DNA of 64,000 nucleotides from Promicromonospora iranensis (GTDB taxonomy: Bacteria > Actinomycetota > Actinomycetes > Actinomycetales > Cellulomonadaceae), in NCBI RefSeq assembly GCF_028994805.1, contig NZ_JAJQQP010000003.1:281145-345144 (forward strand). The letters are read 5' to 3'. The position numbers and the translations under genes are program-made. Below are positions 1 through 64,000 of the stretch, piece by piece. The notes below the pieces were generated by a model. That model made no database searches, was not told the origin of the DNA, and saw nothing but the letters and a program-made list of their open reading frames with translations. The first letter of the stretch is position 1; each line of letters begins with the position of its first letter.

Positions 1-169
1 TCAGCAGCCAGACCAGCGGGATCAGCGCATAGATGCCGACCAGGGCGGTGAGGACGGTGAGCAGGACGCTGCGCGTGGGCCGGGCGTGCGAGCTGCGGCG
101 GTTCCTGATGCGCGGGCGGGGCCGGCGCGCCTTCACGGTGGGCGCGGACAGCAGGGTGTGGGTGCTCAT
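1..169 (-). CDS. Carbohydrate ABC transporter permease, MalG type (N-terminal part)
   Basis: Only the first 56 codons are present; the gene runs off the left edge. The translation starts MSTHTLLSAPTVKARRPRPR, a basic cytoplasmic leader, and then enters a hydrophobic helix from about residue 36 (SVLLTVLTALVGIYALIPLV), as at the start of MalG-type permeases. It follows the MalF-type permease with a 3-nt gap, so the two are surely co-transcribed and form the membrane channel of a sugar importer. The ATPase and binding protein are not in the window. The MalG assignment rests mainly on this neighbour, because the EAA loop lies outside the window. Confidence 0.8.
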   Translation of the reverse strand, partial: MSTHTLLSAPTVKARRPRPRIRNRRSSHARPTRSVLLTVLTALVGIYALIPLVWLL

Positions 170-172
170 GGC

Positions 173-1090
173 TCAGGCCTCCTTGCGCATGCCGCGCAGC
201 TGCACCACGTAGGCCACGAGCATCGTGAGCACGCCCATGATGATCGCCACCGTGGCCGAGTAGTTGTACTGCTGGCCGGAGAAGGACAGCGAGTAGGCGT
301 ACAGGTTGGGGGTGTAGTGCGTCGAGATGTAGTTGGGCGACAGCGCCTGCAGGATGCTCGGCTCGTTGAAGAGCTGGAACGAGCCGATGATCGAGAAGAT
401 GGTCGCGATCACGAGGGCGCCGCGGATCGCGGGGATCTTGATCGCGGAGATCACCTGCCACGGGCCCGCGCCGTCGATCTCCGCCGCCTCGTAGAGGGAG
501 GCCGGCACGACCCGCAGCGCCGAGTAGAAGATCAGCATGTTGTAGCCGACGAACTCCCAGGTCACGATGTTGCCGATCGCGGGGAGCACCAGGACGGACG
601 CCAGTGGGTCCGGGATGCTGGTGCCGAGCAGGTCGTTGATGTTGCCGACCAGCCCGAACCGCTCGCCGTACATGAAGCCCCACATCAGCGCGGCGACGAC
701 GCCGGGCACCGCGTAGGGCAGGAAGATCGTCAGGCGGAAGAAGTCGCGCCCGTAGAGGCGGCCGCTGTCGATCGCCAGGGCGACGAGCAGCGAGATCCCG
801 AGCATCACGGGAACCTGGACGAGCAGGAACAGGGTGACGCGGCCGACGCCGTCCCAGAACTGCGGGTCGCTGAACGCCCGGGCGTAGTTGGCGAAGCCGA
901 CGAACGACGTGCCGCCCACGAGCTGGGTCTGGAACAGGCTCAGGTAGAGCGAATACACGATCGGCGCCAGGAAGACGAGGGCGAACACGATCATGAACGG
1001 GCCGACGAAGCCCCATCCGGTCCAGCGGGAGCGGCGTCGCATCCGTCCCGTGGTCCGGGGCACGGCCGAAGGCGATGCGAGCGTGGTCAA
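173..1090 (-). CDS. Carbohydrate ABC transporter permease, MalF type
   Basis: Inner-membrane subunit of a CUT1-type sugar importer, about 305 aa with six predicted helices. The EAA loop that docks the ATPase is clear: EAAEIDGAGPWQVISAIKIP near the C-terminal third. I chose the TTG at 1088-1090 because GAAGGAG lies 9 nt upstream of it; an ATG at 1121-1123 would add 11 residues but has no visible ribosome site and starts close to the operator. It lies directly upstream of the MalG-type gene and divergent from a LacI-family regulator, so regulation by that repressor is likely. The sugar cannot be read from the sequence. Confidence 0.9.
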   Translation of the reverse strand: MTTLASPSAVPRTTGRMRRRSRWTGWGFVGPFMIVFALVFLAPIVYSLYLSLFQTQLVGGTSFVGFANYARAFSDPQFWDGVGRVTLFLLVQVPVMLGISLLVALAIDSGRLYGRDFFRLTIFLPYAVPGVVAALMWGFMYGERFGLVGNINDLLGTSIPDPLASVLVLPAIGNIVTWEFVGYNMLIFYSALRVVPASLYEAAEIDGAGPWQVISAIKIPAIRGALVIATIFSIIGSFQLFNEPSILQALSPNYISTHYTPNLYAYSLSFSGQQYNYSATVAIIMGVLTMLVAYVVQLRGMRKEA

Positions 1091-1130
1091 GGGAAGTCGC
1101 TCCTTCACGAGTGGGGCCAGCATGACGTCG

Positions 1131-1144
1131 TGTTGACGTAAACA
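1131..1144. promoter_or_regulatory. LacI-family operator
   Basis: TGTTGACGTAAACA is a 14-bp palindrome with one mismatched pair centred on CG, the form typical of LacI/GalR operators. It lies between the divergent permease and LacI genes, just upstream of the permease start, where a bound repressor could shut off the sugar transport operon and its own gene. Confidence 0.7.
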
Positions 1145-1229
1145 TGGTGACGCCGACTAGGGTGCTCGTGAGTTACCGGGGTGTCAAGCGCGCACCGGTG
1201 TGACGGTGCATCACGAGGAGGTGGATGCG

Positions 1230-2273
1230 GTGGAGGGCAGAGGTCCGTCCATGGCCGACGTGGCCGCGCTCGCCGGGGTGTCGACCCAGACGGTGTCCCG
1301 CGTGTCGATGGGGCTGGACAACGTGCGGCCGGCGACGCGGGACAGGGTGCTCGCGGCGATGGCGGAGCTGGGTTACGCGCCCAACACGGCGGCACGAGCG
1401 CTGCGGTACGGGAGCTTTCGGACCATCGGCGTGATCGCCCACCGGCTCGCCCGGACCGGCGAGTCCCGGACGGTCGAGGCGGTGGTCGAGGCGGCGCGCA
1501 AGGAGGGCTACACGGTGACGCTGATCGACGTCGAGAGCCCGTCGTCCGACGTCGTCTCCGCCGCGGCGACCAGGCTCTCGCACCAGGCCATCGACGGCCT
1601 GGTGATCATCCGGGCCGAGACCGCCTCGCCGGACACGCTCGCCCTGCCGCCGCGGATGCCCGTGGTGGTGTCGGACTCGCGGTTCGTCGGCCACCACCCC
1701 GCCGTCGGTGCGGACCAGGCCGACGGCGCGCGCCGCGCCACGCAGCACCTCCTGGACCTGGGGCACCGCACGGTGCACCACGTCGCGGGGCCGTCCGACT
1801 CCATACCTGCCCAGCTGCGGGCCGAGGCCTGGCGGGCGACGCTCGACGCGGCCGGCAGTCCCGTGCCCGAGGTCGTGGAGGGGGACTGGACGTCGGCCTC
1901 CGGGTACGACGCCGGACGCCGGCTCGCCGCCGATCCCGAGGCCACGGCGGTCTTCTGCGCGAACGACGAGATGGCGGCCGGTGTGCTCCGGGCCCTGCAC
2001 GAGGCAGGGCGGGCGGTGCCCGGCGACGTCTCGGTCGTGGGCTTCGACGACATCCTGCTGGCGGGATACCTCTGGCCACCGCTGACGACGGTGGCGCAGG
2101 ACTTCGACGAGATCGGCAGGCGGCTCGTGGCCCGGCTGCTGCAGCAGGTGCGGTCCGGGGAGATCGAGGACGACGGCGACACGGAGGACCTGCACGAGGT
2201 GATCCCGGTGGAGCTCCTGGTCCGGCAGAGCACGGCGCCCCCGAGGTATACGGTCGTCCCCGGGCAGGTGTGA
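1230..2273 (+). CDS. LacI-family transcriptional regulator
   Basis: Sugar-responsive repressor, about 347 aa. The N-terminal helix-turn-helix is textbook (MADVAALAGVSTQTVSRV, residues 8-25), followed by the hinge helix (YAPNTAARALR) and a periplasmic-binding-protein-like effector domain. The GTG at 1230 has GAGGAGG 8 nt upstream; a GTG at 1200 would add ten residues but no ribosome site. Divergent from two sugar permeases with an operator between them, so it most likely controls that operon and itself. The inducer is unknown. Confidence 0.92.
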   Translation: MEGRGPSMADVAALAGVSTQTVSRVSMGLDNVRPATRDRVLAAMAELGYAPNTAARALRYGSFRTIGVIAHRLARTGESRTVEAVVEAARKEGYTVTLIDVESPSSDVVSAAATRLSHQAIDGLVIIRAETASPDTLALPPRMPVVVSDSRFVGHHPAVGADQADGARRATQHLLDLGHRTVHHVAGPSDSIPAQLRAEAWRATLDAAGSPVPEVVEGDWTSASGYDAGRRLAADPEATAVFCANDEMAAGVLRALHEAGRAVPGDVSVVGFDDILLAGYLWPPLTTVAQDFDEIGRRLVARLLQQVRSGEIEDDGDTEDLHEVIPVELLVRQSTAPPRYTVVPGQV

Positions 2274-2344
2274 ACGTGCCGGAATCCTTACCCGCTGCGC
2301 CCGCACGACACATATCTGGTACCGAACATTCACCCTGAGACCCG

Positions 2345-2350
2345 TAGGAT
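2345..2350 (+). promoter_or_regulatory. -10 element, leaderless PAP2 gene
   Basis: TAGGAT ends 7 nt before the ATG at 2358, so transcription would begin at or next to the start codon. No Shine-Dalgarno sequence is present. Confidence 0.55.
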
Positions 2351-2357
2351 CGGCTCG

Positions 2358-3125
2358 ATGGCGCAATCAGATGGCAGGGGTGGTACGCGCGTGGAGTCAC
2401 CGTCAACCGAGGCTCCGCTCGACCCGTCGACCCTTCCGACCTGGCGCAGCTCGATGGTCGCGGCAGGCCTCGGGGTGCTGCTGTTCGCCTTCCTCATCTG
2501 GCAGGTCGTCGTGCGCGGCCCGTTCATCGCCTGGGACTGGCAGTTCCACTACTACGTGGACGCCCACCACCCGATCGGCTGGGAGAAGGTCTTCCTCGAC
2601 ATCGTCGCGAGCGTCACCGGCGAGCGCATGTTCACCATCCCGATGGTGGGCGGTACCGCGCTCTACGTCGCGTGGAAGCAGGGCGGCCCCGGCTCGCTCT
2701 GGAAGATCGGCACCCGGCGCCCCGTGCTGGCGGTGCTGGCCGGCCTCGCGACCATCGCGTCGATCGGCTACGGCACCAAGTTCGGCCTGGGCCGCACCGG
2801 CCCCCACCACAACATGGACGTGCTGCACGCCGGCGGCCAGGCGTTCCCGTCCGGCCACGCGGCGAACACGTTCTTCACCGGCTTCTTCATCCTCTGCCTG
2901 CTCTTCGCGCACGGCGGGCTGCGGCCGAACGTCACCACGCTGCGCAAGCTGATCCCCGTGGTCGGCGTGATCGTGGCGGTCGCGGGCGCCCTCATGTCGT
3001 GGCTGGACTATCACTGGCTCAGCGACATCCCCGGCGGCTGGCTCCTCGGGTTCATCGCCTGCATGGTGGCGCTGTCGGTGCTGCGCGCCCCGCGCCGAGA
3101 ACGAGAACGGGCGCCCGCGAGCTAG
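2358..3125 (+). CDS. PAP2 superfamily phosphatase-like membrane protein
   Basis: Integral membrane protein of 255 aa related to lipid phosphatases that remove phosphate from phosphatidate or polyprenyl pyrophosphates. Five or six hydrophobic segments are visible. Motif C2 (PSGHA) is intact. Motif C1 reads KFGLGRTGP, with Gly where the last Arg is usual, and motif C3 reads LMSWLDYHWLSD, keeping His and Asp but with Met at the usual Arg position. Both phosphate-contacting Arg residues are thus altered, so substrate or even activity may differ from classical members. It has its own leaderless promoter and is followed by a decayed DUF998 gene. Confidence 0.82.
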   Translation: MAQSDGRGGTRVESPSTEAPLDPSTLPTWRSSMVAAGLGVLLFAFLIWQVVVRGPFIAWDWQFHYYVDAHHPIGWEKVFLDIVASVTGERMFTIPMVGGTALYVAWKQGGPGSLWKIGTRRPVLAVLAGLATIASIGYGTKFGLGRTGPHHNMDVLHAGGQAFPSGHAANTFFTGFFILCLLFAHGGLRPNVTTLRKLIPVVGVIVAVAGALMSWLDYHWLSDIPGGWLLGFIACMVALSVLRAPRRERERAPAS

Positions 3126-3135
3126 GGGCGGGGCC

Positions 3136-3602
3136 GTGACGTTCCTCCTGTGGTCGGGCGCCCTCGGCTCGTGGTTGTTCATCGTGACGTTCCTGCTGGA
3201 CGGCTGGACCCGGCCGGGCTACCGGCCCGTGCGCCACGCGGTCAGCGCGCTGGCCCTCGGTTCGCGCGGATGGCTCCAGACGACGAACTTCATCGTGTGC
3301 GGTCTCGCGATCACCGCCGGCGCCGTCGGCCTGGCGAGCGCCCTGGACAGCGTGCTGCTCGCGCTGGTGGTCGCGGTGTTCGGTGTCGCGCTGGTCGCCT
3401 CGGGCGTGTTTCCCATGGATCCCATGCGGGCCTACCCGCCCGGGACGCCCGACGAGACGCCGACGGAGGTGTCGACGCGGGCCTCATGGTGTTCGGTCAG
3501 GCCTGGGAGGACGACCACCCGCGTACCGGCCTCGTGCAGCGCGCGACGATCATCGTCGGCTGGGTCTGGCTCGGGCTCCTCTTCGCCCACGCGGCCGGAT
3601 AG
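3136..3602 (+). pseudogene. DUF998 family membrane protein, decayed
   Basis: The GTG-initiated frame from 3136 gives an ordinary DUF998 N-terminus with three hydrophobic segments and the typical FPMDPMRAYPPGTPDETPTE stretch. Near 3475 the homology jumps to the next frame, where the C-terminal part (GLVQRATIIVGWVWLGLLFA) is readable up to a stop at 3602. About 60 residues between these blocks (the HDLAG-type region of the family) are missing, so an internal deletion out of frame is the simplest explanation. Read straight through, the first frame ends in low-complexity Ser/Arg sequence at 3612. Function of the family is unknown. Confidence 0.7.
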
Positions 3603-3642
3603 CGGCTCGTAGCGGCTCGTAATGGCTCGGCGTAGCGGCTCG
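3600..3642. repeat. 10-bp tandem repeat, TAGCGGCTCG
   Basis: Three good copies and one diverged copy (TAATGGCTCG plus a 3-nt insert) of TAGCGGCTCG lie in the 41-bp gap between the decayed DUF998 gene and the convergent glpD. The first copy supplies the TAG stop of the DUF998 remnant. Confidence 0.7.
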
Positions 3643-3643
3643 G

Positions 3644-5242
3644 TCAGAGTCGCGCCAGGGCGTCCCCGACCAGCTCCTGGACGACGTCGCGCACCGCCGC
3701 GCGGTCCGCAGGGACCAGCCCGATGCGTGTGCGCCGGTCCAGCACGTCGTCCGCGTCCAGGGCGCCCTCGTGGGTGACCGCCCACTCGAGCTCGGCGCGC
3801 GTGATGTCCAGGTGCCCGGCCTCGGCGACGCCCTGCCCGACCGCGGCCGCCGAGCCCGGCAGCGCAGCGGCGGCCAGCACCTGGGCGGCCTCGCTGCCGT
3901 ACCGGGCGACGAGCGCCGGTGGCAGCCCGGCCGGTGATCCGGTGGTCGGGCCCGGCGGTACCGGGGTCCCGAGCGGCTGGACGAGCGAGGGCGCACCGAC
4001 CAGCGGGAGGGCGGTCGTCCAGCACGGCCCCGCGGTGAGCCCGGCGTGCTTGACCGCGAGGTCGACGGCGTCCTCGGCCATCGTGCGGTAGGTCGTCAGC
4101 TTGCCGCCCAGCACGTTCACGGCGCCGGTTGACGGCGACACCTCCACGAGGTGCCGGCGCGAGACGTCGGCGGACGCCTCGTCACCCGACCCGGCGGAGT
4201 CGACGAGGGGCCGCAGCCCTGCGAAGGTGCCCACGACGTCGTCGGGCAGCAGGGGACGGGCCAGCACGGTGGACACCGTCTCCAGCAGGAAGTCGATCTC
4301 GGGCTGGGTGGCCACCGGCACGTCCGGGACGGGGCCGGGCGCCTCCTCGTCGGTGAGGCCGATGACCACCCGCCCGAGCTGGGTCGGCAGCGCGAACACG
4401 TACCGGGAGGCGGAACCCGGCACGGGCACCATGAGGGCGCCCGTCGGGCTGCCGAGCCGTGCCGCGGGGACGACGACGTGCGTGCCGCGGCTCGGCCGGA
4501 GCCGCACCGAGGGGTCGACGGTCCCCGCCCACACGCCCGTCGCGTTCACCACGACGCGGGCCCGTACGGCCAGGGTCGCGCCGGTGAGCGTGTCCTCCAG
4601 GGTGGCGCCGTCGGCGCGCAGCGTGGTGGCCCGGACCCGCGTGAGGATCTTCGCCCCGCGCCCCGCCGCGGTACGGGCGAGCGCGACGACCAGCCGGGCG
4701 TCGTCGACGAGCTGACCGTCGTGCGCGATCCACGCGCCGTGCAGACGCTCGTGCGCGACGGCGGGCACGAGCCGGGCGGCCTCGCCGGGCCGGGCGAGGC
4801 GCGGCCCGGGCAGCACCAGCGACGACGTCCCGGCGTCGCGGCGCAGCAGGTCGCCGAGGCCGAACCCGATGCCCACGGTGAGGCCACGCCGCCGCCCCGT
4901 GCCGGAGGTGAGGGGCAGCACCTGCGGCAACGCCCGGACCAGGTGCGGCGCGGTGCGGGTCATGAGCACGTGCCGTTCCCGGGCGCTCTCGCGGGCCACG
5001 CCGACGTCGCCGGTCGCCAGGTACCGCAGCCCGCCGTGCGCCAGCTTCGAGCTCCACCGCGAGGTGCCCCAGGCGAGGTCGCGCGCCTCGACGAGGGCCA
5101 CGGACAGGCCGCGCGCCGCGGCGTCCAGCGCCACCCCGGTGCCGGTCACGCCGCCGCCGACGACGAGCAGGTCGACGGTCTCGGCGGCGAGCTCGTCGAG
5201 CTCGCGCGCACGGCGCCGGGCGGTGAGGGCGGTGCTCTGCAT
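3644..5242 (-). CDS. glpD: Glycerol-3-phosphate dehydrogenase (FAD)
   Basis: Oxidises sn-glycerol-3-phosphate to dihydroxyacetone phosphate and passes electrons to the quinone pool at the membrane face. The 532-aa product has the N-terminal FAD motif LLVVGGGVTGTG (about residues 25-36), the GTSRWSSKLAHGGLRYL segment typical of GlpD, LGGKLTTYR in the middle, and a C-terminal helical domain. Start ATG 5240-5242 precedes MQSTALTARR; upstream in-frame sequence is Pro/Arg-rich and unlikely to be coding. A TetR gene lies 29 nt upstream on the same strand, and the flavoprotein and lipid kinase genes are divergent, a layout shared with mycobacterial glpD1. Confidence 0.93.
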   Translation of the reverse strand: MQSTALTARRRARELDELAAETVDLLVVGGGVTGTGVALDAAARGLSVALVEARDLAWGTSRWSSKLAHGGLRYLATGDVGVARESARERHVLMTRTAPHLVRALPQVLPLTSGTGRRRGLTVGIGFGLGDLLRRDAGTSSLVLPGPRLARPGEAARLVPAVAHERLHGAWIAHDGQLVDDARLVVALARTAAGRGAKILTRVRATTLRADGATLEDTLTGATLAVRARVVVNATGVWAGTVDPSVRLRPSRGTHVVVPAARLGSPTGALMVPVPGSASRYVFALPTQLGRVVIGLTDEEAPGPVPDVPVATQPEIDFLLETVSTVLARPLLPDDVVGTFAGLRPLVDSAGSGDEASADVSRRHLVEVSPSTGAVNVLGGKLTTYRTMAEDAVDLAVKHAGLTAGPCWTTALPLVGAPSLVQPLGTPVPPGPTTGSPAGLPPALVARYGSEAAQVLAAAALPGSAAAVGQGVAEAGHLDITRAELEWAVTHEGALDADDVLDRRTRIGLVPADRAAVRDVVQELVGDALARL

Positions 5243-5271
5243 CGGTCCTGCTTCCGGTGGGGGCGCCCGGG

Positions 5272-5892
5272 TCAGGGGCGGAGGTAGCCGTCGATGGCGT
5301 GGGCGAGCTCGGCCCGCAGGGCGTCGGCGGAGATCACCGTGGTGACCGTCTTGTGCGAGAACACCGCCGACTGGGTGAGGAGCAGGACCATGACGGCCAT
5401 GTCCGTCGCGGAACCGGGCCGGACCGTCCCACCCTCCTGGGCGGCGGTGATGTTGGCGGCCAGCCACTCGAGGATGACCCGCTGCGACCGGCCGATCCGC
5501 TGGAAGGCGTACCGGGTGAACACCTCCGGCTCGGTGCCCAGCAGCCGGCTGAACACGGCGTCGGCGTGGAACAGCTCGCCGAACCGGACCACCCGGTCGA
5601 CGATGGCCGCCCGGTCGTCGGCACCCGGGCCCACCGCGGTGATCACGAGCTGCATGCGGTGCGCGATGAGGGCGCGGAGCACGTCGTCGGCCGACTCCCA
5701 GCGGCGGTACACCGTGGGCCGGGAGACGCCGGCGGCCCGGGCGAGCTCGGCGATGGACAGGCCGCGCGTGCCGCGGGTGGCGACGATCTCGGTGGCGGCC
5801 TCCAGGAGGCGGGCCTCCGTGCGGTCGGGACCGTCGTCGGGGCCGGTGGCGGAGGCGGCGCCGGCTTTCGGGGCTGCGTTACGGATTGTCAT
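5272..5892 (-). CDS. TetR-family transcriptional regulator
   Basis: DNA-binding repressor of 206 aa. The N-terminal helix-turn-helix (LSIAELARAAGVSRPTVYRR, about residues 45-64) is clear; the rest is an all-helical ligand domain. It is the first gene of a probable two-gene unit with glpD and is divergent from the flavoprotein gene at 5981, so it is well placed to control both arms of this glycerolipid block. The corresponding mycobacterial cluster also has a TetR gene here. The ligand is unknown. Confidence 0.9.
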   Translation of the reverse strand: MTIRNAAPKAGAASATGPDDGPDRTEARLLEAATEIVATRGTRGLSIAELARAAGVSRPTVYRRWESADDVLRALIAHRMQLVITAVGPGADDRAAIVDRVVRFGELFHADAVFSRLLGTEPEVFTRYAFQRIGRSQRVILEWLAANITAAQEGGTVRPGSATDMAVMVLLLTQSAVFSHKTVTTVISADALRAELAHAIDGYLRP

Positions 5893-5895
5893 CTT

Positions 5896-5912
5896 GTGTC
5901 AAACTGTAACGC
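5896..5912. promoter_or_regulatory. Candidate TetR operator
   Basis: GTGTCAAACTGTAACGC is an imperfect 17-bp palindrome 3 bp upstream of the TetR start, in the divergent promoter region shared with the flavoprotein gene. About ten positions obey the symmetry, so this is suggestive only. Confidence 0.4.
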
Positions 5913-5980
5913 GGGTCACGATGGGATGCCACACCTGCGGGACCCGCCGAATCGAACCGCCGACCCAGCACGGAGGACGC

Positions 5981-7621
5981 GTGACCACGCTGCCGGACAA
6001 CGAGCGCCCGGACCACGAGCACACCTACATGCGCTGGGACGGCTGGGGTGATCCGACGCGAGCACACGGGCTCCCGGGCGGCGTGAAGCTGCTGCTCGCC
6101 GCGGTGCTCGGGCGGACGCCGAAGGCGCCGCCCGCGCGGCGCCTCGCCGAGGTGACGATCAGCAGCCCGCCGCTGGCCGCCGACGACCTGGCGGCGCTGG
6201 CCGAGGCGGTGGGCGCGGAGCAGGTGGACGCCGGCCATGACGTGCGCCTGCTGCACGCCGGCGGCAAGTCCACGCCGGACCTGCTACGGCGTCGGCAGGC
6301 CGAGCAGGCGGCGCCGGGCGCCGTCGTGCTGCCCGCCTCGGAGGACGAGGTCGTGGCGGTCCTGGCCGTCGCGGTCGAGCGTGGCCTCGCCGTGGTGCCG
6401 TTCGGCGGCGGCACGGCAGTGACCGGCGGGCTGGAGCCCGACGCCGGGCCGCACCGCGGCGTGGTCAGCCTCGACCTGCGCAGGCTGTCCGGGCTGGTGG
6501 CGTTCGACGAGCTCGCCCACGAGGCGACCTTCCTGGCCGGCACCACGGCGCCGGTTGCCGAGATGTTCCTGGCGGAGCGCGGCTTCGAGCTCGGGCACTT
6601 CCCGCAGAGCTTCGAGTTCGCCACGCTCGGCGGGTTCGCCGCGATGCGGTCCTCCGGGCAGAACTCCGCCGGGCACGGGCGGTTCGACGCCATGGTCACC
6701 GGGCTGCGCGTCGTCACCCCCACGGGCACGCTCGACCTCGGCCGGGCGCCCGGCTCGGCGGCGGGACCGGACCTGGTGCGCTGGTTCCTCGGCTCCGAGG
6801 GCACGTTCGGCGTGATCACCCAGGTGCGCCTCCGCGTCCATCCGACCCCCGAGGCCCGCCTGTTCGACGCCTGGACCTTCGGCAGCTTCGCGGCCGGGGC
6901 GGAGGCGCTGCGGAACGTCGCACAGCTCGGCACGGGACCCACGGTGATCCGCCTGTCCGACGAGGACGAGACGGCGGTGTCCCTCGCGCAGGTCGGCAAC
7001 ATCGGCAAGGCGCTCGCCACGGGCTGCTCCGCCGTCGTCCTGCACGAGGGCCCCGCCGGGCTCGCGGCCGCCCGCCGCGAGGCGACCGGGCGGGTGCTGC
7101 GGGAGGCGGGCGGTGAGCCCGCCGACGCCAAGCTGGCCGCCTCCTGGGACCACGGCCGGTTCAAGGCGCCCTACCTCCGCGACGCGCTGCTGGCCCACGG
7201 GGTGTTCTGCGAGACGCTGGAGACGGCCACCACCTGGTCGAACCTGCACGCGCTGAAGACGGCGGTCACGGCGGCGCTCGCGAGCGGGTTCGCCGAGGAG
7301 CACGCGAAGAACCGCGTCCTGTGCCACATCTCGCACGTGTACCCCACGGGCGCCTCGCTGTACTTCACGGTGATCGCAGGCCTCGGCACCGAGCCGCTCG
7401 AGCCGTGGGGCCGGGTGAAGTCCCGGGTGAACGACGCGATCATGGCGGCCGGTGGAACCATCAGCCACCACCACGGCGTCGGCTCGGACCACGCGCCGTG
7501 GCTGGAGCAGGAGATCGGCTCGGCGGGGATCCGGATGATCAGGGCGGTGCAGGCGGAGCTCGACCCCGCCGGGATCATGAACCCGGGTGCTCTTGTCCAG
7601 CGGACGACCGCGCAGTGGTGA
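5981..7621 (+). CDS. FAD-binding oxidoreductase, alkyldihydroxyacetonephosphate synthase-like
   Basis: A 546-aa VAO/PCMH-fold flavoprotein. The FAD-binding half has PFGGGTAVTGG and FATLGGFAAMRSSGQNSAGHG; the C-terminal half ends with ISHHHGVGSDHAPW, the His-rich motif characteristic of alkylglycerone-phosphate synthases. GTG 5981 follows GGAGG by 4 nt; ATG 6029 is an alternative. Eukaryotic relatives swap an acyl for an alkyl chain on DHAP in ether lipid synthesis. Here the neighbours glpD (makes DHAP) and a diacylglycerol kinase fit a glycerolipid role, but lactate- or glycolate-oxidase-like chemistry cannot be excluded. Confidence 0.85.
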   Translation: MTTLPDNERPDHEHTYMRWDGWGDPTRAHGLPGGVKLLLAAVLGRTPKAPPARRLAEVTISSPPLAADDLAALAEAVGAEQVDAGHDVRLLHAGGKSTPDLLRRRQAEQAAPGAVVLPASEDEVVAVLAVAVERGLAVVPFGGGTAVTGGLEPDAGPHRGVVSLDLRRLSGLVAFDELAHEATFLAGTTAPVAEMFLAERGFELGHFPQSFEFATLGGFAAMRSSGQNSAGHGRFDAMVTGLRVVTPTGTLDLGRAPGSAAGPDLVRWFLGSEGTFGVITQVRLRVHPTPEARLFDAWTFGSFAAGAEALRNVAQLGTGPTVIRLSDEDETAVSLAQVGNIGKALATGCSAVVLHEGPAGLAAARREATGRVLREAGGEPADAKLAASWDHGRFKAPYLRDALLAHGVFCETLETATTWSNLHALKTAVTAALASGFAEEHAKNRVLCHISHVYPTGASLYFTVIAGLGTEPLEPWGRVKSRVNDAIMAAGGTISHHHGVGSDHAPWLEQEIGSAGIRMIRAVQAELDPAGIMNPGALVQRTTAQW

Positions 7622-7667
7622 CCGGCAGTGTCGACCGGTGGCCGCTGACCGGCTTGCGGTGGTCCGG

Positions 7668-7673
7668 TAGGTT
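7668..7673 (+). promoter_or_regulatory. -10 element, leaderless lipid kinase gene
   Basis: TAGGTT ends 6 nt before ATG 7680, and no ribosome site is present, so the kinase appears to have its own leaderless promoter. Confidence 0.5.
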
Positions 7674-7679
7674 TCGGCC

Positions 7680-8597
7680 ATGACCGAGCAGGACAGCAGG
7701 ACCGGGCACGTCGCGGTGCTCGTGAACCCGGTGTCGGGGCGCGGTGCCGGCCGCGACTGCGGGCACGCGGCGGTCGACCGGCTGCGCGCGCGGGGTGCCG
7801 ACGTCCGGGTCTACGAGGGCAGCAGCGGGGACGAGACGGTGGCGCTCGGCCGCCGAGCCGTCGCCGAAGGCCCCGAGGTGCTCGTGGTCGCCGGCGGTGA
7901 CGGGACGGTCTCCTCGGTGCTGCCGCCCCTGCTGGAGTCCGGCATCCCCCTGGCCGTGATCCCCGCCGGCACGGGTAACGACCTCGCCCGTGAGCACGGC
8001 ATCCCCCTGGCCGACGCCGCTGCCGCCGCGGACCTCTCGCTCGACGGCGCCCGGCGCAGGGTCGACACGGGCACCATCACCGCCGCCGACGGCACGGTGC
8101 GCCACTTCGTCACGGTGCTGTGCGCGGGGCTGGACTCGCTGACCAACGAACGCACCAACCGCATGACGTGGCCGACGGGCCCGGCGCGCTACCAGGTCGC
8201 CGTCTACCTCGAGTGGCTGCGGCTGCGGACGTTCGGCTACCGGCTGCACCCCGTGGGCGCGTCGCCGCTGGAGCAGGACGGGTACATGCTCGCGGTCGGC
8301 CTGACCAGGTACTACGGCGGCGGCGTCCCGATCTGCCCGGACGCCGACCCCGCGGACGGGCTCCTGGACGTGACCCTCGTGCACGCCGTCGGACGGTTCA
8401 AGGTGCTCGCGTTCGACTCCCTCATCAAGGCGGGCACGCACGTCCGGCGGCCGGACGTGACCACGCTGCGTGCCTCGGCGATCACGCTGGAGGCCCCGAG
8501 CGGCCTGGTCGCCTACGCGGACGGCGAGCACGCGGGCCCCCTGCCGCTGACGGTGGAGGCCCACCGCGAGTCGCTGACCCTCTGCGTCCCCGCGTGA
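7680..8597 (+). CDS. Diacylglycerol/lipid kinase, DagK/YegS type
   Basis: Soluble lipid kinase of 305 aa that phosphorylates diacylglycerol or a related lipid using ATP. The nucleotide-binding GGDGT motif is at residues 72-76, preceded by VNPVSGRGAG near the N-terminus and followed by IPAGTGNDLARE, all diagnostic of the DAGK catalytic family. The C-terminal half is the beta-sandwich domain (YADGEHAGPLPLTVE). It follows the flavoprotein gene by 58 nt and completes a cluster of glycerol-phosphate and lipid enzymes, the same order as Rv2251-Rv2252 in mycobacteria. Confidence 0.9.
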   Translation: MTEQDSRTGHVAVLVNPVSGRGAGRDCGHAAVDRLRARGADVRVYEGSSGDETVALGRRAVAEGPEVLVVAGGDGTVSSVLPPLLESGIPLAVIPAGTGNDLAREHGIPLADAAAAADLSLDGARRRVDTGTITAADGTVRHFVTVLCAGLDSLTNERTNRMTWPTGPARYQVAVYLEWLRLRTFGYRLHPVGASPLEQDGYMLAVGLTRYYGGGVPICPDADPADGLLDVTLVHAVGRFKVLAFDSLIKAGTHVRRPDVTTLRASAITLEAPSGLVAYADGEHAGPLPLTVEAHRESLTLCVPA

Positions 8598-8685
8598 CGG
8601 GCGTCACCGCGGGCCGGTGTCAGGTTTCGGCGGGCCACGAGGTCTGGAGGGTGTCCGACAGCAGCCACCGAACGGAGACCGACCC

Positions 8686-9300
8686 ATGCCCCGCACGCCG
8701 AACGAGCCGGCCCGCAGCATCAGCACCCGAATCAGCGGCGACCTCCCGAACACCCTGACCAACCGTGTGCTGGCTGCGTTCTCCCGTCGGCGGTACGGAG
8801 CGGTGCTGGACCCGCTGGTCGCCGTCGGGCACCACGGGAAGGTGACGCGGACGTACGCGCTCACCGAGCTCGGCGTCGGCGGCTGGAAGGCCCTGGACCC
8901 CGGCCTGAAGTCGCTCGCGGTCATGGCCGCCTCGGTGTCCATCGGCTGCACGTGGTGCGTGGACTTCGGCTACTGGGAGGCCGAGCACGAGCACATCGAT
9001 CCCGCCACGCTGCACGACGTCCCCGCCTGGCGGTCCAGCGAGCGGTTCACCGACCTGGAACGGGACGTGCTGGCGCTCGCGGAGGCCGAGACGGCCACCC
9101 CGCCGTCGGCCGACGACGAGCTGGTCGCGCGCCTGATCGCGGCCCTCGGCGAGGAGGCCTTCACGGAGCTGGTCGCGATCGTTGCCGTGGAGAACCTCCG
9201 CAGCCGCATCAACGCGACGATGGGCCTGAGCGCGCAGGGCTTCAGCGACCGGTGCGAGGTCCCGCTCGGCGGCGCGCTCGGTGAGGTCGCCGGGCCGTAG
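8686..9300 (+). CDS. Carboxymuconolactone decarboxylase-family protein
   Basis: A 204-aa member of the CMD/AhpD-like fold. The redox pair is visible as GCTWCVDFGYW, but the His usually three or four residues after the second Cys in AhpD-type peroxidases is absent (Gly/Tyr there). ATG 8686 has GGAG 8 nt upstream, so the open frame further upstream is not needed. It is a stand-alone gene between the lipid kinase and the convergent IclR gene. A thiol-based role in antioxidant defence is possible; the substrate is unknown. Confidence 0.75.
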   Translation: MPRTPNEPARSISTRISGDLPNTLTNRVLAAFSRRRYGAVLDPLVAVGHHGKVTRTYALTELGVGGWKALDPGLKSLAVMAASVSIGCTWCVDFGYWEAEHEHIDPATLHDVPAWRSSERFTDLERDVLALAEAETATPPSADDELVARLIAALGEEAFTELVAIVAVENLRSRINATMGLSAQGFSDRCEVPLGGALGEVAGP

Positions 9301-9332
9301 CGCCCGGCAGTGCCCGACGACGCCGCGGTCGG

Positions 9333-10094
9333 TCAGGCCCGCGCGAGGTCGCCGGCCACCATGCTCAGCTCACGGCGGGCGTGCTGAGGCACGACCTCGC
9401 CGGGGATGCTGAGCCCGACCGCCCACGTGGTGTCGTCGTGCGCGCGGCGGGGGACCAGGTGGGCGGCACAGGTGATGTCGTCGCGGAACTCGCCGTGCTC
9501 CTCGACGACCTTGTCCGGCTGCAGCCGGGCCAGCTGGGCGTCGAGCGCGGAGATGTCGGCGGCGGTGCGCGCGGTGAACTTGCGCATCCCGGCGTCGACC
9601 ACGAGCTCGTAGCGCTCCCGGCGGGAGATGCCGAGCAGCAGGGCCTTGCCGAGCGCCGTGGCATGGGCGGAGACGTCGAGCCCGCGCTCCAGGTCCTCCA
9701 GGTACGGGGAGCCCGGGGCCTCGGCGTAGTCGACGACGACCACGCGGCCGGCGCTGATGCGGCCGAGGTAGGCGCTGTAGCCGGTGCTCTGCGCGAGGTG
9801 GCGCAGCACCTCGCGCGTGTCCGGGCCGCGGCCGAGCGAGCCGAGCTGCTCGTAGAACCGGCGGCTCACCTGGCCGCCGATGTCGTACGTGCCGTCCTTG
9901 AGACGGGTGACGTAGCCCTTGTACGCGAGCGTGCGCACAAGGTGGTACGTGGTGGAGAGATTGAGCCCGCTGCGGCGTGCGATCGCCTTGACCGGCAGCC
10001 CTGGAGAGCGGGTCACGACCTCCAGGACGCGGAAGGCGCGGGCCACACTCTGCACCAGGTCGTCCGGGCGTTCCCGGTCGGCGTCCAGCGTCAC
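9333..10094 (-). CDS. IclR-family transcriptional regulator
   Basis: Winged-helix regulator of 253 aa. The helix-turn-helix is LPVKAIARRSGLNLSTTYHL, followed by the IclR effector domain with the usual SAHATALGKALL stretch. The start is the GTG at 10092-10094, preceded by a strong AAGGGGGG ribosome site; a longer frame upstream has none. It is divergent from the P450 gene, with a 214-bp gap that probably holds both promoters, so the P450 is its most likely target. Confidence 0.87.
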   Translation of the reverse strand: MTLDADRERPDDLVQSVARAFRVLEVVTRSPGLPVKAIARRSGLNLSTTYHLVRTLAYKGYVTRLKDGTYDIGGQVSRRFYEQLGSLGRGPDTREVLRHLAQSTGYSAYLGRISAGRVVVVDYAEAPGSPYLEDLERGLDVSAHATALGKALLLGISRRERYELVVDAGMRKFTARTAADISALDAQLARLQPDKVVEEHGEFRDDITCAAHLVPRRAHDDTTWAVGLSIPGEVVPQHARRELSMVAGDLARA

Positions 10095-10308
10095 GTGCCC
10101 CCCTTGCTCGTCGGCGATATGCCGGCGTTCGTTTCGACTGCAGGTCCTGCCCGGATGGGTCTCGACAGGGTCGATCGAGGGTGCGACAGTGTCTGTGCCC
10201 TCGCGGACATCGTAGCCACGGGCGTGGCCGAGGTCACGATGCATGGTGGGAACACGGGCGGGTTCACCCCTGGGCGATCAACGACGACTGCACAGATACG
10301 GCGAATCC

Positions 10309-11682
10309 ATGAATTTACCTGAACCGGATCAAATCCGGCAAGTACCCTCAGGTCCTCGGCCCGTCGTCTCGGGCACGATCCCTGCTCCGAGAGGGCCGGC
10401 CACATTGCTCGATGACATGCGCAGCACGCAGGACCGCCCGTGGCCCGGCAGCAGGCCGGTGCGGCTCAGCGGGGTCTCGAACCCGAAGCCCCTGGTCCGC
10501 GCGTCGGGCATGCCGGACCCGCGCGTGTTCTACGACGAGCTCGAGAGCGAGTGGGGCGAGGTGGCGCCGGTCGAGCTGGAGCCCGGCGTGCCGGCCTGGC
10601 TCGTCATGGGGCAGCGGCTCGTCTACGACGTCATGCGCAACGAGCACGTCTTCGCGACCGACCCCCGGACGTGGAACGGGCACGCACGCGGGGGCCTGCC
10701 CCCGACGTCGGGCCTGCGGCCGGTCCTCACGTCGCACCAGCGGTTCGCCGCGAACCACACCGACGGCGCGCTGCGCCAGCGCCTGCGCGAACCCCTCGAC
10801 GACGCGTTCGCGCAGCTCTCCGAGGGCATCACCGCCTCGAAGACCCGTTCGCTGTGCAACCTCCTCATCGACCGCTTCGAGGACCGTGGGCGCGCGGACC
10901 TGATGCTCGAGTACGCGTCGGTGGTCCCGTTCCTCGTCGTCGCCGACATGATCGGGCTCGACCCGGAGGACGGGCAGCGCCTGTTCGACCTGACGCGCCG
11001 GGTCTCCGGCGGCGGGACCGACGCCGCTCAGGCGGTGGCCGAGGTCGACAGGATGTTCGGTGGTCTCGTGGCGGCCCGCCGCACGGCACCGGGGCGGGAC
11101 CTCGCCAGCTCGCTGGTCGCGCACCCGAACATGGGCGAGGACGTCGAGGTGGTCCACACCCTGCTGCTCGTGGCCTACTCGGGCAACCTGACCCTGACTG
11201 CCTGGGTCGCGCAGACGCTGCTGCTGACCCTCGCCGACACGCGGTTCTCGGGCCGGCTGCACGGCGGCCGCATCGACCTGGACAGCGCCATGGACGAGGT
11301 CCTGTGGCGCTCCACGCCAACCATGCACACCCTGCCCCGGTTCGCCCGGCAGGACATCGTGCTGGACGGCAAGCTCGTCGCCGCCGGCGACCCGCTCGTC
11401 CTCGCGATCCACGCCGCGAACACCGACCCGCGGATGGACACCGGCGACCCGTGGGACCACGTCGGCAGCCGCGCCCACGTGTCGTTCGGCACCGGCCCGC
11501 ACGCGTGCCCGGCGCCCCGGACGGCGCGCGTGATCGCACGGATCGCCGTCGAGACCCTCCTGCGCCGGCTCGACGTCGTCCTGCGGATCCCCGCCGCCGA
11601 CGTCACCTGGGACCAGACGCTGTGGATCCGCCAGCCGGTGAGCCTCCCGGTCACGTTCCCGGCACCGGTGGACTCGGCGTAG
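10309..11682 (+). CDS. Cytochrome P450 lacking the EXXR arginine (CYP157-like)
   Basis: Heme-thiolate mono-oxygenase family, about 457 aa. The heme loop FGTGPHACPAPRTA places the thiolate at Cys400. The K-helix reads MDEVLWRSTP (E330 to W333), so Trp replaces the Arg of the otherwise universal EXXR; the streptomycete CYP157 family is known for such a loss. The I-helix (LLLVAYSGNLTLTAW) lacks the usual acid-Thr pair. The first 60 residues are Pro-rich and poorly conserved; ATG 10309 has no clear ribosome site and ATG 10417 is another choice. No ferredoxin or conservon gene is adjacent. Substrate unknown. Confidence 0.85.
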   Translation: MNLPEPDQIRQVPSGPRPVVSGTIPAPRGPATLLDDMRSTQDRPWPGSRPVRLSGVSNPKPLVRASGMPDPRVFYDELESEWGEVAPVELEPGVPAWLVMGQRLVYDVMRNEHVFATDPRTWNGHARGGLPPTSGLRPVLTSHQRFAANHTDGALRQRLREPLDDAFAQLSEGITASKTRSLCNLLIDRFEDRGRADLMLEYASVVPFLVVADMIGLDPEDGQRLFDLTRRVSGGGTDAAQAVAEVDRMFGGLVAARRTAPGRDLASSLVAHPNMGEDVEVVHTLLLVAYSGNLTLTAWVAQTLLLTLADTRFSGRLHGGRIDLDSAMDEVLWRSTPTMHTLPRFARQDIVLDGKLVAAGDPLVLAIHAANTDPRMDTGDPWDHVGSRAHVSFGTGPHACPAPRTARVIARIAVETLLRRLDVVLRIPAADVTWDQTLWIRQPVSLPVTFPAPVDSA

Positions 11683-11716
11683 CGCCGGGGTGTGCCCGGT
11701 CCGCCCGTGGGGGCGG

Positions 11717-11722
11717 TAGGTT
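11717..11722 (+). promoter_or_regulatory. -10 element of pntAB
   Basis: TAGGTT 7 nt upstream of a probable transcription start near 11729 would give a 17-nt leader that carries GAGGAGG just before the pntA ATG at 11746. Confidence 0.5.
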
Positions 11723-11745
11723 GCGCACGTGAGCGAGGAGGTCAC

Positions 11746-13371
11746 ATGCGCATCGGTATCCCGGACGACGGCGGGCCGCTCGTGCCCGCCACCCCGGCAA
11801 CCACCGCCCGGCTGGTCGGTCTCGGCTACGACGTGGTGGTCGCGGCAGGCGCTGGGTCCGGCGCGGGTTTTCCCGACGCCGCGTACCAGGCGGCAGGTGC
11901 CGCCGTCGTGCCCGACGCCGAGGCGTGGTCCGCCGACGTCGTGGCGATCACCCGGGCACCGGACGCGCTCGCCACGCCCGGCCCCGCAGGGTTGCGGCCG
12001 GGCGCGCGTGGCCCGGACGGGCTGCGGATCGGCGCGGTGCTGATCGCCCAGATCGCCCCCGCCGCCCGCCCCGACCTGGTGCGCGCGCTCGCCAACCGCG
12101 GCGTCACCGCGCTCGCCCTGGACGCCGTGCCGCGCATCTCCCGGGCGCAGTCGCTCGACGTGCTCAGCGCGCTGTCGAACGTCGCGGGGTACCGGGCGGT
12201 CGTCGAGGCCGCGGCCGAGTTCGGCGGCATGTTCTCCGGCCAGGTCACCGCGGCGGGCACCACACCCCCCGCGAACGTCTTCGTGATCGGCGCCGGCGTG
12301 GCCGGGCTCGCGGCCATCGGCGCGGCCGGCAGCCTCGGCGCGCAGGTGCGCGCCTTCGACGTACGGCCGGAGGCCGCCGAGCAGATCGAGTCCATGGGCG
12401 CGACGGTGGTCCGGGCGGACGACGCCGCGCAGCAGGTCAGCGCCGACGGCTATGCCTCGGCGCTCACCGCCGACCAGGAGGCGGCGGCGCTGCGCGCGTA
12501 CGCCGTCGAGGCCGCCGCCGCCGACATCGTGATCACCACGGCGCTCGTGCGGGGTACCGCACCCACCACCATCACCGCCGAGATGGTCGCCACCATGCGG
12601 CCGGGCAGCGTGATCGTCGACCTCGCGGCCCCCGGCGGCGGCAACTGCGAGCTGACGGTGCCAGGACGACGGGTCGTCAGCGACAACGGCGTGGTGATCC
12701 TCGGCTGGACCGACCTGCCCGACCGGATGCCCCGGCACACCTCCGAGCTGCTCGGCACGGCGGTCGCCAACCTGGTCCAGCTCGGCACCCCGGGCCGGGA
12801 CGGCCGCCTCGTGCTCGACCCGGAGGACGTCGTCGTGCGCGGGATGACCGTCGCCGCGGGCGGCGAGGTGCTGTGGCCACCACCGCCGGTAGCGGTGTCC
12901 GCGCCGACGGCGCCGGGCGGGCCCGGCTCGGTGGCCGCGCCCGACCGGACCGCGCCAGGCTCCCGACACGCTCGACCAGCGGCGGGCGGGGCCCGCCCGG
13001 CCTCGCCGATGGTCCGGAACGGGCTGCTGGCGCTCGGCGGGCTGCTCGCCGTGCTCGCCGTGGCGGCGTCACCCGCCGAGCAGGCGGCGCACTTCACCGT
13101 GCTGGCGCTCGCCGTCGTCGTCGGGTTCTACGTGATCTCGCACGTCAGCCACGCCCTGCACACCCCGCTCATGTCCCAGACCAACGCCATCTCCGGGATC
13201 ATCCTCGTCGGCGGGATGCTGCAGATCGGCTCGTCCGACCCGGTGGTGACCACGCTGGCCGTGCTCGCCTCGACGGTCGCGAGCATCAACATCTTCGGTG
13301 GGTTCCTCGTGACCCACCGCATGCTCGGGATGTTCCGCAGGGGCGACGCCGCCGAGGGGAGCAACCGATGA
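11746..13371 (+). CDS. pntA: NAD(P) transhydrogenase subunit alpha
   Basis: NAD(H)-binding subunit of the proton-pumping transhydrogenase that exchanges hydride between NADH and NADP+. The 541-aa product has the alanine dehydrogenase/PNT N- and C-terminal domains with a Rossmann motif ([20 protein letters not shown]) and, after a Pro/Ala linker near residues 385-420, a C-terminal membrane domain of four helices. It is therefore the fused form seen in E. coli, not the split PntAA/PntAB form. GAGGAGG lies 4 nt before the ATG. The stop overlaps the start of pntB by ATGA, so translation is coupled. Confidence 0.93.
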
Positions 13372-14777
13372 CCGTCGAGTCGGTGGTCCAGGCCGTCTAC
13401 CTCGTGGCCGCGGTGCTCTTCGTGCTGTCCCTGGCCGGGCTGTCGAAGCAGGAGACCGCGCGGCGCGGTGTCCTGCTCGGCATGACCGGCATGGGCCTCG
13501 CCCTCGCGGCGACCGTAGCCCTCGCGCTGGACCGGTCCGAGCGGCCCGTCGGCGTGACCGCCGGCCTGATCCTGCTCGTGCTCCTGGTGGGCGCGGCAGT
13601 GGGTACCTGGCGGGCGCGGACCGTCGAGATGACGCAGATGCCGGAGCTCATCGCGCTGCTGCACTCGTTCGTGGGCGCTGCGGCGGTCCTGGTGGGCTTC
13701 GGGTCCTACCTGACCGAGCCCCACACGAGGGGCGCCGGGAGCACCGTGCACCTCGTCGAGGTGTTCCTCGGCGTGCTGATCGGCGCCGTGACGTTCACCG
13801 GCTCCGTGGTGGCGTTCGGGAAGCTGTCGGCGCGGCTGAGGTCGTCCCCGCTGATGCTCCCGGGCCGCAACTGGCTCAACCTGGCCGCCGTCGTCGCGTG
13901 CGGCGGGCTGCTGTGGTGGTTCCTCGCCGCGGGCAGCGCGGGCCTGCTCCCGCTGCTGCTCATGACGGTCGTGGCCCTGGCGCTGGGCTGGCACCTGGTG
14001 GCGGCGATCGGTGGAGGCGACATGCCCGTCGTCGTCTCGATGCTGAACTCCTACTCCGGGTGGGCGGCCGCCGCTGCCGGGTTCATGCTCGGCAACGACC
14101 TGCTCATCATCACCGGCGCGCTCGTCGGATCGTCGGGTGCGATCCTCAGCTACCTGATGTGCCGGGCGATGAACCGGTCGTTCGTCAGCGTGATCCTCGG
14201 CGGGTTCGGCGCCGGGACGGGCGCGGTCGCCCAGGGCGGTGTCGCCGAACCGGGCTCCTACCGCGAGACGACGGCGCTCGAGGTGGCCGACCGCCTGACC
14301 GCCGCCCGCTCGGTGATCGTCGTGCCGGGCTACGGCATGGCGGTGGCGAAGGCGCAGTACCCGGTGGCCGACCTGGTCGCACGGCTCACGGCGCGGGGGA
14401 CCACCGTACGGTTCGGCATCCACCCGGTGGCCGGCCGCCTGCCCGGCCACATGAACGTGCTGCTCGCGGAGGCGAAGGTGCCGTACGACCAGGTGCTCGG
14501 CATGGACGAGATCAACGACGACCTGCCCGGCACCGACGTCGTGCTGGTGATCGGCGCCAACGACACCGTGAACCCGGCCGCGCAGGACGACCCGGCGTCG
14601 CCCATCGCGGGCATGCCGGTGCTCGAGGTGTGGCAGGCTCGCGAGGTGGTGGTCTTCAAGCGGTCCATGGCGACCGGCTATGCCGGCGTACAGAACCCGT
14701 TGTTCTTCCGCGAGAACACCGCGATGTTGTTCGGCGACGCGAAGGACCAGGTGGAGCTGATCGTGCAGGCGCTCTGA
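13368..14777 (+). CDS. pntB: NAD(P) transhydrogenase subunit beta
   Basis: NADP(H)-binding and proton-translocating partner of PntA, 469 aa. The first 270 residues hold about nine membrane helices, including the [20 protein letters not shown] segment strongly conserved in the family; the C-terminal domain III carries [12 protein letters not shown] and the NADP-site residues around [10 protein letters not shown]. It overlaps pntA by 4 nt and is followed by a terminator hairpin, so the pair forms a complete operon. The enzyme supplies NADPH at the cost of the proton gradient. Confidence 0.94.
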
Positions 14778-14786
14778 CGGCACGGA

Positions 14787-14812
14787 CCCGGTTCGCCGGG
14801 CTGGTACTTTTT
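14787..14812 (+). terminator. Terminator after pntB
   Basis: A short GC stem CCCGG-TTCG-CCGGG (14787-14800) with a stable tetraloop is followed after 7 nt by TTTTT, a rare T-run in this DNA, 10 bases past the pntB stop. Confidence 0.65.
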
Positions 14813-14853
14813 GCGTTCGGGCGGTCATGTGTGGGTGAATTGAAAGTGACGCG

Positions 14854-14882
14854 CTGACATCGCGCGGTAACGACTTGGTATA
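14854..14882 (+). promoter_or_regulatory. Promoter of the small membrane protein gene
   Basis: CTGACA (14854-14859) and GGTATA (14877-14882) are spaced by 17 bp, in an unusually AT-rich gap between pntB and the membrane protein gene at 14931. Confidence 0.45.
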
Positions 14883-14930
14883 AAGGGCGCGCCAGGAGAG
14901 TCCGGTGCAGTTCCTCAGTGCGGAGGCCGA

Positions 14931-15359
14931 GTGTTGACACGCTCTCTCGTGACCGTCACGGTCGCGATCGTGGGGTTCCTGGTGCTTGTCGCGACCACCG
15001 AGCTCTTCTACTTCGGGCCCCCTGCCGGGGCCCACAACGCCGGCGAGGTGTTCGCGTCGCTCGGTGGCGCCACGCTCACGCTCCTCACCTGGGCTGTTGT
15101 CGGGTGGGGGGTCGCGCGGACGGCCCGGGCCCTCCGCCTGGTCCGGCTCTCGGTCCTCGTCGGCATGGTCGTCCCCGTGGCGGCGATCGTCGCCTTCGCC
15201 CTGACCGTCGAGCTTGATGCCTGGTCCACCGGGTTCGGGGCGTTCGCGTTCGCGGCGGCGTCGGCCGGCGTGCTGGTGACGATCCGCCGCCGCCCGACCA
15301 CGGAACCCAGCCCGGTAGCCCGGCACAACGGCCACCCACCGGTCCACATGGCCGCATAA
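14931..15359 (+). CDS. Small membrane protein of unknown function
   Basis: A 142-aa protein I do not recognise. It has four hydrophobic segments (roughly residues 5-24, 42-60, 70-92 and 98-117) and a short basic, Pro-rich tail, so a four-helix inner-membrane protein is expected. GTG 14931 has GGAGG 4 nt upstream; TTG 14934 would give better spacing. It stands alone between pntAB and the convergent mqo, followed by two large palindromes. Its own promoter is visible. No domain or catalytic motif was seen. Confidence 0.7.
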   Translation: MLTRSLVTVTVAIVGFLVLVATTELFYFGPPAGAHNAGEVFASLGGATLTLLTWAVVGWGVARTARALRLVRLSVLVGMVVPVAAIVAFALTVELDAWSTGFGAFAFAAASAGVLVTIRRRPTTEPSPVARHNGHPPVHMAA

Positions 15360-15410
15360 CCGGCCGAGCTGTCTCCCGACCCGCCGCCTCCGCAGAGCCC
15401 CTCGGGCACC

Positions 15411-15478
15411 CCGCTTCGAGGTCTAAGTTTCTCCGCCCTGAAACGTTTCAAAGCGGAGAAACTTAGACCTCGAAGGGG
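15411..15478. repeat. Long palindrome (family D)
   Basis: A 68-bp near-perfect palindrome: 22-bp perfect arms (15414-15435 and 15454-15475; left arm begins CTTCGAGGTCTAAG) around a central TGAAACGTTTCA that is itself palindromic about the same centre. Only three base pairs in the whole structure fail. It lies between two convergent genes and has no T-tract, so it could act as a two-way transcription stop or a cruciform. Confidence 0.9.
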
Positions 15479-15531
15479 AGCGGTTGTGCCGGACTCGGGC
15501 GACCCTGGCGGTCAGGGGTCCGGGGCAGCCG

Positions 15532-15575
15532 CAGGAGTGGTCTCTTCATCGGGTTCGATGAAGAGACCACTCCTG
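15532..15575. repeat. Long palindrome (family E)
   Basis: Perfect 20-bp arms (15532-15551 and 15556-15575; left arm begins CAGGAGTGGTCTC) with a 4-nt GGTT loop, 53 bp beyond the preceding palindrome and 21 bp from the mqo stop. The two neighbours have unrelated sequences. A terminator for the convergent mqo transcript is plausible. Confidence 0.9.
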
Positions 15576-15596
15576 GATTCGACGGACCAGCCGAGG

Positions 15597-17090
15597 TCAG
15601 GCGCCGGCGGTGACCCGGTCCTGGGACGCGAGGTCCGCGGCGCTGTAGTCCGCGCCGCCGCCGAGGCTCGGCATCATCGAGGTGAGCTGCGGCTTCCACC
15701 CGGCGTACCGGTCGGGGAAGCAGCGCTCCAGCAGGCCGGTCATGGCGGAGACCGCGGTCGAGGCACCCGGGGAGGCGCCGAGCAGGCCGGCGATGGTGCC
15801 GTCCTTGGCCGCGACGACCTCGGTGCCGAACTCCAGCACGCCGCCCTTGCCCTTGACCCACTTGATGACCTGGACGCGCTGGCCGGCGGTGATCCGCTCC
15901 CAGTCGCCGGGCTGCGCGGTCGGCATGAACCGCTGAAGCTCGTGGAACTTGGTCTCCGGAGCGGCCGCGACCTGGCCCACCAGGTAGCCGGTGAGGTCGA
16001 GGTTCTTCACGCCGGCGCCCAGCATCGAGAACACGTTGTGCGCGCGCAGCGAGGTGATCAGGCCGAGGTACTTGCCCTTCTTGAGGTACTTGGGGCTGAA
16101 CCCGGCGTACGGGCCGAACATCAGGTAGCTCTTGCCGTCCACGATGCGCGTGTCCAGGTGGGGCACGGACATCGGCGGGGCGCCGACGTCGGCCTTGCCG
16201 TACACCTTGGCCTGGTGCTGGGACACGATCTCCGGGTTGTCCGTGCGCAGGAACTCGCCCGAGATCGGGAAGCCGCCGTACCCGCGCGCCTCCTTGATGC
16301 CCGAGGACTGCAGCAGCGGCAGCGCGCCACCACCGGCGCCGACGAAGACGAACTTCGCGGTGACGGTGCGGCGGCGGGTGCCCGCGTTCCAGGAGCGGTC
16401 GCGCAGGTTCAGGCGCCAGCGGCCGTCGCGCAGCTTCTTGAGGCCGCGGACCTCGTGGTTCAGGTGCAGCTCGGTGTTGTGCGCTGCCGCGAACTCGACG
16501 AGCTTCTTGGTGAGCGAGCCGAAGTCGACGTCGGTGCCGGCGGCGGCACGCGTGGCCGCGATCGGCTCGTCGCTGTCGCGGTCGAGGGTCATCAGCGGTG
16601 CCCACCGGCCGATCACGGCGGGGTCCGAGCTGAACTCCATGTCGCTGAACAGCGGGTGCACGCTGAGCGCCTCGTAGCGGCGGCGCAGGAAGTCCACGTT
16701 GTCCGCGCCGCGCACGAACGTCATGTGGGGCGTGACGTTGATGAAGTCGGTGCCCTCCATCAGGCCGGCGGTCAGGAGGTGGTTCCAGAACTCGCGGGAG
16801 GTGTGGAACTGCTCGTTGATCGTCACCGCCTTCGAGATGTCGACGGAGCCGTCCTTGCGCTCGGGCGTGTAGTTCAGCTCGCAGAGCGCGGCGTGGCCGG
16901 TACCCGCGTTGTTCCACGGGTTCGACGACTCTTGCGCGACCTCGTCGAGGCGCTCGTAGATTCCGATACGCCAGGTCGGCTCGAGGATCGTGAGCAGCGC
17001 ACCGAGCGTGGCGCTCATGATCCCTCCGCCGATCAGCGCGACGTCGACCTCTTCGGAGGGACGCGGGGCTGTCTGGAGGTAAGAAGTCAC
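15597..17090 (-). CDS. mqo: Malate:quinone oxidoreductase
   Basis: Peripheral membrane flavoprotein of the TCA cycle that oxidises malate to oxaloacetate and reduces the quinone pool. At 497 aa it has the usual length. The N-terminal FAD motif is ALIGGGIMSATLGALL, followed by the family signature NPWNNAGTGHAALCELNYTP; the C-terminal part has LLGASPGASTAVSAM. The GTG at 17088-17090 sits 7 nt after a TATCGT element, indicating a leaderless message. It stands alone, convergent with the small membrane protein. Confidence 0.96.
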   Translation of the reverse strand: MTSYLQTAPRPSEEVDVALIGGGIMSATLGALLTILEPTWRIGIYERLDEVAQESSNPWNNAGTGHAALCELNYTPERKDGSVDISKAVTINEQFHTSREFWNHLLTAGLMEGTDFINVTPHMTFVRGADNVDFLRRRYEALSVHPLFSDMEFSSDPAVIGRWAPLMTLDRDSDEPIAATRAAAGTDVDFGSLTKKLVEFAAAHNTELHLNHEVRGLKKLRDGRWRLNLRDRSWNAGTRRRTVTAKFVFVGAGGGALPLLQSSGIKEARGYGGFPISGEFLRTDNPEIVSQHQAKVYGKADVGAPPMSVPHLDTRIVDGKSYLMFGPYAGFSPKYLKKGKYLGLITSLRAHNVFSMLGAGVKNLDLTGYLVGQVAAAPETKFHELQRFMPTAQPGDWERITAGQRVQVIKWVKGKGGVLEFGTEVVAAKDGTIAGLLGASPGASTAVSAMTGLLERCFPDRYAGWKPQLTSMMPSLGGGADYSAADLASQDRVTAGA

Positions 17091-17097
17091 GTCAAGA

Positions 17098-17103
17098 ACG
17101 ATA
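17098..17103 (-). promoter_or_regulatory. -10 element, leaderless mqo
   Basis: On the minus strand TATCGT ends 7 nt before the mqo GTG, with no ribosome site between. Confidence 0.55.
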
Positions 17104-17226
17104 GCGGGCTTGTGAAAAGCGGAACGAGCGCTGTGGCGCGAATCACGCGATGCGATCCGTGACGTCCCTCACGCTCGTCCCGCAGGCCTCACCCCGCGCG
17201 CCCGACCTCGCGCCCGACCCCGTGCG

Positions 17227-17916
17227 TCACCGGGCCGGGAGGGCGGACGGCCACGGCCCCAGCTCGGGGAGATCGGTCCCCAGCGGTGCCGCCGGGACAC
17301 GTCCGGCCAGCCACGCCGTGACGTCGCGCGGGTCGCCGGCGATGTCGTCCGCGGACACGCCGTCGGGCAGCCGGACTGCGAGGAACGCGCGCAGGTGGAC
17401 GCACAGGGTGTCGTCCCAGGTCTCGTACCCGACTGCCGGGGAGGTGCCGGCGAGGGCGTCGACCGAGTGGATCCGCACCTCGCGCCACCAGGCGAGCAGG
17501 CAGCCCGACAGAGGCCCGCCGCGGTAGCCGCTCGGGGCGTCCCAGAGCGGGGAGCCGGGCTCCGGCCACGCCTGCGCCAGGTCGTCGCCGAGGGCACCCA
17601 GGACTGCGAGGTGCTCGGCCACCGTCCGGCCCGAACCGGCCTCGATCCCGGCGTTGCGGGCCTCCTGGCTCGCGTAGACGGGGACCACCTCGCCGCGCTC
17701 GGCCGCCTGGGTCTGGCCGAGCATCGCGCCGCCGATCCCTGCGACGTGGGACAGGACGTGCCCACGCGTCCAGCCGTCCAGGGGCGACGGTCCGGCGAGG
17801 TCCGCATCGGTCAGCTGCCCGACGGCGGACAGCAGCGCGTCCAGCGCTGCTGCCGAGTCGGCCAGGGCGTGCAGGACGAGGTCGGTGCTGTCGGTGGTGC
17901 TGGTGCTGCTGGTCAC
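17227..17916 (-). CDS. Maleylpyruvate isomerase-family (DinB-fold) protein
   Basis: A 229-aa four-helix protein of the mycothiol-dependent/DinB-like superfamily. The N-terminal helix pair ends in the WTRGHVLSHVAG motif, whose His residues bind metal in characterised relatives; a second His is in WWREVRIHSVDA. GTG at 17914-17916 has GGAGGGA about 6 nt upstream. It lies 99 nt downstream of the PdxH-like gene and may be the last gene of that minus-strand unit. The reaction is unknown; thiol-dependent detoxification is only a family-level guess. Confidence 0.78.
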   Translation of the reverse strand: MTSSTSTTDSTDLVLHALADSAAALDALLSAVGQLTDADLAGPSPLDGWTRGHVLSHVAGIGGAMLGQTQAAERGEVVPVYASQEARNAGIEAGSGRTVAEHLAVLGALGDDLAQAWPEPGSPLWDAPSGYRGGPLSGCLLAWWREVRIHSVDALAGTSPAVGYETWDDTLCVHLRAFLAVRLPDGVSADDIAGDPRDVTAWLAGRVPAAPLGTDLPELGPWPSALPAR

Positions 17917-18015
17917 TGTGGTGTCCCTCCAGAGGGTGTGGGGTCATCGGGTCGTCGGACGTCGAGGTCGGTCAGGCGGCCTGTACGCCTGGTAGGCCGG
18001 CGGGTGGGGGCAGGA

Positions 18016-18669
18016 TCAGGGCCAGAGCAGCCCGGTGGACCAGCCGTCGGCCTCGGCGCGGTACAGCAGGCGGAGGTGCGGGCCGTCGTCGGGCGCCTGC
18101 CAGAACTCGACCTCCGTGGGCGTGAGGACGTAGGCCGTCCAGTCCGGGGCGGCCAGCTCCGGGTCGGCGGTGACCGCGCGCAGTGCCTCGCCGAAGGCCC
18201 GCACGTACTCCTCCCGGGACGCCAGCGGCTCGCTCTGGCGGTTGACCAGGCCGGCGGCGCGGGAGGCGTCCGGCCGCGCGAGGAAGTCCGCGCGGCTCGC
18301 CTCCACGCCGGCTGACGCCGCCGTCCCCGTCACCTTGACCTGACGGCCCAGCTCGGGCCAGAAGAACGTCAGCGCCGCGTGCGGGTTGGCCGCCAGGTCG
18401 CGGCCCTTGGGCCCCGTCGACTGCGAGGCGAACCACCACCCGTCCACCGTCACGTCCTTGAGCGCGACCGTCCGGGCATGCACCCGTCCTGACGGCTCGG
18501 CCGTCGAGAGCGTCATGGCGTGCGCCGCCAGCAGGCCGGCCTCGATCGCCTCGTCCATCCAGGCGACGAACAGCTCGTGCGGGCTGGGCGGCGCGGCGTC
18601 CGGGTCGAGGACCGGGAGCCCGGGCCGGGCGAAGGTGGGCAGGGCGCGCAGGCGCTCGCGGAAGATCAC
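18016..18669 (-). CDS. Pyridoxamine 5'-phosphate oxidase-like protein
   Basis: An FMN-dependent split-barrel protein of 217 aa, the length of PdxH, which makes pyridoxal 5'-phosphate from the pyridoxine or pyridoxamine phosphate. Visible PdxH landmarks are HARTVALKDV, the FFWPELGRQVKVTG strand, the SRAAGLVNRQSEPL helix and the C-terminal RLLYRAEADGWSTGLLWP. The N-terminus is shorter than in E. coli PdxH and the last residues differ from the usual RLAP, so a related flavin oxidoreductase is possible. Its GTG overlaps the stop of the upstream TetR gene by GTGA, which indicates coupled translation. Confidence 0.78.
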   Translation of the reverse strand: MIFRERLRALPTFARPGLPVLDPDAAPPSPHELFVAWMDEAIEAGLLAAHAMTLSTAEPSGRVHARTVALKDVTVDGWWFASQSTGPKGRDLAANPHAALTFFWPELGRQVKVTGTAASAGVEASRADFLARPDASRAAGLVNRQSEPLASREEYVRAFGEALRAVTADPELAAPDWTAYVLTPTEVEFWQAPDDGPHLRLLYRAEADGWSTGLLWP

Positions 18670-19229
18670 GTGTTCTTCTCCTGGGTGGTCAGCAGGCCGA
18701 CGAAGCCGCGCACCGCCGCGGTCAGCGCCCCTGGGTCCTGCGTGGCGCGGGCCAGGACGTAACCGCCCTGGATGATCGCGAGGGCGGCGTGCGCCCGGTC
18801 GCGGGCGACGTCGGCGGGCAGGCCGGTCTCGCGGAAGATCGCCGTGAGCACGCCGAGCAGGCGCACGAAGTAGGCGTCGAGCACGTCGCGCAGGCCCTCG
18901 TCGTCCATCACCGCCTGGTCGGAGGTGTGCCGGCCGACCTTGCAGCCGGCCAGGGCGTCGCGCGGCCGTTCCAGGTAGGCGACCAGGCGCTCGATCGCCG
19001 GGGCGTCGGTGCCCAGCGAGCGCATCGCCTGGGCGAGCGCGTCGTCCACGGTGGCGCCGACGGCAGCGACCGCGAGGTCGTGCTTGGTGGGGAAGTGGTG
19101 GTAGAGGCTGCCCTGCCCGACGCCGGACGCCGCCAGCACCGCGCGCGGGCTGGTCGCCCCGACGCCCTGGGTGGCGAAGAGATCCTGTGCGGCGCCGACG
19201 AGGCGGTCGCGTGCTGTGGTCGTGCTCAT
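18666..19229 (-). CDS. TetR-family transcriptional regulator
   Basis: A 187-aa repressor. The N-terminal domain has TSPRAVLAASGVGQGSLYHHF, the standard TetR recognition helix ending. The ligand domain contains GCKVGRHTSDQAVMDDEG, with a Cys that may be sensitive to electrophiles, as in some LmrA/YxaF or NemR-like members. The ATG at 19227-19229 follows a TATGGT element by 6 nt. A symmetric operator overlaps that promoter, so autoregulation of the regulator-oxidase unit is likely. Confidence 0.88.
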   Translation of the reverse strand: MSTTTARDRLVGAAQDLFATQGVGATSPRAVLAASGVGQGSLYHHFPTKHDLAVAAVGATVDDALAQAMRSLGTDAPAIERLVAYLERPRDALAGCKVGRHTSDQAVMDDEGLRDVLDAYFVRLLGVLTAIFRETGLPADVARDRAHAALAIIQGGYVLARATQDPGALTAAVRGFVGLLTTQEKNT

Positions 19230-19235
19230 AGCCGC

Positions 19236-19258
19236 ACCATACCTACCTCCAGGTATGG
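19236..19258 (-). promoter_or_regulatory. TetR operator overlapping a leaderless promoter
   Basis: CCATACCT-N6-AGGTATGG (19237-19258) is a perfect 8-bp inverted repeat. On the minus strand its distal arm supplies most of the -10 hexamer TATGGT (19236-19241), which ends 6 nt before the TetR ATG. Binding of the regulator would hide the promoter. Confidence 0.72.
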
Positions 19259-19320
19259 GGACAAGCGGCGACTGCCGGAAGTTCGGGCCGGTCGAGCGGT
19301 CCGAGGCAGGCGCGTCGGGC

Positions 19321-19539
19321 TCAGAACAGCGTGAGCGCGCCGAGCACACCGACCGCGAGGGCCAGCGCGAGCGAGACAGAGATCAGGACGCTGTGCACGG
19401 TGAGGAACCTCGTCGCGCGCCCGTCGGCGTCGCGGGACCGGGGGTCCGCGGCGATGCGCTGCCAGAACCGCGGCCAGATGAGCAGGTTCCACGCGGCGGT
19501 GACGAGGAGCACGACGGACCAGGCGACCGGAATATCCAC
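19321..19539 (-). CDS. SCO4848-type small membrane protein
   Basis: A 72-aa protein with two hydrophobic helices (about residues 5-24 and 47-70) separated by a short polar loop containing WPRFWQRIAADPRSRD. This pattern matches the small actinobacterial family named after SCO4848; function unknown. The GTG start lies 6 nt after a CATACT element on the minus strand, so it may be leaderless. It stands between the TetR gene and an Eis-like acetyltransferase with its own promoter. Confidence 0.78.
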   Translation of the reverse strand: MDIPVAWSVVLLVTAAWNLLIWPRFWQRIAADPRSRDADGRATRFLTVHSVLISVSLALALAVGVLGALTLF

Positions 19540-19632
19540 GCGCCGAGTATGGGCCGTGGTCGTGGGCGCGATCGTTGCGCCTCAGACGGGCTGATGGCCG
19601 CAACGGTCGCGCTCACGACAACCGGGTCGGGT

Positions 19633-20850
19633 TCAGAAGTAGTCGCGGACGTGGAGCTGGCGGTTCGGGAACAGCGCGGACAGGACGGCGTCGTGGTCGG
19701 GTGCGCCGGTCAGGTGGCCGGCGAGTCGCAGGTTGGCCGCCGACTGCGCCCCCGTGTACAGCAGGGCCAGCCCGTTCGGGCTGAGCACGGGTCGCTCGTG
19801 GTGCGCGTCCTCGATCGCGACGGGGTCACGCTCGAGATGCGTGGCGCCGTCGGACACCGTGAGCGTCCAGGCGCCGTCGAGGTCGCGTGCCCCGCGGACC
19901 GCGAACGGGACCCGTGCGCCCTCGAGCGGCGACCGCACCCCGCCCAGCGCTCCCGCCACGTCGAGGATCCGCAGCATGTAGGGGTGGGCGGCGTGGACCG
20001 TCGAGGTCAGGTCGGGGAGCACCAGCCACGCCGGATCCAGGCCCGACGTCGACACGCGCGCCGTGCCGACCACCGTCGAGAAGCTGCCGACGGTGCGCCA
20101 CAGGGCGCGGGCGGCGTCGGGCGTCAGGGCGATGAGGTCGTCGACCTCCATGACGGCCGTCGCGGGCGTGTAGCCCTCGCCGCGGATCCAGCTCGCGAAG
20201 CCGAGCACCTCGCCCGCGCCGCCCGCCGTCGCATCGATCGCGAGGGTGACGCCCGTGTAGTCGGCGAAGAACTTCTCGGGCGGGGTCCAGAAGGGCTTCT
20301 CTGCCCGGGACACCGGCCCGTTCTGCGCGGCGGCCCACCGGTGGTGGACGGCGACGACGGCGTCGAAGTCGGCCACCGCCGCCCGGCGCGTGACGACGCC
20401 GTCGGGCGCCGGCACACGGTTCAGGTTCAGCAGGGGAACGTCGACGTCGTCGAACGAGCCGACCACCTCGTAGCCGAGCCCGCGGTAGATGCCGGGTGCC
20501 GTGGGGAAGAGCGTGGAGATCACCTCGCCGTGCTCCCGCGCCTCCTCCAGGGCCGCGCCGAAGAGCCGGCCGAGGTGGCCGGAACCGCGCCGCTCCGGCT
20601 CGACGGCGACCCCGGCGACGCCCGCCGTCGGCACCCGCGCGCCGTGGAACCACGACGTGAACCCGTACACCCGCAGGCGGGCGGCCAGGCCGTCGTCGTC
20701 GAACGCGCCCCACTCGCGGAAACCGGCGGCCTCCCACTCCTCGCGCGTCGGGACCGGGCGGCCCCCGCTCGGCGTGCCGAACGCCTCGCCGCCGAGGCGG
20801 TTGAAGTCGGGCTGGTCGGCGTACTCGACGGGTCGCACGGTGAGACTCAT
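19633..20850 (-). CDS. Eis-like GNAT N-acetyltransferase
   Basis: A 405-aa protein of the Eis family: two GNAT folds followed by a sterol-carrier-like C-terminal domain. The acetyl-CoA loop is visible as VAVEPERRGSGHLGRLFGAA (about residues 80-100), and the C-terminal FPNRQLHVRDYF places a carboxy-terminal Phe that, in Eis, reaches the active site as the general base. Mycobacterial Eis acetylates aminoglycosides and proteins; the substrate here is unknown. The ATG at 20848-20850 is 7 nt from a TAGGGT element, so the longer upstream open frame is not part of the gene. Confidence 0.85.
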   Translation of the reverse strand: MSLTVRPVEYADQPDFNRLGGEAFGTPSGGRPVPTREEWEAAGFREWGAFDDDGLAARLRVYGFTSWFHGARVPTAGVAGVAVEPERRGSGHLGRLFGAALEEAREHGEVISTLFPTAPGIYRGLGYEVVGSFDDVDVPLLNLNRVPAPDGVVTRRAAVADFDAVVAVHHRWAAAQNGPVSRAEKPFWTPPEKFFADYTGVTLAIDATAGGAGEVLGFASWIRGEGYTPATAVMEVDDLIALTPDAARALWRTVGSFSTVVGTARVSTSGLDPAWLVLPDLTSTVHAAHPYMLRILDVAGALGGVRSPLEGARVPFAVRGARDLDGAWTLTVSDGATHLERDPVAIEDAHHERPVLSPNGLALLYTGAQSAANLRLAGHLTGAPDHDAVLSALFPNRQLHVRDYF

Positions 20851-20857
20851 GCAGGCG

Positions 20858-20863
20858 ACCCTA
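20858..20863 (-). promoter_or_regulatory. -10 element, leaderless Eis-like gene
   Basis: TAGGGT on the minus strand ends 7 nt before the ATG of the acetyltransferase. Confidence 0.5.
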
Positions 20864-20945
20864 GAACGTGGCAGGGCTCTCCGGAATCGGAGCCGGAACC
20901 TGATGCCGGACGGGCTGTCCGGGCCCGGCCCGGCCCGGGGCTTGC

Positions 20946-21581
20946 TCAGTCGCCGAAGTAGGCGACCAGCTCCTCGGCGGGGTGGGGGCGGAGCAGCGGG
21001 GTGCGCGTGACCTCGAGCGGTTCGGGCGTGAGCAGGCCCGGCAGCTCCGCGTCGGCGGTGCGGTTCCCGGGGGCAGAGCCGGTGTCGGGTACGAGGTCGC
21101 GCTGGAAGAGCGCGGCGTCGTGCCACTGGCCCAGCTTCCAGCCGATCTTCTCGAACGAGCCCGCACGGTGGAAGCCGGCGGCCTCGTGCAGCGCGATGGC
21201 GGGGTCGTTCGGCAGCACGATGCTGGCGACGGCGCGGTGGTACCCCCGGCGCGCGAGCCGCGCCAGGAGCGTGTCGTAGAGGGCGCGGCCGCCGCCCTGC
21301 CGCTGGTGGTCGGCGGCGACGTACACGTTGGTCTCGAGCGTCCAGCGGAACGTCGGGCGGTCCGCGAACGGCTTGGCGTAGGCGAAGCCGGCCACGACGC
21401 CCTCCGTCTCGAGCACCAGCCAGGTCTCCCGGCCGAAGAAACGCTCGATGCGGCGCGTCATCTCACGGGAGTCCGGTGGGCTGGTCTCGAAGGTCGCCGC
21501 CGAGTCGGCGACGAACGGGGCGTAGATCGCGGCGCAGGCTGCGGCGTCGTCTGGTGTCGCGACGCGGACGATGCTGTCCAT
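20946..21581 (-). CDS. GNAT N-acetyltransferase, phosphinothricin acetyltransferase-like
   Basis: A 211-aa GNAT protein. The order of features resembles Pat/Bar: IYAPFVADSAATFETSPP near the N-terminus, ETNVYVAADHQRQGGGRALY (acetyl-CoA loop), SIVLPNDPAIALHEAAGF and GSFEKIGWKLGQWHDAALFQ. After the GNAT fold there is an additional tail of about 45 residues (Pro/Leu-rich, ending EELVAYFGD) that typical Pat proteins lack. It likely acetylates a small amine such as an amino acid analogue; resistance to phosphinothricin itself is not implied. Confidence 0.82.
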   Translation of the reverse strand: MDSIVRVATPDDAAACAAIYAPFVADSAATFETSPPDSREMTRRIERFFGRETWLVLETEGVVAGFAYAKPFADRPTFRWTLETNVYVAADHQRQGGGRALYDTLLARLARRGYHRAVASIVLPNDPAIALHEAAGFHRAGSFEKIGWKLGQWHDAALFQRDLVPDTGSAPGNRTADAELPGLLTPEPLEVTRTPLLRPHPAEELVAYFGD

Positions 21582-21701
21582 GAACGGATCTTGCCGCGAA
21601 CGGGCCGGACGCGATGATCGCAGCGCGGGCTTGACGACGGCGGGGTGAGGGGGTAGTTCGGGCAGGCCCACCCGAGGGCGACGGGTGTCGGTGGCTCGGC
21701 A

Positions 21702-21707
21702 TACCGT
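21702..21707 (+). promoter_or_regulatory. -10 element, leaderless exporter gene
   Basis: TACCGT ends 6 nt before GTG 21714. This favours 21714 over the GTG at 21708 as the start. Confidence 0.5.
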
Positions 21708-21713
21708 GTGGCC

Positions 21714-23102
21714 GTGACCACGCTCCAGAGACGGGTGCTCCTCGTCGCCATCCTCGGTTCGTTCGTGTCGTTCCTCGACGGCACGGTCGTGAGCGTCGCG
21801 CTGCCCGCGATCGCGCGGGAGCTCGGTGGCGAGGGCGTGGAGGCGCTGGCCCTGCAGCAGTGGGTGGTCGACGCCTACCTCGTGACCCTCGGGGCGCTGA
21901 TGCTCGTCGCGGGTTCGGTGTCCGACGTCTACGGGCGACGCCGGGTGCTGGCCGTGGGGCTCGTGGGGTTCGCCGTCGCCTCGGTGCTGTGCGCGCTCGC
22001 GCCCACGGGGCCTGTCCTCGTCCTCGCCCGTGCGCTGCAGGGCGTGGCGGGCGCCCTGCTGGTGCCGAGCTCGCTGGCCCTGATCGTCGCGACGTTCCGC
22101 GGCGAGGCGCAGGCCCGCGCGATCGGCCGGTGGACGTCGTGGACCACCGCCGCGATGATCGTCGGCCCGTTCGTCGGCGGCATGCTCGTCGACCTCGTGT
22201 CCTGGCGCTGGGTGTTCTGGATCAACGTGCCCGTCGTCGCCGTGACGCTCTGGCTGCTGCGCGGGGTGCCCGCGGCAGAGGGCGAGCCGGGTCGGCGGAT
22301 CGACGTCCCGGGTGCGTCGCTCGCCGCGTTCGGCCTCGCGGGCGTGGTGTTCGGGCTCATCGAGGGGGAGCGGCTCGGATGGACGTCACCGGCCGTCCTC
22401 GGGTCCGTCCTCGTCGGTGCCGCGATGCTGGTGGCGTTCGTGCTCCACCAACGGCGGGCCGCGGACCCGATGCTGCCGCTGCGTCTGTTCGGGGCGCGCA
22501 ACTTCGCATGGGGCAACCTCGCGACCTTCGCGATCTACGGGGCGCTCTCGCTGGGCGGATTCGTGCTCACGCTGTTCCTGCAGCAGGTCGCCGGGTACTC
22601 CGCGACGTGGTCCGGCGTGGCGCAGCTGCCGACCACGCTCGCGATGATCCTCTTCTCGGCGTGGTTCGGCACGCTCGCCGGCCGGTACGGGCCGCGGCTG
22701 TTCATGACGCTGGGCCCGATCGTCGCGGCGGCGGGGTTCCTCCTGATGCTCTCGATCGACGAGACCGCGTTCTACCCCACCCAGGTGCTGCCCGGCCAGC
22801 TCGTGTTCGGCCTCGGGCTCTCGATCACGGTGGCGCCGCTGACGGCCGCCATCCTCGGCGCCGTCCCCACGCAGGACGCCGGCATCGGCTCCGCGGTGAA
22901 CAATGCCGTCGCGCGGGTGGCCGGGCTGGTGACCGTCGCCTTCGCGGGGGTCATCACCGGCGGCGTGCTGGACGTCGACACGTTCCACCGCGCCCTCCTG
23001 GTGACCGCGGCCCTGCTGGTGGCCGGCGGTCTGCTGTCGCTGGCGGGGATCCGGAACGCGCGCGGGGTAGATCCAAGCGACACCCTGGTCAAACGGACTT
23101 AG
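21714..23102 (+). CDS. MFS exporter, DHA2 (EmrB/QacA) family
   Basis: Proton-driven drug exporter of about 462 aa with 14 predicted helices. The family motifs are clear: FLDGTVVSVALPAI in helix 1, then VDAYLVTLGALMLVAGSVSD and YGRRRVL in the first cytoplasmic loop. The substrate cannot be inferred. The gene ends inside the iron box of the following siderophore-interacting gene (its TAG stop is part of that box), so the two have separate promoters despite being 19 bp apart. Confidence 0.9.
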   Translation: MTTLQRRVLLVAILGSFVSFLDGTVVSVALPAIARELGGEGVEALALQQWVVDAYLVTLGALMLVAGSVSDVYGRRRVLAVGLVGFAVASVLCALAPTGPVLVLARALQGVAGALLVPSSLALIVATFRGEAQARAIGRWTSWTTAAMIVGPFVGGMLVDLVSWRWVFWINVPVVAVTLWLLRGVPAAEGEPGRRIDVPGASLAAFGLAGVVFGLIEGERLGWTSPAVLGSVLVGAAMLVAFVLHQRRAADPMLPLRLFGARNFAWGNLATFAIYGALSLGGFVLTLFLQQVAGYSATWSGVAQLPTTLAMILFSAWFGTLAGRYGPRLFMTLGPIVAAAGFLLMLSIDETAFYPTQVLPGQLVFGLGLSITVAPLTAAILGAVPTQDAGIGSAVNNAVARVAGLVTVAFAGVITGGVLDVDTFHRALLVTAALLVAGGLLSLAGIRNARGVDPSDTLVKRT

Positions 23103-23117
23103 GTGTGCCTAACCTCA
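23099..23117 (+). promoter_or_regulatory. IdeR/DtxR iron box overlapping a leaderless promoter
   Basis: TTAGGTGTGCCTAACCTCA matches the 19-bp iron-box consensus at about 15 positions. Its right half contains TAACCT (23110-23115), which ends 6 nt before the ATG at 23122 and is therefore the likely -10 element. Iron-loaded repressor would cover the promoter, so the gene should be on only in low iron. Confidence 0.85.
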
Positions 23118-23121
23118 GTGC

Positions 23122-23970
23122 ATGGCATTCAAGGGGCGCAAAGCGGTCGACCCGCACGTCGTGATGGCTGAGGTCGTCAACACCAAGCGGATCACGCCGA
23201 ACATGATGCGCGTGACGCTCGGCGGCGACGAGCTGGCCCAGCTCACACCCGCCGGCTACGACCAGTGGTTCCGCCTCTTCCTGCCCCGGGCGGGGCAGGA
23301 CATGCTGCGCCTGCCGACCCGTACGTCGGGGCTCTGGTACGCGGAGTACCTCACCACCCCGAAGGCCCGGCGTCCCTGGGTACGCAACTACACGGTGCGT
23401 GCCGCGCGGCCCGACCTGAACGAGATAGACGTCGACTTCGTGCTGCACGCCGGTGAGCACGACACGTCAGAGGGCGCCGGGCACGTGTCCGGCCCGGGAG
23501 CGGGCTTCGCCCAGGCCGCCGACCACGGCATGCGCGTCGGCATCCTTGACCAGGGTGTCACCTACGACCCGCGGCACCCGCACGACTGGACGCTCCTGGT
23601 GGCCGACGAGTCGGGGCTGCCCGCCGTCGCCGGCATCTGCGAGTCGCTCCCCGACGACGCCCGCGGCATCGCCGTCGTCGAGGTCCCCACGGCCGGGGAC
23701 GAGCAGGAGTTCCGGGCGCCGTCGGGCGTCGAGGTGCGCTGGGTGGTGCGGTCGGACGGCGACGCGCACGCCGTCCCCGGCCGAGCCGCGCTCGCGGAGC
23801 TGCAGGAGCTCGACCTGACCGGGTTCGGCACCGCGGTGTACGCGTTCGCCGTCGGTGAGGCGTCGCTGGCCACGGGCGCGCGCCGGCACCTGGTGAACGA
23901 ACGCGGCGTGCCCAAGTCGCACGTGGACTTCGTGGGCTACTGGCGCCACGGCCGCTCGTCCCCGGGCTGA
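23122..23970 (+). CDS. Siderophore-interacting protein (FAD-dependent ferric reductase)
   Basis: A 282-aa cytoplasmic flavoprotein of the ViuB/SIP family, which reduces ferric siderophores to release iron. The FAD-binding barrel has WVRNYTVRAA; the C-terminal NAD(P)H-type domain has LLVADESGLPAVAGICE and YAFAVGEASLATGARRHL. The iron box directly upstream strongly supports a role in iron acquisition. Siderophore synthesis or uptake genes are not nearby, so it probably works with systems encoded elsewhere. Start ATG 23122 is fixed by the leaderless promoter. Confidence 0.94.
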   Translation: MAFKGRKAVDPHVVMAEVVNTKRITPNMMRVTLGGDELAQLTPAGYDQWFRLFLPRAGQDMLRLPTRTSGLWYAEYLTTPKARRPWVRNYTVRAARPDLNEIDVDFVLHAGEHDTSEGAGHVSGPGAGFAQAADHGMRVGILDQGVTYDPRHPHDWTLLVADESGLPAVAGICESLPDDARGIAVVEVPTAGDEQEFRAPSGVEVRWVVRSDGDAHAVPGRAALAELQELDLTGFGTAVYAFAVGEASLATGARRHLVNERGVPKSHVDFVGYWRHGRSSPG

Positions 23971-24001
23971 CCGCTTGTCTGGGTGCGGGCAGGGCCGAAC
24001 C

Positions 24002-24073
24002 CGGGTGGTCGGCAATACGTCAGGTGATCGGCAACTCGGATTGCCGATCACCTGACATTCTGCCGACCACCCG
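24002..24073. repeat. Long palindrome, family A, copy 1
   Basis: A 72-bp palindrome with 31 of 36 pairs matching (outer arm CGGGTGGTCGGCA, inner arm GTCAGGTGATCGGCAA). It begins 32 bp after the siderophore gene and ends 123 bp before the start of the frameshifted DUF559 gene. It shares the GTCGGCA...CGTCAGGT core with copies at 25149, 25797 and 43706. Confidence 0.9.
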
Positions 24074-24196
24074 ACCTCTCGCCGAACACCCGGGTGTGGT
24101 GCTGTGAGTGCGACCACAGGCGTGTCAGTTCGAGGCCCGTGCACAGATGGCGTGCCAGGAGCCCCACGCGAGCCGGATCTGCGCCACGGTCTCCGT

Positions 24197-25170
24197 ATGG
24201 ACCAGTCCGAGATCCTCATCGCACGGGAGCACGACCGAGAGGCGCTACGCAGAGCACTCCGGGACAAGAACGTCGAGAAGGTTCGCCGGGGTGCCTATCG
24301 CGACAGACCGGTCACCACCGGTGACCGGTATCGCGACGCGACGGACCGCGCTGTCGCTCGTGTCGTCGCGGTCGGCACACAGCTGCGCCGCGCGTGGGTG
24401 AGCCACGAGTCGGCCGCTCTCCTGCACGGGCTGCGCCTGTGGCAGCTGCCGGAGCGCATCCATGTCATCCAGCGGTACCGGGCGTCCTCGGCGTCGGCCC
24501 GCGACATCGCGCGGCATCGCCTGACGGTCGGCGCCCACGAGGGACCACCGTCGACGGCGTGGCGGTGACCAGCCTGGAGCGCACCGTCGCGGACTGCTGT
24601 GTCTCGCTGCACCCGTTGCCCGCGCTCGTCGTCGCGGACCATGCGCTCGCGCTCGGGATGGACCTCCCGGCCGCCCGCGAGTCGGTGATGAGCATGCGTG
24701 ACGTGCGCGGCCGCCGCCGGGCGCTGCTGGTGCTCGAGCTGGCGGACAGAGGTGCGGAGTCCGCGTGGGAGACCTGGCTCCGGTACCTGGTGCTGCGGGC
24801 GGGCCTGCCTCGCCCGGTCACACAGCTCCGGGTCAGCACTCCCTATGGTGAGTTCCGGGCGGACCTGGGCTGGACGGCGTTCCGGCTGCTCGCCGAGTTC
24901 GACGGGCGCGTCAAGTACGTCCCCGGCGCGCTCGGCGCCGGGCACGACGCCGGACGCGCGCTGTTCGACGAGAAGCGCCGCGAGGACCAGCTCCGGGAGG
25001 AGCGTTGGGGAGTGGTGCGCGTGACGTCGTCGGACGGCGCGGGCCCCGCCCTGGCCCGGATCCTCGGACACGTCCCGGACGAGATCCGCGCAAACCTCCG
25101 CCCGCTCCGCCAGCTCCCGCCCCCGGCGCCCGCGGCAGGCCGCACGAATGGTCGGCAGAACGTCAGGTAG
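24197..25170 (+). pseudogene. AbiEi-like/DUF559 nuclease gene with a frameshift
   Basis: The N-terminal frame from ATG 24197 encodes an AbiEi-like winged-helix region (EILIAREHDREALRRALRDK, then VSHESAALLHGLRLW) and stops at 24568. From about 24540 the homology continues one frame away (TTVDGVAVTSLERTVADCC), ending in a DUF559 PD-(D/E)XK nuclease: EFRADLGW, LAEFDGRVKYV and a final Lys/Glu helix. One lost G in the GAGGGACC stretch near 24536 explains the break. Restored length would be about 324 aa, like the intact homologue at 41685-42572. The last residues and TAG stop are encoded by the downstream palindrome. A sequencing error is possible. Confidence 0.75.
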
Positions 25171-25212
25171 TCGGTAATCCGGGGTACCGAACACCTGACG
25201 TTCTGCCGACCA
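25149..25212. repeat. Long palindrome, family A, copy 2
   Basis: A 64-bp palindrome with perfect 20-bp outer arms (outer sequence TGGTCGGCAGAACGTCAGGT) and a 6-bp inner arm TCGGTA/TACCGA. It overlaps the 3' end of the frameshifted DUF559 gene, whose TAG stop (25168-25170) lies in the left arm. Confidence 0.9.
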
Positions 25213-25275
25213 GCCGGGGCAGTGCCCGGCGTGAAAAGTGTTGGACCGTCGGGTGGGATGTGTCAGGGTCCGAGC

Positions 25276-25701
25276 GTGGCTACCTTCATCTCGCACCTGA
25301 CCATCGACTGCTCCGACGCCTACTCGCTCTCCGAGTGGTGGAAGCCGGTGCTCGGGTACGAGGACGTGCCCGACGACCCGAACCTGCCCGGCCACGACGA
25401 GTGCATGCTCGTCGACCCTGCGGGCAAGGGCATGACCGTCCTGTTCATCGAGGTGCCGGAGGGCAAGTCGGTCAAGAACCGGCTGCACCTCGACCTGCGC
25501 CCGCGCGAGGACCCGCAGGACACGGAGATCGAACGGCTGATCGCGCACGGCGCCACGGTCGTGGCCGACCGCCGAGGGCAGTACGGGCCGGGCACCGGCT
25601 GGGTGACGCTCGCCGACCCGGAGGGCAACGAGTTCTGCGTCCTGCGTTCGCCGGCTCAGCTCGCGGAGCAGTCGGCGCCGACAGAAGCCGCTGACGCCTG
25701 A
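25276..25701 (+). CDS. VOC-family (glyoxalase-like) protein
   Basis: A 141-aa protein with two beta-alpha-beta-beta-beta modules: the first begins FISHLTIDCSDAYSLSEWWK, the second HLDLRPREDPQDTEIERLI and ends WVTLADPEGNEFCVL, the common ending of actinobacterial glyoxalase-like proteins. GTG 25276 is preferred because homology starts there, though an upstream GTG extends the frame. Metal-dependent chemistry or ligand binding is expected; the substrate is unknown. The gene lies between two family A palindromes. Confidence 0.82.
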   Translation: MATFISHLTIDCSDAYSLSEWWKPVLGYEDVPDDPNLPGHDECMLVDPAGKGMTVLFIEVPEGKSVKNRLHLDLRPREDPQDTEIERLIAHGATVVADRRGQYGPGTGWVTLADPEGNEFCVLRSPAQLAEQSAPTEAADA

Positions 25702-25796
25702 GCGGCTGGGCGACCGGCCCGAGGAGAGCGGCCGGGATCCGGGAGATGCTGGTCCTACCCGCTGGTCTCAGGTGCGCCCTGAGAGGCCAGCCGCGC

Positions 25797-25862
25797 GTGG
25801 TCGGCAGAACGTCAGGTGGTCGGTAGTTCGAACTGCCGACCACCTGACCTTCTACCGACCAC
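25797..25862. repeat. Long palindrome, family A, copy 3
   Basis: A 66-bp palindrome centred on TTCGAA with only three failed pairs (left arm contains GTCGGCAGAACGTCAGGTGG). A further half copy (ACCGACCACCTGACGTTTTA, from 25854) continues beyond it, so the site looks like one and a half units. It lies between the VOC gene and the convergent oxidoreductase gene. Confidence 0.9.
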
Positions 25863-25911
25863 CTGACGTTTTACCGATCACGCCGCACGCCCGCGCCCGC
25901 ATGCGCACCGG

Positions 25912-26835
25912 TCAGACTCGGACTACCACCTTGCCGCGCGTGTGGCCCGTCTCGTTGGCCCGGTGCGCTTCGGCGGCGTCGGCCAGGTCGAACACCTGCG
26001 CGACCTCCACCGACAGCTTGCCGGCGTCGAAGAGCGCGGTGAGGGCGTCGAGGTCCGCCGTGGACGGGCGCACCCAGAGGTAGTGCCCGCCGTGCTCGGT
26101 GCGGGCTGTGGCGTCCGTGATCGACGCGATGGTGCCGCCGTCGGCCAGCACCTCGGCGCTGGTGGCGACGGCCTCGCCGCCGGCGAAGTCGAGGGCGACG
26201 TCGACGCCGTCGGGCGCGACGGAGCGGACCCGGTCCGCGAGACCGTCGCCGTAGGTGACCGGTTCGGCGCCGAGCGCGCGCAGGAACTCGTGGTTGCCCT
26301 CGCTCGCGGTGCCGATGACGCGGGCGCCCAGTGCCTTGGCGAGCTGCACGGCGAACGCGCCGACGCCGCCGGCCGCCGCGTGCACCAGCACGGTCTGCCC
26401 CTCGGTGACCCCGGCACGCCGGATCGCCTGGTACGCGGTGAGGCCCGCGAGCGGTACCGCCGCCGCCTCCTCGAAGCTCAGGGACGCCGGCTTGCGCGCC
26501 AGGGTGCGCACCGGCGCCGCGACGAGCTCGGCGAACGTGCCGCCCTGCACCGTGTCCTTGCGCACGTAGCCGTACACCTCGTCGCCGACCTGGAACTCAG
26601 GGGTGTCCAGGCCGACCTGCTCGACGACGCCCGCGACGTCCCAGCCCGGGATCGCGGGGAACGTCGTGTCGATCAGGCCCTCCAGGTAGCCCTGGCGGAT
26701 CTTCCAGTCGACCGGGTTCACCGAGGCGGCCCTGACCCGGACGAGCAGGGTGTCGGGCCCGATGTGCGGGTCGGGCTGGTCGGAGAGCTCGAGGACGTCG
26801 GCGCTGCCGAACGTGGAATACGTGATGGCTCGCAT
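25912..26835 (-). CDS. NADP-dependent quinone oxidoreductase, zinc-free MDR family
   Basis: A 307-aa medium-chain dehydrogenase/reductase that lacks the structural and catalytic zinc ligands, as in QOR. Landmarks: VRVRAASVNPVDWKIRQG, FPAIPGWDVAGVVEQVG, and the nucleotide-binding VLVHAAAGGVGAFAVQLAKA (about residues 150-169). It probably reduces quinones or other activated alkenes with NADPH. It stands alone and ends just beyond a family A palindrome. Confidence 0.9.
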   Translation of the reverse strand: MRAITYSTFGSADVLELSDQPDPHIGPDTLLVRVRAASVNPVDWKIRQGYLEGLIDTTFPAIPGWDVAGVVEQVGLDTPEFQVGDEVYGYVRKDTVQGGTFAELVAAPVRTLARKPASLSFEEAAAVPLAGLTAYQAIRRAGVTEGQTVLVHAAAGGVGAFAVQLAKALGARVIGTASEGNHEFLRALGAEPVTYGDGLADRVRSVAPDGVDVALDFAGGEAVATSAEVLADGGTIASITDATARTEHGGHYLWVRPSTADLDALTALFDAGKLSVEVAQVFDLADAAEAHRANETGHTRGKVVVRV

Positions 26836-26904
26836 GTCAGCGACAACCCGCCCGGCGGACGCGGGTATTCCGTGACCGCCGGGCGGGCCGCCGCACAGGC
26901 CCGC

Positions 26905-27894
26905 TCAGTCCAGCCGCAGGCGCGTGACCCAGTACGCGGTGTCGTCCTCGGGCGTCGTCGTGAACCGGGCGTTCGGCAGGTACAGCGCACCGGCGAAGCG
27001 GGCGATGGTGGTGGGGGTGTCGAAGTCGTCGCTGGTGCGGGTCTGCACCACCCGCCCGGAGGACGCCGTCCGGTCGAGCCGCACGGTCGACACCTGGTTC
27101 CGGGTGTTCTGCGCGACGTAGAGCGTGCGACCGGTACGGAGCATCCCGTCGCCGTCCGTGAGCTTCGTGTCGCCGAGGTCCACCCGGTCGGCGTGCCCGT
27201 TGTCCGGGTCCACCCGGAAGAGGTCACCGGTCGTCGAGTTCACGACGAGGAGCGCCTTCCCGTCGGGCGAGGTCGTGATGCCGTTGGCGTTGAACCCGTC
27301 GACCTGCTCCCAGTCGCCGTGCAGGACCAGCTCGTCCGACGTGTCGGTGGGCTCGCCGCGCGGCCCCAGGTGCAGCCGGTGGACGACGGCGCGCTGGGAG
27401 TCGGTGAAGTAGGCGTGGTCGTCGGTCAGCACGACGTCGTTCACGAAGCCGCCGCCGAGGTCGTACGTCGCGAGGACCTCGCCCGTACGCCCGTCGACGA
27501 CCCGCGCGTCGCCGGCGGTGCCGCCCGAGACGAACAGGCGGCCGCGAGCGTCGACGGCGAGCCCCACCGACGGCGTGCCGGGACCCTGGCTGATCAGCTC
27601 GCCCTCGCCGGTCACGAGGTCGGCGCGGTAGATGTCGCCGTCGGCGAGCGAGCCGAACCATGCGTACGGGCCTGCCGTCGCGATGCCTTCGGGCCGGAAG
27701 GCGTCGGGCAGGTCGATGCGCTCCGGGAGGTCGATCTGGGGAAAGGGGTCGCGCAGGCCGTGGGCGAGCTGCTGCGCGGGGGAGCCGCTGGGGGCGGCCC
27801 CGGGTGCGGCGACCGCTGTCGCCGGGACTGCCGCGAGCGTGATCGCGGCAAGGATGGCCGTAGGGGCGGCCAGACGCTGGGGGTACCTGAACAT
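26905..27894 (-). CDS. Secreted beta-propeller (SMP-30-like) protein
   Basis: A 329-aa exported protein. The N-terminal Sec signal (MFRYPQRLAAPTAILAAITL, cleavage after AVAA near residue 29) has no lipobox. The mature part shows repeated strands of the SMP-30/NHL type: RPEGIATAGPYAWFGSLADG, PSVGLAVDARGRLFVSGG, DGFNANGITTSPDGKALLVV and GDGMLRTGRTLYVAQN. The ATG at 27892-27894 has GGAGGA about 5 nt upstream, so a longer open frame reaching 28446 is not used. Lactonase activity is possible but no catalytic residues can be assigned with confidence. Confidence 0.82.
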   Translation of the reverse strand: MFRYPQRLAAPTAILAAITLAAVPATAVAAPGAAPSGSPAQQLAHGLRDPFPQIDLPERIDLPDAFRPEGIATAGPYAWFGSLADGDIYRADLVTGEGELISQGPGTPSVGLAVDARGRLFVSGGTAGDARVVDGRTGEVLATYDLGGGFVNDVVLTDDHAYFTDSQRAVVHRLHLGPRGEPTDTSDELVLHGDWEQVDGFNANGITTSPDGKALLVVNSTTGDLFRVDPDNGHADRVDLGDTKLTDGDGMLRTGRTLYVAQNTRNQVSTVRLDRTASSGRVVQTRTSDDFDTPTTIARFAGALYLPNARFTTTPEDDTAYWVTRLRLD

Positions 27895-28019
27895 CTCTGT
27901 CCTCCGTCCGTCGGGCAACACCGTACGTCGGTAGCCCGCCGAAGTGGAGGGAAACAGCGTAAAAGTGTGCCAAGCGGGCGACGCCCGAGAACGCCGGGCC
28001 CGATGCGCGGCCTGCCGGG

Positions 28020-30521
28020 TCACTTCTGCCCGGGCACCTCGACCACCACGTCGTGCGGCGACTTGTCCGGGCGCCAGCCGCGCCACACGGAGTGCCGCAT
28101 CCGCCGCTCGCCCGACGCGCCGTCGCTGCCCTCCGCCCAGTCGGCGTACGTCACCTCGCCCACCAGCTTGGGCGTCACCCAGCGGGCGTCCGACGCATCG
28201 TCCGTCGGCACGCCCGACGCGCCGGGTGTCTTGCGCTCCATGCTCCGCAGCTGGGCGGTGATCTCGCGGCGCTCGCGCTCGGTGAAGCCCGTGCCGACCC
28301 GTCCGACGTAGCGCAGGCCGTCGCCGTCCGCGCCGTCGTCGGGCACCGCCATGAGGAGGGAGCCCATGACCGAGGAGTTCGCCCGGCCCGGCCGCCAGCC
28401 CACGATGACGACCTCCTGCATGGCGCTGTGCTTGAGCTTGAGCCACTCGCGTGAGCGGCGTTGCGCGTAGGTGGAGGTGCGGCGCTTGGCGACGACGCCC
28501 TCCAGACGCAGGGTGCGCGAGGTGCGCAGGGCGGCGTCGAGGTCACCGTCGAACACGGGCGGGAGATGGACGGGGGCGTGGGGCGTGACGAGGGACTCCA
28601 GCAGCTCGCGCCGCTCGGTCCAGGGGCGGTGCGTGACGTCGTCGCCGTCGGCCTGCAGGACGTCGAAGAGCATGAGGTCCACCTGGACGCGGGCCCGGGC
28701 GCGTGCGACGTCACGCTCCTTGCGGAGGTTGGCGCGGAGCTGGAGCCGGCGGAAGTCGGGGCGGCCGTCGCGGTCGAGCGCGACGATCTCGCCGTCGAGC
28801 ACGACCGGGAGCCGGGCCGGGTCGACCTGGTCCGCGAGCGCGGCCAGCTCGGGGAAGGTGACCGTGAGGTCCTGGCCGGAGCGGCTGACGAGGCGCACGG
28901 TCTCGGCGTCCTGGACGTGGGCGAGGGTGCGGAACCCGTCCCACTTCATCTCGAACATCCAGTCGTCGGGCTCGGTCAGCTCGCCGGGCGCGGCGTTGGT
29001 GGCGAGCATGGGCCGCTGTGCTTTCTGCCCGGTCCCGGTCCGGGCCTTCGGTGCGGGGGAGGGCTCAGCGCTCGACGCGTTCGGGGAGCCCGGCTGGGCC
29101 TTGGTGAGGTGGATGAGCCAGTTGTTCTCGGCGTCACCGTCACGGCCGCCCGTGCGGATCAGGGCCAGACGGCGGGAGCCGCGCTCGGCGGAGCGGAGGG
29201 TGACGATCACCTCGTCGTCACGCCACTTCTCGAGCTCGTAGGTGCCGGAGTCCCAGATGGTGACCTCGCCGGCCCCGTACTCGCCGCTCGGGATGGTGCC
29301 CTCGAAGGAGCCGTACTCCAGCGGGTGGTCCTCGGTCTGCACGGCCAGGTGGTTCTTGGCCGGATCGGTCGGTTCGCCGCGGGGGAGGGCCCAGCTCACG
29401 AGCACGCCGTCGTGCTCGAGGCGGAAGTCCCAGTGCAGACGGCGGGCATGGTGCTCCTGGATGACGAAGGTGGGTTCGTCGGTGGTCGAGCCCGCCCCGG
29501 TGGTCGAGCTGGTGGAGACCTGCGTCTCCGGTCCGAACGGCTCGGGGGTCCTGGCCGGGTCGCGCTTGGTCCGGTAGGTCTCCAGCTTCTGGAAGGTGGC
29601 CAGGCGCTCCGGCGTCGGCTCCAGGGCGGAGAGGTGGCCCTCCAGGAGCGGGGCGAGCAGGTCGCCGTCGGCCTCGACGCGCGCCACCACCTCTTCGGGC
29701 GTGAGCTGGGCGAGGTCGGGGTCGTCGAGCTCCTCCCACGTGCGGGGCGCGGCGACCCACGGCCGGTCGAGGCCGCGCAGGGAGTAGGGGGTGATGGTGG
29801 TCTTGCTGCCGTTGTTCTGCGACCAGTCGACCAGCACCTTGCCCTGGCGCAGGCTCTTGCTCATGTCGCTGACGACGAGGTCGGGGTGCTCGGACTCGAG
29901 GTAGCGGGCTAGCTCGTGCGCGACGGCGGAGACGGCGTCGGAGTCGAGGCGGCTGTCCTGGGCCTTGCCCAGTGCCGCGTAGAGGTGGATGCCCTTGGAA
30001 CCGGACGTCACCGGGTACGGCTCCAGGCCCATGCCCTGCAGGATCTCGCGGGCCCAGCGGGCGACCTGTGCGCACTCGGCCAGCCCCGCGCCGGGACCGG
30101 GGTCGAGGTCGAGCACCAGGCGGTCGGGGTCGAGGCGGGCGCCCGTGCGGCCGAACTGCCACTGCGGCGTGTGCAGCTCGAGGGTCGCCGTCTGGCCCAG
30201 CCAGGTCAGGGTCGCGAGGTCGTTGACCAGCACGTAGTCGTTCGCCGAGGACTTGTGCTGGATCGACCGTCGCTTGACCCAGTCGGGGGTCGAGGCGTCG
30301 AGGTTCTTCTGGAAGAACATCTGCCCGCCCGTGCCGTCGGGCCACCGCTTGCGGGTGGCGGGCCGGTTCGCGGCGTGCGGCAGCAGCACGGGCGCCACCT
30401 GCGTCAGGTAGTGCAGCACCTCGCCCTTGGTGGTCCCCGACGCCGGGAACATGACCTTGTCGAGGTTGCTCAGGCGCAGGCGGTGCCCCTCGACCGAGAC
30501 CGTCTGCTGTGTGGACGCCAT
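28020..30521 (-). CDS. ligD: ATP-dependent DNA ligase LigD (polymerase-PE-ligase)
   Basis: Multifunctional enzyme of bacterial non-homologous end joining, 833 aa. The N-terminal polymerase/primase domain (about 1-290) has the metal-binding pair D138-L-D140; the central 3'-phosphoesterase domain begins near FVIQEHHARRLHWDFRLEHD; the C-terminal ATP-dependent ligase has the nucleotidyl-accepting Lys526 in MFEMKWDGFR. This domain order is that of mycobacterial LigD, unlike Pseudomonas, where the ligase is central. It is divergent from a mycoredoxin-like gene and ku, which supplies its partner. Confidence 0.96.
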   Translation of the reverse strand: MASTQQTVSVEGHRLRLSNLDKVMFPASGTTKGEVLHYLTQVAPVLLPHAANRPATRKRWPDGTGGQMFFQKNLDASTPDWVKRRSIQHKSSANDYVLVNDLATLTWLGQTATLELHTPQWQFGRTGARLDPDRLVLDLDPGPGAGLAECAQVARWAREILQGMGLEPYPVTSGSKGIHLYAALGKAQDSRLDSDAVSAVAHELARYLESEHPDLVVSDMSKSLRQGKVLVDWSQNNGSKTTITPYSLRGLDRPWVAAPRTWEELDDPDLAQLTPEEVVARVEADGDLLAPLLEGHLSALEPTPERLATFQKLETYRTKRDPARTPEPFGPETQVSTSSTTGAGSTTDEPTFVIQEHHARRLHWDFRLEHDGVLVSWALPRGEPTDPAKNHLAVQTEDHPLEYGSFEGTIPSGEYGAGEVTIWDSGTYELEKWRDDEVIVTLRSAERGSRRLALIRTGGRDGDAENNWLIHLTKAQPGSPNASSAEPSPAPKARTGTGQKAQRPMLATNAAPGELTEPDDWMFEMKWDGFRTLAHVQDAETVRLVSRSGQDLTVTFPELAALADQVDPARLPVVLDGEIVALDRDGRPDFRRLQLRANLRKERDVARARARVQVDLMLFDVLQADGDDVTHRPWTERRELLESLVTPHAPVHLPPVFDGDLDAALRTSRTLRLEGVVAKRRTSTYAQRRSREWLKLKHSAMQEVVIVGWRPGRANSSVMGSLLMAVPDDGADGDGLRYVGRVGTGFTERERREITAQLRSMERKTPGASGVPTDDASDARWVTPKLVGEVTYADWAEGSDGASGERRMRHSVWRGWRPDKSPHDVVVEVPGQK

Positions 30522-30608
30522 CCCACCATCGTGCCGCCGGTCGGTGCGTCTCGCCCAGGGTCGGCGAGATCACGTGCCGGAGGGTCGTGACCGTGGTGGG
30601 AACTCCGC

Positions 30609-30614
30609 TAGGCT
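30609..30614 (+). promoter_or_regulatory. -10 element, leaderless mycoredoxin-like gene
   Basis: TAGGCT ends 7 nt before GTG 30622. Confidence 0.5.
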
Positions 30615-30621
30615 CCGGCGA

Positions 30622-30945
30622 GTGATTTCGGATGACCTCGCGATCGACGTGTTCGCAGCGTCCAGGGCGACTGCACGAGACACCTCTTCGATCGCCCGAC
30701 CCCAGCAGCTCACCGTCTACGGCGCCGAGTGGTGCCGTGACTGCCGCCGCAGCAAGGCGGTGCTCGACGTCCGGCGGGTGGACTACGTCTACGTGGACCT
30801 CGCCGCCCAGCCCGCCCGCGCGGACGAGGCCGAGGCCCTGACCGGGCGAAAGAGCATCCCGGTGCTGGTGTTCCCCGACGGCGAGCACCTCGTGGAGCCC
30901 ACCAACGCGGAGCTCTGCGCGAAGCTGGACCGCGCGGGCCTCTGA
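30622..30945 (+). CDS. Glutaredoxin/mycoredoxin-like protein
   Basis: A 107-aa thioredoxin-fold protein with the active-site pair C38-R-D-C41 in VYGAEWCRDCRRSKAVLD and the cis-Pro segment KSIPVLVFPDGEHLVEP. It has an N-terminal extension of about 28 residues compared with the core fold; the leaderless GTG fixes the start. Mycoredoxins use mycothiol to reduce mixed disulfides. It sits between divergent ligD and ku, perhaps by chance, though redox protection linked to DNA repair is conceivable. Confidence 0.85.
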   Translation: MISDDLAIDVFAASRATARDTSSIARPQQLTVYGAEWCRDCRRSKAVLDVRRVDYVYVDLAAQPARADEAEALTGRKSIPVLVFPDGEHLVEPTNAELCAKLDRAGL

Positions 30946-31023
30946 CGCCTTCCACCGCCGCCCGCGGCGTCGGCCCAGACCGAAACCTGGGCATGTGGTG
31001 CGCTTGGGGCGCACCATAGAAGG

Positions 31024-31914
31024 ATGAGGGCTATCTGGAAGGGTGCCGTGACCTTCGGCCTCGTCAACGTTCCGGTCAAGCTGTACAGCGCGACCGAGGA
31101 CCATGACGTCCAGCTGCACCAGGTACACGACGCCGACGGTGGACGTATCCGGTACAAGCGCGTGTGCGAGATCGACGGCGAAGTGGTGCCGTACGAGCAC
31201 ATCGACCGCGCTTACGACGACGGTGAGCGCACGGTGGTGCTCACCAAGAAGGACCTCGCCGATCTCCCGGCCGAACGGGACCGCGAGATCTCGGTGGTGG
31301 AGTTCGTGCCCACCGAGCAGATCGACCCGATCATGCTCGACCGGACGTACTACCTCGAGCCCGACTCCAAGTCCACGAAGGCGTACGTGCTGCTGCGCCG
31401 CACGCTGGAGGAGACCGAACGCACCGCCGTCGTGAAGTTCGCGCTCCGGCAGCGCACCCGGCTGGCCGCACTGCGGGTGCGGGACGAGGTGCTCGTGCTG
31501 CAGACCCTCCTGTGGGCCGACGAGGTCCGCGAGGCCGCGTTCCCGTCCCTCGACGAGCCGGCGAAGGTCTCCGACAAGGAGCTCGCGATGTCGGCCCAGC
31601 TCGTCAGCAGCTTCGAGGCGGACTTCACGCCCGAGGACTACGAGGACGAGTACCAGGTGCAGCTGCGCAAGCTCGTCGAGGCCAAGCTCGAGGCGGGCGA
31701 GACCGTCGACACGGCCGCGACGTTCGGCGAGGCCCCCGAGGGGGAGGAGGGCGAGGGCGCCGAGGTGGTCGACCTCATGGAGGCCCTCAAACGCAGCGTG
31801 GCGGAGTCGAAGTCCAAGTCGTCGTCCGGGTCGTCGTCGAAGTCCGGTTCGCGCTCGACCTCGAAGGCGAAGTCCCCGTCGAAGTCCCGGTCGAAGTCTC
31901 AGAAGGCGGGCTGA
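31024..31914 (+). CDS. ku: Ku protein, non-homologous end joining
   Basis: Homodimeric DNA-end-binding ring that recruits LigD. The 296-aa product starts MRAIWKGAVTFGLVNVPVKL, the universal bacterial Ku N-terminus, and carries the RYKRVCEIDGEVV bridge region. After about residue 255 it has a Lys/Ser-rich tail built from SKS-type repeats, a form of the basic extension that in other actinobacteria helps the protein load inward on DNA. The start is at ATG 31024 with AAGG immediately upstream. The locus contains every core NHEJ component. Confidence 0.96.
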   Translation: MRAIWKGAVTFGLVNVPVKLYSATEDHDVQLHQVHDADGGRIRYKRVCEIDGEVVPYEHIDRAYDDGERTVVLTKKDLADLPAERDREISVVEFVPTEQIDPIMLDRTYYLEPDSKSTKAYVLLRRTLEETERTAVVKFALRQRTRLAALRVRDEVLVLQTLLWADEVREAAFPSLDEPAKVSDKELAMSAQLVSSFEADFTPEDYEDEYQVQLRKLVEAKLEAGETVDTAATFGEAPEGEEGEGAEVVDLMEALKRSVAESKSKSSSGSSSKSGSRSTSKAKSPSKSRSKSQKAG

Positions 31915-31920
31915 CCCGGC

Positions 31921-32418
31921 TCAACCACGCAGCCGCTCCGCCAGGCCGCGCTCGCCCGCCCGCATCACGCGGGCGTGCGCCCAGGCGAGCGGGCCGGGAC
32001 CGATCCGGGCCGCGGCGCGGAACCAGGCGGGGACCGGGGACACCTGCCAGAGGAGCTGGACCTCGGTCGAGACCCCTGCTCCCGCCCCACCGGCCCGCAC
32101 CTCGGACACCGTCACCTCGGCGCTGCCCTCCAGATCGCCGACCACGTCGAGCAGCGCACGGCCGGGCACGCCGTCGGACGGCGCCGTCGTCCGCCTCAGG
32201 TCGAGCCGAAACCGTAGCGAGTACCCGAGCGGGCTGCGGACCTGCAGCCGGGCCCACGCCCCGGGCCCGGCGAGCCCGTCCGGTCCGACGACGGGGCGGG
32301 TCTGTGACGCGGTGAGTCCCGGCCACCAGTCGGGCCAGGTGAACCGGGGGTCGGCGAGCACCGACCAGACCTGCGCCACGGGCGCGGCCGGGCGCCAGAC
32401 GGATCGAAGTGTGAACAT
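31921..32418 (-). CDS. SRPBCC-family (polyketide cyclase-like) protein
   Basis: A 165-aa helix-grip-fold protein. The N-terminus MFTLRSVWRPAAPVAQVWSV and the following WPDWWPGL are typical of SRPBCC/START-like proteins, which hold hydrophobic ligands in a deep cavity; no catalytic residue is evident. ATG at 32416-32418 is the first sensible start, and the open frame beyond it runs antisense through the phosphoesterase. It is convergent with ku, 6 bp apart, and appears to be transcribed alone. Confidence 0.75.
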   Translation of the reverse strand: MFTLRSVWRPAAPVAQVWSVLADPRFTWPDWWPGLTASQTRPVVGPDGLAGPGAWARLQVRSPLGYSLRFRLDLRRTTAPSDGVPGRALLDVVGDLEGSAEVTVSEVRAGGAGAGVSTEVQLLWQVSPVPAWFRAAARIGPGPLAWAHARVMRAGERGLAERLRG

Positions 32419-32679
32419 CGGGCCATCGTGCCGCCCGGGGAGCCGAGCCGACAGCCGCCGTCCCGCCGAACCGCAAGTTGGTCGCCGGTCTGGCCGCCGA
32501 GCCGCAAGATCCGCGTCGATGTTGGTGCGCGGCGACGTGTTCGCATCGGTTCGGCGCCGGAGGACCCCTCTGAGTTGCGGCTCGGCGCCGGACCAGGCCG
32601 GCCAGGTTGCGCCTCGTTCGCCAGGGCGACCGCGCGGACACGTCGCATGTCCGACACGTCGCATGACAAGGTAGAGCCG

Positions 32680-34350
32680 ATGAGTCGCAACAACCCGCCC
32701 CGCTGGCTGCGGTGGACCCTGGCCGCCGTGGCGGCAGTTCTGGTGTGCGTGACGTTCGGGATCACGACGGCGAAGGCAGACCTGAGCCTCGGCCCGCACG
32801 AGGCCACCTATACCGTCACGGCGAACGACCGGCTGATCGCAGACCTCGGCCCGCTGGGCACCGTGGTCACGGACTCCCCGCTGCCGTTCACGCTCGGTGT
32901 GCGGATCACGGTCCACGAGATCCCCGCCGATCTCGCGGCAGTGGACACCGCCAGCTTCGACGCCCTCGCCGGCGACCTCGACGGGTATCTCCAGTTCTTC
33001 GACACCCCGCAGCAGACCGTGCGCACCGTGGCGTGGGCGCTGATCTGGGACGCCGTGCGCGGCACCGGTACCGCGGCGCTGGTGCTGGTCGTGGCCGGCC
33101 TCGGGCTGCGGGCCCTGCTCGGGCCCGCCCGACGGCGGGATCTCTCCCGGACGCTGGTGCCGCGTACGTGGCAGATCACCGGCGCCGTGCTCGTCACCGT
33201 GCTCGTGGCCGGAACCGTCACGTCGAGCGCCGGGCCCGAGGAGCGCGCCGCGCTGCCCGCCTCGCCGGTGTTCGCGGGGACGGCACTGGAGGGTGCGCGG
33301 ATCACCGGCCGGCTGGCGGGCGTGATCGACACGTACAGCGGCCAGCTGGTGGAGACCTATCAGGCCAACGAGGTGTTCTACGCCGGGGCGCGGGAGCGGC
33401 TGAACGAGGCGTGGGACGCGCGGGTCGCGGAGCAGGAGGCGGCGGAGGCGGCGCAAGGGCCTCCGGCGTCGGAGAGCCCGGAGGAGACCGACTACGTGAC
33501 GCTCCTGCTGGTCTCGGACCTGCACTGCAACACGGGCATGACACCCCTGATCCGTGATCTGGCCGACCGGCTGGGACCGGACGTCATGCTCAACGCGGGG
33601 GACACGACGATCAACGGCACGAGCGTGGAGTCGGTGTGCGTGGACTCGTTCGCGTCCGCGGTTCCCGACGGTGTGCCGTTCGTGGTCTCGGACGGCAACC
33701 ACGACTCCCGCCTGACGACGGCGACGGAGCTGGCGAACCGCCAGATCGTGCTGGACGGCGACGTGGTCGAGGTGGAGGGGGTGCGGATCCTCGGTGACCG
33801 GGACCCCCTGGAGACGCGGATCGGCGGCGGCACCATGCTGGCCCGCGAGGAGACACCGGAACAGGCGGGCGAGCGGCTGCGGGACGTGGCGTGCGAGGCG
33901 GCGGGAGAGCCGGGCCTCGGGGGGTTCACCGGGGAGGACCGGGTCGACCTGCTGCTGATCCACCAGCCCGCCGTCGGCGACCCCGCGCTGGAGTCGGGCT
34001 GCGTGCCGTTCCAGATCTCGGGGCACATGCACAAGCGGATCGGGCCGGACGTCGTCGGGTACGGCGTGCGGTACGTGAACGCGAGCACCGGCGGGGCGAC
34101 GAAGGGCAACACGTCGGTGGGGCCCCTGCGGGACTCCTCGGAGATGACGGTGCTGCGGTTCGACCCGGAGCGGCGTCGGTTCGTGGACTGGCAGCTGGTC
34201 GAGGTCACCCCGGAGGGCGAGGCGTCGGTGAGCGAGCGGCAGCCGATCCCGCCGCCCGTCCCGCTGCCCGACGAGGTACCGGGCGACGACGGTGTGACGT
34301 CCGGCACCGGGTCCACGCCGTCGACCTCGCCGTCACCGACGGGCAACTAG
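32680..34350 (+). CDS. Membrane-anchored metallophosphoesterase
   Basis: A 556-aa protein with an N-terminal helix (LAAVAAVLVCVTFGITTA), an outer beta-rich region, two further helices around residues 125-145 and 165-190, and then an external calcineurin-like phosphoesterase domain. All metal motifs are visible: SDLHCN, NAGDTT, SDGNHDS and the late SGHMH. The C-terminus is a Pro/Ser/Thr tail. ATG 32680 precedes the first helix; ATG 32647 would add eleven residues. Substrate unknown. The 261-bp region upstream has a 12-bp inverted repeat (32496/32575) and a direct repeat ACGTCGCATG at 32640 and 32656. Confidence 0.84.
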   Translation: MSRNNPPRWLRWTLAAVAAVLVCVTFGITTAKADLSLGPHEATYTVTANDRLIADLGPLGTVVTDSPLPFTLGVRITVHEIPADLAAVDTASFDALAGDLDGYLQFFDTPQQTVRTVAWALIWDAVRGTGTAALVLVVAGLGLRALLGPARRRDLSRTLVPRTWQITGAVLVTVLVAGTVTSSAGPEERAALPASPVFAGTALEGARITGRLAGVIDTYSGQLVETYQANEVFYAGARERLNEAWDARVAEQEAAEAAQGPPASESPEETDYVTLLLVSDLHCNTGMTPLIRDLADRLGPDVMLNAGDTTINGTSVESVCVDSFASAVPDGVPFVVSDGNHDSRLTTATELANRQIVLDGDVVEVEGVRILGDRDPLETRIGGGTMLAREETPEQAGERLRDVACEAAGEPGLGGFTGEDRVDLLLIHQPAVGDPALESGCVPFQISGHMHKRIGPDVVGYGVRYVNASTGGATKGNTSVGPLRDSSEMTVLRFDPERRRFVDWQLVEVTPEGEASVSERQPIPPPVPLPDEVPGDDGVTSGTGSTPSTSPSPTGN

Positions 34351-34353
34351 GCT
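34348..34353 (+). promoter_or_regulatory. -10 element, leaderless DtxR-type gene
   Basis: TAGGCT ends 6 nt before GTG 34360. The TAG is also the stop codon of the phosphoesterase gene. Confidence 0.5.
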
Positions 34354-34359
34354 CGGGGT

Positions 34360-35112
34360 GTGGAGATCGCAACCGACCCGGCCGAGCTGACGCCCGTCGC
34401 CCAGGACTACCTGAAGGCGGTGTGGTCCGCCCAGGAGTGGTCGGACGAAAAGGTGACCACGAAGCATCTCGCCGACCGGCTGGGTGTGGGCGCCTCCACG
34501 GTGTCGGAGACGGTGCGTCGCCTGTCGGGCCAGGGACTGCTGGAGCACGAGCGGTACGGCGCGATCCGGCTGACCGACGACGGGCGCCGTCTGGCGCTGG
34601 CGATGGTGCGCAGGCACCGGCTCCTGGAGACGTTCCTCGTGGACCACCTCGGGTACGGCTGGGACGAGGTGCACGACGAGGCGGAGGTGCTGGAGCACGC
34701 GGTCTCGGACGTCTTCGTGGAGCGGATGGCCGAGCGGCTCGGCAACCCGACGCGTGATCCGCACGGGGACCCGATCCCCGCCGCGGACGGCACGGTGGTG
34801 CGGCCCGACGCGGTGCCCCTGTCGGCCATGCACGCGGGCGACGTCGGCACGGTGGTCCGCATCTCGGACGCGGACCCCGAGGCGCTGCGCTATCTCGCCG
34901 AGCTCGGCCTGGACCTGGACATGCGGGTCGAGGTGACGACGCGGCGCGAGTTCGCCGGCACGGTAGCGGTGTCCTGGACCTGCCCGGAGCCCGGGAGGCC
35001 GCAGGACGGCGCGGCAGGGACCTCGGGCACCGGTGAGCGGTCCGGCTCGGCCGAGCGGGTCGCCGATCTCGGTCTGCTGGCGGCCTCCCGCGTGTGGGTG
35101 GCGCAGGGGTAG
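34360..35112 (+). CDS. DtxR/MntR-family metal-dependent regulator
   Basis: A 250-aa repressor. The winged helix is at residues about 8-65 (LADRLGVGASTVSETVRRLS); the dimerisation and metal-binding domain follows (MVRRHRLLETFLVDHLGYGW, then HDEAEVLEHAVSD with candidate ligands), and the C-terminal SH3-like/FeoA domain spans from about 150. This last domain contains a Gly/Ser/Pro insert of roughly 30 residues near the end. Manganese or iron is the likely co-repressor. Whether it or another DtxR protein binds the iron box at 23099 cannot be decided here. Confidence 0.9.
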   Translation: MEIATDPAELTPVAQDYLKAVWSAQEWSDEKVTTKHLADRLGVGASTVSETVRRLSGQGLLEHERYGAIRLTDDGRRLALAMVRRHRLLETFLVDHLGYGWDEVHDEAEVLEHAVSDVFVERMAERLGNPTRDPHGDPIPAADGTVVRPDAVPLSAMHAGDVGTVVRISDADPEALRYLAELGLDLDMRVEVTTRREFAGTVAVSWTCPEPGRPQDGAAGTSGTGERSGSAERVADLGLLAASRVWVAQG

Positions 35113-35191
35113 TCTCCTCCCCGTTCCCTCGTGCTCGTCGCCGGTGTCGCCGACGGTCCCCCCGAATCGATACGACACTCCTGGAGACCCC

Positions 35192-36421
35192 ATGGCGACC
35201 AGCTCCCCGCAGCACGCCCCGGAAGAGGTGTCCGGCCAGAGCTCGATGCGCCGCGCGGCGCCCGCGCTCGTCGCCCTGGCCGTCGGCGGCTTCACCATCG
35301 GCACCACCGAGTTCGCCGCGATGGGTCTGCTGCCCGACGTCGGCGCCGACCTCGGCGCGACGGACCCGCAGGTGGGGCACACCATCACGGCGTACGCGCT
35401 CGGCGTAGTCGTCGGGGCGCCGCTGCTGACCGTCGCCGCCGCGCGGATGTCGCGCAAGCGGCTCCTGCTCCTGCTGATGGGCGCCTACACGCTCGCGAAC
35501 GTCCTGTCGGCGGCGGCGCCGGACATCGGGTGGCTCGTCGTCGGCCGGTTCTTCGCGGGCCTGCCGCACGGGGCGTTCTTCGGCGTCGGCGCGGCGGTGG
35601 GTGCCGCCGTGGCGGGACCGGCCCAGCGCGGTCGGGCCGTCGCGATGATGATGACGGGCCTGACCATCGCGAACGTCATCGGCGTTCCCCTGTCCACCTG
35701 GGTGGGGCAGGTCTTCGGGTGGCGTACGTCGTACGTGCTGATCGGGGCGCTCGGGATCGTCACCCTGCTCGGCCTGTGGCGGCTCGTGCCGGACGCCGCC
35801 GGCGGCCCCGGCCGTTCCGTGCGGACCGAGCTGGCGACCCTGCGGAACGCGCCCCTGTGGTTCGCGTTCGTGGCGGGGGCGATCGGGTTCGGTGGCATGT
35901 TCGCGGTCTACACCTACGTGGCCCCCACCATGACGGGAGTGACCGGCCTGCCCGGCGGTGCGGTCCCCTGGGTCCTCGCGCTGTTCGGCGTCGGCATGAC
36001 CGTGGGCACGCAGATCGGTGGACGTCTCGCCGACCGCGGAGTGCTGCGCGCGGTCGTGATCGGCTTCGTCGCGACCGCCGCCTCGCTCGTGCTGTTCGCC
36101 CTGACCGGCGCCTGGGTGGTCCCCGCGCTGGCCTCGCTGTTCCTGCTCGGCGTCACGTCGCAGATGCTCGGCCTCGCGTTCCAGACCCGGCTCATGGATC
36201 TGGCGCCCGGCGCGGCCTCGCTCGGGGCCGCGCTGTGCCACGCAGGGCTCAACGTGGCCAACGGTGCCGGGGCGTTCCTGGGCGGCGTCGTCATCGACGC
36301 CGGCTGGGGCTACCTCGCTCCCGCCTGGGCGGGTGTCGTGGTCACCGTGCTGGGGCTGGTCATGATCCTGGCGTTCGGGCGGCAGCGAGTCGTGCACCAG
36401 CCCGCGGAGACAACTCTGTGA
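35192..36421 (+). CDS. MFS transporter, DHA1 (AraJ/YdhP-like) family
   Basis: A 409-aa exporter with 12 predicted helices. Helix 1 carries GGFTIGTTEFAAMGLLPDV, the TEF motif of the AraJ/YdhP/NepI group; helix 5 has GLPHGAFFGVGAA. GGAG lies 5 nt before ATG 35192. Such pumps export drugs, sugars or purine nucleosides; the substrate here is not evident. It follows the metal regulator by 79 bp, which may reflect regulation but no operator was recognised. Confidence 0.88.
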   Translation: MATSSPQHAPEEVSGQSSMRRAAPALVALAVGGFTIGTTEFAAMGLLPDVGADLGATDPQVGHTITAYALGVVVGAPLLTVAAARMSRKRLLLLLMGAYTLANVLSAAAPDIGWLVVGRFFAGLPHGAFFGVGAAVGAAVAGPAQRGRAVAMMMTGLTIANVIGVPLSTWVGQVFGWRTSYVLIGALGIVTLLGLWRLVPDAAGGPGRSVRTELATLRNAPLWFAFVAGAIGFGGMFAVYTYVAPTMTGVTGLPGGAVPWVLALFGVGMTVGTQIGGRLADRGVLRAVVIGFVATAASLVLFALTGAWVVPALASLFLLGVTSQMLGLAFQTRLMDLAPGAASLGAALCHAGLNVANGAGAFLGGVVIDAGWGYLAPAWAGVVVTVLGLVMILAFGRQRVVHQPAETTL

Positions 36422-36454
36422 CCCAGATTCCAGCAATGTCCCAGACTTCGCCGG

Positions 36455-36460
36455 TAGCGT
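36455..36460 (+). promoter_or_regulatory. -10 element, leaderless VKOR gene
   Basis: TAGCGT ends 7 nt before GTG 36468, favouring that start over the GTG at 36459. Confidence 0.5.
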
Positions 36461-36467
36461 GGGTCAG

Positions 36468-37127
36468 GTGACCGATACCGGGGCGACCACGACGTCGTCG
36501 GACAGCTTGATGAACGACGAGAACGACGTCGCCGTGCCAGGCCCCAGGCCGCTCAGTGGGCGGACCATGGGGCTGCTCCTGGTGCTGCTCGGTGGCATCG
36601 GGTTCGCGGCCTCGATGTGGCTGGCGGTCGAGAAGTACCTGGCGTTCGTCGACCCTGAGCGGACGGCGTCGTGCACCATCAACCTGTTCGTCACCTGCAG
36701 TGCCGCCATGGACTCGTGGCAGGGCGCGCTGCTCGGGTTCCCGAACCCCTACCTCGGCCTGGCGGCGTTCCCCGTGGTCATCACCACGGGCGTCGTGGTG
36801 CTGGTCGGCGCGCGGCTGCCCCGCTGGTACTGGACGTCGCTGCTGATCGGGACCGTGCTGGGCCAGGCGCTCATCTTCTTCCTGATGGCGACCAGCTTCT
36901 ACGTCATCGTCGCGCTGTGCCCGGCCTGCATGATCGTGTGGACGATCATGTGGCCGCTGCTCTGGTACCAGGTGGTGCGGGGCGTGCAGTCGGGCGACCT
37001 TCCCGTGGGTGCCGGCCTGCGGAGCGCCATAGCCGGCAACCACGTCATCATCCTGGTCATCGGCTACGTCGCGGCCGTGGCGTGGCTGATGCTCGCGGTG
37101 GGTTCCGACCTGGTCGCGTCGTTCTGA
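36468..37127 (+). CDS. Vitamin K epoxide reductase-family protein
   Basis: Membrane quinone reductase of 219 aa that, in actinobacteria, reoxidises the thiol oxidase DsbA for disulfide formation outside the cell. Both Cys pairs are present: the loop pair in TASCTINLFVTCSAAMDSW and the active CxxC in ALCPACMIVWT. Five hydrophobic helices are seen. No DsbA-like thioredoxin domain is fused or adjacent, so its partner lies elsewhere. It is convergent with the phosphodiesterase gene across a terminator. Confidence 0.92.
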   Translation: MTDTGATTTSSDSLMNDENDVAVPGPRPLSGRTMGLLLVLLGGIGFAASMWLAVEKYLAFVDPERTASCTINLFVTCSAAMDSWQGALLGFPNPYLGLAAFPVVITTGVVVLVGARLPRWYWTSLLIGTVLGQALIFFLMATSFYVIVALCPACMIVWTIMWPLLWYQVVRGVQSGDLPVGAGLRSAIAGNHVIILVIGYVAAVAWLMLAVGSDLVASF

Positions 37128-37141
37128 CGGCCGCGCTGCCA

Positions 37142-37192
37142 GGCGACCGGGGCGAGGCAGCCGCCGTGCCGTGCGGCTGCCTCGCGGTCGCC
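37142..37192. terminator. Two-way terminator hairpin
   Basis: Stem GCGAGGCAGCCGC / GCGGCTGCCTCGC (37152-37164 and 37173-37185) extended by an outer GGCGACC/GGTCGCC pair. It fills the gap between the convergent VKOR and phosphodiesterase genes. Confidence 0.75.
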
Positions 37193-37194
37193 GT

Positions 37195-38553
37195 TCAGCG
37201 GCGCAGCGCCTCGCGGAGCGTCCTGCCCTCGCTGCCCGACGGCGGGGCGTAGCCCAGCAGCGCCGAGATCGTCGGCGCGATGTCGATGTGGCGCGGCGCG
37301 TGCGGACGCGCTCCCGGTCGTACGCCCGCGCCGGCCAGGACCAGCGGCACGTGCAGCTCCGTGGTCGCGCCGTGCCGCCCGACCGGTCCCGCCGGCGTCG
37401 CGCCGAACGACCAGCCCGGCCTCGGCTCGACGACCAGGTCGCCGTAGTTCGGGCTCATGTGCATGCGGGCCTGGTCCGCCTTGTCGAAGACGTTCCGCAC
37501 CTGAGGCAGCGCCTCCAGCGCGGCCCGCAGCTGTCGGACGGCGGCAGGGTCGCCCGCCCGGTCGCCGATGATCCGCACGTCCGCGACGCCGCCGACGACG
37601 ATCACGACGTCCGTGCCGGGAGCAGGGGACCGGCCGCTGGTGAGGATCTGCGGGGTGAAGCCGGCGGCCTCGATCGCGGCGAGCCCCTCGGCGCCGAAGC
37701 CCTTGTCGAACGTGGTCATGCCGTGGTCGCCCGTGAGGACGAACGCCGTGCGGCCGTAGATGCCGGCGTCCTTCGTGGCCTGCACGATGCGCCCGAGCTG
37801 CCGGTCGATCTCCGTCAGGGTACCGGGGATGCGCGGGTCGACGTCGCCGCCCTCGTGCCCGATCGCGTCCAGCGTGTCGCAGTAGACGGTCATGAGCTCG
37901 GGGACGCCGTTCGTGGTCACCATCTGTCCGCCGGAGCTGACGGGCTCGCCGCGCAGCACGGCCACGGCGTCGTCGGTACGGCGGGCGCAGTCGCCACCCG
38001 GCTGGGTGTAGAGGCCGTCGGGGTCACCGAAGGTGACGCCGTAGTTCTGCAGGATGAACCACTGCGCGGAGAACACGGAGCCGCCCTGCTCGCGGACCGA
38101 CTGGGCGATGGTCGGCACGGCGAGGTCGCGCTGCTGGCCCCGCGCCGTGTTCGTCTCGGTGTTGAACCAGTAGGCGGTGTTGCGATGGGTCTCCGGCCAG
38201 GCGCCCGTGGCCACCGATGACCAGGACGGGTTGGTGATGGAGGTCATCGTGCCGGTCGAGGTGGTGACGCTGCCCCGGCGCAGCAGGCGCTGCAGGTTCG
38301 GCATCGGCGCCGACCCGTTCCGGACGTGGTCGAGGTACTCGACGTCGAACCCGTCGAGCGCCAGGAAGACCACATGGTCCGCGGGGCCGTGCCCGGTGGT
38401 CTCGGACGTGGTCTCGGACGTGGACTCGGAGGTGGTGGCGGAGGGGGAGCCGGCGTCGTCCGCGGGCAACGGCGCGGCGGCGGCGGTCGAGGCCGTCCAC
38501 ACGACGGTGGCGGCGATGCTGGCGGCGAGGAGCTTTCGCAACGAGGGCATCAT
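37195..38553 (-). CDS. Secreted alkaline phosphatase-fold phosphodiesterase
   Basis: A 452-aa exported hydrolase of the nucleotide pyrophosphatase/phosphodiesterase group. A Sec signal occupies about residues 1-28 (ending TASTAAAA) and a Ser/Thr/Glu linker of some 30 residues follows. Metal motifs: [13 protein letters not shown], the nucleophile region [14 protein letters not shown], the acid/His cluster in [26 protein letters not shown] and the late His near [11 protein letters not shown]. It likely hydrolyses phosphodiesters outside the cell. Two adjacent ATGs (38551 and 38548) are possible starts. It is divergent from leuS. Confidence 0.86.
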
Positions 38554-38660
38554 GCGGGCAATTCGAGCACCCGGGCAGAGAACTTCGGGGGAGGCGCGGG
38601 CGAATGTCGGATGAACCTTCACCCTGTGGACGACCGAGGGCCATGCACCGGCACGGTCGG

Positions 38661-38666
38661 TAGACT
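38661..38666 (+). promoter_or_regulatory. -10 element, leaderless leuS
   Basis: TAGACT ends 7 nt before GTG 38674, so leuS appears to start with VTMPDAPER without a leader. Confidence 0.55.
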
Positions 38667-38673
38667 CGGCCGG

Positions 38674-41619
38674 GTGACCATGCCCGACGCACCCGAGCGC
38701 ACCACGTCCACGGACGAGCCCCGTTTCCGCTACACCCCGACCCTCGCGCAGCAGATCGAGCTGCGCTGGCAGGACATCTGGGAAGAGCGCGGAACCTTCC
38801 ACGCGGCGAACCCGCAGGGGCAACTTACGGGGCCGGGCGAGAGCCCGGCGAGCGGCAACCCGTACTTCATCATGGACATGTTCCCGTACCCCTCGGGCGC
38901 GGGCCTGCACGTCGGCCACCCGCTGGGCTTCATCGCCACCGACGTCGTCGGCCGGTTCCGTCGCATGTGCGGCGACAACGTGCTGCACACCATGGGCTTC
39001 GACGCGTTCGGCCTGCCGGCCGAGCAGTACGCGGTGCAGACGGGCGAGCACCCGCGCCTGGTGACCGAGCGCAACATCGTCACCTACAAGCGGCAGCTCC
39101 GCCGGGCGGGCCTCGCGCACGACCCGCGCCGCTCGTTCGCCACGATCGACCCTGAGTACGTCCGTTGGACGCAGTGGATCTTCCTGCAGATCTTCGACTC
39201 CTGGTACGACGAGGACGCGCAGCGGCCCGACGGCGGGCGCGGGCGCGCCCGGCGGATCAGCGAGCTGCGCGACGAGCTGGCCTCGGGCGCACGGCCCGTG
39301 CCCGGCCACGAGGGCGACAACACCGGTGGCGCCGTGTGGGCCGCGCTCGACGAGGGGCAGCAGCGCGACGTCCTGGACACGCAGCGGCTGGCCTACGTGG
39401 ACTCCTCGCCGGTCAACTGGGCGCCCGGCCTCGGCACGGTGCTGGCGAACGAGGAGGTCACCAGCGACGGCCGGTCCGAGCGCGGCAACTTCCCGGTGTT
39501 CACCAAGAACCTGCGCCAGTGGAAGATGCGCATCACCGCGTACGCGGACCGGCTGACCGACGACCTGGGGCTCATCGACTGGCCGGAGAAGGTCAAGTCG
39601 ATGCAGCGCAACTGGATCGGCCGCTCCACGGGCGCCAGCGTGCGGTTCGACGTCGTCGGTACCGCCGAGTACGACCCGGCGGGTGCGGGCGGCAGCCTCG
39701 AGGTGTTCACGACGCGTCCGGACACGCTGTTCGGCGCCACCTTCATGGTCGTGGCTCCCGAGCACCCGCTGCTCGACGAGGTGCCGGCCGCCTGGCCGGA
39801 GGGCACGCGTCCGGCATGGACCGGCGGTTACGAGACGCCGGGCGAGGCGGTCGCCGCCTACCGGCGCGAGTCCGCGGCGAAGACGGCCGTGGAGCGGCAG
39901 GCAGACGCGGGAAAGAAGACCGGTGTCTTCACGGGCCACCTGGCCGTGAACCCCGTGACCGGTACGTCCGTACCGGTGTTCACCGCCGACTACGTGCTCA
40001 TGGGCTACGGCACCGGCGCGATCATGGCCGTGCCGGGCGGCGACGAGCGCGACTTCGCGTTCGCCGAGGCCTACGACCTGCCGGTGATCCACACGGTGGA
40101 GCCGGAGGGCGGCCTGCCCGAGGGGCACGTCGGCGCCTACACGGAGGACGGCGTCGCGGTCCGCTCCTCGAACGACGAGGTCTCCCTGGACGGGCTCGGC
40201 GTGACCGAGGCCAAGGCGCGGATCATCGAGTGGCTCGAGGCCAAGGGCATCGGCGAGGGCACCACCACCTACCGCCTGAACGACTGGCTGTTCTCCCGCC
40301 AGCGCTACTGGGGCGAGCCCTTCCCCGTGGTGTGGGACGAGCAGGACCGCCCGATGGCGCTGCCTGACGCGATGCTGCCCGTCGAGCTGCCCGAGGTGCC
40401 CGACTTCTCGCCGCGCACGTTCGAGCCCGACGACGCGGCCTCCGAGCCGGAGGCGCCGCTCGGCCGCAACGAGGACTGGGTCAGCGTCGAGCTCGACTTC
40501 GGCGACGGGGTCAAGACCTACCGCCGCGACACGAACACCATGCCGAACTGGGCCGGCTCGTGCTGGTACTACCTCCGGTACCTGGACCCGACCGACACGG
40601 CGCACGCCGTGGACCCGGAGCTCGAGAAGTACTGGATGGGGCCTCGGCACAACCCGACGTCGGGCCCGGCGGGTGGCGTCGACCTGTACGTCGGTGGCGT
40701 GGAGCACGCGGTGCTGCACCTGCTGTACGCGCGGTTCTGGCACAAGGTCCTGTTCGACCTGGGCTACGTGACGAGCCTCGAGCCGTTCGGCAAGCTCTTC
40801 AACCAGGGGTACATCCAGGCGTACGCGTTCACCGACGCACGCGGTGTGTACGTCCCGGCGGCCGAGGTCGAGGGCGACGAGCAGACCGGCTTCACCTGGC
40901 GCGGCGAGCCCGTGAACCGCGAGTACGGCAAGATCGGCAAGTCGCTGAAGAACGTCGTGTCGCCCGACGAGATGTACGAGGCGTACGGCGCCGACACGTT
41001 CCGTGTCTACGAGATGGCGATGGGCCCGCTCGACCAGTCACGTCCGTGGAACACGCGCGACGTCGTCGGCTCGCAGCGGTTCCTGCAGCGGCTGTGGCGC
41101 AACGTCGTCTCCGAGGAGACCGGCGAGGTCACGGTGACCGACGACGAGCCCGACACCGACACCCTGCGGGCCGTGCACCGCACCATCGCCGACGTTCGCG
41201 TCGAGATGGAGAACATGCGGCCCAACACGGCGATCGCGAAGCTCATCACCCTGAACAACCACCTCACGGGGCTGTCGTCCGTGCCGCGTTCCGCCGTGGA
41301 GCCGCTCGTCCTGATGACGGCGCCCGTCGCGCCGCACATCGCGGAGGAGCTGTGGTCCCGGCTCGGGCACGAGGAGTCGCTGGCACACGCGCCGTTCCCG
41401 ACCGCCGACCCCGCGTACCTGGTCCAGGACACCGTGACCTGTGTGGTCCAGGTCCAGGGCAAGGTGCGTGCCCGGTTCGAGGTCGCCCCGGACGTCTCCG
41501 CGGAGGACCTGGAGGCAGCGGCGCTGAGCGAGCCGAACGTGGTCAAGTTCCTGGACGGCCGCGGCGTCCGCAAGGTCATAGTCCGCGCCCCCAAGCTGGT
41601 CAACATAGTCCCGGCCTGA
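38674..41619 (+). CDS. leuS: Leucyl-tRNA synthetase
   Basis: Class I aminoacyl-tRNA synthetase, 981 aa, that attaches leucine to tRNA-Leu. The HIGH motif is HVGH in [12 protein letters not shown], the editing domain (CP1) spans roughly residues 250-460, and the KMSKS loop is KIGKSLKN. The length exceeds the approximately 860 aa of E. coli, with an insert near residues 175-235 ([18 protein letters not shown]) as in other actinobacteria. No T-box or leader is present because the message appears leaderless. The gene ends 8 bp before a perfect palindrome. Confidence 0.97.
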
Positions 41620-41627
41620 CCCACCTC

Positions 41628-41690
41628 CGTTGAGTGCTGGGTATTTGTGGGTTCTAGCCGCTAGAACCCACAAATACCCAGCACTCAACG
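41628..41690. repeat. Long palindrome, family B, copy 1 (perfect)
   Basis: A 63-nt palindrome with 31-bp perfect arms around a single central base (arm starts CGTTGAGTGCTGGGTATTTG). It separates convergent leuS and the DUF559 gene, and contains the latter's stop codon (41685-41687). It should act as a strong hairpin in either transcript. Confidence 0.95.
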
Positions 41691-42572
41691 TTCGAGTAGG
41701 GCGCGACGCTTGCGGAGGGCGGCGCGGATCCTGGCGATCAGACGTTCGGGGTAGCGGATCACGTCGTCCGCAGTGGCCGTGATGATCAGCCATCCGGCGT
41801 CCTCAAGGAGCTGCCGGCGCTCCACGTCACGACGCCAGGTCGCCTGGTCTGTCCGGTGATGATCACCGTCGTACTCGACGGCGATCCGAAGACGCGGATA
41901 CGACAGATCGGGGAGGGCGAGGAACCGGCCCGCGTCGTCGAACGCCGGAACATTCACCACCGGCTCGGGCAGCCCGGCGTCGATCACCAGCAGCCGGAGC
42001 TGCGTCTCCATCCATGAGTCGGTTCCTGGCCGGACAAGGTCGGCCGCTTCCCGGCACAGGCTGAGCCCTCTCATCTTGAAGGTCTCGTGCATCAGAAATC
42101 GCAGCGCACCCAAGGTGGTCGCAGGGTTCTTGCGGCGTGTCATGGCGTCCCCGAGCCCGACGACGCTGTCCCGGGTCAGCCTGTGCGACACCTGGAGCCA
42201 GGTCTGCGGCGCCGACGTGATCCGCAGGCCGAACCGCTCGATGACGTCGAGGCGCTTCTGCCCGCAGAAGTGTGCCGTGACCGCATATCTTTGGGCCCGC
42301 TCACCACGGCGTGGTGTCACGATATGAATCGCGTGATCGTCCTCGAGCTGCCACGGGACGTCGACGCCGAGGAGCCGTAGCGCCGTCGTACGAGCGAATG
42401 CCGCATTCGGGTGCACAACCCGCGCGATCGCCCGGCAACGATCGATGAGTGACGGGTTGGCGTCGCAGATCCGCACGCCGGACGTCGGGGCCAGGAACCG
42501 GCTGTGCCGCAGAGCGTGTCTGCTGACGCCACGCGCGGGCGCTTCAGAAACCGTGAAGATGTTGGATGTCAC
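41685..42572 (-). CDS. AbiEi-like/DUF559 endonuclease-like protein
   Basis: A 295-aa protein. The N-terminal half resembles AbiEi-type antitoxin/regulator proteins (RTTALRLLGVDVP, HIVTPRRGERAQ, then ITSAPQTWLQV), and the C-terminal 110 residues are a DUF559 domain, a Vsr-like PD-(D/E)XK fold: D222 in LALPDLSYP, E233-Y-D235-G with H238, and a final DVERRQLLEDAGW helix-strand. No toxin partner lies next to it. The gene lies between two copies of the same palindrome and ends inside one. Function unknown; a DNA-cleaving role is an inference. A homologue with a frameshift is at 24197. Confidence 0.82.
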   Translation of the reverse strand: MTSNIFTVSEAPARGVSRHALRHSRFLAPTSGVRICDANPSLIDRCRAIARVVHPNAAFARTTALRLLGVDVPWQLEDDHAIHIVTPRRGERAQRYAVTAHFCGQKRLDVIERFGLRITSAPQTWLQVSHRLTRDSVVGLGDAMTRRKNPATTLGALRFLMHETFKMRGLSLCREAADLVRPGTDSWMETQLRLLVIDAGLPEPVVNVPAFDDAGRFLALPDLSYPRLRIAVEYDGDHHRTDQATWRRDVERRQLLEDAGWLIITATADDVIRYPERLIARIRAALRKRRALLER

Positions 42573-42632
42573 GCCTTCATAGTCGAACGCACCCGTAGCC
42601 CTTGCTTGCTATCCACAGCCCACGTCGCACGT

Positions 42633-42701
42633 CCTCGTTGAGTGCTGGGTATTTGTGGTTTTGGGCCGCTGGAGCGCACAAATACCCAGCACTCAACGAG
42701 G
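42633..42701. repeat. Long palindrome, family B, copy 2
   Basis: Perfect 25-bp arms (42633-42657 and 42677-42701) with the same GTTGAGTGCTGGGTATTTG core as the copy at 41628 and a 19-nt diverged loop. It lies between divergent genes, 60 bp upstream of the DUF559 start, where a terminator is not expected. Confidence 0.93.
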
Positions 42702-42791
42702 AATTGGTGGGTGGTGCGGGAGGGGCAGCGGCGGCGGGTACCGAAGAGCGAGCGGGTCAGCTCGGTTTCGCCGTCCGGTTCCCCGCGCGGA

Positions 42792-42797
42792 TAGAGT
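42792..42797 (+). promoter_or_regulatory. -10 element of degV-like gene
   Basis: TAGAGT ends 9 nt before ATG 42807, which gives at most a very short leader. Confidence 0.45.
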
Positions 42798-42806
42798 GGC
42801 GCGGTC

Positions 42807-43688
42807 ATGCGCACCCGACGTCGTCCATCCCGCCCGGCACCCCAGGAGGTGCGGGTCGTCACCGACTCGACCGCCTGCCTGCCCGCCGGTCTGCCGGGCG
42901 GCCCGGTCGTGGTTCCTCTGCGCGTCCTCGTGGGCGACGAGGTCTACGCGGAGGGTGAGGACATCACCCCCGAGCGGCTGGCCGAGCTGGTCGCCGAGGG
43001 CGCGCAGATGTCGACGTCCCAGCCGCCACCGGAGGCGTTCGCCGCCGTCTACCGCACGCTCGGCGAGGAGGGCGCCCGGTCGATCGTCTCCGTGCACCTC
43101 TCGGGGGCGTTGTCCGGCACCGTCGGCTCCGCGGGCACGGCGGCCGCACGGTCGCCCCTGCAGGTACGCACGGTGGACTCGCGGACCGGCGCCGCGGGCC
43201 TCGGCTTCGCCGCGCGGGCCGCGGCCGAGTGCGCCGCGGCAGGGGCCGACGCCGCCCACGTCGCCGCCCGGGCCATCGAGGTCGCCGGGACGGCGCACGC
43301 GGTGTTCGTCGTCGACACCCTGGAGCACCTCCGCCGTGGCGGCCGGCTGTCCGGTCCGGCGGCAGCGCTCGGGACGGTCCTGGGAGTCAAGCCCATCCTG
43401 AAGCTGTCCGACGGCGCCGTCGAGCTCTCCCAGCGGGTGCGGACCCGCGCGGTCGGTGCCGAGCGGCTCCTGGACCAGGCCGCTAGTTTTGTCGCCGAGG
43501 CGACTCGGCCCGTGGTGGCGGTGCACCACTTCGGCGCGCACGACCGGGCGCTCGCGCTCGCGGGGCGCCTGCACACGCGCACCCGGGTGGACGTCGAGGT
43601 CACGCCGTTGAGCGCCGTGCTCGGTGTGCACGTCGGCCCGGGCACGCTGGCGGTCGTCGTCGCGGACCTGGGCGACCACACGCACTGA
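42807..43688 (+). CDS. DegV-family fatty-acid-binding protein
   Basis: A 293-aa member of the DegV/FakB family, which holds a fatty acid for phosphorylation by the kinase FakA in other bacteria. Landmarks are VVTDSTACLPAGLP at the start, the MSTSQPPPEAFAAVYRTL segment, SIVSVHLSGALSGTVGSA and a late FVVDTLEHLRRGGRLSGPAA. No fakA (DhaK-like) gene is nearby. It lies between a family B and a family A palindrome. Confidence 0.92.
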   Translation: MRTRRRPSRPAPQEVRVVTDSTACLPAGLPGGPVVVPLRVLVGDEVYAEGEDITPERLAELVAEGAQMSTSQPPPEAFAAVYRTLGEEGARSIVSVHLSGALSGTVGSAGTAAARSPLQVRTVDSRTGAAGLGFAARAAAECAAAGADAAHVAARAIEVAGTAHAVFVVDTLEHLRRGGRLSGPAAALGTVLGVKPILKLSDGAVELSQRVRTRAVGAERLLDQAASFVAEATRPVVAVHHFGAHDRALALAGRLHTRTRVDVEVTPLSAVLGVHVGPGTLAVVVADLGDHTH

Positions 43689-43705
43689 GGGTCGTGAACC
43701 CGGTC

Positions 43706-43769
43706 TGATCGGCAGGTCGTCAGACGGTCGGCACCTCGGAGTGCCGACCATCTGACAACCTGCCGAACA
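43706..43769. repeat. Long palindrome, family A, copy 4 (solo)
   Basis: A 64-bp palindrome with four or so failed pairs (core TCGGCAGGTCGTCAGA and inner GGTCGGCAC/GTGCCGACC). It fills the gap between convergent degV and hydrolase genes, some 18 kb away from the other family A copies and with no DUF559 gene directly attached. Confidence 0.88.
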
Positions 43770-43781
43770 CGCCTACCGCGG

Positions 43782-44660
43782 TCAGCCGGCCAGGACCGTG
43801 CGCAGCGTGGTCGCGAACTCGACGGGCTTGTCCGCCGGCTGGCCGTACTCGCCGCCGCTGAACCCGCCGTGGCCGCCCGGGAAGACGACTGGTTCGGTGC
43901 CCAGCCGCCCGGCGGCCCCGCGAGCGGCCCGGCCCGTCATCTGCTCGCCCGTGTCCGCTCCGACGGCGATCAGGACGCGGGGCGTGCCCGACCTGAGCAC
44001 CTCGTACCGGGGCTCGTACGGCGGCAGCACCAGCATGTTCACGCCGAACATCAGGTCGTCGCGCGAGCCGTCGTCCTCGGTCGGCAGGCCGAACGCCGCC
44101 GGGTCCGGGTCGGGCTGATCCGTGTGGTCCGCGGTGAGCTCGCCCTCGGCCATGAGCACCGTGATGAACTTGGCCATCGCGGCGCCGAAGCCCTTCGCCT
44201 GGTAGGTGTCGTGCATGTCCGTCATGGCGGCGGCCATCGCCTCGCGGTCAGGGAGCACGCTGGCCAGGGGCGGCTCGTGCGCGACGACGGTCCGCACGTC
44301 CTCCGGGTAGGTCGCCGCGAGCTCGAGTGCGACCACGGCCCCGCCGCTGGACGCGAAGAGGTCGACCGGGCCGCCGCCGACGGACTCGATGACACGGTGC
44401 ACGTCCTCGGCGTGGGTTGCGATACCGGGCAGCTCCGTCTCGGTCTCCAGGTCCCTGGTGCTGCGCTCGACCCCGCGGGGGTCATACGTCACCACCGTCC
44501 GGTCCGTGAAGTGGCTCGCCAGGGTGGTGAAGCCCTCCGCTCCCATGGGGAGACCGATCAGCACCAGGGGCGGCTCGTCGGTCGGTGCCCCTGCCTCGCG
44601 CACGTCATAGGTGAGGACGCCGCTCGGTACCTCGAGGGTGAGGGTCTTCTTGTCGGTCAT
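43782..44660 (-). CDS. Alpha/beta hydrolase
   Basis: A 292-aa hydrolase fold. The oxyanion region is PLVLIGLPMGAEGF, the nucleophile elbow is DLFASSGGAVVALE (Ser in SSGG), and the catalytic His is probably in FPGGHGGFSGG near the C-terminus. It resembles the many stand-alone esterase or epoxide-hydrolase-like proteins of actinobacteria. Substrate unknown. The 262-bp gap to divergent comEA holds no further gene that I can see. Confidence 0.85.
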   Translation of the reverse strand: MTDKKTLTLEVPSGVLTYDVREAGAPTDEPPLVLIGLPMGAEGFTTLASHFTDRTVVTYDPRGVERSTRDLETETELPGIATHAEDVHRVIESVGGGPVDLFASSGGAVVALELAATYPEDVRTVVAHEPPLASVLPDREAMAAAMTDMHDTYQAKGFGAAMAKFITVLMAEGELTADHTDQPDPDPAAFGLPTEDDGSRDDLMFGVNMLVLPPYEPRYEVLRSGTPRVLIAVGADTGEQMTGRAARGAAGRLGTEPVVFPGGHGGFSGGEYGQPADKPVEFATTLRTVLAG

Positions 44661-44922
44661 GGTGTCTGCTCCTGGTTCGGTGGCGCACGGACCGGTCCGC
44701 GCCGGCCGGCCGGGGTCCTTGTGCTCTCTGCCAGGTCCGACGACGACGCCGTGGAAAACTCATCGGTGCCGGCCGGTGGATCATGTCGGGCGCGCACGCA
44801 GCCTCCCGCAACGGCGCGGTGCGGGTGCGAGCACGACCACAGGGGACGCTTTCTCTCGGCTGTGCACAGGTAGGCCGGCGGCCCCTCCGGAACGCTGCGC
44901 TGCCCGCCTAGCGTCCTGAGCC

Positions 44923-46002
44923 ATGCAGCCAGAGACCGCGCAACAGCGACTTCCCGACCCGTGGCCGTTCAGCCCTGTGCACGGGTCGAGCGGTCGGGCT
45001 GAACCCGCGGCGACGTCCGCGCCCGTCACGAGCCCGTCGGCAGTGAGCCTGCCGGCCACGGATCCGTGGTCCTCCGCCTCAGCGGCGACGGCGACGGCGG
45101 CCCCCGCCGAGCAGAGCATCCGGGACGAGGTCCGGGCGGACGCCGACGAGCTCGTGGCCCGGCTGCGTGCCCGACGGTCGGCCTCCGGGGTGGCCGCGGC
45201 CTATGCCGCCGCGCACGGTCACCCGACCGACCCTCGGCCGGAGCAAGGTGCGCGCAGGTGGGCGTTGACGGGGACGACCGCGATGGTCGCCGTCGTGGCG
45301 GTGCTCCTGCTCGGCGTGGGCGTGGCGGCGCTGTCCCTCCGCGGCGACGGGGTCGAGCCGCTGACGCAGGTGGAGGCCCGCGGGGAGGGCGCGGGCACGC
45401 CGGAGGGCGGACCGGGGAGCATCCCGGCCACGACCGGCGTGGCGCCGACCGCACCGGGCTCCGGCATCGCGGCAGGAGCAGGTTCGGCCCCGGGCGAGAC
45501 GGGCGCCGCCGACGCGCCGGCGGGAGGTGGGCTGCTCGTGCACGTCGTCGGCGAGGTGGCCGACCCGGGCCTGGTCACCGTGCCTGACGGTGCTCGTGTG
45601 GCCGACGCCCTGGAGGCGGCCGGCGGCGCGACCCGCAAGGCCGACCTGACCGCCGTGAACCTGGCGCGCACGGTGGTCGACGGCGAGCAGCTGTACGTGC
45701 CCAGGCCCGGGGAGCCGGTGCTCGGACCCGCGGCACCCGGCGCCGGCGGTGCCGCGTCAGGTACGGGTGGACAGGGCGCTCCGAGCGGAGGGTCGGCGAC
45801 GGGCGCCACCGTCGACATCAACACGGCGGACGCGGCGGCGCTGGAGGCTCTCCCCGGCGTCGGGCCGTCGATCGCACAGGCGATCGTCGAGTGGCGGGAG
45901 GCCAACGGGCCGTTCGCGAACGTGGACGAGCTGGAGGACGTGCCGGGTATCGGCCCGGCCACGCTGGCCGAGCTCCGCGACACCGCGCGGGTGGGGCCGT
46001 GA
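44923..46002 (+). CDS. comEA: ComEA-like DNA-binding protein
   Basis: Membrane-anchored DNA receptor for natural transformation, 359 aa. It has a cytoplasmic Ala/Pro-rich N-terminus, one helix (about residues 115-137), an external SLBB domain (LLVHVVGEVADPGLVTVPDG) and, after a Gly/Ser linker, a C-terminal helix-hairpin-helix pair (DINTADAAALEALPGVGPSI ... DVPGIGPATLAEL) that binds DNA. The N-terminal cytoplasmic region is longer than in Bacillus ComEA. Its stop overlaps the start of comEC. A working uptake machine would also need pilus genes, which are not in view. Confidence 0.93.
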   Translation: MQPETAQQRLPDPWPFSPVHGSSGRAEPAATSAPVTSPSAVSLPATDPWSSASAATATAAPAEQSIRDEVRADADELVARLRARRSASGVAAAYAAAHGHPTDPRPEQGARRWALTGTTAMVAVVAVLLLGVGVAALSLRGDGVEPLTQVEARGEGAGTPEGGPGSIPATTGVAPTAPGSGIAAGAGSAPGETGAADAPAGGGLLVHVVGEVADPGLVTVPDGARVADALEAAGGATRKADLTAVNLARTVVDGEQLYVPRPGEPVLGPAAPGAGGAASGTGGQGAPSGGSATGATVDINTADAAALEALPGVGPSIAQAIVEWREANGPFANVDELEDVPGIGPATLAELRDTARVGP

Positions 46003-48398
46003 TCGACCTCCGGATGGTGCCGGCGGCCCTGGCGGTCTGGGTCGGGGCATGGCTGCTGACCGGACCGGCGGCCGGCTGGAGCGGCACGGCGATGTGGGTG
46101 ACCGCAGCGCTGGTCGCGGCAGCCTGCCTCCACCTGGTGCGCGCGGTGGTCCGGACACCACGCCCCAGCTGGCCTGCCACGGCGGGCGCCACCGTCGCCC
46201 ACGTGGCCCTCGCCGCGGCCTGCGTTCTCACGGTCACGGTCTCCGCGCACGTCCAGCTGGCCGGTCGCGCTCCGCTCGCCGACCTCGCGGAGCAGCGCGT
46301 GACCGCGACGCTCACCGGTGTCGTGGTCTCCCAGCCGGAGCCGTTCTCGTTCGCACCGGGGCCCTCCGCTCCGGGTGCGGGTCAGCATCGCTGGGTGCTC
46401 GCGGCCCGCGCGGTCGAGGCTCGGGGTGTCGGCTCGGCGGCGCGCGCGCACGTCCAGGTGCTGTCGAGCACCGCGCCCCGCTACGGGGCGACGGTGGTCG
46501 TGGCGGGCGCGCTGCGCCCCGCCGAGCCCGGCGAGGCGGAGACCGCCCGCCTGACCGCCGACGGCGCGAGCGAGATCCGTGCCCCACCGTCCGGCCTGCG
46601 CGTGCTCGACACCCACCGCACGGCGCTCCTCGAGGTGACGGAGCCGCTGCCCGCGCAGGGACGCGGGCTGGTCCCGGGCGCCGCCATCGGCGACACCACA
46701 CGGCTCCCGGACGACCTCGCCGAGGAGATGCGAAGCGTCGGCCTGAGCCACATCACCGCCGTCTCTGGTGGCCACTTCGCCGTGGTCGTCGCGGTCCTGA
46801 CGCTGCTCTGCTCGCTCGCCCGGCTCCCCAGGCCGGCCAGGGTGGCCCTCGTCGCGTTCGCGTCGTTCGCCTTCGTGGCGCTCGTCCGCCCGGAGCCGGC
46901 GGTGCTCCGCGCAGCGGTCATGGCGGCATTCGCCCTGACGGGGGTCGCGGTCGGACGACCGTCGCAGTCGGTCCCGGCGCTCGCGGGGTCGGTGGTGGGG
47001 CTGCTGGTGGTCGACCCGTGGCTGGCCCGTTCGTTCGGGTTCGCGCTCTCCGCCGCGGCGACCGGAGGCCTGGTGCTGCTCGCCGCGCCGCTGGCGGCCC
47101 GGATCGCGCCCTGGACGGGCGACGCCCTGGCGTTCGCCCTGGCGGTCCCGCTCGCCGCGCAGGCGGCGTGCGGTCCGGTGCTGGTGCTGCTCGATCCGGC
47201 GGTGTCCACGGTGTCGGTCCTCGCGAACCTGCTCGCCGCGCCGGCGCTGGTTCCGGCGACGGTCCTGGGCCTGCTCGCCACGGTCCTCGCGCCGGGGCTG
47301 CCGGTTTTCGCCGGGTTCGTGGCCTGGGCGGCGAGCGGCGCAACGTGGTGGATCGCGGCGGTCGCGCACTGGTGCGCCGCACTCCCGGGCGCCGTCCTGC
47401 CGTGGCTGGGCGGACCGCCGGGCGCGCTCCTGCTGGCGGTGCTCACCGGTGCCGTCCTGTGGGCGGTGCTACGGACGCCCCCGCGCCCGGGCTGGCCCGA
47501 GTCCTGGCGTACGGCGACCCGGTCGAGCCTGCGCGAGGCGCTCGCCAGGCGCCGCAGGCGGCTCACGCGGGCGCGCTGCGTGGTGATCCTGGCGGCGGCC
47601 TCGGTGGCGGCACTGGTCGTCGCGCTCGCGGTGCCGCGCCTTGCTGCACGCTCCGGGATGCCGCAGGACTGGCTGGTGGCGGCGTGCGACGTCGGGCAGG
47701 GCGACGCGCTGGTGCTGCGCACGGGGCCGTCGTCGGCGGTGGTGGTGGACGTGGGGCCGGACGGGCCCGCGGCAGCCCGCTGCCTCGACCAGTTCGGCGT
47801 GGCCCGGGTGGACCTGCTCGTGCTCAGCCACTTCCACGCGGACCACGTGGGCGGGCTCGGGCCCGTGCTGGCGGGGCGGGAGGTGAGCGCGGCGCTCGTG
47901 TCACCGGTGCCCGAGCCCGCAGCCGGTGCCGCGGCGACGGGGGCACTGCTCGCCGCCGCCGGTGTGCCGGTGCGGGCCGCGCGAGCGGGGGACCGGGGCA
48001 CCGCCGGCACGCTCACGTGGCAGGTGCTGCTGGCGGGAGCGGGCGAGGGGGCGAACGACTCGAGCGTCGTGCTCGCCGCCCGGACCGGTGGGCTGGACGT
48101 GCTCACGCTCGGCGACCTGGAGGACGCCGGTCAGGCGGAGCTCGTGCCGCTGGCACGTCGGACCGACGTCGTCAAGGTCGCCCACCACGGCTCGGCGGTG
48201 CAGTCGCGTGCCCTGGCGGAGCGGCTGCGTCCGGCCGTGGCGCTCGTGTCGTCCGGCCGGGACAACGACTACGGCCATCCGACCGACGAGGCGCTCGATC
48301 TTTACGCGGGGGTCGGAGCCGCCGTCGTCCGGACCGACGAGTGCGGCACGGTGGCGCTCGTGCTGCGCGGTCAGGAGGTGGCGCTGGCAGGTTGCTGA
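45999..48398 (+). CDS. comEC: ComEC/Rec2 DNA uptake channel
   Basis: Polytopic membrane protein of 799 aa thought to pass single-stranded DNA into the cell. It has N-terminal helices with an OB-like external region, a competence domain of about eight helices (GLSHITAVSGGHFAVVVAVL is its conserved start), and a C-terminal metallo-beta-lactamase-like domain with ACDVGQGDALVLRTG, VVDVGPDG and LVLSHFHADHVGG. The GTG at 45999 overlaps the comEA stop by GTGA. The metal-binding His/Asp set is complete, so the nuclease-like domain looks active. Confidence 0.94.
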   Translation: MIDLRMVPAALAVWVGAWLLTGPAAGWSGTAMWVTAALVAAACLHLVRAVVRTPRPSWPATAGATVAHVALAAACVLTVTVSAHVQLAGRAPLADLAEQRVTATLTGVVVSQPEPFSFAPGPSAPGAGQHRWVLAARAVEARGVGSAARAHVQVLSSTAPRYGATVVVAGALRPAEPGEAETARLTADGASEIRAPPSGLRVLDTHRTALLEVTEPLPAQGRGLVPGAAIGDTTRLPDDLAEEMRSVGLSHITAVSGGHFAVVVAVLTLLCSLARLPRPARVALVAFASFAFVALVRPEPAVLRAAVMAAFALTGVAVGRPSQSVPALAGSVVGLLVVDPWLARSFGFALSAAATGGLVLLAAPLAARIAPWTGDALAFALAVPLAAQAACGPVLVLLDPAVSTVSVLANLLAAPALVPATVLGLLATVLAPGLPVFAGFVAWAASGATWWIAAVAHWCAALPGAVLPWLGGPPGALLLAVLTGAVLWAVLRTPPRPGWPESWRTATRSSLREALARRRRRLTRARCVVILAAASVAALVVALAVPRLAARSGMPQDWLVAACDVGQGDALVLRTGPSSAVVVDVGPDGPAAARCLDQFGVARVDLLVLSHFHADHVGGLGPVLAGREVSAALVSPVPEPAAGAAATGALLAAAGVPVRAARAGDRGTAGTLTWQVLLAGAGEGANDSSVVLAARTGGLDVLTLGDLEDAGQAELVPLARRTDVVKVAHHGSAVQSRALAERLRPAVALVSSGRDNDYGHPTDEALDLYAGVGAAVVRTDECGTVALVLRGQEVALAGC

Positions 48399-48494
48399 AG
48401 GCGGTCCGCCGCGCGGGCGCCGCCCGACCCGTTGAACCTCTTGTACCAGGTCACACCGATACCTGGCCGCAGGCTCGCCACACTTCGCGAAACG

Positions 48495-48522
48495 TTGCGG
48501 ATCCCGTGGGCCGCTCTAACGT
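48495..48522 (+). promoter_or_regulatory. Promoter of the secreted-protein operon
   Basis: TTGCGG (48495-48500) and TAACGT (48517-48522) are spaced by 16 bp, about 45 nt upstream of the GerMN-like gene, which has a GAGGGGGG ribosome site. Confidence 0.5.
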
Positions 48523-48566
48523 GGGTGGAGTCGGAGAGTTCCGTCATCACGTACGAGGGGGGCTTC

Positions 48567-49358
48567 GTGGCTGATCTCAGGCTGACCGTCCGGCGGTATC
48601 GCCGGACCATCGCGGTGACCGCGGCGGCGGCCCTGCTCGTCCCGCTCGCGGCGCTGAGCGCCACGGGGCGCGACCAGGCGGCCGCGCAGCTCCAGCTCCG
48701 ACAGGAGCTCCTGGCCGAGTCGGTGGTGACCGACGTCTCGGAGTCGGAGCAGACCGTGCGGGTGGATGTCGCCAAGGACCCGGCGGCAGCGGACGCCTGG
48801 CTCGAGGAGTCGGCGGAGGTCCTGGACGGCTGGACCGTCGTCGTGGCGGGTATGGAGACGACCTCCGGCGAGGAGCGCGCACAGCTCGACGCCGAGGCGG
48901 TGGCGGACGACCCGCCGCCCTCCGCAGAGCCGTGCCCGGAGACTCCGGCGGGCCCTCGTTCCGCCGACGGCGCCACTACTCCCTACCTGGGCTGCGAGCC
49001 GCAGGGCGGCGTCCAGGCCACCGCGCGGTCCGTCACGAAGGGACCCGCGACCACCACGCTGGGCACGGCGGTCGACGAGGTCCTCGCGTCCTACCTGCCC
49101 GGTGCGGAGCTGGCGCCCACCACGGTGCAGATCGACCAGGGCGAGGCGACCGTCGACGTGGCCGCCGGGTTCGAGCAGGCGCTGTCCGACTCCGGGGTCT
49201 ATCCCGGAGACGTCTGGCAGGCCCTCCTCTTCACGGCCCACAGCAACGGCACCATCGACTCGGTGCAGTTCACGCTCGACGGGGACTGCCTCGCCTTCGC
49301 GTACGCGACGGGCGGCGACATGTGTGCGTCGACCGATCTTCCGATCGACCTGGGCTGA
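48567..49358 (+). CDS. Secreted GerMN-like domain protein
   Basis: A 263-aa exported protein. An N-terminal helix (about residues 13-33, RTIAVTAAAALLVPLAALSA) serves as signal or anchor. A GerMN-like domain follows in the C-terminal half: AVDEVLASYLPGAELAPTTV, then GEATVDVAAGFEQAL and SVQFTLDGDCLAFAY. GerMN domains occur in spore germination proteins and in cell-envelope lipoproteins. GTG 48567 is favoured by its ribosome site. It is followed 8 nt later by an amidase gene and then a lipoprotein, so the three appear to be an envelope-related operon. Confidence 0.72.
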   Translation: MADLRLTVRRYRRTIAVTAAAALLVPLAALSATGRDQAAAQLQLRQELLAESVVTDVSESEQTVRVDVAKDPAAADAWLEESAEVLDGWTVVVAGMETTSGEERAQLDAEAVADDPPPSAEPCPETPAGPRSADGATTPYLGCEPQGGVQATARSVTKGPATTTLGTAVDEVLASYLPGAELAPTTVQIDQGEATVDVAAGFEQALSDSGVYPGDVWQALLFTAHSNGTIDSVQFTLDGDCLAFAYATGGDMCASTDLPIDLG

Positions 49359-49366
49359 GGGGAACG

Positions 49367-50059
49367 ATGATGCGCACGACACTCCGCCGGCTCCTGTCCG
49401 GCCTCGCGGCCCTCGCGCTGGTCTCGAGCGGGTTCCTGGCGCTGGCCCCCAGCGCGGCAGCCGACGTCACCTATGTGCCGGAGAGCTGGAACGGCAAGGT
49501 GATCTACCTGTCCCAGGCGTGCCACGACCGGGGCGACACCGTCTGTCACACGAACGTCGGCTGTGACGGATTCAGCGAGAACGCGAACTCCGCCCTGGTT
49601 GCGATATCCGCTGCCACCGGTCAGGGCTCCGACAAGCTGAACCTGTTGGAGCGGGGCTACAAGGTGGTGCGCGGTAACGGCCTGACCAGGTCGAACATCG
49701 CCAACTCGAACCGTGTGGGAGCGGACGTGCACGTGCCCATCCACTCGAACGCGATCGACCGGTCGTGCGAGACCACCTTCTCGCCCGCCCGGTACGGCAC
49801 CCACGTGATGTACGTGTCCTCGGCCGGCCAGAGATGCGCGCAGATCATGACGACGCGCCTCGGCGGGGTGAGCCCCGGCACCAACGACGCCCGCCGGTAC
49901 CGCACCGACCTGGGTGAGCTGAACCAGACCAACGCCGTGGCCTGCTATCTCGAGCAGGAGCACCACGTGTGGAACCGCGGCGTGAGCTGGATGCGTGACC
50001 GCAGCGCCTGGAGCTGGCGCATCGGCCTCAGCATCGACGTCTTCCTGGGATACCCGTGA
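49367..50059 (+). CDS. Secreted N-acetylmuramoyl-L-alanine amidase-like protein (Amidase_3 type)
   Basis: A 230-aa exported protein that probably cuts the amide bond between muramic acid and the stem peptide. The Sec signal ends near ALAPSAAA (residue 31). Zinc-ligand candidates match the Amidase_3 pattern: His in YLSQACHDRG, Glu in DGFSENANS and His in HVPIHSNAI; a catalytic Glu is in YLEQEHHVWN. Extra Cys residues suggest disulfides. ATG 49367 follows GAGGGG by 3-4 nt. The gene is shorter than typical CwlM/AmiC proteins and has no separate wall-binding domain. Confidence 0.78.
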   Translation: MMRTTLRRLLSGLAALALVSSGFLALAPSAAADVTYVPESWNGKVIYLSQACHDRGDTVCHTNVGCDGFSENANSALVAISAATGQGSDKLNLLERGYKVVRGNGLTRSNIANSNRVGADVHVPIHSNAIDRSCETTFSPARYGTHVMYVSSAGQRCAQIMTTRLGGVSPGTNDARRYRTDLGELNQTNAVACYLEQEHHVWNRGVSWMRDRSAWSWRIGLSIDVFLGYP

Positions 50060-50892
50060 TGCGGCCGCCACGGCTCCTCCCGGTCATCGCCGTCGTGCTC
50101 GCGCTGGCTGCCTGCACGTCGGCCCCACCGAGCGCTGGTCCGTCCGGCCCGGCGGCCGGGACCGGCTCGACGAGCACCCCGGGACCGACGGCGTCGGGCA
50201 GCCCGGAGGCGTCGAGCGACGAGCCGACCGTGACGGTTCGCGCCGTCGACGGCGCCTGGGTGGTGCGCGGCACGGGTTTCACGGGCGGCAACCAGTACCT
50301 GGTCCAGTGCGTCGGCGGCACGACGGCGGGCGCGAAGGCGCTCGACGACTGCGACATGTCGACCAGCGAGCAGGTGGTGGCGGACGAGCGCGGACGTATC
50401 TCGGCGACACGACAGGCCAGGGCGTTCGTCAACGTCGGCTCGGTGTCCGAGGTGGACTGCGCGGCGGACCCGTGCGTGCTGGCCGTCGCCGACCTGTCCG
50501 ACGTGGTGCTCGCTGCGGCTGCCGCCCCGCTGCCCGACGGCGCCGAGCCGCCCGACGCACCCACGCTCCTCCTGTCCGAGCAGGTGCTCGGTCCGGACAG
50601 GGGGCGTGTCACGGTGTCCGGCGAGGGTTATGCGTCGGGTGCGGCCGTCCGGATAGCCCAGTGCGCCACCGCGCCGGACGGCGGCGTGGACGGCGACAGC
50701 TGCCTGTACGACGACGGCAAGCGCGTGGTCGCCGACCGCTCCGGCGCCGTGTTCGCCCGGCTGGTCGTGGAGCGCGAGATCGAGCTGGCCGGCGGAGGGG
50801 TGGTGGACTGCGCGGTGGACGGTGCGTGCGTGGTCGCCAACGCGTGGACCGACGGCGGGCGGATCGCGGTGGCCGATCTGCTCTGGGAGTGA
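50056..50892 (+). CDS. Lipoprotein with two neocarzinostatin-like domains
   Basis: A 278-aa lipoprotein: signal MMRPPRLLPVIAVVLALAAC with lipobox LAAC, then a Pro/Ser/Thr linker to about residue 58. Two Ig-like repeats follow, each with the strand-Gly-strand-Cys pattern seen in neocarzinostatin-type domains (VVRGTGFTGGNQYLVQC and TVSGEGYASGAAVRIAQC), with Cys pairs that should form disulfides. Ligand unknown. The GTG overlaps the amidase stop by GTGA (ATG 50059 is an alternative), so it is coupled to the amidase. Confidence 0.78.
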   Translation: MMRPPRLLPVIAVVLALAACTSAPPSAGPSGPAAGTGSTSTPGPTASGSPEASSDEPTVTVRAVDGAWVVRGTGFTGGNQYLVQCVGGTTAGAKALDDCDMSTSEQVVADERGRISATRQARAFVNVGSVSEVDCAADPCVLAVADLSDVVLAAAAAPLPDGAEPPDAPTLLLSEQVLGPDRGRVTVSGEGYASGAAVRIAQCATAPDGGVDGDSCLYDDGKRVVADRSGAVFARLVVEREIELAGGGVVDCAVDGACVVANAWTDGGRIAVADLLWE

Positions 50893-50921
50893 TTGTCGGT
50901 GGTGCGTGGCAGGCTGTGTCC

Positions 50922-51926
50922 GTGCCTCCAGCGACCAAGCGCCGTACCGCCACACCTCTTGCCGGCCGTCACTGGGACGAGCCGACGCTCGCCCCGGTCG
51001 TGCTCGTGCGCGGGGCCGAACCGCTCCTGACCGAGCGTGCGGTGGACGGCGTGGTCGGGCTGGCGCGTGCGCGGGAGCCCGAGGTCGAGAAGGTGGAGCT
51101 GGAGGGCAGCACGTACGGTTCGGGCCAGCTGCTGGTCGCCGCGAGCCCGTCGCTGTTCGGTGAGGCCAAGGTGGTGGTGGTCCGATCGGCGGAGGCCGGT
51201 ACCGAGGAGCTGATGGCCGACCTCATCACCTACGTCGGCTCGCCGGACGAGGAGACGACCGTCGTGGTGGTGCACGGCGGCGGACAGCGCGGCAAGAAGA
51301 TGCTCGACACCCTCACGAAGGCGGGCGCGCCGGTCATGGTGTGCGAACCAGTGACCAAGGACGCCGAGAAGGCGTCGTTCGTGATGGGGGAGTTCAAGGC
51401 GGCCCGGCGCCGGGCCGACGCCGAGGCGGTACGTGCCCTCGTGGACGCGCTGGGGAGCGACCTGCGCGAGCTTGCGTCGGCCTGCTCGCAGCTGATCTCC
51501 GACACGACCGGGACCATCACGGCGGCCACCGTGGACAAGTACTACGGCGGGCGGGTCGAGGCCACGGGCTTCCGCGTCGCGGACGCCGCGGTGGCCGGTG
51601 ACGCCGGTGGTGCCGTCGCGCTCCTGCGGCATGCGCTCGACACCGGGCTGGACCCGGTGCCCATCGTCGCTGCGCTGGCGCTGCGCCTTCGCAACCTCGC
51701 GAAGGTCGCCTCGATGCGCGGCGGCGGGCTCTCCGCGCGCGACCTCGGTATGGCGCCCTGGCAGGTGGACCGCGCCCGCAAGGACCTGCGGAGCTGGACG
51801 CCGGAGGGCCTGGCGGCGGCGATCTCCGCCGTCGCGCAGGCAGACGCGGACGTCAAGGGCGAGGCCCGGGACACGGTGTTCGCCGTGGAGCGCGCGGTCA
51901 TGACCATCGCGCGTTCCCGTCGCTGA
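50922..51926 (+). CDS. holA: DNA polymerase III subunit delta
   Basis: Clamp-loader subunit that opens the sliding clamp, 334 aa. The N-terminal AAA+-like domain begins PVVLVRGAEPLLTERAVDGV and lacks Walker motifs, as usual for delta. Later landmarks are LRELASACSQLISDT and the C-terminal collar (ALALRLRNLAKVASMRGGG, APWQVDRARKDLRSW). The order comEA-comEC-holA-rpsT is widespread in actinobacteria, although here three secreted-protein genes separate comEC from holA. Confidence 0.94.
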   Translation: MPPATKRRTATPLAGRHWDEPTLAPVVLVRGAEPLLTERAVDGVVGLARAREPEVEKVELEGSTYGSGQLLVAASPSLFGEAKVVVVRSAEAGTEELMADLITYVGSPDEETTVVVVHGGGQRGKKMLDTLTKAGAPVMVCEPVTKDAEKASFVMGEFKAARRRADAEAVRALVDALGSDLRELASACSQLISDTTGTITAATVDKYYGGRVEATGFRVADAAVAGDAGGAVALLRHALDTGLDPVPIVAALALRLRNLAKVASMRGGGLSARDLGMAPWQVDRARKDLRSWTPEGLAAAISAVAQADADVKGEARDTVFAVERAVMTIARSRR

Positions 51927-51960
51927 GCACTCCCGCTCGACAGGCAAGGAGCCCCTCGAG

Positions 51961-52050
51961 ATGGACACGGTCATCACCGCCGTGCTGGATGACACCTGCG
52001 GCAACCTGGTGCAGCTCCAGCAGCTCCAGCAGCTCCAGCAGCTGAAGTAG
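51961..52050 (+). CDS. Tiny ORF with QLQ repeats
   Basis: A possible 29-aa peptide starting MDTVITAVLDDTCGNLV and ending in four three-residue repeats (QLQ three times, then QLK) encoded by 9-bp tandem DNA repeats at 52012-52047. AAGGAG lies 9-10 nt before the ATG, 34 bp after holA. The ending would make an amphipathic, perhaps coiled-coil, helix; a single Cys is at position 13. I do not recognise it. It could be a real small protein downstream of holA or simply a repeat tract within the rpsT-holA gap. Confidence 0.45.
   Translation: MDTVITAVLDDTCGNLVQLQQLQQLQQLK
52012..52047. repeat. 9-bp tandem repeat, CAGCTCCAG
   Basis: Three perfect copies of CAGCTCCAG and a fourth altered to CAGCTGAAG, in frame in the tiny ORF, followed at once by its TAG stop. 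Confidence 0.9.
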
Positions 52051-52091
52051 CCGCTCCGCGTCGCACTGTGCGGCGCGCCCGGGCACACGAA

Positions 52092-52125
52092 AGACGCCGT
52101 CCACCCGGAAGGGCGGACGGCGTCT
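52092..52125. terminator. Two-way terminator between holA and rpsT
   Basis: Perfect 11-bp stem AGACGCCGTCC / GGACGGCGTCT with a 12-nt loop, 13 bp from the rpsT stop and shared by the convergent transcripts. Confidence 0.8.
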
Positions 52126-52137
52126 GACGAAGTGTGC

Positions 52138-52398
52138 TCAGAGAGCCGCGACCGACTTTGCGAGAGACGACTTGCGGTTCGCTGCCTGGTTCGTGTGGAT
52201 GACGCCCTTGGCGACAGCCTTGTCGAGCTTGCGCGACGCGGTGGCAAGGGTGACCGTGGCGGCCTCCTTGTCGCCGGCTGCGACGGCCTCGCGCACCTTG
52301 CGCACGTGGGTCTTCAGCTCCGACTTGACGGACTTGTTGCGCAGACGAGCCTTCTCGTTCGTCTTGATGCGCTTCATCTGGGACTTGATGTTTGCCAC
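52138..52398 (-). CDS. rpsT: 30S ribosomal protein S20
   Basis: Small, basic, helical 16S-rRNA-binding protein of 86 aa. It begins [20 protein letters not shown] and has the family ending [18 protein letters not shown]. The start is the GTG at 52396-52398, preceded by AGGAAG; an in-frame extension upstream ([10 protein letters not shown]...) is not part of S20 proteins. Convergent with holA, its usual neighbour in this phylum. Confidence 0.97.
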
Positions 52399-52630
52399 GA
52401 TGGGACTTCCTGGTGTGTTCGCCTGATGGCGAGCGGATAGGTCGTAGAGGGCGGTCACAGTTCCGGGACTGGGGTGGGGACCCGTGGAGAGGAACTGAGA
52501 CTGTGCCCGCCGACCTGGGCGGACACGCGACCTCCAAGGCTACCAGAGGCTCAGCCACCTCGGGCGAGGCGTCCTGTGTGACACCGGCGACGCCCGCCGT
52601 CGGCCATCCAGGGCCGCTGGGGCGACATCT

Positions 52631-52636
52631 TAGAAT
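52631..52636 (+). promoter_or_regulatory. -10 element, leaderless antiporter gene
   Basis: TAGAAT ends 7 nt before ATG 52644. Confidence 0.55.
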
Positions 52637-52643
52637 CCGACCC

Positions 52644-53768
52644 ATGACTACCGCGACACTGAGAGGCCGTTTCCAGTGGACCGTGGTGGTTCCAGTCCTG
52701 GCTGCGCTGCTCCTCGTGGTGACATGGAGCAGCCACGAGCACCCGGTGACCCTGGCCGCGATCGGCGCCGCGCTGGTAGGGGCCGTGCTCGCGGCGGTGC
52801 ACCACGCCGAGGTGGTCGCGCACAAGGTCGGCGAGCCGTTCGGCTCCCTCATCCTCGCGGTGGCGGTCACCGTGATCGAGGTCGGGCTGATCCTCATGCT
52901 GATGAGCAGCGGCGGCGACGCGGCCAGCACGTACGCCCGGGACACGGTGTTCGCCGCCGTCATGATCACGTTCAACGGGATCGTCGGCCTGTCCCTGCTC
53001 GTGGGTGCGAGCAAGCACCACCTGGTCAGCTTCAATGCGTCGGGCACCGGGTCCGCGCTCGCGACGGTGATCGCGCTGGCCGGGGTCACGCTGGTCCTGC
53101 CCCGCTTCACGACGTCAGCGGACGGCGGCGCCTACACCCCGTTCCAGCTGGCCTTCGCGGCGGTGGCGTCGCTGGTGCTGTACGGGGCGTTCGTCTTCAC
53201 GCAGACCGTGCGGCACCGCGACTTCTTCCTGCCGGTCACGAGCGACAGGTACGGCCGCGTCACCGGTGTTATCCGGGACGAGGACGGCGACGACCACGCC
53301 GACCCGCCGGCCGCGAAGGATGCGTGGTTCAGCCTCGTCCTGCTGGTCGTCGCGCTCGTCTCCGTGGTGTTCCTGGCCAAGCTGCTCTCGCCCACCATCG
53401 AGTACGGGGTGGCGGCGGCCGGCCTGCCGTACGGCGTGGTCGGCGTCGTGATCGCGCTCCTCGTGCTGGCGCCCGAGTCGATCGCCGCGGTCCGCAACGC
53501 CCTCCGCAACCGCGTCCAGACCAGCCTCAACCTGGCCTACGGCTCCGCGATGGCGTCGATCGGCCTGACCATCCCGACCATCGCTGTCGCGATGATCTGG
53601 ATGGACGGGCCGCTCACCCTCGGCCTCGAGCCGGTGCAGATGGTGCTCCTCGTGGTCTCCGTGGCGGTGGCGATGCTGAGCATCGCGCCCGGCCGGGCGA
53701 AGACGCTGCAGGGCGTGGTGCACCTGGTGCTGCTCGCCGCGTTCCTCGTGGTGTCGATCCAGCCCTAG
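52644..53768 (+). CDS. Ca2+/H+ antiporter, ChaA-like
   Basis: A 374-aa cation/proton exchanger of the CaCA superfamily with about eleven helices. The two alpha repeats are recognisable: GEPFGSLILAVAVTVIEVGL in the first half (acidic residue in the helix) and LVLAPESIAAVRNALRNRVQ with SLNLAYGSAMASIGLTIP in the second. ChaA exports Ca2+ and, in E. coli, also Na+ or K+ at high pH. The hydrophilic loop DEDGDDHADPPAAKD at mid-protein could bind Ca2+. It has its own leaderless promoter. Confidence 0.88.
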   Translation: MTTATLRGRFQWTVVVPVLAALLLVVTWSSHEHPVTLAAIGAALVGAVLAAVHHAEVVAHKVGEPFGSLILAVAVTVIEVGLILMLMSSGGDAASTYARDTVFAAVMITFNGIVGLSLLVGASKHHLVSFNASGTGSALATVIALAGVTLVLPRFTTSADGGAYTPFQLAFAAVASLVLYGAFVFTQTVRHRDFFLPVTSDRYGRVTGVIRDEDGDDHADPPAAKDAWFSLVLLVVALVSVVFLAKLLSPTIEYGVAAAGLPYGVVGVVIALLVLAPESIAAVRNALRNRVQTSLNLAYGSAMASIGLTIPTIAVAMIWMDGPLTLGLEPVQMVLLVVSVAVAMLSIAPGRAKTLQGVVHLVLLAAFLVVSIQP

Positions 53769-53781
53769 CTCGCCGGAGGTG

Positions 53782-54348
53782 TCAGAGCGCGGCCGCCACC
53801 TCGTCGAAGACCGCCTTGTCCAGGATGGCGCCCTCACGGCGGACGGCGTCCGGGTGGATGCGGATCACGCGGTTCAGGCGCACCTCGGAGGGGCGCCCGG
53901 ACCTGTCCCAGGCACCGGTGCCGATGTCCATCCAGACGCGGCCGGCGCGTGCCTCCTGCTCGGCGTCGCGGTCGTGGTCCTGGCTGGTGAGCTGCAGCGC
54001 GAGCAGCCAGGGGCCGTCGTTTCCGATGATGAGCACCGGACGGTCCTTGCCCTGGCTGTGATCTTCTTCATAGGGCACCCACGACCAGACGACCTCGCCG
54101 GGGTCGGGCTCGCCGTTCATCTCGGGCCGGTAGACGGGCTTGACCCGCCCGACGAAGTCACCGGGGTAGCCCTCGGTGTCGGGCAGGTTCCGGCTCGAGG
54201 CCGGGCGGCGGTCCCGGGGCGCCTGCCCCGGTGCCGGCCGGCCGCCGCCGGTCTGCCGGTCGCTCGGGCGGTCGCCCTGGCCGAAGGCGGCGCGCGCCAC
54301 AGCCTCGACGACGTCGCCGAGCAGCTTGATCCACGGGTTCTGGTTCAC
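53782..54348 (-). CDS. PemK/MazF-like protein, long form
   Basis: A 188-aa protein. The first 70 residues are a helix and a Pro/Arg/Gly-rich linker; the rest is a PemK-type fold: GEVVWSWVPYEEDHSQGKDR then PVLIIG and LALQLTSQDHDRD. PemK/MazF toxins are sequence-specific mRNA endonucleases, but this actinobacterial subgroup often lacks a partner antitoxin and its activity is untested to my knowledge. No antitoxin gene adjoins it. A second copy of the domain lies 84 bp upstream. GTG at 54346-54348 is leaderless. Confidence 0.8.
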   Translation of the reverse strand: MNQNPWIKLLGDVVEAVARAAFGQGDRPSDRQTGGGRPAPGQAPRDRRPASSRNLPDTEGYPGDFVGRVKPVYRPEMNGEPDPGEVVWSWVPYEEDHSQGKDRPVLIIGNDGPWLLALQLTSQDHDRDAEQEARAGRVWMDIGTGAWDRSGRPSEVRLNRVIRIHPDAVRREGAILDKAVFDEVAAAL

Positions 54349-54355
54349 GCACGGC

Positions 54356-54361
54356 AGGGTA
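54356..54361 (-). promoter_or_regulatory. -10 element, leaderless PemK-like gene (long form)
   Basis: TACCCT on the minus strand ends 7 nt before the GTG start. Confidence 0.5.
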
Positions 54362-54432
54362 GCCCGGTGCCGGCCCACGAGCAGGGCGGCCGACGCCGGT
54401 GACCGTGCCCCGACGTCGGTCCCGCCCTCCGC

Positions 54433-54864
54433 TCAGGTGAGGTCGAGCGCCCGGTCCATGTACTTCACGACGTCGTTGAAGATGTCCTCGGCGAGGATGT
54501 CGCCCTCACGGCGCACGTCGTCGGGGTCGATGCGGATGACGCGGTTGATGCGGACCTCCGAGTCGCGGCCCTCTCCGTCCCACGCGCCGGTGCCGACGTC
54601 CATCCAGATGCGGCCGGCGCGTACCTCCTGGAGCATGTCGCGGTCGTGGTCCTGGCTGGTGAGCTGCAGGCCGAGCAGCCAGGGGCCGTCCTTGCCCACG
54701 AGCAGCACCGGACGGTCCTTGCCCTGGCTGTGGTCCTCCTCGTACGGGACCCAGGTCCAGACGACCTCGCCCGGGTCCGGGTCCCCGTCCAGCTCGGGGT
54801 TGTAGATCGGGTGGACCTCACCCTCGAAGTCGCCGGGATAGCTGCTGTCTGATGCGAAGGTCAC
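54433..54864 (-). CDS. PemK/MazF-like protein, short form
   Basis: A 143-aa paralogue of the neighbouring gene: GEVVWTWVPYEEDHSQGKDR, PVLLVG, LGLQLTSQDHDRD and the shared C-terminus RVIRIDPDDVRREG. Identity in the domain is visibly high, so a tandem duplication is likely, with the N-terminal linker present only in the other copy. GTG at 54862-54864 lies 7 nt after TACGGT, so each copy has its own leaderless promoter. No antitoxin is encoded next to it. Confidence 0.82.
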   Translation of the reverse strand: MTFASDSSYPGDFEGEVHPIYNPELDGDPDPGEVVWTWVPYEEDHSQGKDRPVLLVGKDGPWLLGLQLTSQDHDRDMLQEVRAGRIWMDVGTGAWDGEGRDSEVRINRVIRIDPDDVRREGDILAEDIFNDVVKYMDRALDLT

Positions 54865-54871
54865 GGCCGAA

Positions 54872-54877
54872 ACCGTA
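54872..54877 (-). promoter_or_regulatory. -10 element, leaderless PemK-like gene (short form)
   Basis: TACGGT on the minus strand ends 7 nt before the GTG start. Confidence 0.5.
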
Positions 54878-54906
54878 CCGGACCGGGTGAACCGCTCATC
54901 AGAGAC

Positions 54907-55695
54907 TTAACCGGCGCACGCCCGCGTGAACTCGGCCAGCTCGGCCGCCATCGGCTCGGGTTCCCAGCTGTGCATCGCTCCCGGCATCTCCTTCTCCGTG
55001 CCCTGGGGCACCGCCGCCACGATGCTCGCCGCCGCGACCGGCATCTCCGGGAAGGTCTCCACGCCGTACATGGCGAGCACGGGGACCCTCACGTCCAGCG
55101 TGCCGTCCTCCAGTGCGTGCTGGGCCCAGGCCAGCGACTGCGCGTCGGCGCGGTAGGTGGCGACGGTCCGGGCGATCATCGGCCAGGCCGGGGACGACTC
55201 CATCCCGGCGAGCCACTCGGGCGGCATGTCCTTCATGTAGTGCCGCATCGCGTCCTCGTGGTCGCCGGCGTCGAGGAGCCGCTCGATCTCGTCGGACCAC
55301 GCCTGCGTCGTCGCGGCGGCGTCGCCCAGTGGGGCCTCCCAGAGGGCGAGGCCGGTGACGGGCAGACCCGCCTCGGCGGCCCGAAGGCTGACCGAGCACC
55401 CCGACGAGTGCCCGACCAGCACCGCGGAACCGCCCGCTACCTCGATCATCGCGGCGACGGCGGCGAGCTCGCGGTCGAGGTCGAGGCGGCCCTCGGCCGG
55501 GCTCTCCCCACGTCCGAGCCGGTCGAACGTGACGGCGGTCAGCCCGGCGTCGGCGACCTGCTGGGCGGTCTCCGCGGTGATCGGGTCGTCGGCCCGGGTC
55601 GGTCCGGCGCCGGTCACGAAGACGACGGCCGGTCCGGAGCCGCGCAGGTCGTAGGCGACGCGGTCGCCCTGGCTGGTGGTTGCGTATTCAGTCAT
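54907..55695 (-). CDS. Alpha/beta hydrolase
   Basis: A 262-aa hydrolase fold. The nucleophile elbow is VLVGHSSGCSVSLRAAE (Ser in GHSSG), the strand-turn before it reads VTFDRLGRGESPAEG as in peroxidase/esterase-like members, and the acid and His are probably in LAMYGVETFPEMP and GAMHSWEPEP. The ATG at 55693-55695 begins MTEYATTSQGDRVAYDLRG. Substrate unknown. It is divergent from a phosphotransferase gene across a palindrome region. Confidence 0.85.
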   Translation of the reverse strand: MTEYATTSQGDRVAYDLRGSGPAVVFVTGAGPTRADDPITAETAQQVADAGLTAVTFDRLGRGESPAEGRLDLDRELAAVAAMIEVAGGSAVLVGHSSGCSVSLRAAEAGLPVTGLALWEAPLGDAAATTQAWSDEIERLLDAGDHEDAMRHYMKDMPPEWLAGMESSPAWPMIARTVATYRADAQSLAWAQHALEDGTLDVRVPVLAMYGVETFPEMPVAAASIVAAVPQGTEKEMPGAMHSWEPEPMAAELAEFTRACAG

Positions 55696-55751
55696 ACGGG
55701 TCTGACGACGCAGCCTCCGGCAACTCATCGCTGATCCCGGCAACCCGGTGC

Positions 55752-55837
55752 CGAACGTAGGCTTGGTCGCTCTTCGAACGCGAACGTAGGGCTGGTCGCT
55801 CCATGAGTGCCCACAGAACGACCAGCCCTACGTTCGC
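55752..55837. repeat. Inverted repeat with an extra direct copy (family C)
   Basis: Perfect 19-bp arms (55780-55798 and 55819-55837; GCGAACGTAGGGCTGGTCG) with a 20-nt loop. An imperfect direct copy of the left arm (CGAACGTAGGCTTGGTCGCT) precedes at 55752-55771. It lies between divergent genes, so it is not placed as a terminator. Confidence 0.88.
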
Positions 55838-55918
55838 CCGCCCCGAGCCCACCGGGCCCCGAGCGCAGCGGGCGAAAAGCGCTCGCCCGGGCGGTCGCGA
55901 CGGTGTCACGGTGTGCGG

Positions 55919-56806
55919 ATGAGCCTGCATGACGACGAGGTCGTCTCCACCCCCGAGCTGGTTCAGCGCCTGGTCGCGGACCAGTTCCCGCGCTGGGCCG
56001 ACCTGCCGGTGACGCCGGGGCCTGCGGGCGGCACCGACCACCACCTGTTCCGCCTCGGGGACGACCGGCTGGTCCGAATGCCGAAGATCAGCTGGGCGCA
56101 GGAACAGGCGGTCAGCGACGCGCGCTGGTTGCCGCGGCTCGCGCCGCAGCTACCGCTCAGGCTCTCGACGCCCGAGGCCGTGGGGGAGCCCGGCCAGGGT
56201 TTTCCGTTCCGCTGGTCGGTGACACCGTGGCTCGCGGGTGCCTCGCCCGCCGTCGGCGAGCTGGGGACGGGCGCCGCCCGGCAGCTGGGCGAGTTCGTCG
56301 TGGCGCTCCGGTCGGTGAGCACGGAGGGCGGGCCCGTCGTCAGCGGCACCTCCCGCGGCGTCCCGCTCGCCCGTCTCGATGGCGCCGTCCGCACCGCGAT
56401 CACGGAGGCAGGGAACCGGATGGACGGCCCCGCCGCGACGAAGGTCTGGGAGCTGGCGCTCGATGCCCGTCCAGCAGCCGAGGCCGCCTGGATCCACGGC
56501 GACCTGGCGCCCGGCAACCTGCTGGCAGATGGCGGCAGGCTCACCGCCGTCATCGACTGGGGTGCCGTCGGCGTGGGCGACCCGGCCGCCGACCTCATCG
56601 CGGTCTGGACCCAGTTCCGGGGCGAGCAGCGTGACGTCTTCCGCGCCGTGGCGACCGACGGGCTCACCGATCCCGACGACGCCTGGGCGCGCGGACGCGG
56701 CTGGATGCTCGTCCAGGCGGTGATCGCACTGCCGTACTACTGGGACCGCTGGCCCGAGTTCGCGCTCGCGTGCCAGGAACGGGTGGCCGCGGTGCTGGCG
56801 GACTGA
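55919..56806 (+). CDS. Aminoglycoside phosphotransferase-family kinase
   Basis: A 295-aa protein-kinase-like small-molecule kinase. The catalytic loop is WIHGDLAPGNLL, followed by the metal-binding VIDWGAVGVGDPAADL; the N-lobe shows GGTDHHLFRLGDDRLVRMPK with the nucleotide-site Lys. Such enzymes in actinobacteria phosphorylate diverse sugars, amino alcohols or antibiotics, so resistance cannot be inferred. ATG 55919 (MSLHDDEVV) is preferred; a GTG at 55913 adds two residues. Confidence 0.87.
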   Translation: MSLHDDEVVSTPELVQRLVADQFPRWADLPVTPGPAGGTDHHLFRLGDDRLVRMPKISWAQEQAVSDARWLPRLAPQLPLRLSTPEAVGEPGQGFPFRWSVTPWLAGASPAVGELGTGAARQLGEFVVALRSVSTEGGPVVSGTSRGVPLARLDGAVRTAITEAGNRMDGPAATKVWELALDARPAAEAAWIHGDLAPGNLLADGGRLTAVIDWGAVGVGDPAADLIAVWTQFRGEQRDVFRAVATDGLTDPDDAWARGRGWMLVQAVIALPYYWDRWPEFALACQERVAAVLAD

Positions 56807-56809
56807 CCG

Positions 56810-57550
56810 TTACGGCACGATCGGCTCTGCCAGCGCCGCCTCGAGGTCGGCGCGGTCGCCCTCGACGGTCAGCCCTGCCTCGACGGGCGTGAGCCGACGC
56901 CACAGCGTCAGCGCGAGCGCCTCGGCCGGCCCGGAGACGACGACGTCGGGCGCCACCTCGTCCGCGCGCTGCCCCGGGGCTCCGAGCACCCATACGGGCG
57001 TGCCGGAGACGTCGGTCGCCACGAGCGCGACCGGATGGCGCAGCGGTGCCATGCGGCCCAGCCCCACCTGCCGCGGCTGGAGCACCGTCACGACCTCGTC
57101 GACCGTGTCCGCCCACACGTCGGGCGCGGCCCCGGCCAGCCCGACCGAGCCGGCTCCGGCGGTGGCCGCCAGCAGGTCGTGCAGGTGCACGAGCGTCTCG
57201 TGGGTCTGCCGGCGGTGCCAGAACCGCACGGGGCCGGGGCCCATGGGCTGTGGATGGGCGAGCACCCGGCCCACGCTGACGGGATCGAGCTCGGCCAGCG
57301 CCTGTCGCAGGGCCGCGGCCTGCGCCGCGTAGTGGGGCGCCAGGTCGAACGGCCCGTCGCCGAGCGGTTCGCCCTTGGCACCGCGGACGTTGCCCGCCGC
57401 CCAGTGATGTACCTCCGCGAGGTGCTCCACCAGCCCACGGACGGTCCAGTCGCCGCAGGCGGGCACTCGTGAGCCGGGGTCGGCGTCGGGCACCGCGGCG
57501 AGGAACTCGCCCTGGAAGCGGGCCAGCAACGAGAGGTGGTCGAGGGTCAT
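56810..57550 (-). CDS. Maleylpyruvate isomerase-family (mycothiol-type) protein
   Basis: A 246-aa DinB/MPI-fold protein. The N-terminal domain has VPACGDWTVRGLVEHLAEVHHW, with the metal-binding His residues of the family, and RRQTHETLVHLHDLLA carries the third; the C-terminal domain resembles the sterol-carrier-like half (EALALTLWRRL) of TIGR03083-type proteins. The reaction is unknown. ATG at 57548-57550 sits 7 nt after a TACCTT element. Distinct in sequence from the MPI-like protein at 17227. Confidence 0.82.
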   Translation of the reverse strand: MTLDHLSLLARFQGEFLAAVPDADPGSRVPACGDWTVRGLVEHLAEVHHWAAGNVRGAKGEPLGDGPFDLAPHYAAQAAALRQALAELDPVSVGRVLAHPQPMGPGPVRFWHRRQTHETLVHLHDLLAATAGAGSVGLAGAAPDVWADTVDEVVTVLQPRQVGLGRMAPLRHPVALVATDVSGTPVWVLGAPGQRADEVAPDVVVSGPAEALALTLWRRLTPVEAGLTVEGDRADLEAALAEPIVP

Positions 57551-57557
57551 GAGCCGA

Positions 57558-57563
57558 AAGGTA
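57558..57563 (-). promoter_or_regulatory. -10 element, leaderless MPI-family gene
   Basis: TACCTT on the minus strand ends 7 nt before the ATG. Confidence 0.5.
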
Positions 57564-57587
57564 CCGCTCACCACCGACACCACCAGA

Positions 57588-57612
57588 GCAGGTCCCGCAG
57601 TGCAGGACCTGC
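57588..57612 (-). terminator. Terminator hairpin after the HEPN gene pair
   Basis: Stem GCAGGTCC / GGACCTGC with a 9-nt loop, 11 bp beyond the stop of the 72-aa gene on the minus strand. Confidence 0.6.
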
Positions 57613-57623
57613 CTACCGCCGCC

Positions 57624-57842
57624 TCAGGCCGTACGCGCCAGGTCCGCCACGGAGTATGACGACGTGATGGGCTCGTCGACGCCGGGGACGTCGATCTGGA
57701 TGCGGACTCGGTCGCCGTATCGCTCGATCACTGTCGCGTCGTAGCGGCGGACGCCGAACGGCACGGTGAGATGAGAACCCACCGGAAATGTCTCCGTGGT
57801 CCGAGGCCGTCGGCCAGTCCGAGTCTTCTTGCGTGCAGACAT
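57624..57842 (-). CDS. Small basic protein, partner of the HEPN gene
   Basis: A 72-aa protein I do not recognise. A Lys/Arg-rich start (MSARKKTRTGRRPRTTE) leads into a compact beta-rich part (FPVGSHLTVPFGVRRYDATV, IERYGDRVRIQIDVPG) that looks like a small SH3-like or OB-like barrel. ATG at 57840-57842 has GAGGAGG 6 nt upstream, so it is well translated; the open frame further upstream is not needed. It starts 11 nt after the HEPN-protein stop and must be co-transcribed with it. Antitoxin or nucleic-acid-binding accessory roles are guesses. Confidence 0.62.
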   Translation of the reverse strand: MSARKKTRTGRRPRTTETFPVGSHLTVPFGVRRYDATVIERYGDRVRIQIDVPGVDEPITSSYSVADLARTA

Positions 57843-57853
57843 CGCCAGCCTCC

Positions 57854-58444
57854 TCACCATGGTTCTTCCCCGTTCAAGTCTTTCAAGTATGCGGCCACGA
57901 CCTCGTCGATGCCAGATGCCATCTGGTCCAGTCCCGAACGCCACGCGCGGAAGGTAGCGAGAGTCAGCGGTTGTTCGGCGTGGGAGGCCGCAAGTTGTGC
58001 TGCGTTGTCATGCGCTATGGCGTTGCGGGCGTCGTTGAGCCGCTCGAGCTTCTTGGTCCACGGGCCAGATCTCTTCGGATATCGGCTGCTCAACTCCGTC
58101 TTGATGCTCATGCCGAGGCGCGCGAAGTCGTTGTTCACGTTGGCCCAGCTCGCGTTGCCGGAGTCGAGCTTGCGGCCGCCGGTGAGCAAGCGGCGCACGA
58201 TGGGGGCAGCGGCGTGGCCGGCGTCGAACGTGGAGGCGAGAAAGGCGTCGATCGCTTGGTCATGCAGTTCCCGGCAGTAACCCTGAAACTCCGAAGCGAG
58301 GCGCACGATCAGCGCATGGTTGACCTCGACCGTCAACCACCGGCGTCCAGCGCCGTCACCGGCGACGGCTCGGTGCGCGGCGGCGAGATTGTCGAGGCGG
58401 GACGCACGCGCACCACGCCACTTCTCCAGAGCATCAGAAGACAC
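57854..58444 (-). CDS. HEPN-domain protein (putative RNase)
   Basis: A 196-aa helical protein. The C-terminal third has LERLNDARNAIAHDNAAQL, in which R140-N-A-I-A-H145 is the RX4H signature of HEPN ribonucleases found in toxins and phage-defence proteins. The first 90 residues are predicted helices (LTVEVNHALIVRLASEFQGY). GTG at 58442-58444 lies 6 nt after TAGAGT, so the message is leaderless. The pair with the downstream 72-aa gene looks like a two-gene toxin or defence unit. Base composition here is less GC-rich than in the neighbours, hinting at transfer. Confidence 0.72.
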   Translation of the reverse strand: MSSDALEKWRGARASRLDNLAAAHRAVAGDGAGRRWLTVEVNHALIVRLASEFQGYCRELHDQAIDAFLASTFDAGHAAAPIVRRLLTGGRKLDSGNASWANVNNDFARLGMSIKTELSSRYPKRSGPWTKKLERLNDARNAIAHDNAAQLAASHAEQPLTLATFRAWRSGLDQMASGIDEVVAAYLKDLNGEEPW

Positions 58445-58450
58445 GCGCAG

Positions 58451-58456
58451 ACTCTA
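58451..58456 (-). promoter_or_regulatory. -10 element, leaderless HEPN gene
   Basis: TAGAGT on the minus strand ends 6 nt before the GTG. The remaining 250 bp up to the next gene show no feature that I can name. Confidence 0.5.
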
Positions 58457-58703
58457 GAGTTGTTCCGTGGGGTGTGCATCTTGAGCCTTCGCTGCTCGGT
58501 GTCGGATCCCGCTCCGGATGACGACTGCGCCACGTCGTGGAACTGTAGAACCGCGTTCGTCGTTCTCCACGCGATGTCCCGACCGGACATGCGGCCAGAG
58601 ACCCTCGGGCCGCTTCCGACCCGCACCACCTCCAGCGAAGGATCATGGACGCAGACAGTCATAGACCCCGCCCGCAGGCACGTCGTCGTAGCGCCGGCTG
58701 GGG

Positions 58704-60092
58704 GTGGGGGCATTGAGCTGGGTGCTCACCCTCCTCCTGGGGGTGCTGGTGATCCTGGTGATCACGGCGGTGACGGGCTACTTCGTCGCGCAGGAGTTCG
58801 CGTACATGGCGGTCGACCGCGCCCGCCTCGCGACCCGTGCGGAGGCCGGAAGCGCAGGCGCGCGGCGCGCGCTCGGCGTGACCCGGCGCACCAGCTTCAT
58901 GCTCTCCGGGGCGCAGCTCGGCATCACGGTCACCGGCCTGCTCGTCGGTTACGTCGCGGAGCCCCTGGTCGGTGAGTCGCTGGGTGAGGCGCTCGGCGGC
59001 GTCGGCGTGCCGGTCGGGACGGGGGTCGCGATCGGCACCGTCCTCGCGCTCCTGTTCTCGACGCTGGTCCAGATGCTGTTCGGCGAGCTCGTCCCGAAGA
59101 ACCTGGCGATCGCGCGGCCGGAGCCGGTGGCGCTGTGGCTGGCCCGCTCCACCACCGTCTACCTCGCGGCCTTCGGCTGGCTGATCAAGGTGTTCGACGC
59201 CGCGTCCAACCTGCTCCTGCGGATGCTGCGCATCGAGCCGGTGCACGACGTCGAGCACTCGGCGACCGTTCGCGACCTCGAGCACATCGTCGCGGACTCG
59301 CGGGCCAGCGGTGACCTTCCCGGCGACCTGTCGGTGCTGCTCGACCGCATCCTCGACTTCCCGCGGCAGGACGTGGAGCACGCCATGATCCCGCGAGCGC
59401 GGGTCGGTGTGGTGCACGCCGAGGACACCCTCGCCCAGGTGCGCGAGCTGATGGCCCGCGGGCACTCCCGCTACCCGGTGGTCGACGACGACGGCGAGGT
59501 GGTCGGCGTCGTGCACCTGGCGGACCTGCTGTCCGCCGGTCCTGCGGCGACCACCGTCGCGGACCTGCTCCGCCCGGCGCTGGTGCTGCCCACCGCGATG
59601 GCGCTGCCCGACGCACTGCGTGAGCTGTCGGCGACGCGGAACCAGATGGCGTGCGTCGTCGACGAGTACGGCGGCTTCGCCGGCGTGCTCACCGTCGAGG
59701 ACCTCGCGGAGGAGCTCGTCGGCGAGATCACCGACGAGCACGACGACGAGATCGACCCCGTGACGGCCGCCTCGGACGGCGTCTGGGTCATGGCCGGCGA
59801 CGTCCACCTCGACGAGGTGGAGCGGTCCGTCGAACGTGACCTGCCCGAGGGCGACCACGAGACGATCGCGGGACTCGCGATCGCCGTCCACGGCTCGCTG
59901 CCTGCGGCGGGTGACGTGGTCGACGTGCCACTGCCCGCCGACCCGGCCGACCTGGTCGCCACGCAGCCGCACGCGGCCGAGGTGCTGCGTATCGAGGTGC
60001 TCGAGGTGGAGCGGCACGTGCCGTCCCGTGTCCGGGTCACCGTCGTCGACGCACCGGCACATACCGAGAACGAGCGCGAGGAGGCCCGATGA
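58704..60092 (+). CDS. CNNM/CorC-type CBS-domain membrane protein
   Basis: A 462-aa protein of the hemolysin C/CorC group: an N-terminal CNNM membrane domain (four helices, with SFMLSGAQLGITVTGLLVGY), a pair of CBS domains (DVEHAMIPRARVGVVHAEDT and YPVVDDDGEVVGVVH) and a C-terminal CorC/HlyC transporter-associated domain. Relatives take part in Mg2+ or Co2+ efflux. The frame opens with GTG 58704; TTG 58713 is another start. It overlaps the next gene by ATGA, and the two are related, so they may form a heterodimer. Confidence 0.9.
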   Translation: MGALSWVLTLLLGVLVILVITAVTGYFVAQEFAYMAVDRARLATRAEAGSAGARRALGVTRRTSFMLSGAQLGITVTGLLVGYVAEPLVGESLGEALGGVGVPVGTGVAIGTVLALLFSTLVQMLFGELVPKNLAIARPEPVALWLARSTTVYLAAFGWLIKVFDAASNLLLRMLRIEPVHDVEHSATVRDLEHIVADSRASGDLPGDLSVLLDRILDFPRQDVEHAMIPRARVGVVHAEDTLAQVRELMARGHSRYPVVDDDGEVVGVVHLADLLSAGPAATTVADLLRPALVLPTAMALPDALRELSATRNQMACVVDEYGGFAGVLTVEDLAEELVGEITDEHDDEIDPVTAASDGVWVMAGDVHLDEVERSVERDLPEGDHETIAGLAIAVHGSLPAAGDVVDVPLPADPADLVATQPHAAEVLRIEVLEVERHVPSRVRVTVVDAPAHTENEREEAR

Positions 60093-61120
60093 GCAACCCC
60101 TGGGTAGTGGTCGCGGCCACCGTCGCCATCATCGCGCTGAGCGCGTTCTTCGTGGCCGTGGAGTTCGCGCTGCTCGCGGCCAAGCGGCACCGGCTCGAGG
60201 ACGCGGCGTCCACCAGCCGCTCCGCGCGGGCCGCGCTGCGCAGCGCGAGCGAGCTCACGGTGCTCCTGGCGGGATCGCAGCTCGGCATCACCGTCTGCAC
60301 CCTGGCCCTCGGTGCGATCACCAAGCCGGCGGTGCACCACTGGCTGACGCCGCTCTTCGAGACGTGGGGCGCGCCGTTCTGGGCGGCCGACGTCGCGGGC
60401 TTCGTGCTGGCGCTCATCATCGTCACGTTCCTGCACCTGGTGGTGGGGGAGATGGCGCCCAAGTCGTGGGCCATCGCCCACCCGGAGACGAGCGCCACGA
60501 TGCTGGCGCTCCCGATGCGGGCGTTCATGGTCGTGACCCGGCCGCTGCTCGTGGCGCTGAACGGCGCGGCGAACTGGTGCCTGCGGCGCGTCGGCGTCGA
60601 GCCGGCGGACCAGGTGGCGTCCGGGCAGGGCCCGGACGACCTGAGGCACCTCGTCGAGCACTCCGTCAGCGTCGGTGCGCTCGACGTCGCCTACTCCGAC
60701 CAGCTCTCCGGAGCGCTGGACCTGCGCCGGCTCACGGTGCACGACCTGCTGGCCGCACGCACGACGCCGGCCGCCGTCAGCCACGGTGCGACGGCCGCCG
60801 AGGTGCAGGAGGCGTCCCGGACGTCCGGCCACCTGCGGATCCTCGTGGGGGCGGACGGACGCCTGCCGGACGGCGTGGTGCACGTGCGGGACACGCTCCT
60901 GCTGGCCGACGACGCGTCCGTCGCGGACGTCACGCGGCCGGTCTTCGAGCTGGCCCCCGACGTGCCGCTGCACAGCGCGCTGACGAGCATGCGGGAGTCG
61001 GGCAACCTGCTCGCGATCGTGGCCCGGCCGGAGGGCGGCACCGCCGACTACGGCGTGGTGACGCTCGCCGACGTGCTGCGGAAGCTCCTGCCGCGCACCA
61101 CGGCGGGCCGGGTCGGCTGA
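60089..61120 (+). CDS. CNNM/CBS-domain membrane protein, short partner
   Basis: A 343-aa relative of the preceding gene. It has the CNNM membrane domain (FFVAVEFALLAAKRHRLEDA, GSQLGITVCTLALGAITKPA) and a reduced CBS region with one clear module near the C-terminus (HSALTSMRESGNLLAIV). It stops after the CBS part and lacks the CorC/HlyC C-terminal domain. Such long/short pairs are usual in actinobacteria. Translation is coupled through the ATGA overlap at 60089. Confidence 0.88.
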   Translation: MSNPWVVVAATVAIIALSAFFVAVEFALLAAKRHRLEDAASTSRSARAALRSASELTVLLAGSQLGITVCTLALGAITKPAVHHWLTPLFETWGAPFWAADVAGFVLALIIVTFLHLVVGEMAPKSWAIAHPETSATMLALPMRAFMVVTRPLLVALNGAANWCLRRVGVEPADQVASGQGPDDLRHLVEHSVSVGALDVAYSDQLSGALDLRRLTVHDLLAARTTPAAVSHGATAAEVQEASRTSGHLRILVGADGRLPDGVVHVRDTLLLADDASVADVTRPVFELAPDVPLHSALTSMRESGNLLAIVARPEGGTADYGVVTLADVLRKLLPRTTAGRVG

Positions 61121-61127
61121 CCCGGTC

Positions 61128-61181
61128 GAGTGCGGGACCTTCGTCCGTCCGACGGGCTCGGAGGGCGAAGGCCCCGCACTC
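61128..61181. terminator. Two-way terminator hairpin
   Basis: Stem of GAGTGCGGG and CCTTCG (left) with CGAAGG and CCCGCACTC (right), one mismatched pair, between the convergent CBS-protein and DJ-1 genes. Its right end overlaps the DJ-1 stop by two bases. Confidence 0.75.
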
Positions 61182-61737
61182 AGGCGGCGTCCAGGACGGC
61201 GTCGATCTCGCGCAGGAAGTCCGGGAGGTCCTTGGGGTTGCGGGACGTGATCAGCGGGAAGCCCGCGCCGCTGTCCCGGACCACCGGCTCGTCCACCCAG
61301 GTGCCGCCCGCGTTCCGGACGTCCGTGGCCAGCGACGGGTAGCTGGTGAGCCTCGCGCCCGAGACCTTGCCCGCCTCGACGAGGGCCCACGGGCCGTGGC
61401 AGATGGCGGCCACCGGACGGCCGGAGGACGTGAACGCCTCGACCACCGAGACCGCCTTGTCCTGCAGGCGCAGCGTGTCGGCGTTGATCGTCCCGCCGGG
61501 CACGAGCAGCAGGTCGAAACCGGCCGGGTCCACCTCGTCGATGGTGGTGTCCGGCGCGACCGCCTCGCCCGGCTTCTCGTCGCCCACCAGCGTGCGCACG
61601 TCGTCCCGCGACACCGCGGCCAGGGTGACGACGGCCCCGCGGTCGCGCAGGTGGCGCATGGGCACGAGGAGCTCGTCCTGCTCGACGCCGTAGTTCGTCA
61701 CGAGCGCCAGCACTTGCTTGCTCTTCAGGTGCGGCAT
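61180..61737 (-). CDS. DJ-1/PfpI-family protein
   Basis: A 185-aa class I glutamine amidotransferase-like protein of the PfpI/YhbO type. The reactive Cys is in PVAAICHGPWALVEAG (nucleophile elbow), preceded by DLLLVPGGTINADTLR, and the N-terminal Glu in GVEQDELLVP fits the active-site acid. Relatives are deglycases, chaperones or proteases active in carbonyl stress. ATG at 61735-61737 has GGAGGAGAG upstream. It is divergent from lepA. Confidence 0.92.
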   Translation of the reverse strand: MPHLKSKQVLALVTNYGVEQDELLVPMRHLRDRGAVVTLAAVSRDDVRTLVGDEKPGEAVAPDTTIDEVDPAGFDLLLVPGGTINADTLRLQDKAVSVVEAFTSSGRPVAAICHGPWALVEAGKVSGARLTSYPSLATDVRNAGGTWVDEPVVRDSGAGFPLITSRNPKDLPDFLREIDAVLDAA

Positions 61738-61857
61738 GGTTCTCTCCTCCGATCGGGTTCGCTGCTCCACGACAGTAGGCACGACCGTGCCTCGCTCGCA
61801 CGGGACGTGGGACAATGAGAGCTGGCCCAACCACCCTGACGACGGAGCGAGAACGCT

Positions 61858-63738
<1,881 letters not shown>

Positions 63739-64000
63739 GTGCCCGCTCTTCCCTCCGGCATCCCCGTGCCCGACGACGGCGGGCTGCCCGACTGGGTGCG
63801 CCCGGCCGGGCAGCGACCGCTCGCCGGGCCGTTCGGCGTCTACGTGCACGTCCCGTTCTGCACGGTGCGCTGCGGCTACTGCGACTTCAACACCTACACG
63901 GCGTCGGAGCTGGGCGGCGGCGCCAACCAGGCACAGTACGCCGGCACGGCGCTGCTGGAGGTCGACCTCGCGGCCAAGGTGCTGGCCGACGCCGGGCGCT
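63739..64000 (+). CDS. hemW: HemW-like radical SAM protein (N-terminal part)
   Basis: Only the first 87 codons are in the window; the gene runs off the right edge. The translation from GTG 63739 contains FGVYVHVPFCTVRCGYCDFN, with the CxxxCxxC cluster-binding motif and surrounding residues of HemW, a heme chaperone related to coproporphyrinogen dehydrogenase. Its position immediately after lepA supports this over other radical SAM enzymes. Confidence 0.9.
   Translation, partial: MPALPSGIPVPDDGGLPDWVRPAGQRPLAGPFGVYVHVPFCTVRCGYCDFNTYTASELGGGANQAQYAGTALLEVDLAAKVLADAGR

What the first reader, a model, noticed from the sequence alone, without database searches (positions are those of the whole stretch)
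41628..42701. A second, independent palindrome-DUF559-palindrome module with a different palindrome family
Seen: the intact 295-aa DUF559 gene ends inside a perfect 63-nt palindrome (31-bp arms) and begins 60 bp from another with the same GTTGAGTGCTGGGTATTTG arm. The geometry repeats module 1 (stop codon in the 3' palindrome, second copy just upstream), yet the palindrome sequence is unrelated. Two cases with different sequences but identical design argue against chance and suggest that each nuclease has its own cognate hairpin.
Basis: partly seen in the sequence, partly recalled or inferred. Interest (0 to 1): 0.75.

Follow-up and report, generated by a model that had tools for sequence, protein, structure and literature searches.

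The report
Nuclease genes paired with matching palindromes
In a soil actinobacterium, each gene of one nuclease family sits between two copies of its own palindrome, and relatives show that enzyme and palindrome tend to change together, as in the REP-transposase systems of other bacteria but with an unrelated enzyme.

Summary
The 295-aa nuclease (41685-42572, minus) lies between palindromes 41628-41690 (arms 31/31) and 42632-42702 (arms 26/26), and its stop codon is inside the first. It is not an isolated case. All 5 nuclease genes of this family found in the genome (Promicromonospora, 5.84 Mb) are flanked on both sides by palindromes, of 5 different families. Of 178 distinct intact relatives, 67 have same-family palindromes on both sides; in the named loci it is 11 of 72 nucleases against 0 of 335 neighbouring genes. 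Nuclease relatedness predicts palindrome sequence: 20 of 34 close pairs share 12 nt or more, against 5 of 1603 distant pairs and 0 of 22 pairs within one genome. Palindromes tested are dispersed, mostly extragenic and of near-fixed length, 60-62 bp. The protein joins an AbiEi-like DNA-binding domain to a Vsr/I-Bth0305I-type nuclease domain. Best reading: a REP-like system whose cognate enzyme is not a HUH transposase. The association is well supported; binding, cutting and spread are inferred, and some genomes keep many palindromes without the nuclease.

The parts
41628..41690 (.). Family-1 palindrome at the 3' end of the nuclease gene; contains its stop codon
   Evidence: the repeat finder I4, 31-nt arms 100%; stop of ORF 41685-42572 inside it
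41685..42572 (-). 295-aa nuclease: N-terminal AbiEi-like DNA-binding domain (about 1-181), C-terminal Vsr/EDxHD-like nuclease domain (about 184-295)
42632..42702 (.). Family-1 palindrome upstream of the nuclease start
   Evidence: the repeat finder I11, 26-nt arms 100%, 19 nt between
24002..24073 (.). Family-2 palindrome upstream of the module-1 nuclease
   Evidence: the repeat finder I5, 91%; family dispersed 26/28 hits in the genome, control 0/0
24197..24568 (+). Module-1 nuclease, N-terminal piece (frame broken after it)
   Evidence: within ORF 24104-24568, first ATG read by eye; profile match G000:C23:305353-305763 with one stop inside
24394..25170 (+). Module-1 nuclease, open frame holding the C-terminal nuclease piece; stop inside the 3' palindrome
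25149..25212 (.). Family-2 palindrome at the 3' end of module 1
   Evidence: the repeat finder I9, 93%
25797..25862 (.). Further family-2 palindrome
   Evidence: the repeat finder I6
43706..43769 (.). Diverged family-2-like palindrome; no palindrome at the aligned site in relative G012
   Evidence: the repeat finder I10
15411..15478 (.). Family-3 palindrome away from its nuclease (arm like that flanking the nuclease at G000:C26:234525)
   Evidence: the repeat finder I3; similar arms flank L005 on both sides
55780..55837 (.). Family-5-like palindrome away from its nuclease (arm like that flanking the nuclease at G000:C4:46613)
   Evidence: the repeat finder I20; similar arms flank L319 on both sides

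Best explanation
The locus is one unit of a REP-like system. A two-domain nuclease is coupled to a family of dispersed extragenic palindromes, and each nuclease lineage has its own family. Proposed mechanism: two monomers bind the two arms of a 60-62 bp palindrome through their AbiEi-like N-terminal domains, placing two Vsr/EDxHD-type nuclease domains over the symmetric element, which is cut or nicked. Repair from another copy then keeps the arms alike, spreads palindromes at low rate, and lets the flanked nuclease cassette invert or collapse to a single palindrome. Shown here: flanking, dispersal, near-fixed length, clade-palindrome correlation, domain architecture, and an inverted cassette and a solo palindrome at the same site in relatives. 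Inferred: binding, cutting, repair and spread.
Against: Genomes without a close orthologue still hold many family-1-like copies: forward counts G008 47, G003 33, G002 20, G011 18, G001 15, against 60, 87, 52, 69 and 18 in the five with one; type B 38, 24 and 30 in G008, G003 and G011. So copies do not need a resident nuclease to persist. G005 (type-A nuclease) holds more type-B than type-A copies (54 against 31). 111 of 178 nuclease genes show no paired palindrome at this threshold, among the named loci most Mycobacterium-type ones and all 20 Bifidobacterium ones. No target-site duplication and no clean insertion junction was found. Family-1 orthologues share one chromosomal site, so part of the correlation is common descent. 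Of the five own genes one is frame-broken (module 1) and one has a frame that runs on through its 3' palindrome (535-aa ORF). One of four nucleases scanned (L005) has no AbiEi profile match. No binding or cutting was tested.
Confidence: 0.6

Rival explanations
1. REP/RAYT-like transposition: the nuclease acts on the palindrome as a single-stranded hairpin during replication and moves it by strand cleavage, as TnpA-REP does.
For: Self-complementarity is kept above shuffled expectation at several variable columns (family 1 columns 13, 24, 26; G034 columns 25-27). No target-site duplication, in line with what is said of IS200/IS605 elements (PMC2817692, passages).
Against: No HUH motif in 57 of 57 intact proteins of paired loci; the catalytic domain resembles Vsr and I-Bth0305I, which cut duplex DNA (recalled). 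The centre of many copies is poorly self-complementary. Relatedness of copies can also produce apparent covariation.
Confidence: 0.2
2. The palindromes are operators: the protein is a transcription regulator of AbiEi type that binds inverted repeats, at its own promoter and elsewhere; the nuclease domain has another role.
For: AbiEi and Rv2827c, both seen as fold neighbours, bind 23-bp inverted repeats in their own promoters (PMC7319586, passages). One palindrome lies upstream of the nuclease start.
Against: The second palindrome sits at the stop codon: in 41 of 58 paired loci it begins between -60 and +20 of the stop. 12 of 39 mapped copies lie between convergent genes. Catalytic residues are conserved. 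No toxin partner gene next to it: the neighbours are leuS and degV.
Confidence: 0.12
3. Defence: the nuclease attacks incoming DNA, and the palindromes are self markers or decoys on the chromosome.
For: AbiEi profiles are part of a defence library; such nuclease folds are common in restriction (recalled).
Against: The adjacent genes at this locus are leuS and degV. It does not by itself explain why each nuclease is bracketed by its own palindrome with the stop codon often inside it.
Confidence: 0.05
4. The palindromes are independent elements (terminators or nucleoid sites) and the nuclease only happens to lie between them.
For: 33 of 39 mapped copies are extragenic, and copies persist in genomes without the nuclease.
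Against: 0 of 335 neighbouring genes and no non-nuclease gene of 476 show paired same-family palindromes; clade-palindrome correlation.
Confidence: 0.03

Closest known systems
REP / RAYT (REPtron) systems
   Same: Gene flanked by two copies of a palindrome that is dispersed outside genes; enzyme and palindrome are cognate; palindrome abundance follows enzyme presence in part; several families in one genome (PMC2817692, passages including the abstract; PMC3733652, passages; PMC8266576, abstract and outline).
   Different: No HUH tyrosine transposase (0 of 57 proteins with the motif) but an AbiEi-Vsr-like protein. The palindrome is one long symmetric 60-62 bp element, not a short REP with a GTAG-type head.
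EDxHD / Vsr-like homing endonucleases (I-Bth0305I)
   Different: The gene lies between two whole copies of the presumed site instead of interrupting it; it stands alone between leuS and degV; the DNA-binding domain is AbiEi-like.
AbiEi antitoxins of type IV toxin-antitoxin systems
   Different: Fused to a nuclease; no toxin gene next to it (leuS and degV neighbours); palindromes dispersed over the genome.

Membership tests
RAYT / REPtron | HUH-type tyrosine transposase | tested here: not met
   No H-hydrophobic-H in ours or in any of 57 intact proteins of paired loci; catalytic domain of ours assigned to MTES_1575/DUF559
RAYT / REPtron | Gene flanked by two copies of its repeat | tested here: met
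   5 of 5 found in the genome; 67 of 178 relatives
RAYT / REPtron | Cognate repeat dispersed in the genome | tested here: met
   Genome-wide counts for families 1, 2 and 4; G034 family
RAYT / REPtron | GTAG-type head on the repeat | tested here: not met
   Arms of the three families laid out begin GTTGAG, GGTCGG and CCGAGAAG; other loci
EDxHD homing endonuclease | Vsr-like nuclease fold with acidic active-site residues | tested here: met
EDxHD homing endonuclease | Gene interrupts its own target site | tested here: not met
   Two whole palindromes flank the gene, taking the palindrome as the presumed target
EDxHD homing endonuclease | Site-specific cleavage | not testable with these tools
   Needs biochemistry
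AbiE type IV toxin-antitoxin | AbiEi-like DNA-binding domain | tested here: met
AbiE type IV toxin-antitoxin | Adjacent nucleotidyltransferase toxin gene | tested here: not met
   Neighbouring genes are leuS and degV

The most novel reading that the evidence does not exclude
Actinobacteria carry a second, independently evolved class of REP system in which a nuclease made from an antitoxin-type DNA-binding domain and a homing-endonuclease-type catalytic domain copies its own 60-bp palindrome around the chromosome by cutting and repair; the palindrome is the enzyme's target, its border and the trace it leaves.
Probability: 0.35. Interest if true: 0.9.

Novelty: new variant of a known kind. Interest (0 to 1): 0.8.

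Why it matters
Dispersed bacterial palindromes with a known enzyme have so far meant HUH transposases (RAYTs), as far as the papers seen here go. An unrelated nuclease with the same layout would be a case of convergence. It would give a role to an uncharacterised protein family (DUF559/MTES_1575 with an AbiEi-like domain) and supply many natural pairs of enzyme and 60-bp site for reading out DNA recognition.

Tried and rejected
Clean insertion junctions and target-site duplications: syntenic comparison of G000:C23 with G012:C30 shows palindromes without a counterpart at the aligned site (contig positions 269373, 296558, 324853), but the flanks are too diverged to place the ends (its output was cut in the middle). 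No duplication of 2-9 nt above shuffles in 22 family-1 copies of G000, 6 of G012, 19 of family 2 and 17 of G034.

Rfam has no match in the window at gathering scores. I found no paper that links DUF559, AbiEi or Vsr-like nucleases with dispersed palindromes, in these searches: two papers, listing only, unrelated by title; listing; RAYT and REP papers; listing; none; 14 papers with DUF559, titles and abstract starts only; listings only. The library holds only open-licence papers. PMC12306157 (RepRanger) was searched by terms only: no 'RAYT' and no 'nuclease' in it. PMC3239194 is not held.

Decay of palindromes where the nuclease is missing: I compared the listings by eye and saw no consistent difference in arm pairing (G003, without an orthologue, looked as well paired as G000; G008 less so); not counted by script, so not used.

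A shared 'foot' motif ([CT]GAG or CGAA in the first 12 nt): 30 of 58 loci against 44 of 249 inner windows; suggestive, but not corrected for relatedness, so not used. Terminator-only and chance explanations were set aside on the controls.

Known weaknesses of the counts: the 193 loci include repeats of the same genome (for example L066 and L146, L067 and L147); L066 and L067 were dropped, and one search uses 178 distinct intact proteins. One search measured the 5' side from the tblastn match, so it missed some 5' palindromes (for example L005). Gene calls for the controls are a simple codon-bias method; the control comes from two contigs of two genomes, the control from the named loci only. 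The copies were found by their arms (up to 5 mismatches per arm; part of the family-1 set by exact 16-mers), so conservation of the arms is partly by selection.

Full report
What is in the sequence. The window holds a 295-aa minus-strand gene (41685-42572) between leuS (ends 41619) and degV (starts 42807). Its stop codon lies in a 63-nt palindrome with 31-nt arms (41628-41690), and 59 nt upstream of its start is a second palindrome with 26-nt arms (42632-42702). Both carry the arm GTTGAGTGCTGGGTATTTG.

The palindromes are a dispersed family. The core arm has 66 forward and 64 reverse hits with up to 3 mismatches in the 5.84-Mb genome; the same pattern read backwards has 7 and 4. The module-1 palindrome has 26/28 hits (control 0/0), and that of the nuclease in L003 22/20 (control 0/0), with no hit in the 46 genomes outside the genus. 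Families 3 and 5 were not counted genome-wide. Of 39 mapped copies of five families in two contigs, 33 lie outside predicted genes, although 83-85% of those contigs is predicted coding.

Every nuclease of this family found in the genome has its own palindrome. A protein search and a profile search find five nuclease genes: this one, module 1, G000:C26:292539, G000:C26:234525 and G000:C4:46613. All five have same-family palindromes on both sides, and the five families differ. Module 1 is frame-broken, and in the fifth gene the open frame runs on through its 3' palindrome (535 aa), so not all five are intact. Two further profile hits that lack the nuclease part (L321, L322) have no same-family pair around them.

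Relatives. The organism is taken to be a Promicromonospora: the best named match is P. iranensis, 96% identical. Of 59 genomes searched (own included), 48 hold a match at E 1e-5 or better. Of 193 nuclease loci gathered, 60 have two palindromes sharing 12 nt or more (37 of 71 in the family, 19 of 28 in the genus); the only hit among 476 control genes of two contigs is module 1 itself. With gene-based limits and identical proteins removed, the count is 67 of 178 (56 of 106 from the relatives set, 11 of 72 from the named set); other genes in the named loci give 0 of 335. In 41 of 58 paired loci the 3' palindrome begins between -60 and +20 of the stop. The association is not universal: 111 of 178 lack it at this threshold, and among the named loci none of 20 from Bifidobacterium and few from Mycobacterium-type genera have it.

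Clade predicts palindrome. Over all 1653 pairs of the 58 paired loci, palindromes share 12 nt or more in 20 of 34 pairs with normalised bit score 0.6 or more, in 3 of 16 between 0.4 and 0.6, and in 5 of 1603 below; among the 22 same-genome pairs in none. Of the 14 close pairs that do not share, 13 fall between subclades: L149 against other family-1 orthologues (3), and the group of L003, L266, L278 and L289 against L287, L254 and L292 (10); the last is L136-L137. Mantel r is 0.57, with 0 of 2000 permutations as high. With the protein split at residue 180 (57 loci), palindrome sharing follows the N-terminal domain (partial r 0.35, 0 of 2000) more than the nuclease domain (0.10, 1 of 2000), also with the family-1 and family-4 clades removed (0.30 against 0.10). 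These tests do not remove phylogeny.

Genome-wide copies follow the local type, with one exception. Within family 1 there are arm types A (TATTTG) and B (TTTCGCCC). Genomes with a type-A nuclease hold A/B copies 47/3 (G000), 61/1 (G012), 17/4 (G009, 83% complete) and 31/54 (G005, the exception); G006, with type B, holds 3/44. Genomes without a close orthologue (75% identity or more) hold mostly B or few copies: G008 6/38, G003 5/24, G011 0/30, G001 7/3, G002 8/4, G007 0/4, G004 0/2, G010 0/1 (forward counts). With the broader pattern the forward counts are 60, 69, 18, 87 and 52 with a close orthologue (G000, G012, G009, G005, G006) and 47, 33, 18, 15, 20, 0, 2 and 1 without; outside the genus at most 5 per strand. 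The 44%-identical nuclease of G034 has a different palindrome with 19/21 hits in G034 and at most 2 per strand in each of the other 58 genomes.

The cassette rearranges at its palindromes. Next to leuS, G000, G012, G005 and G009 carry the nuclease in one orientation and G006 carries it inverted. degV lies on the far side in G000, G005 and G006; it was not found within 9 kb in G009. G008 has a single family-1-like palindrome between leuS and degV and no gene; G007 has a palindrome and G004, by eye, a short remnant.

Shape of the element. Copies have near-fixed length: 61 (21) or 62 (6) for family 1, 62 (21 of 21) for family 2, 60 (17 of 17) in G034. The outer 19-22 bp of each arm are mostly conserved, partly because copies were found by their arms, and the centre varies more. 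At several variable columns the two sides still match above shuffles (family 1: 13, 24, 26; family 2: 10; G034: 25-27), which could reflect a hairpin or cruciform, template-switch correction, or relatedness of copies. No target-site duplication.

What it works like, and what it is. The closest working model is the REPtron: RAYT genes flanked by two REPs, cognate and correlated in abundance (PMC2817692, passages including the abstract). It is not a RAYT: no HUH motif in 57 of 57 proteins and no GTAG head in the arms laid out. It is not a classical homing endonuclease gene, because its presumed site is whole on both sides, and not an AbiE toxin-antitoxin pair, because no toxin gene adjoins it. 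I rate it a new variant of a known kind, with a bolder reading given separately. The main gaps are biochemistry, clean insertion junctions, and the persistence of palindromes in genomes without the nuclease.

Noticed in passing
window 24197-25170: The module-1 nuclease is frame-broken in this genome; related genes with an open frame and the same palindrome family exist in G005, G009 and G010 (L269, L291, L279).
   Followed up: partly
window 15532-15575: A 20-nt-arm palindrome next to the family-3 copy; at the aligned site the relative G012 has a family-5-like palindrome.
   Followed up: partly
G000:C23:34285, 56559, 392516 (outside the window): Three palindromes with arms like CGAGGTAGTC that match none of the five families; a similar arm (CCGAGGTAGAGCCCC) flanks a nuclease in G022 (L258). 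Possibly a family without a resident nuclease.
   Followed up: no
L319 (G000:C4:46613): The fifth nuclease gene: its frame runs on through the 3' palindrome into a 535-aa ORF, so it may be decayed at its C terminus.
   Followed up: no
L145: A contig labelled Acidobacteria MAG carries a nuclease 50-53% identical to mycobacterial ones, with paired palindromes; possibly misbinned.
   Followed up: no
L093, L109, L162: Two Brevibacterium loci and one unnamed locus carry an identical 42-nt palindrome near the nuclease start, with none found at the 3' side.
   Followed up: no
L287 and L289 (genome G003): Two nucleases in one genome, 67.7% identical, have unrelated palindromes (longest shared word 7 nt): a good pair for testing what sets specificity.
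   Followed up: partly
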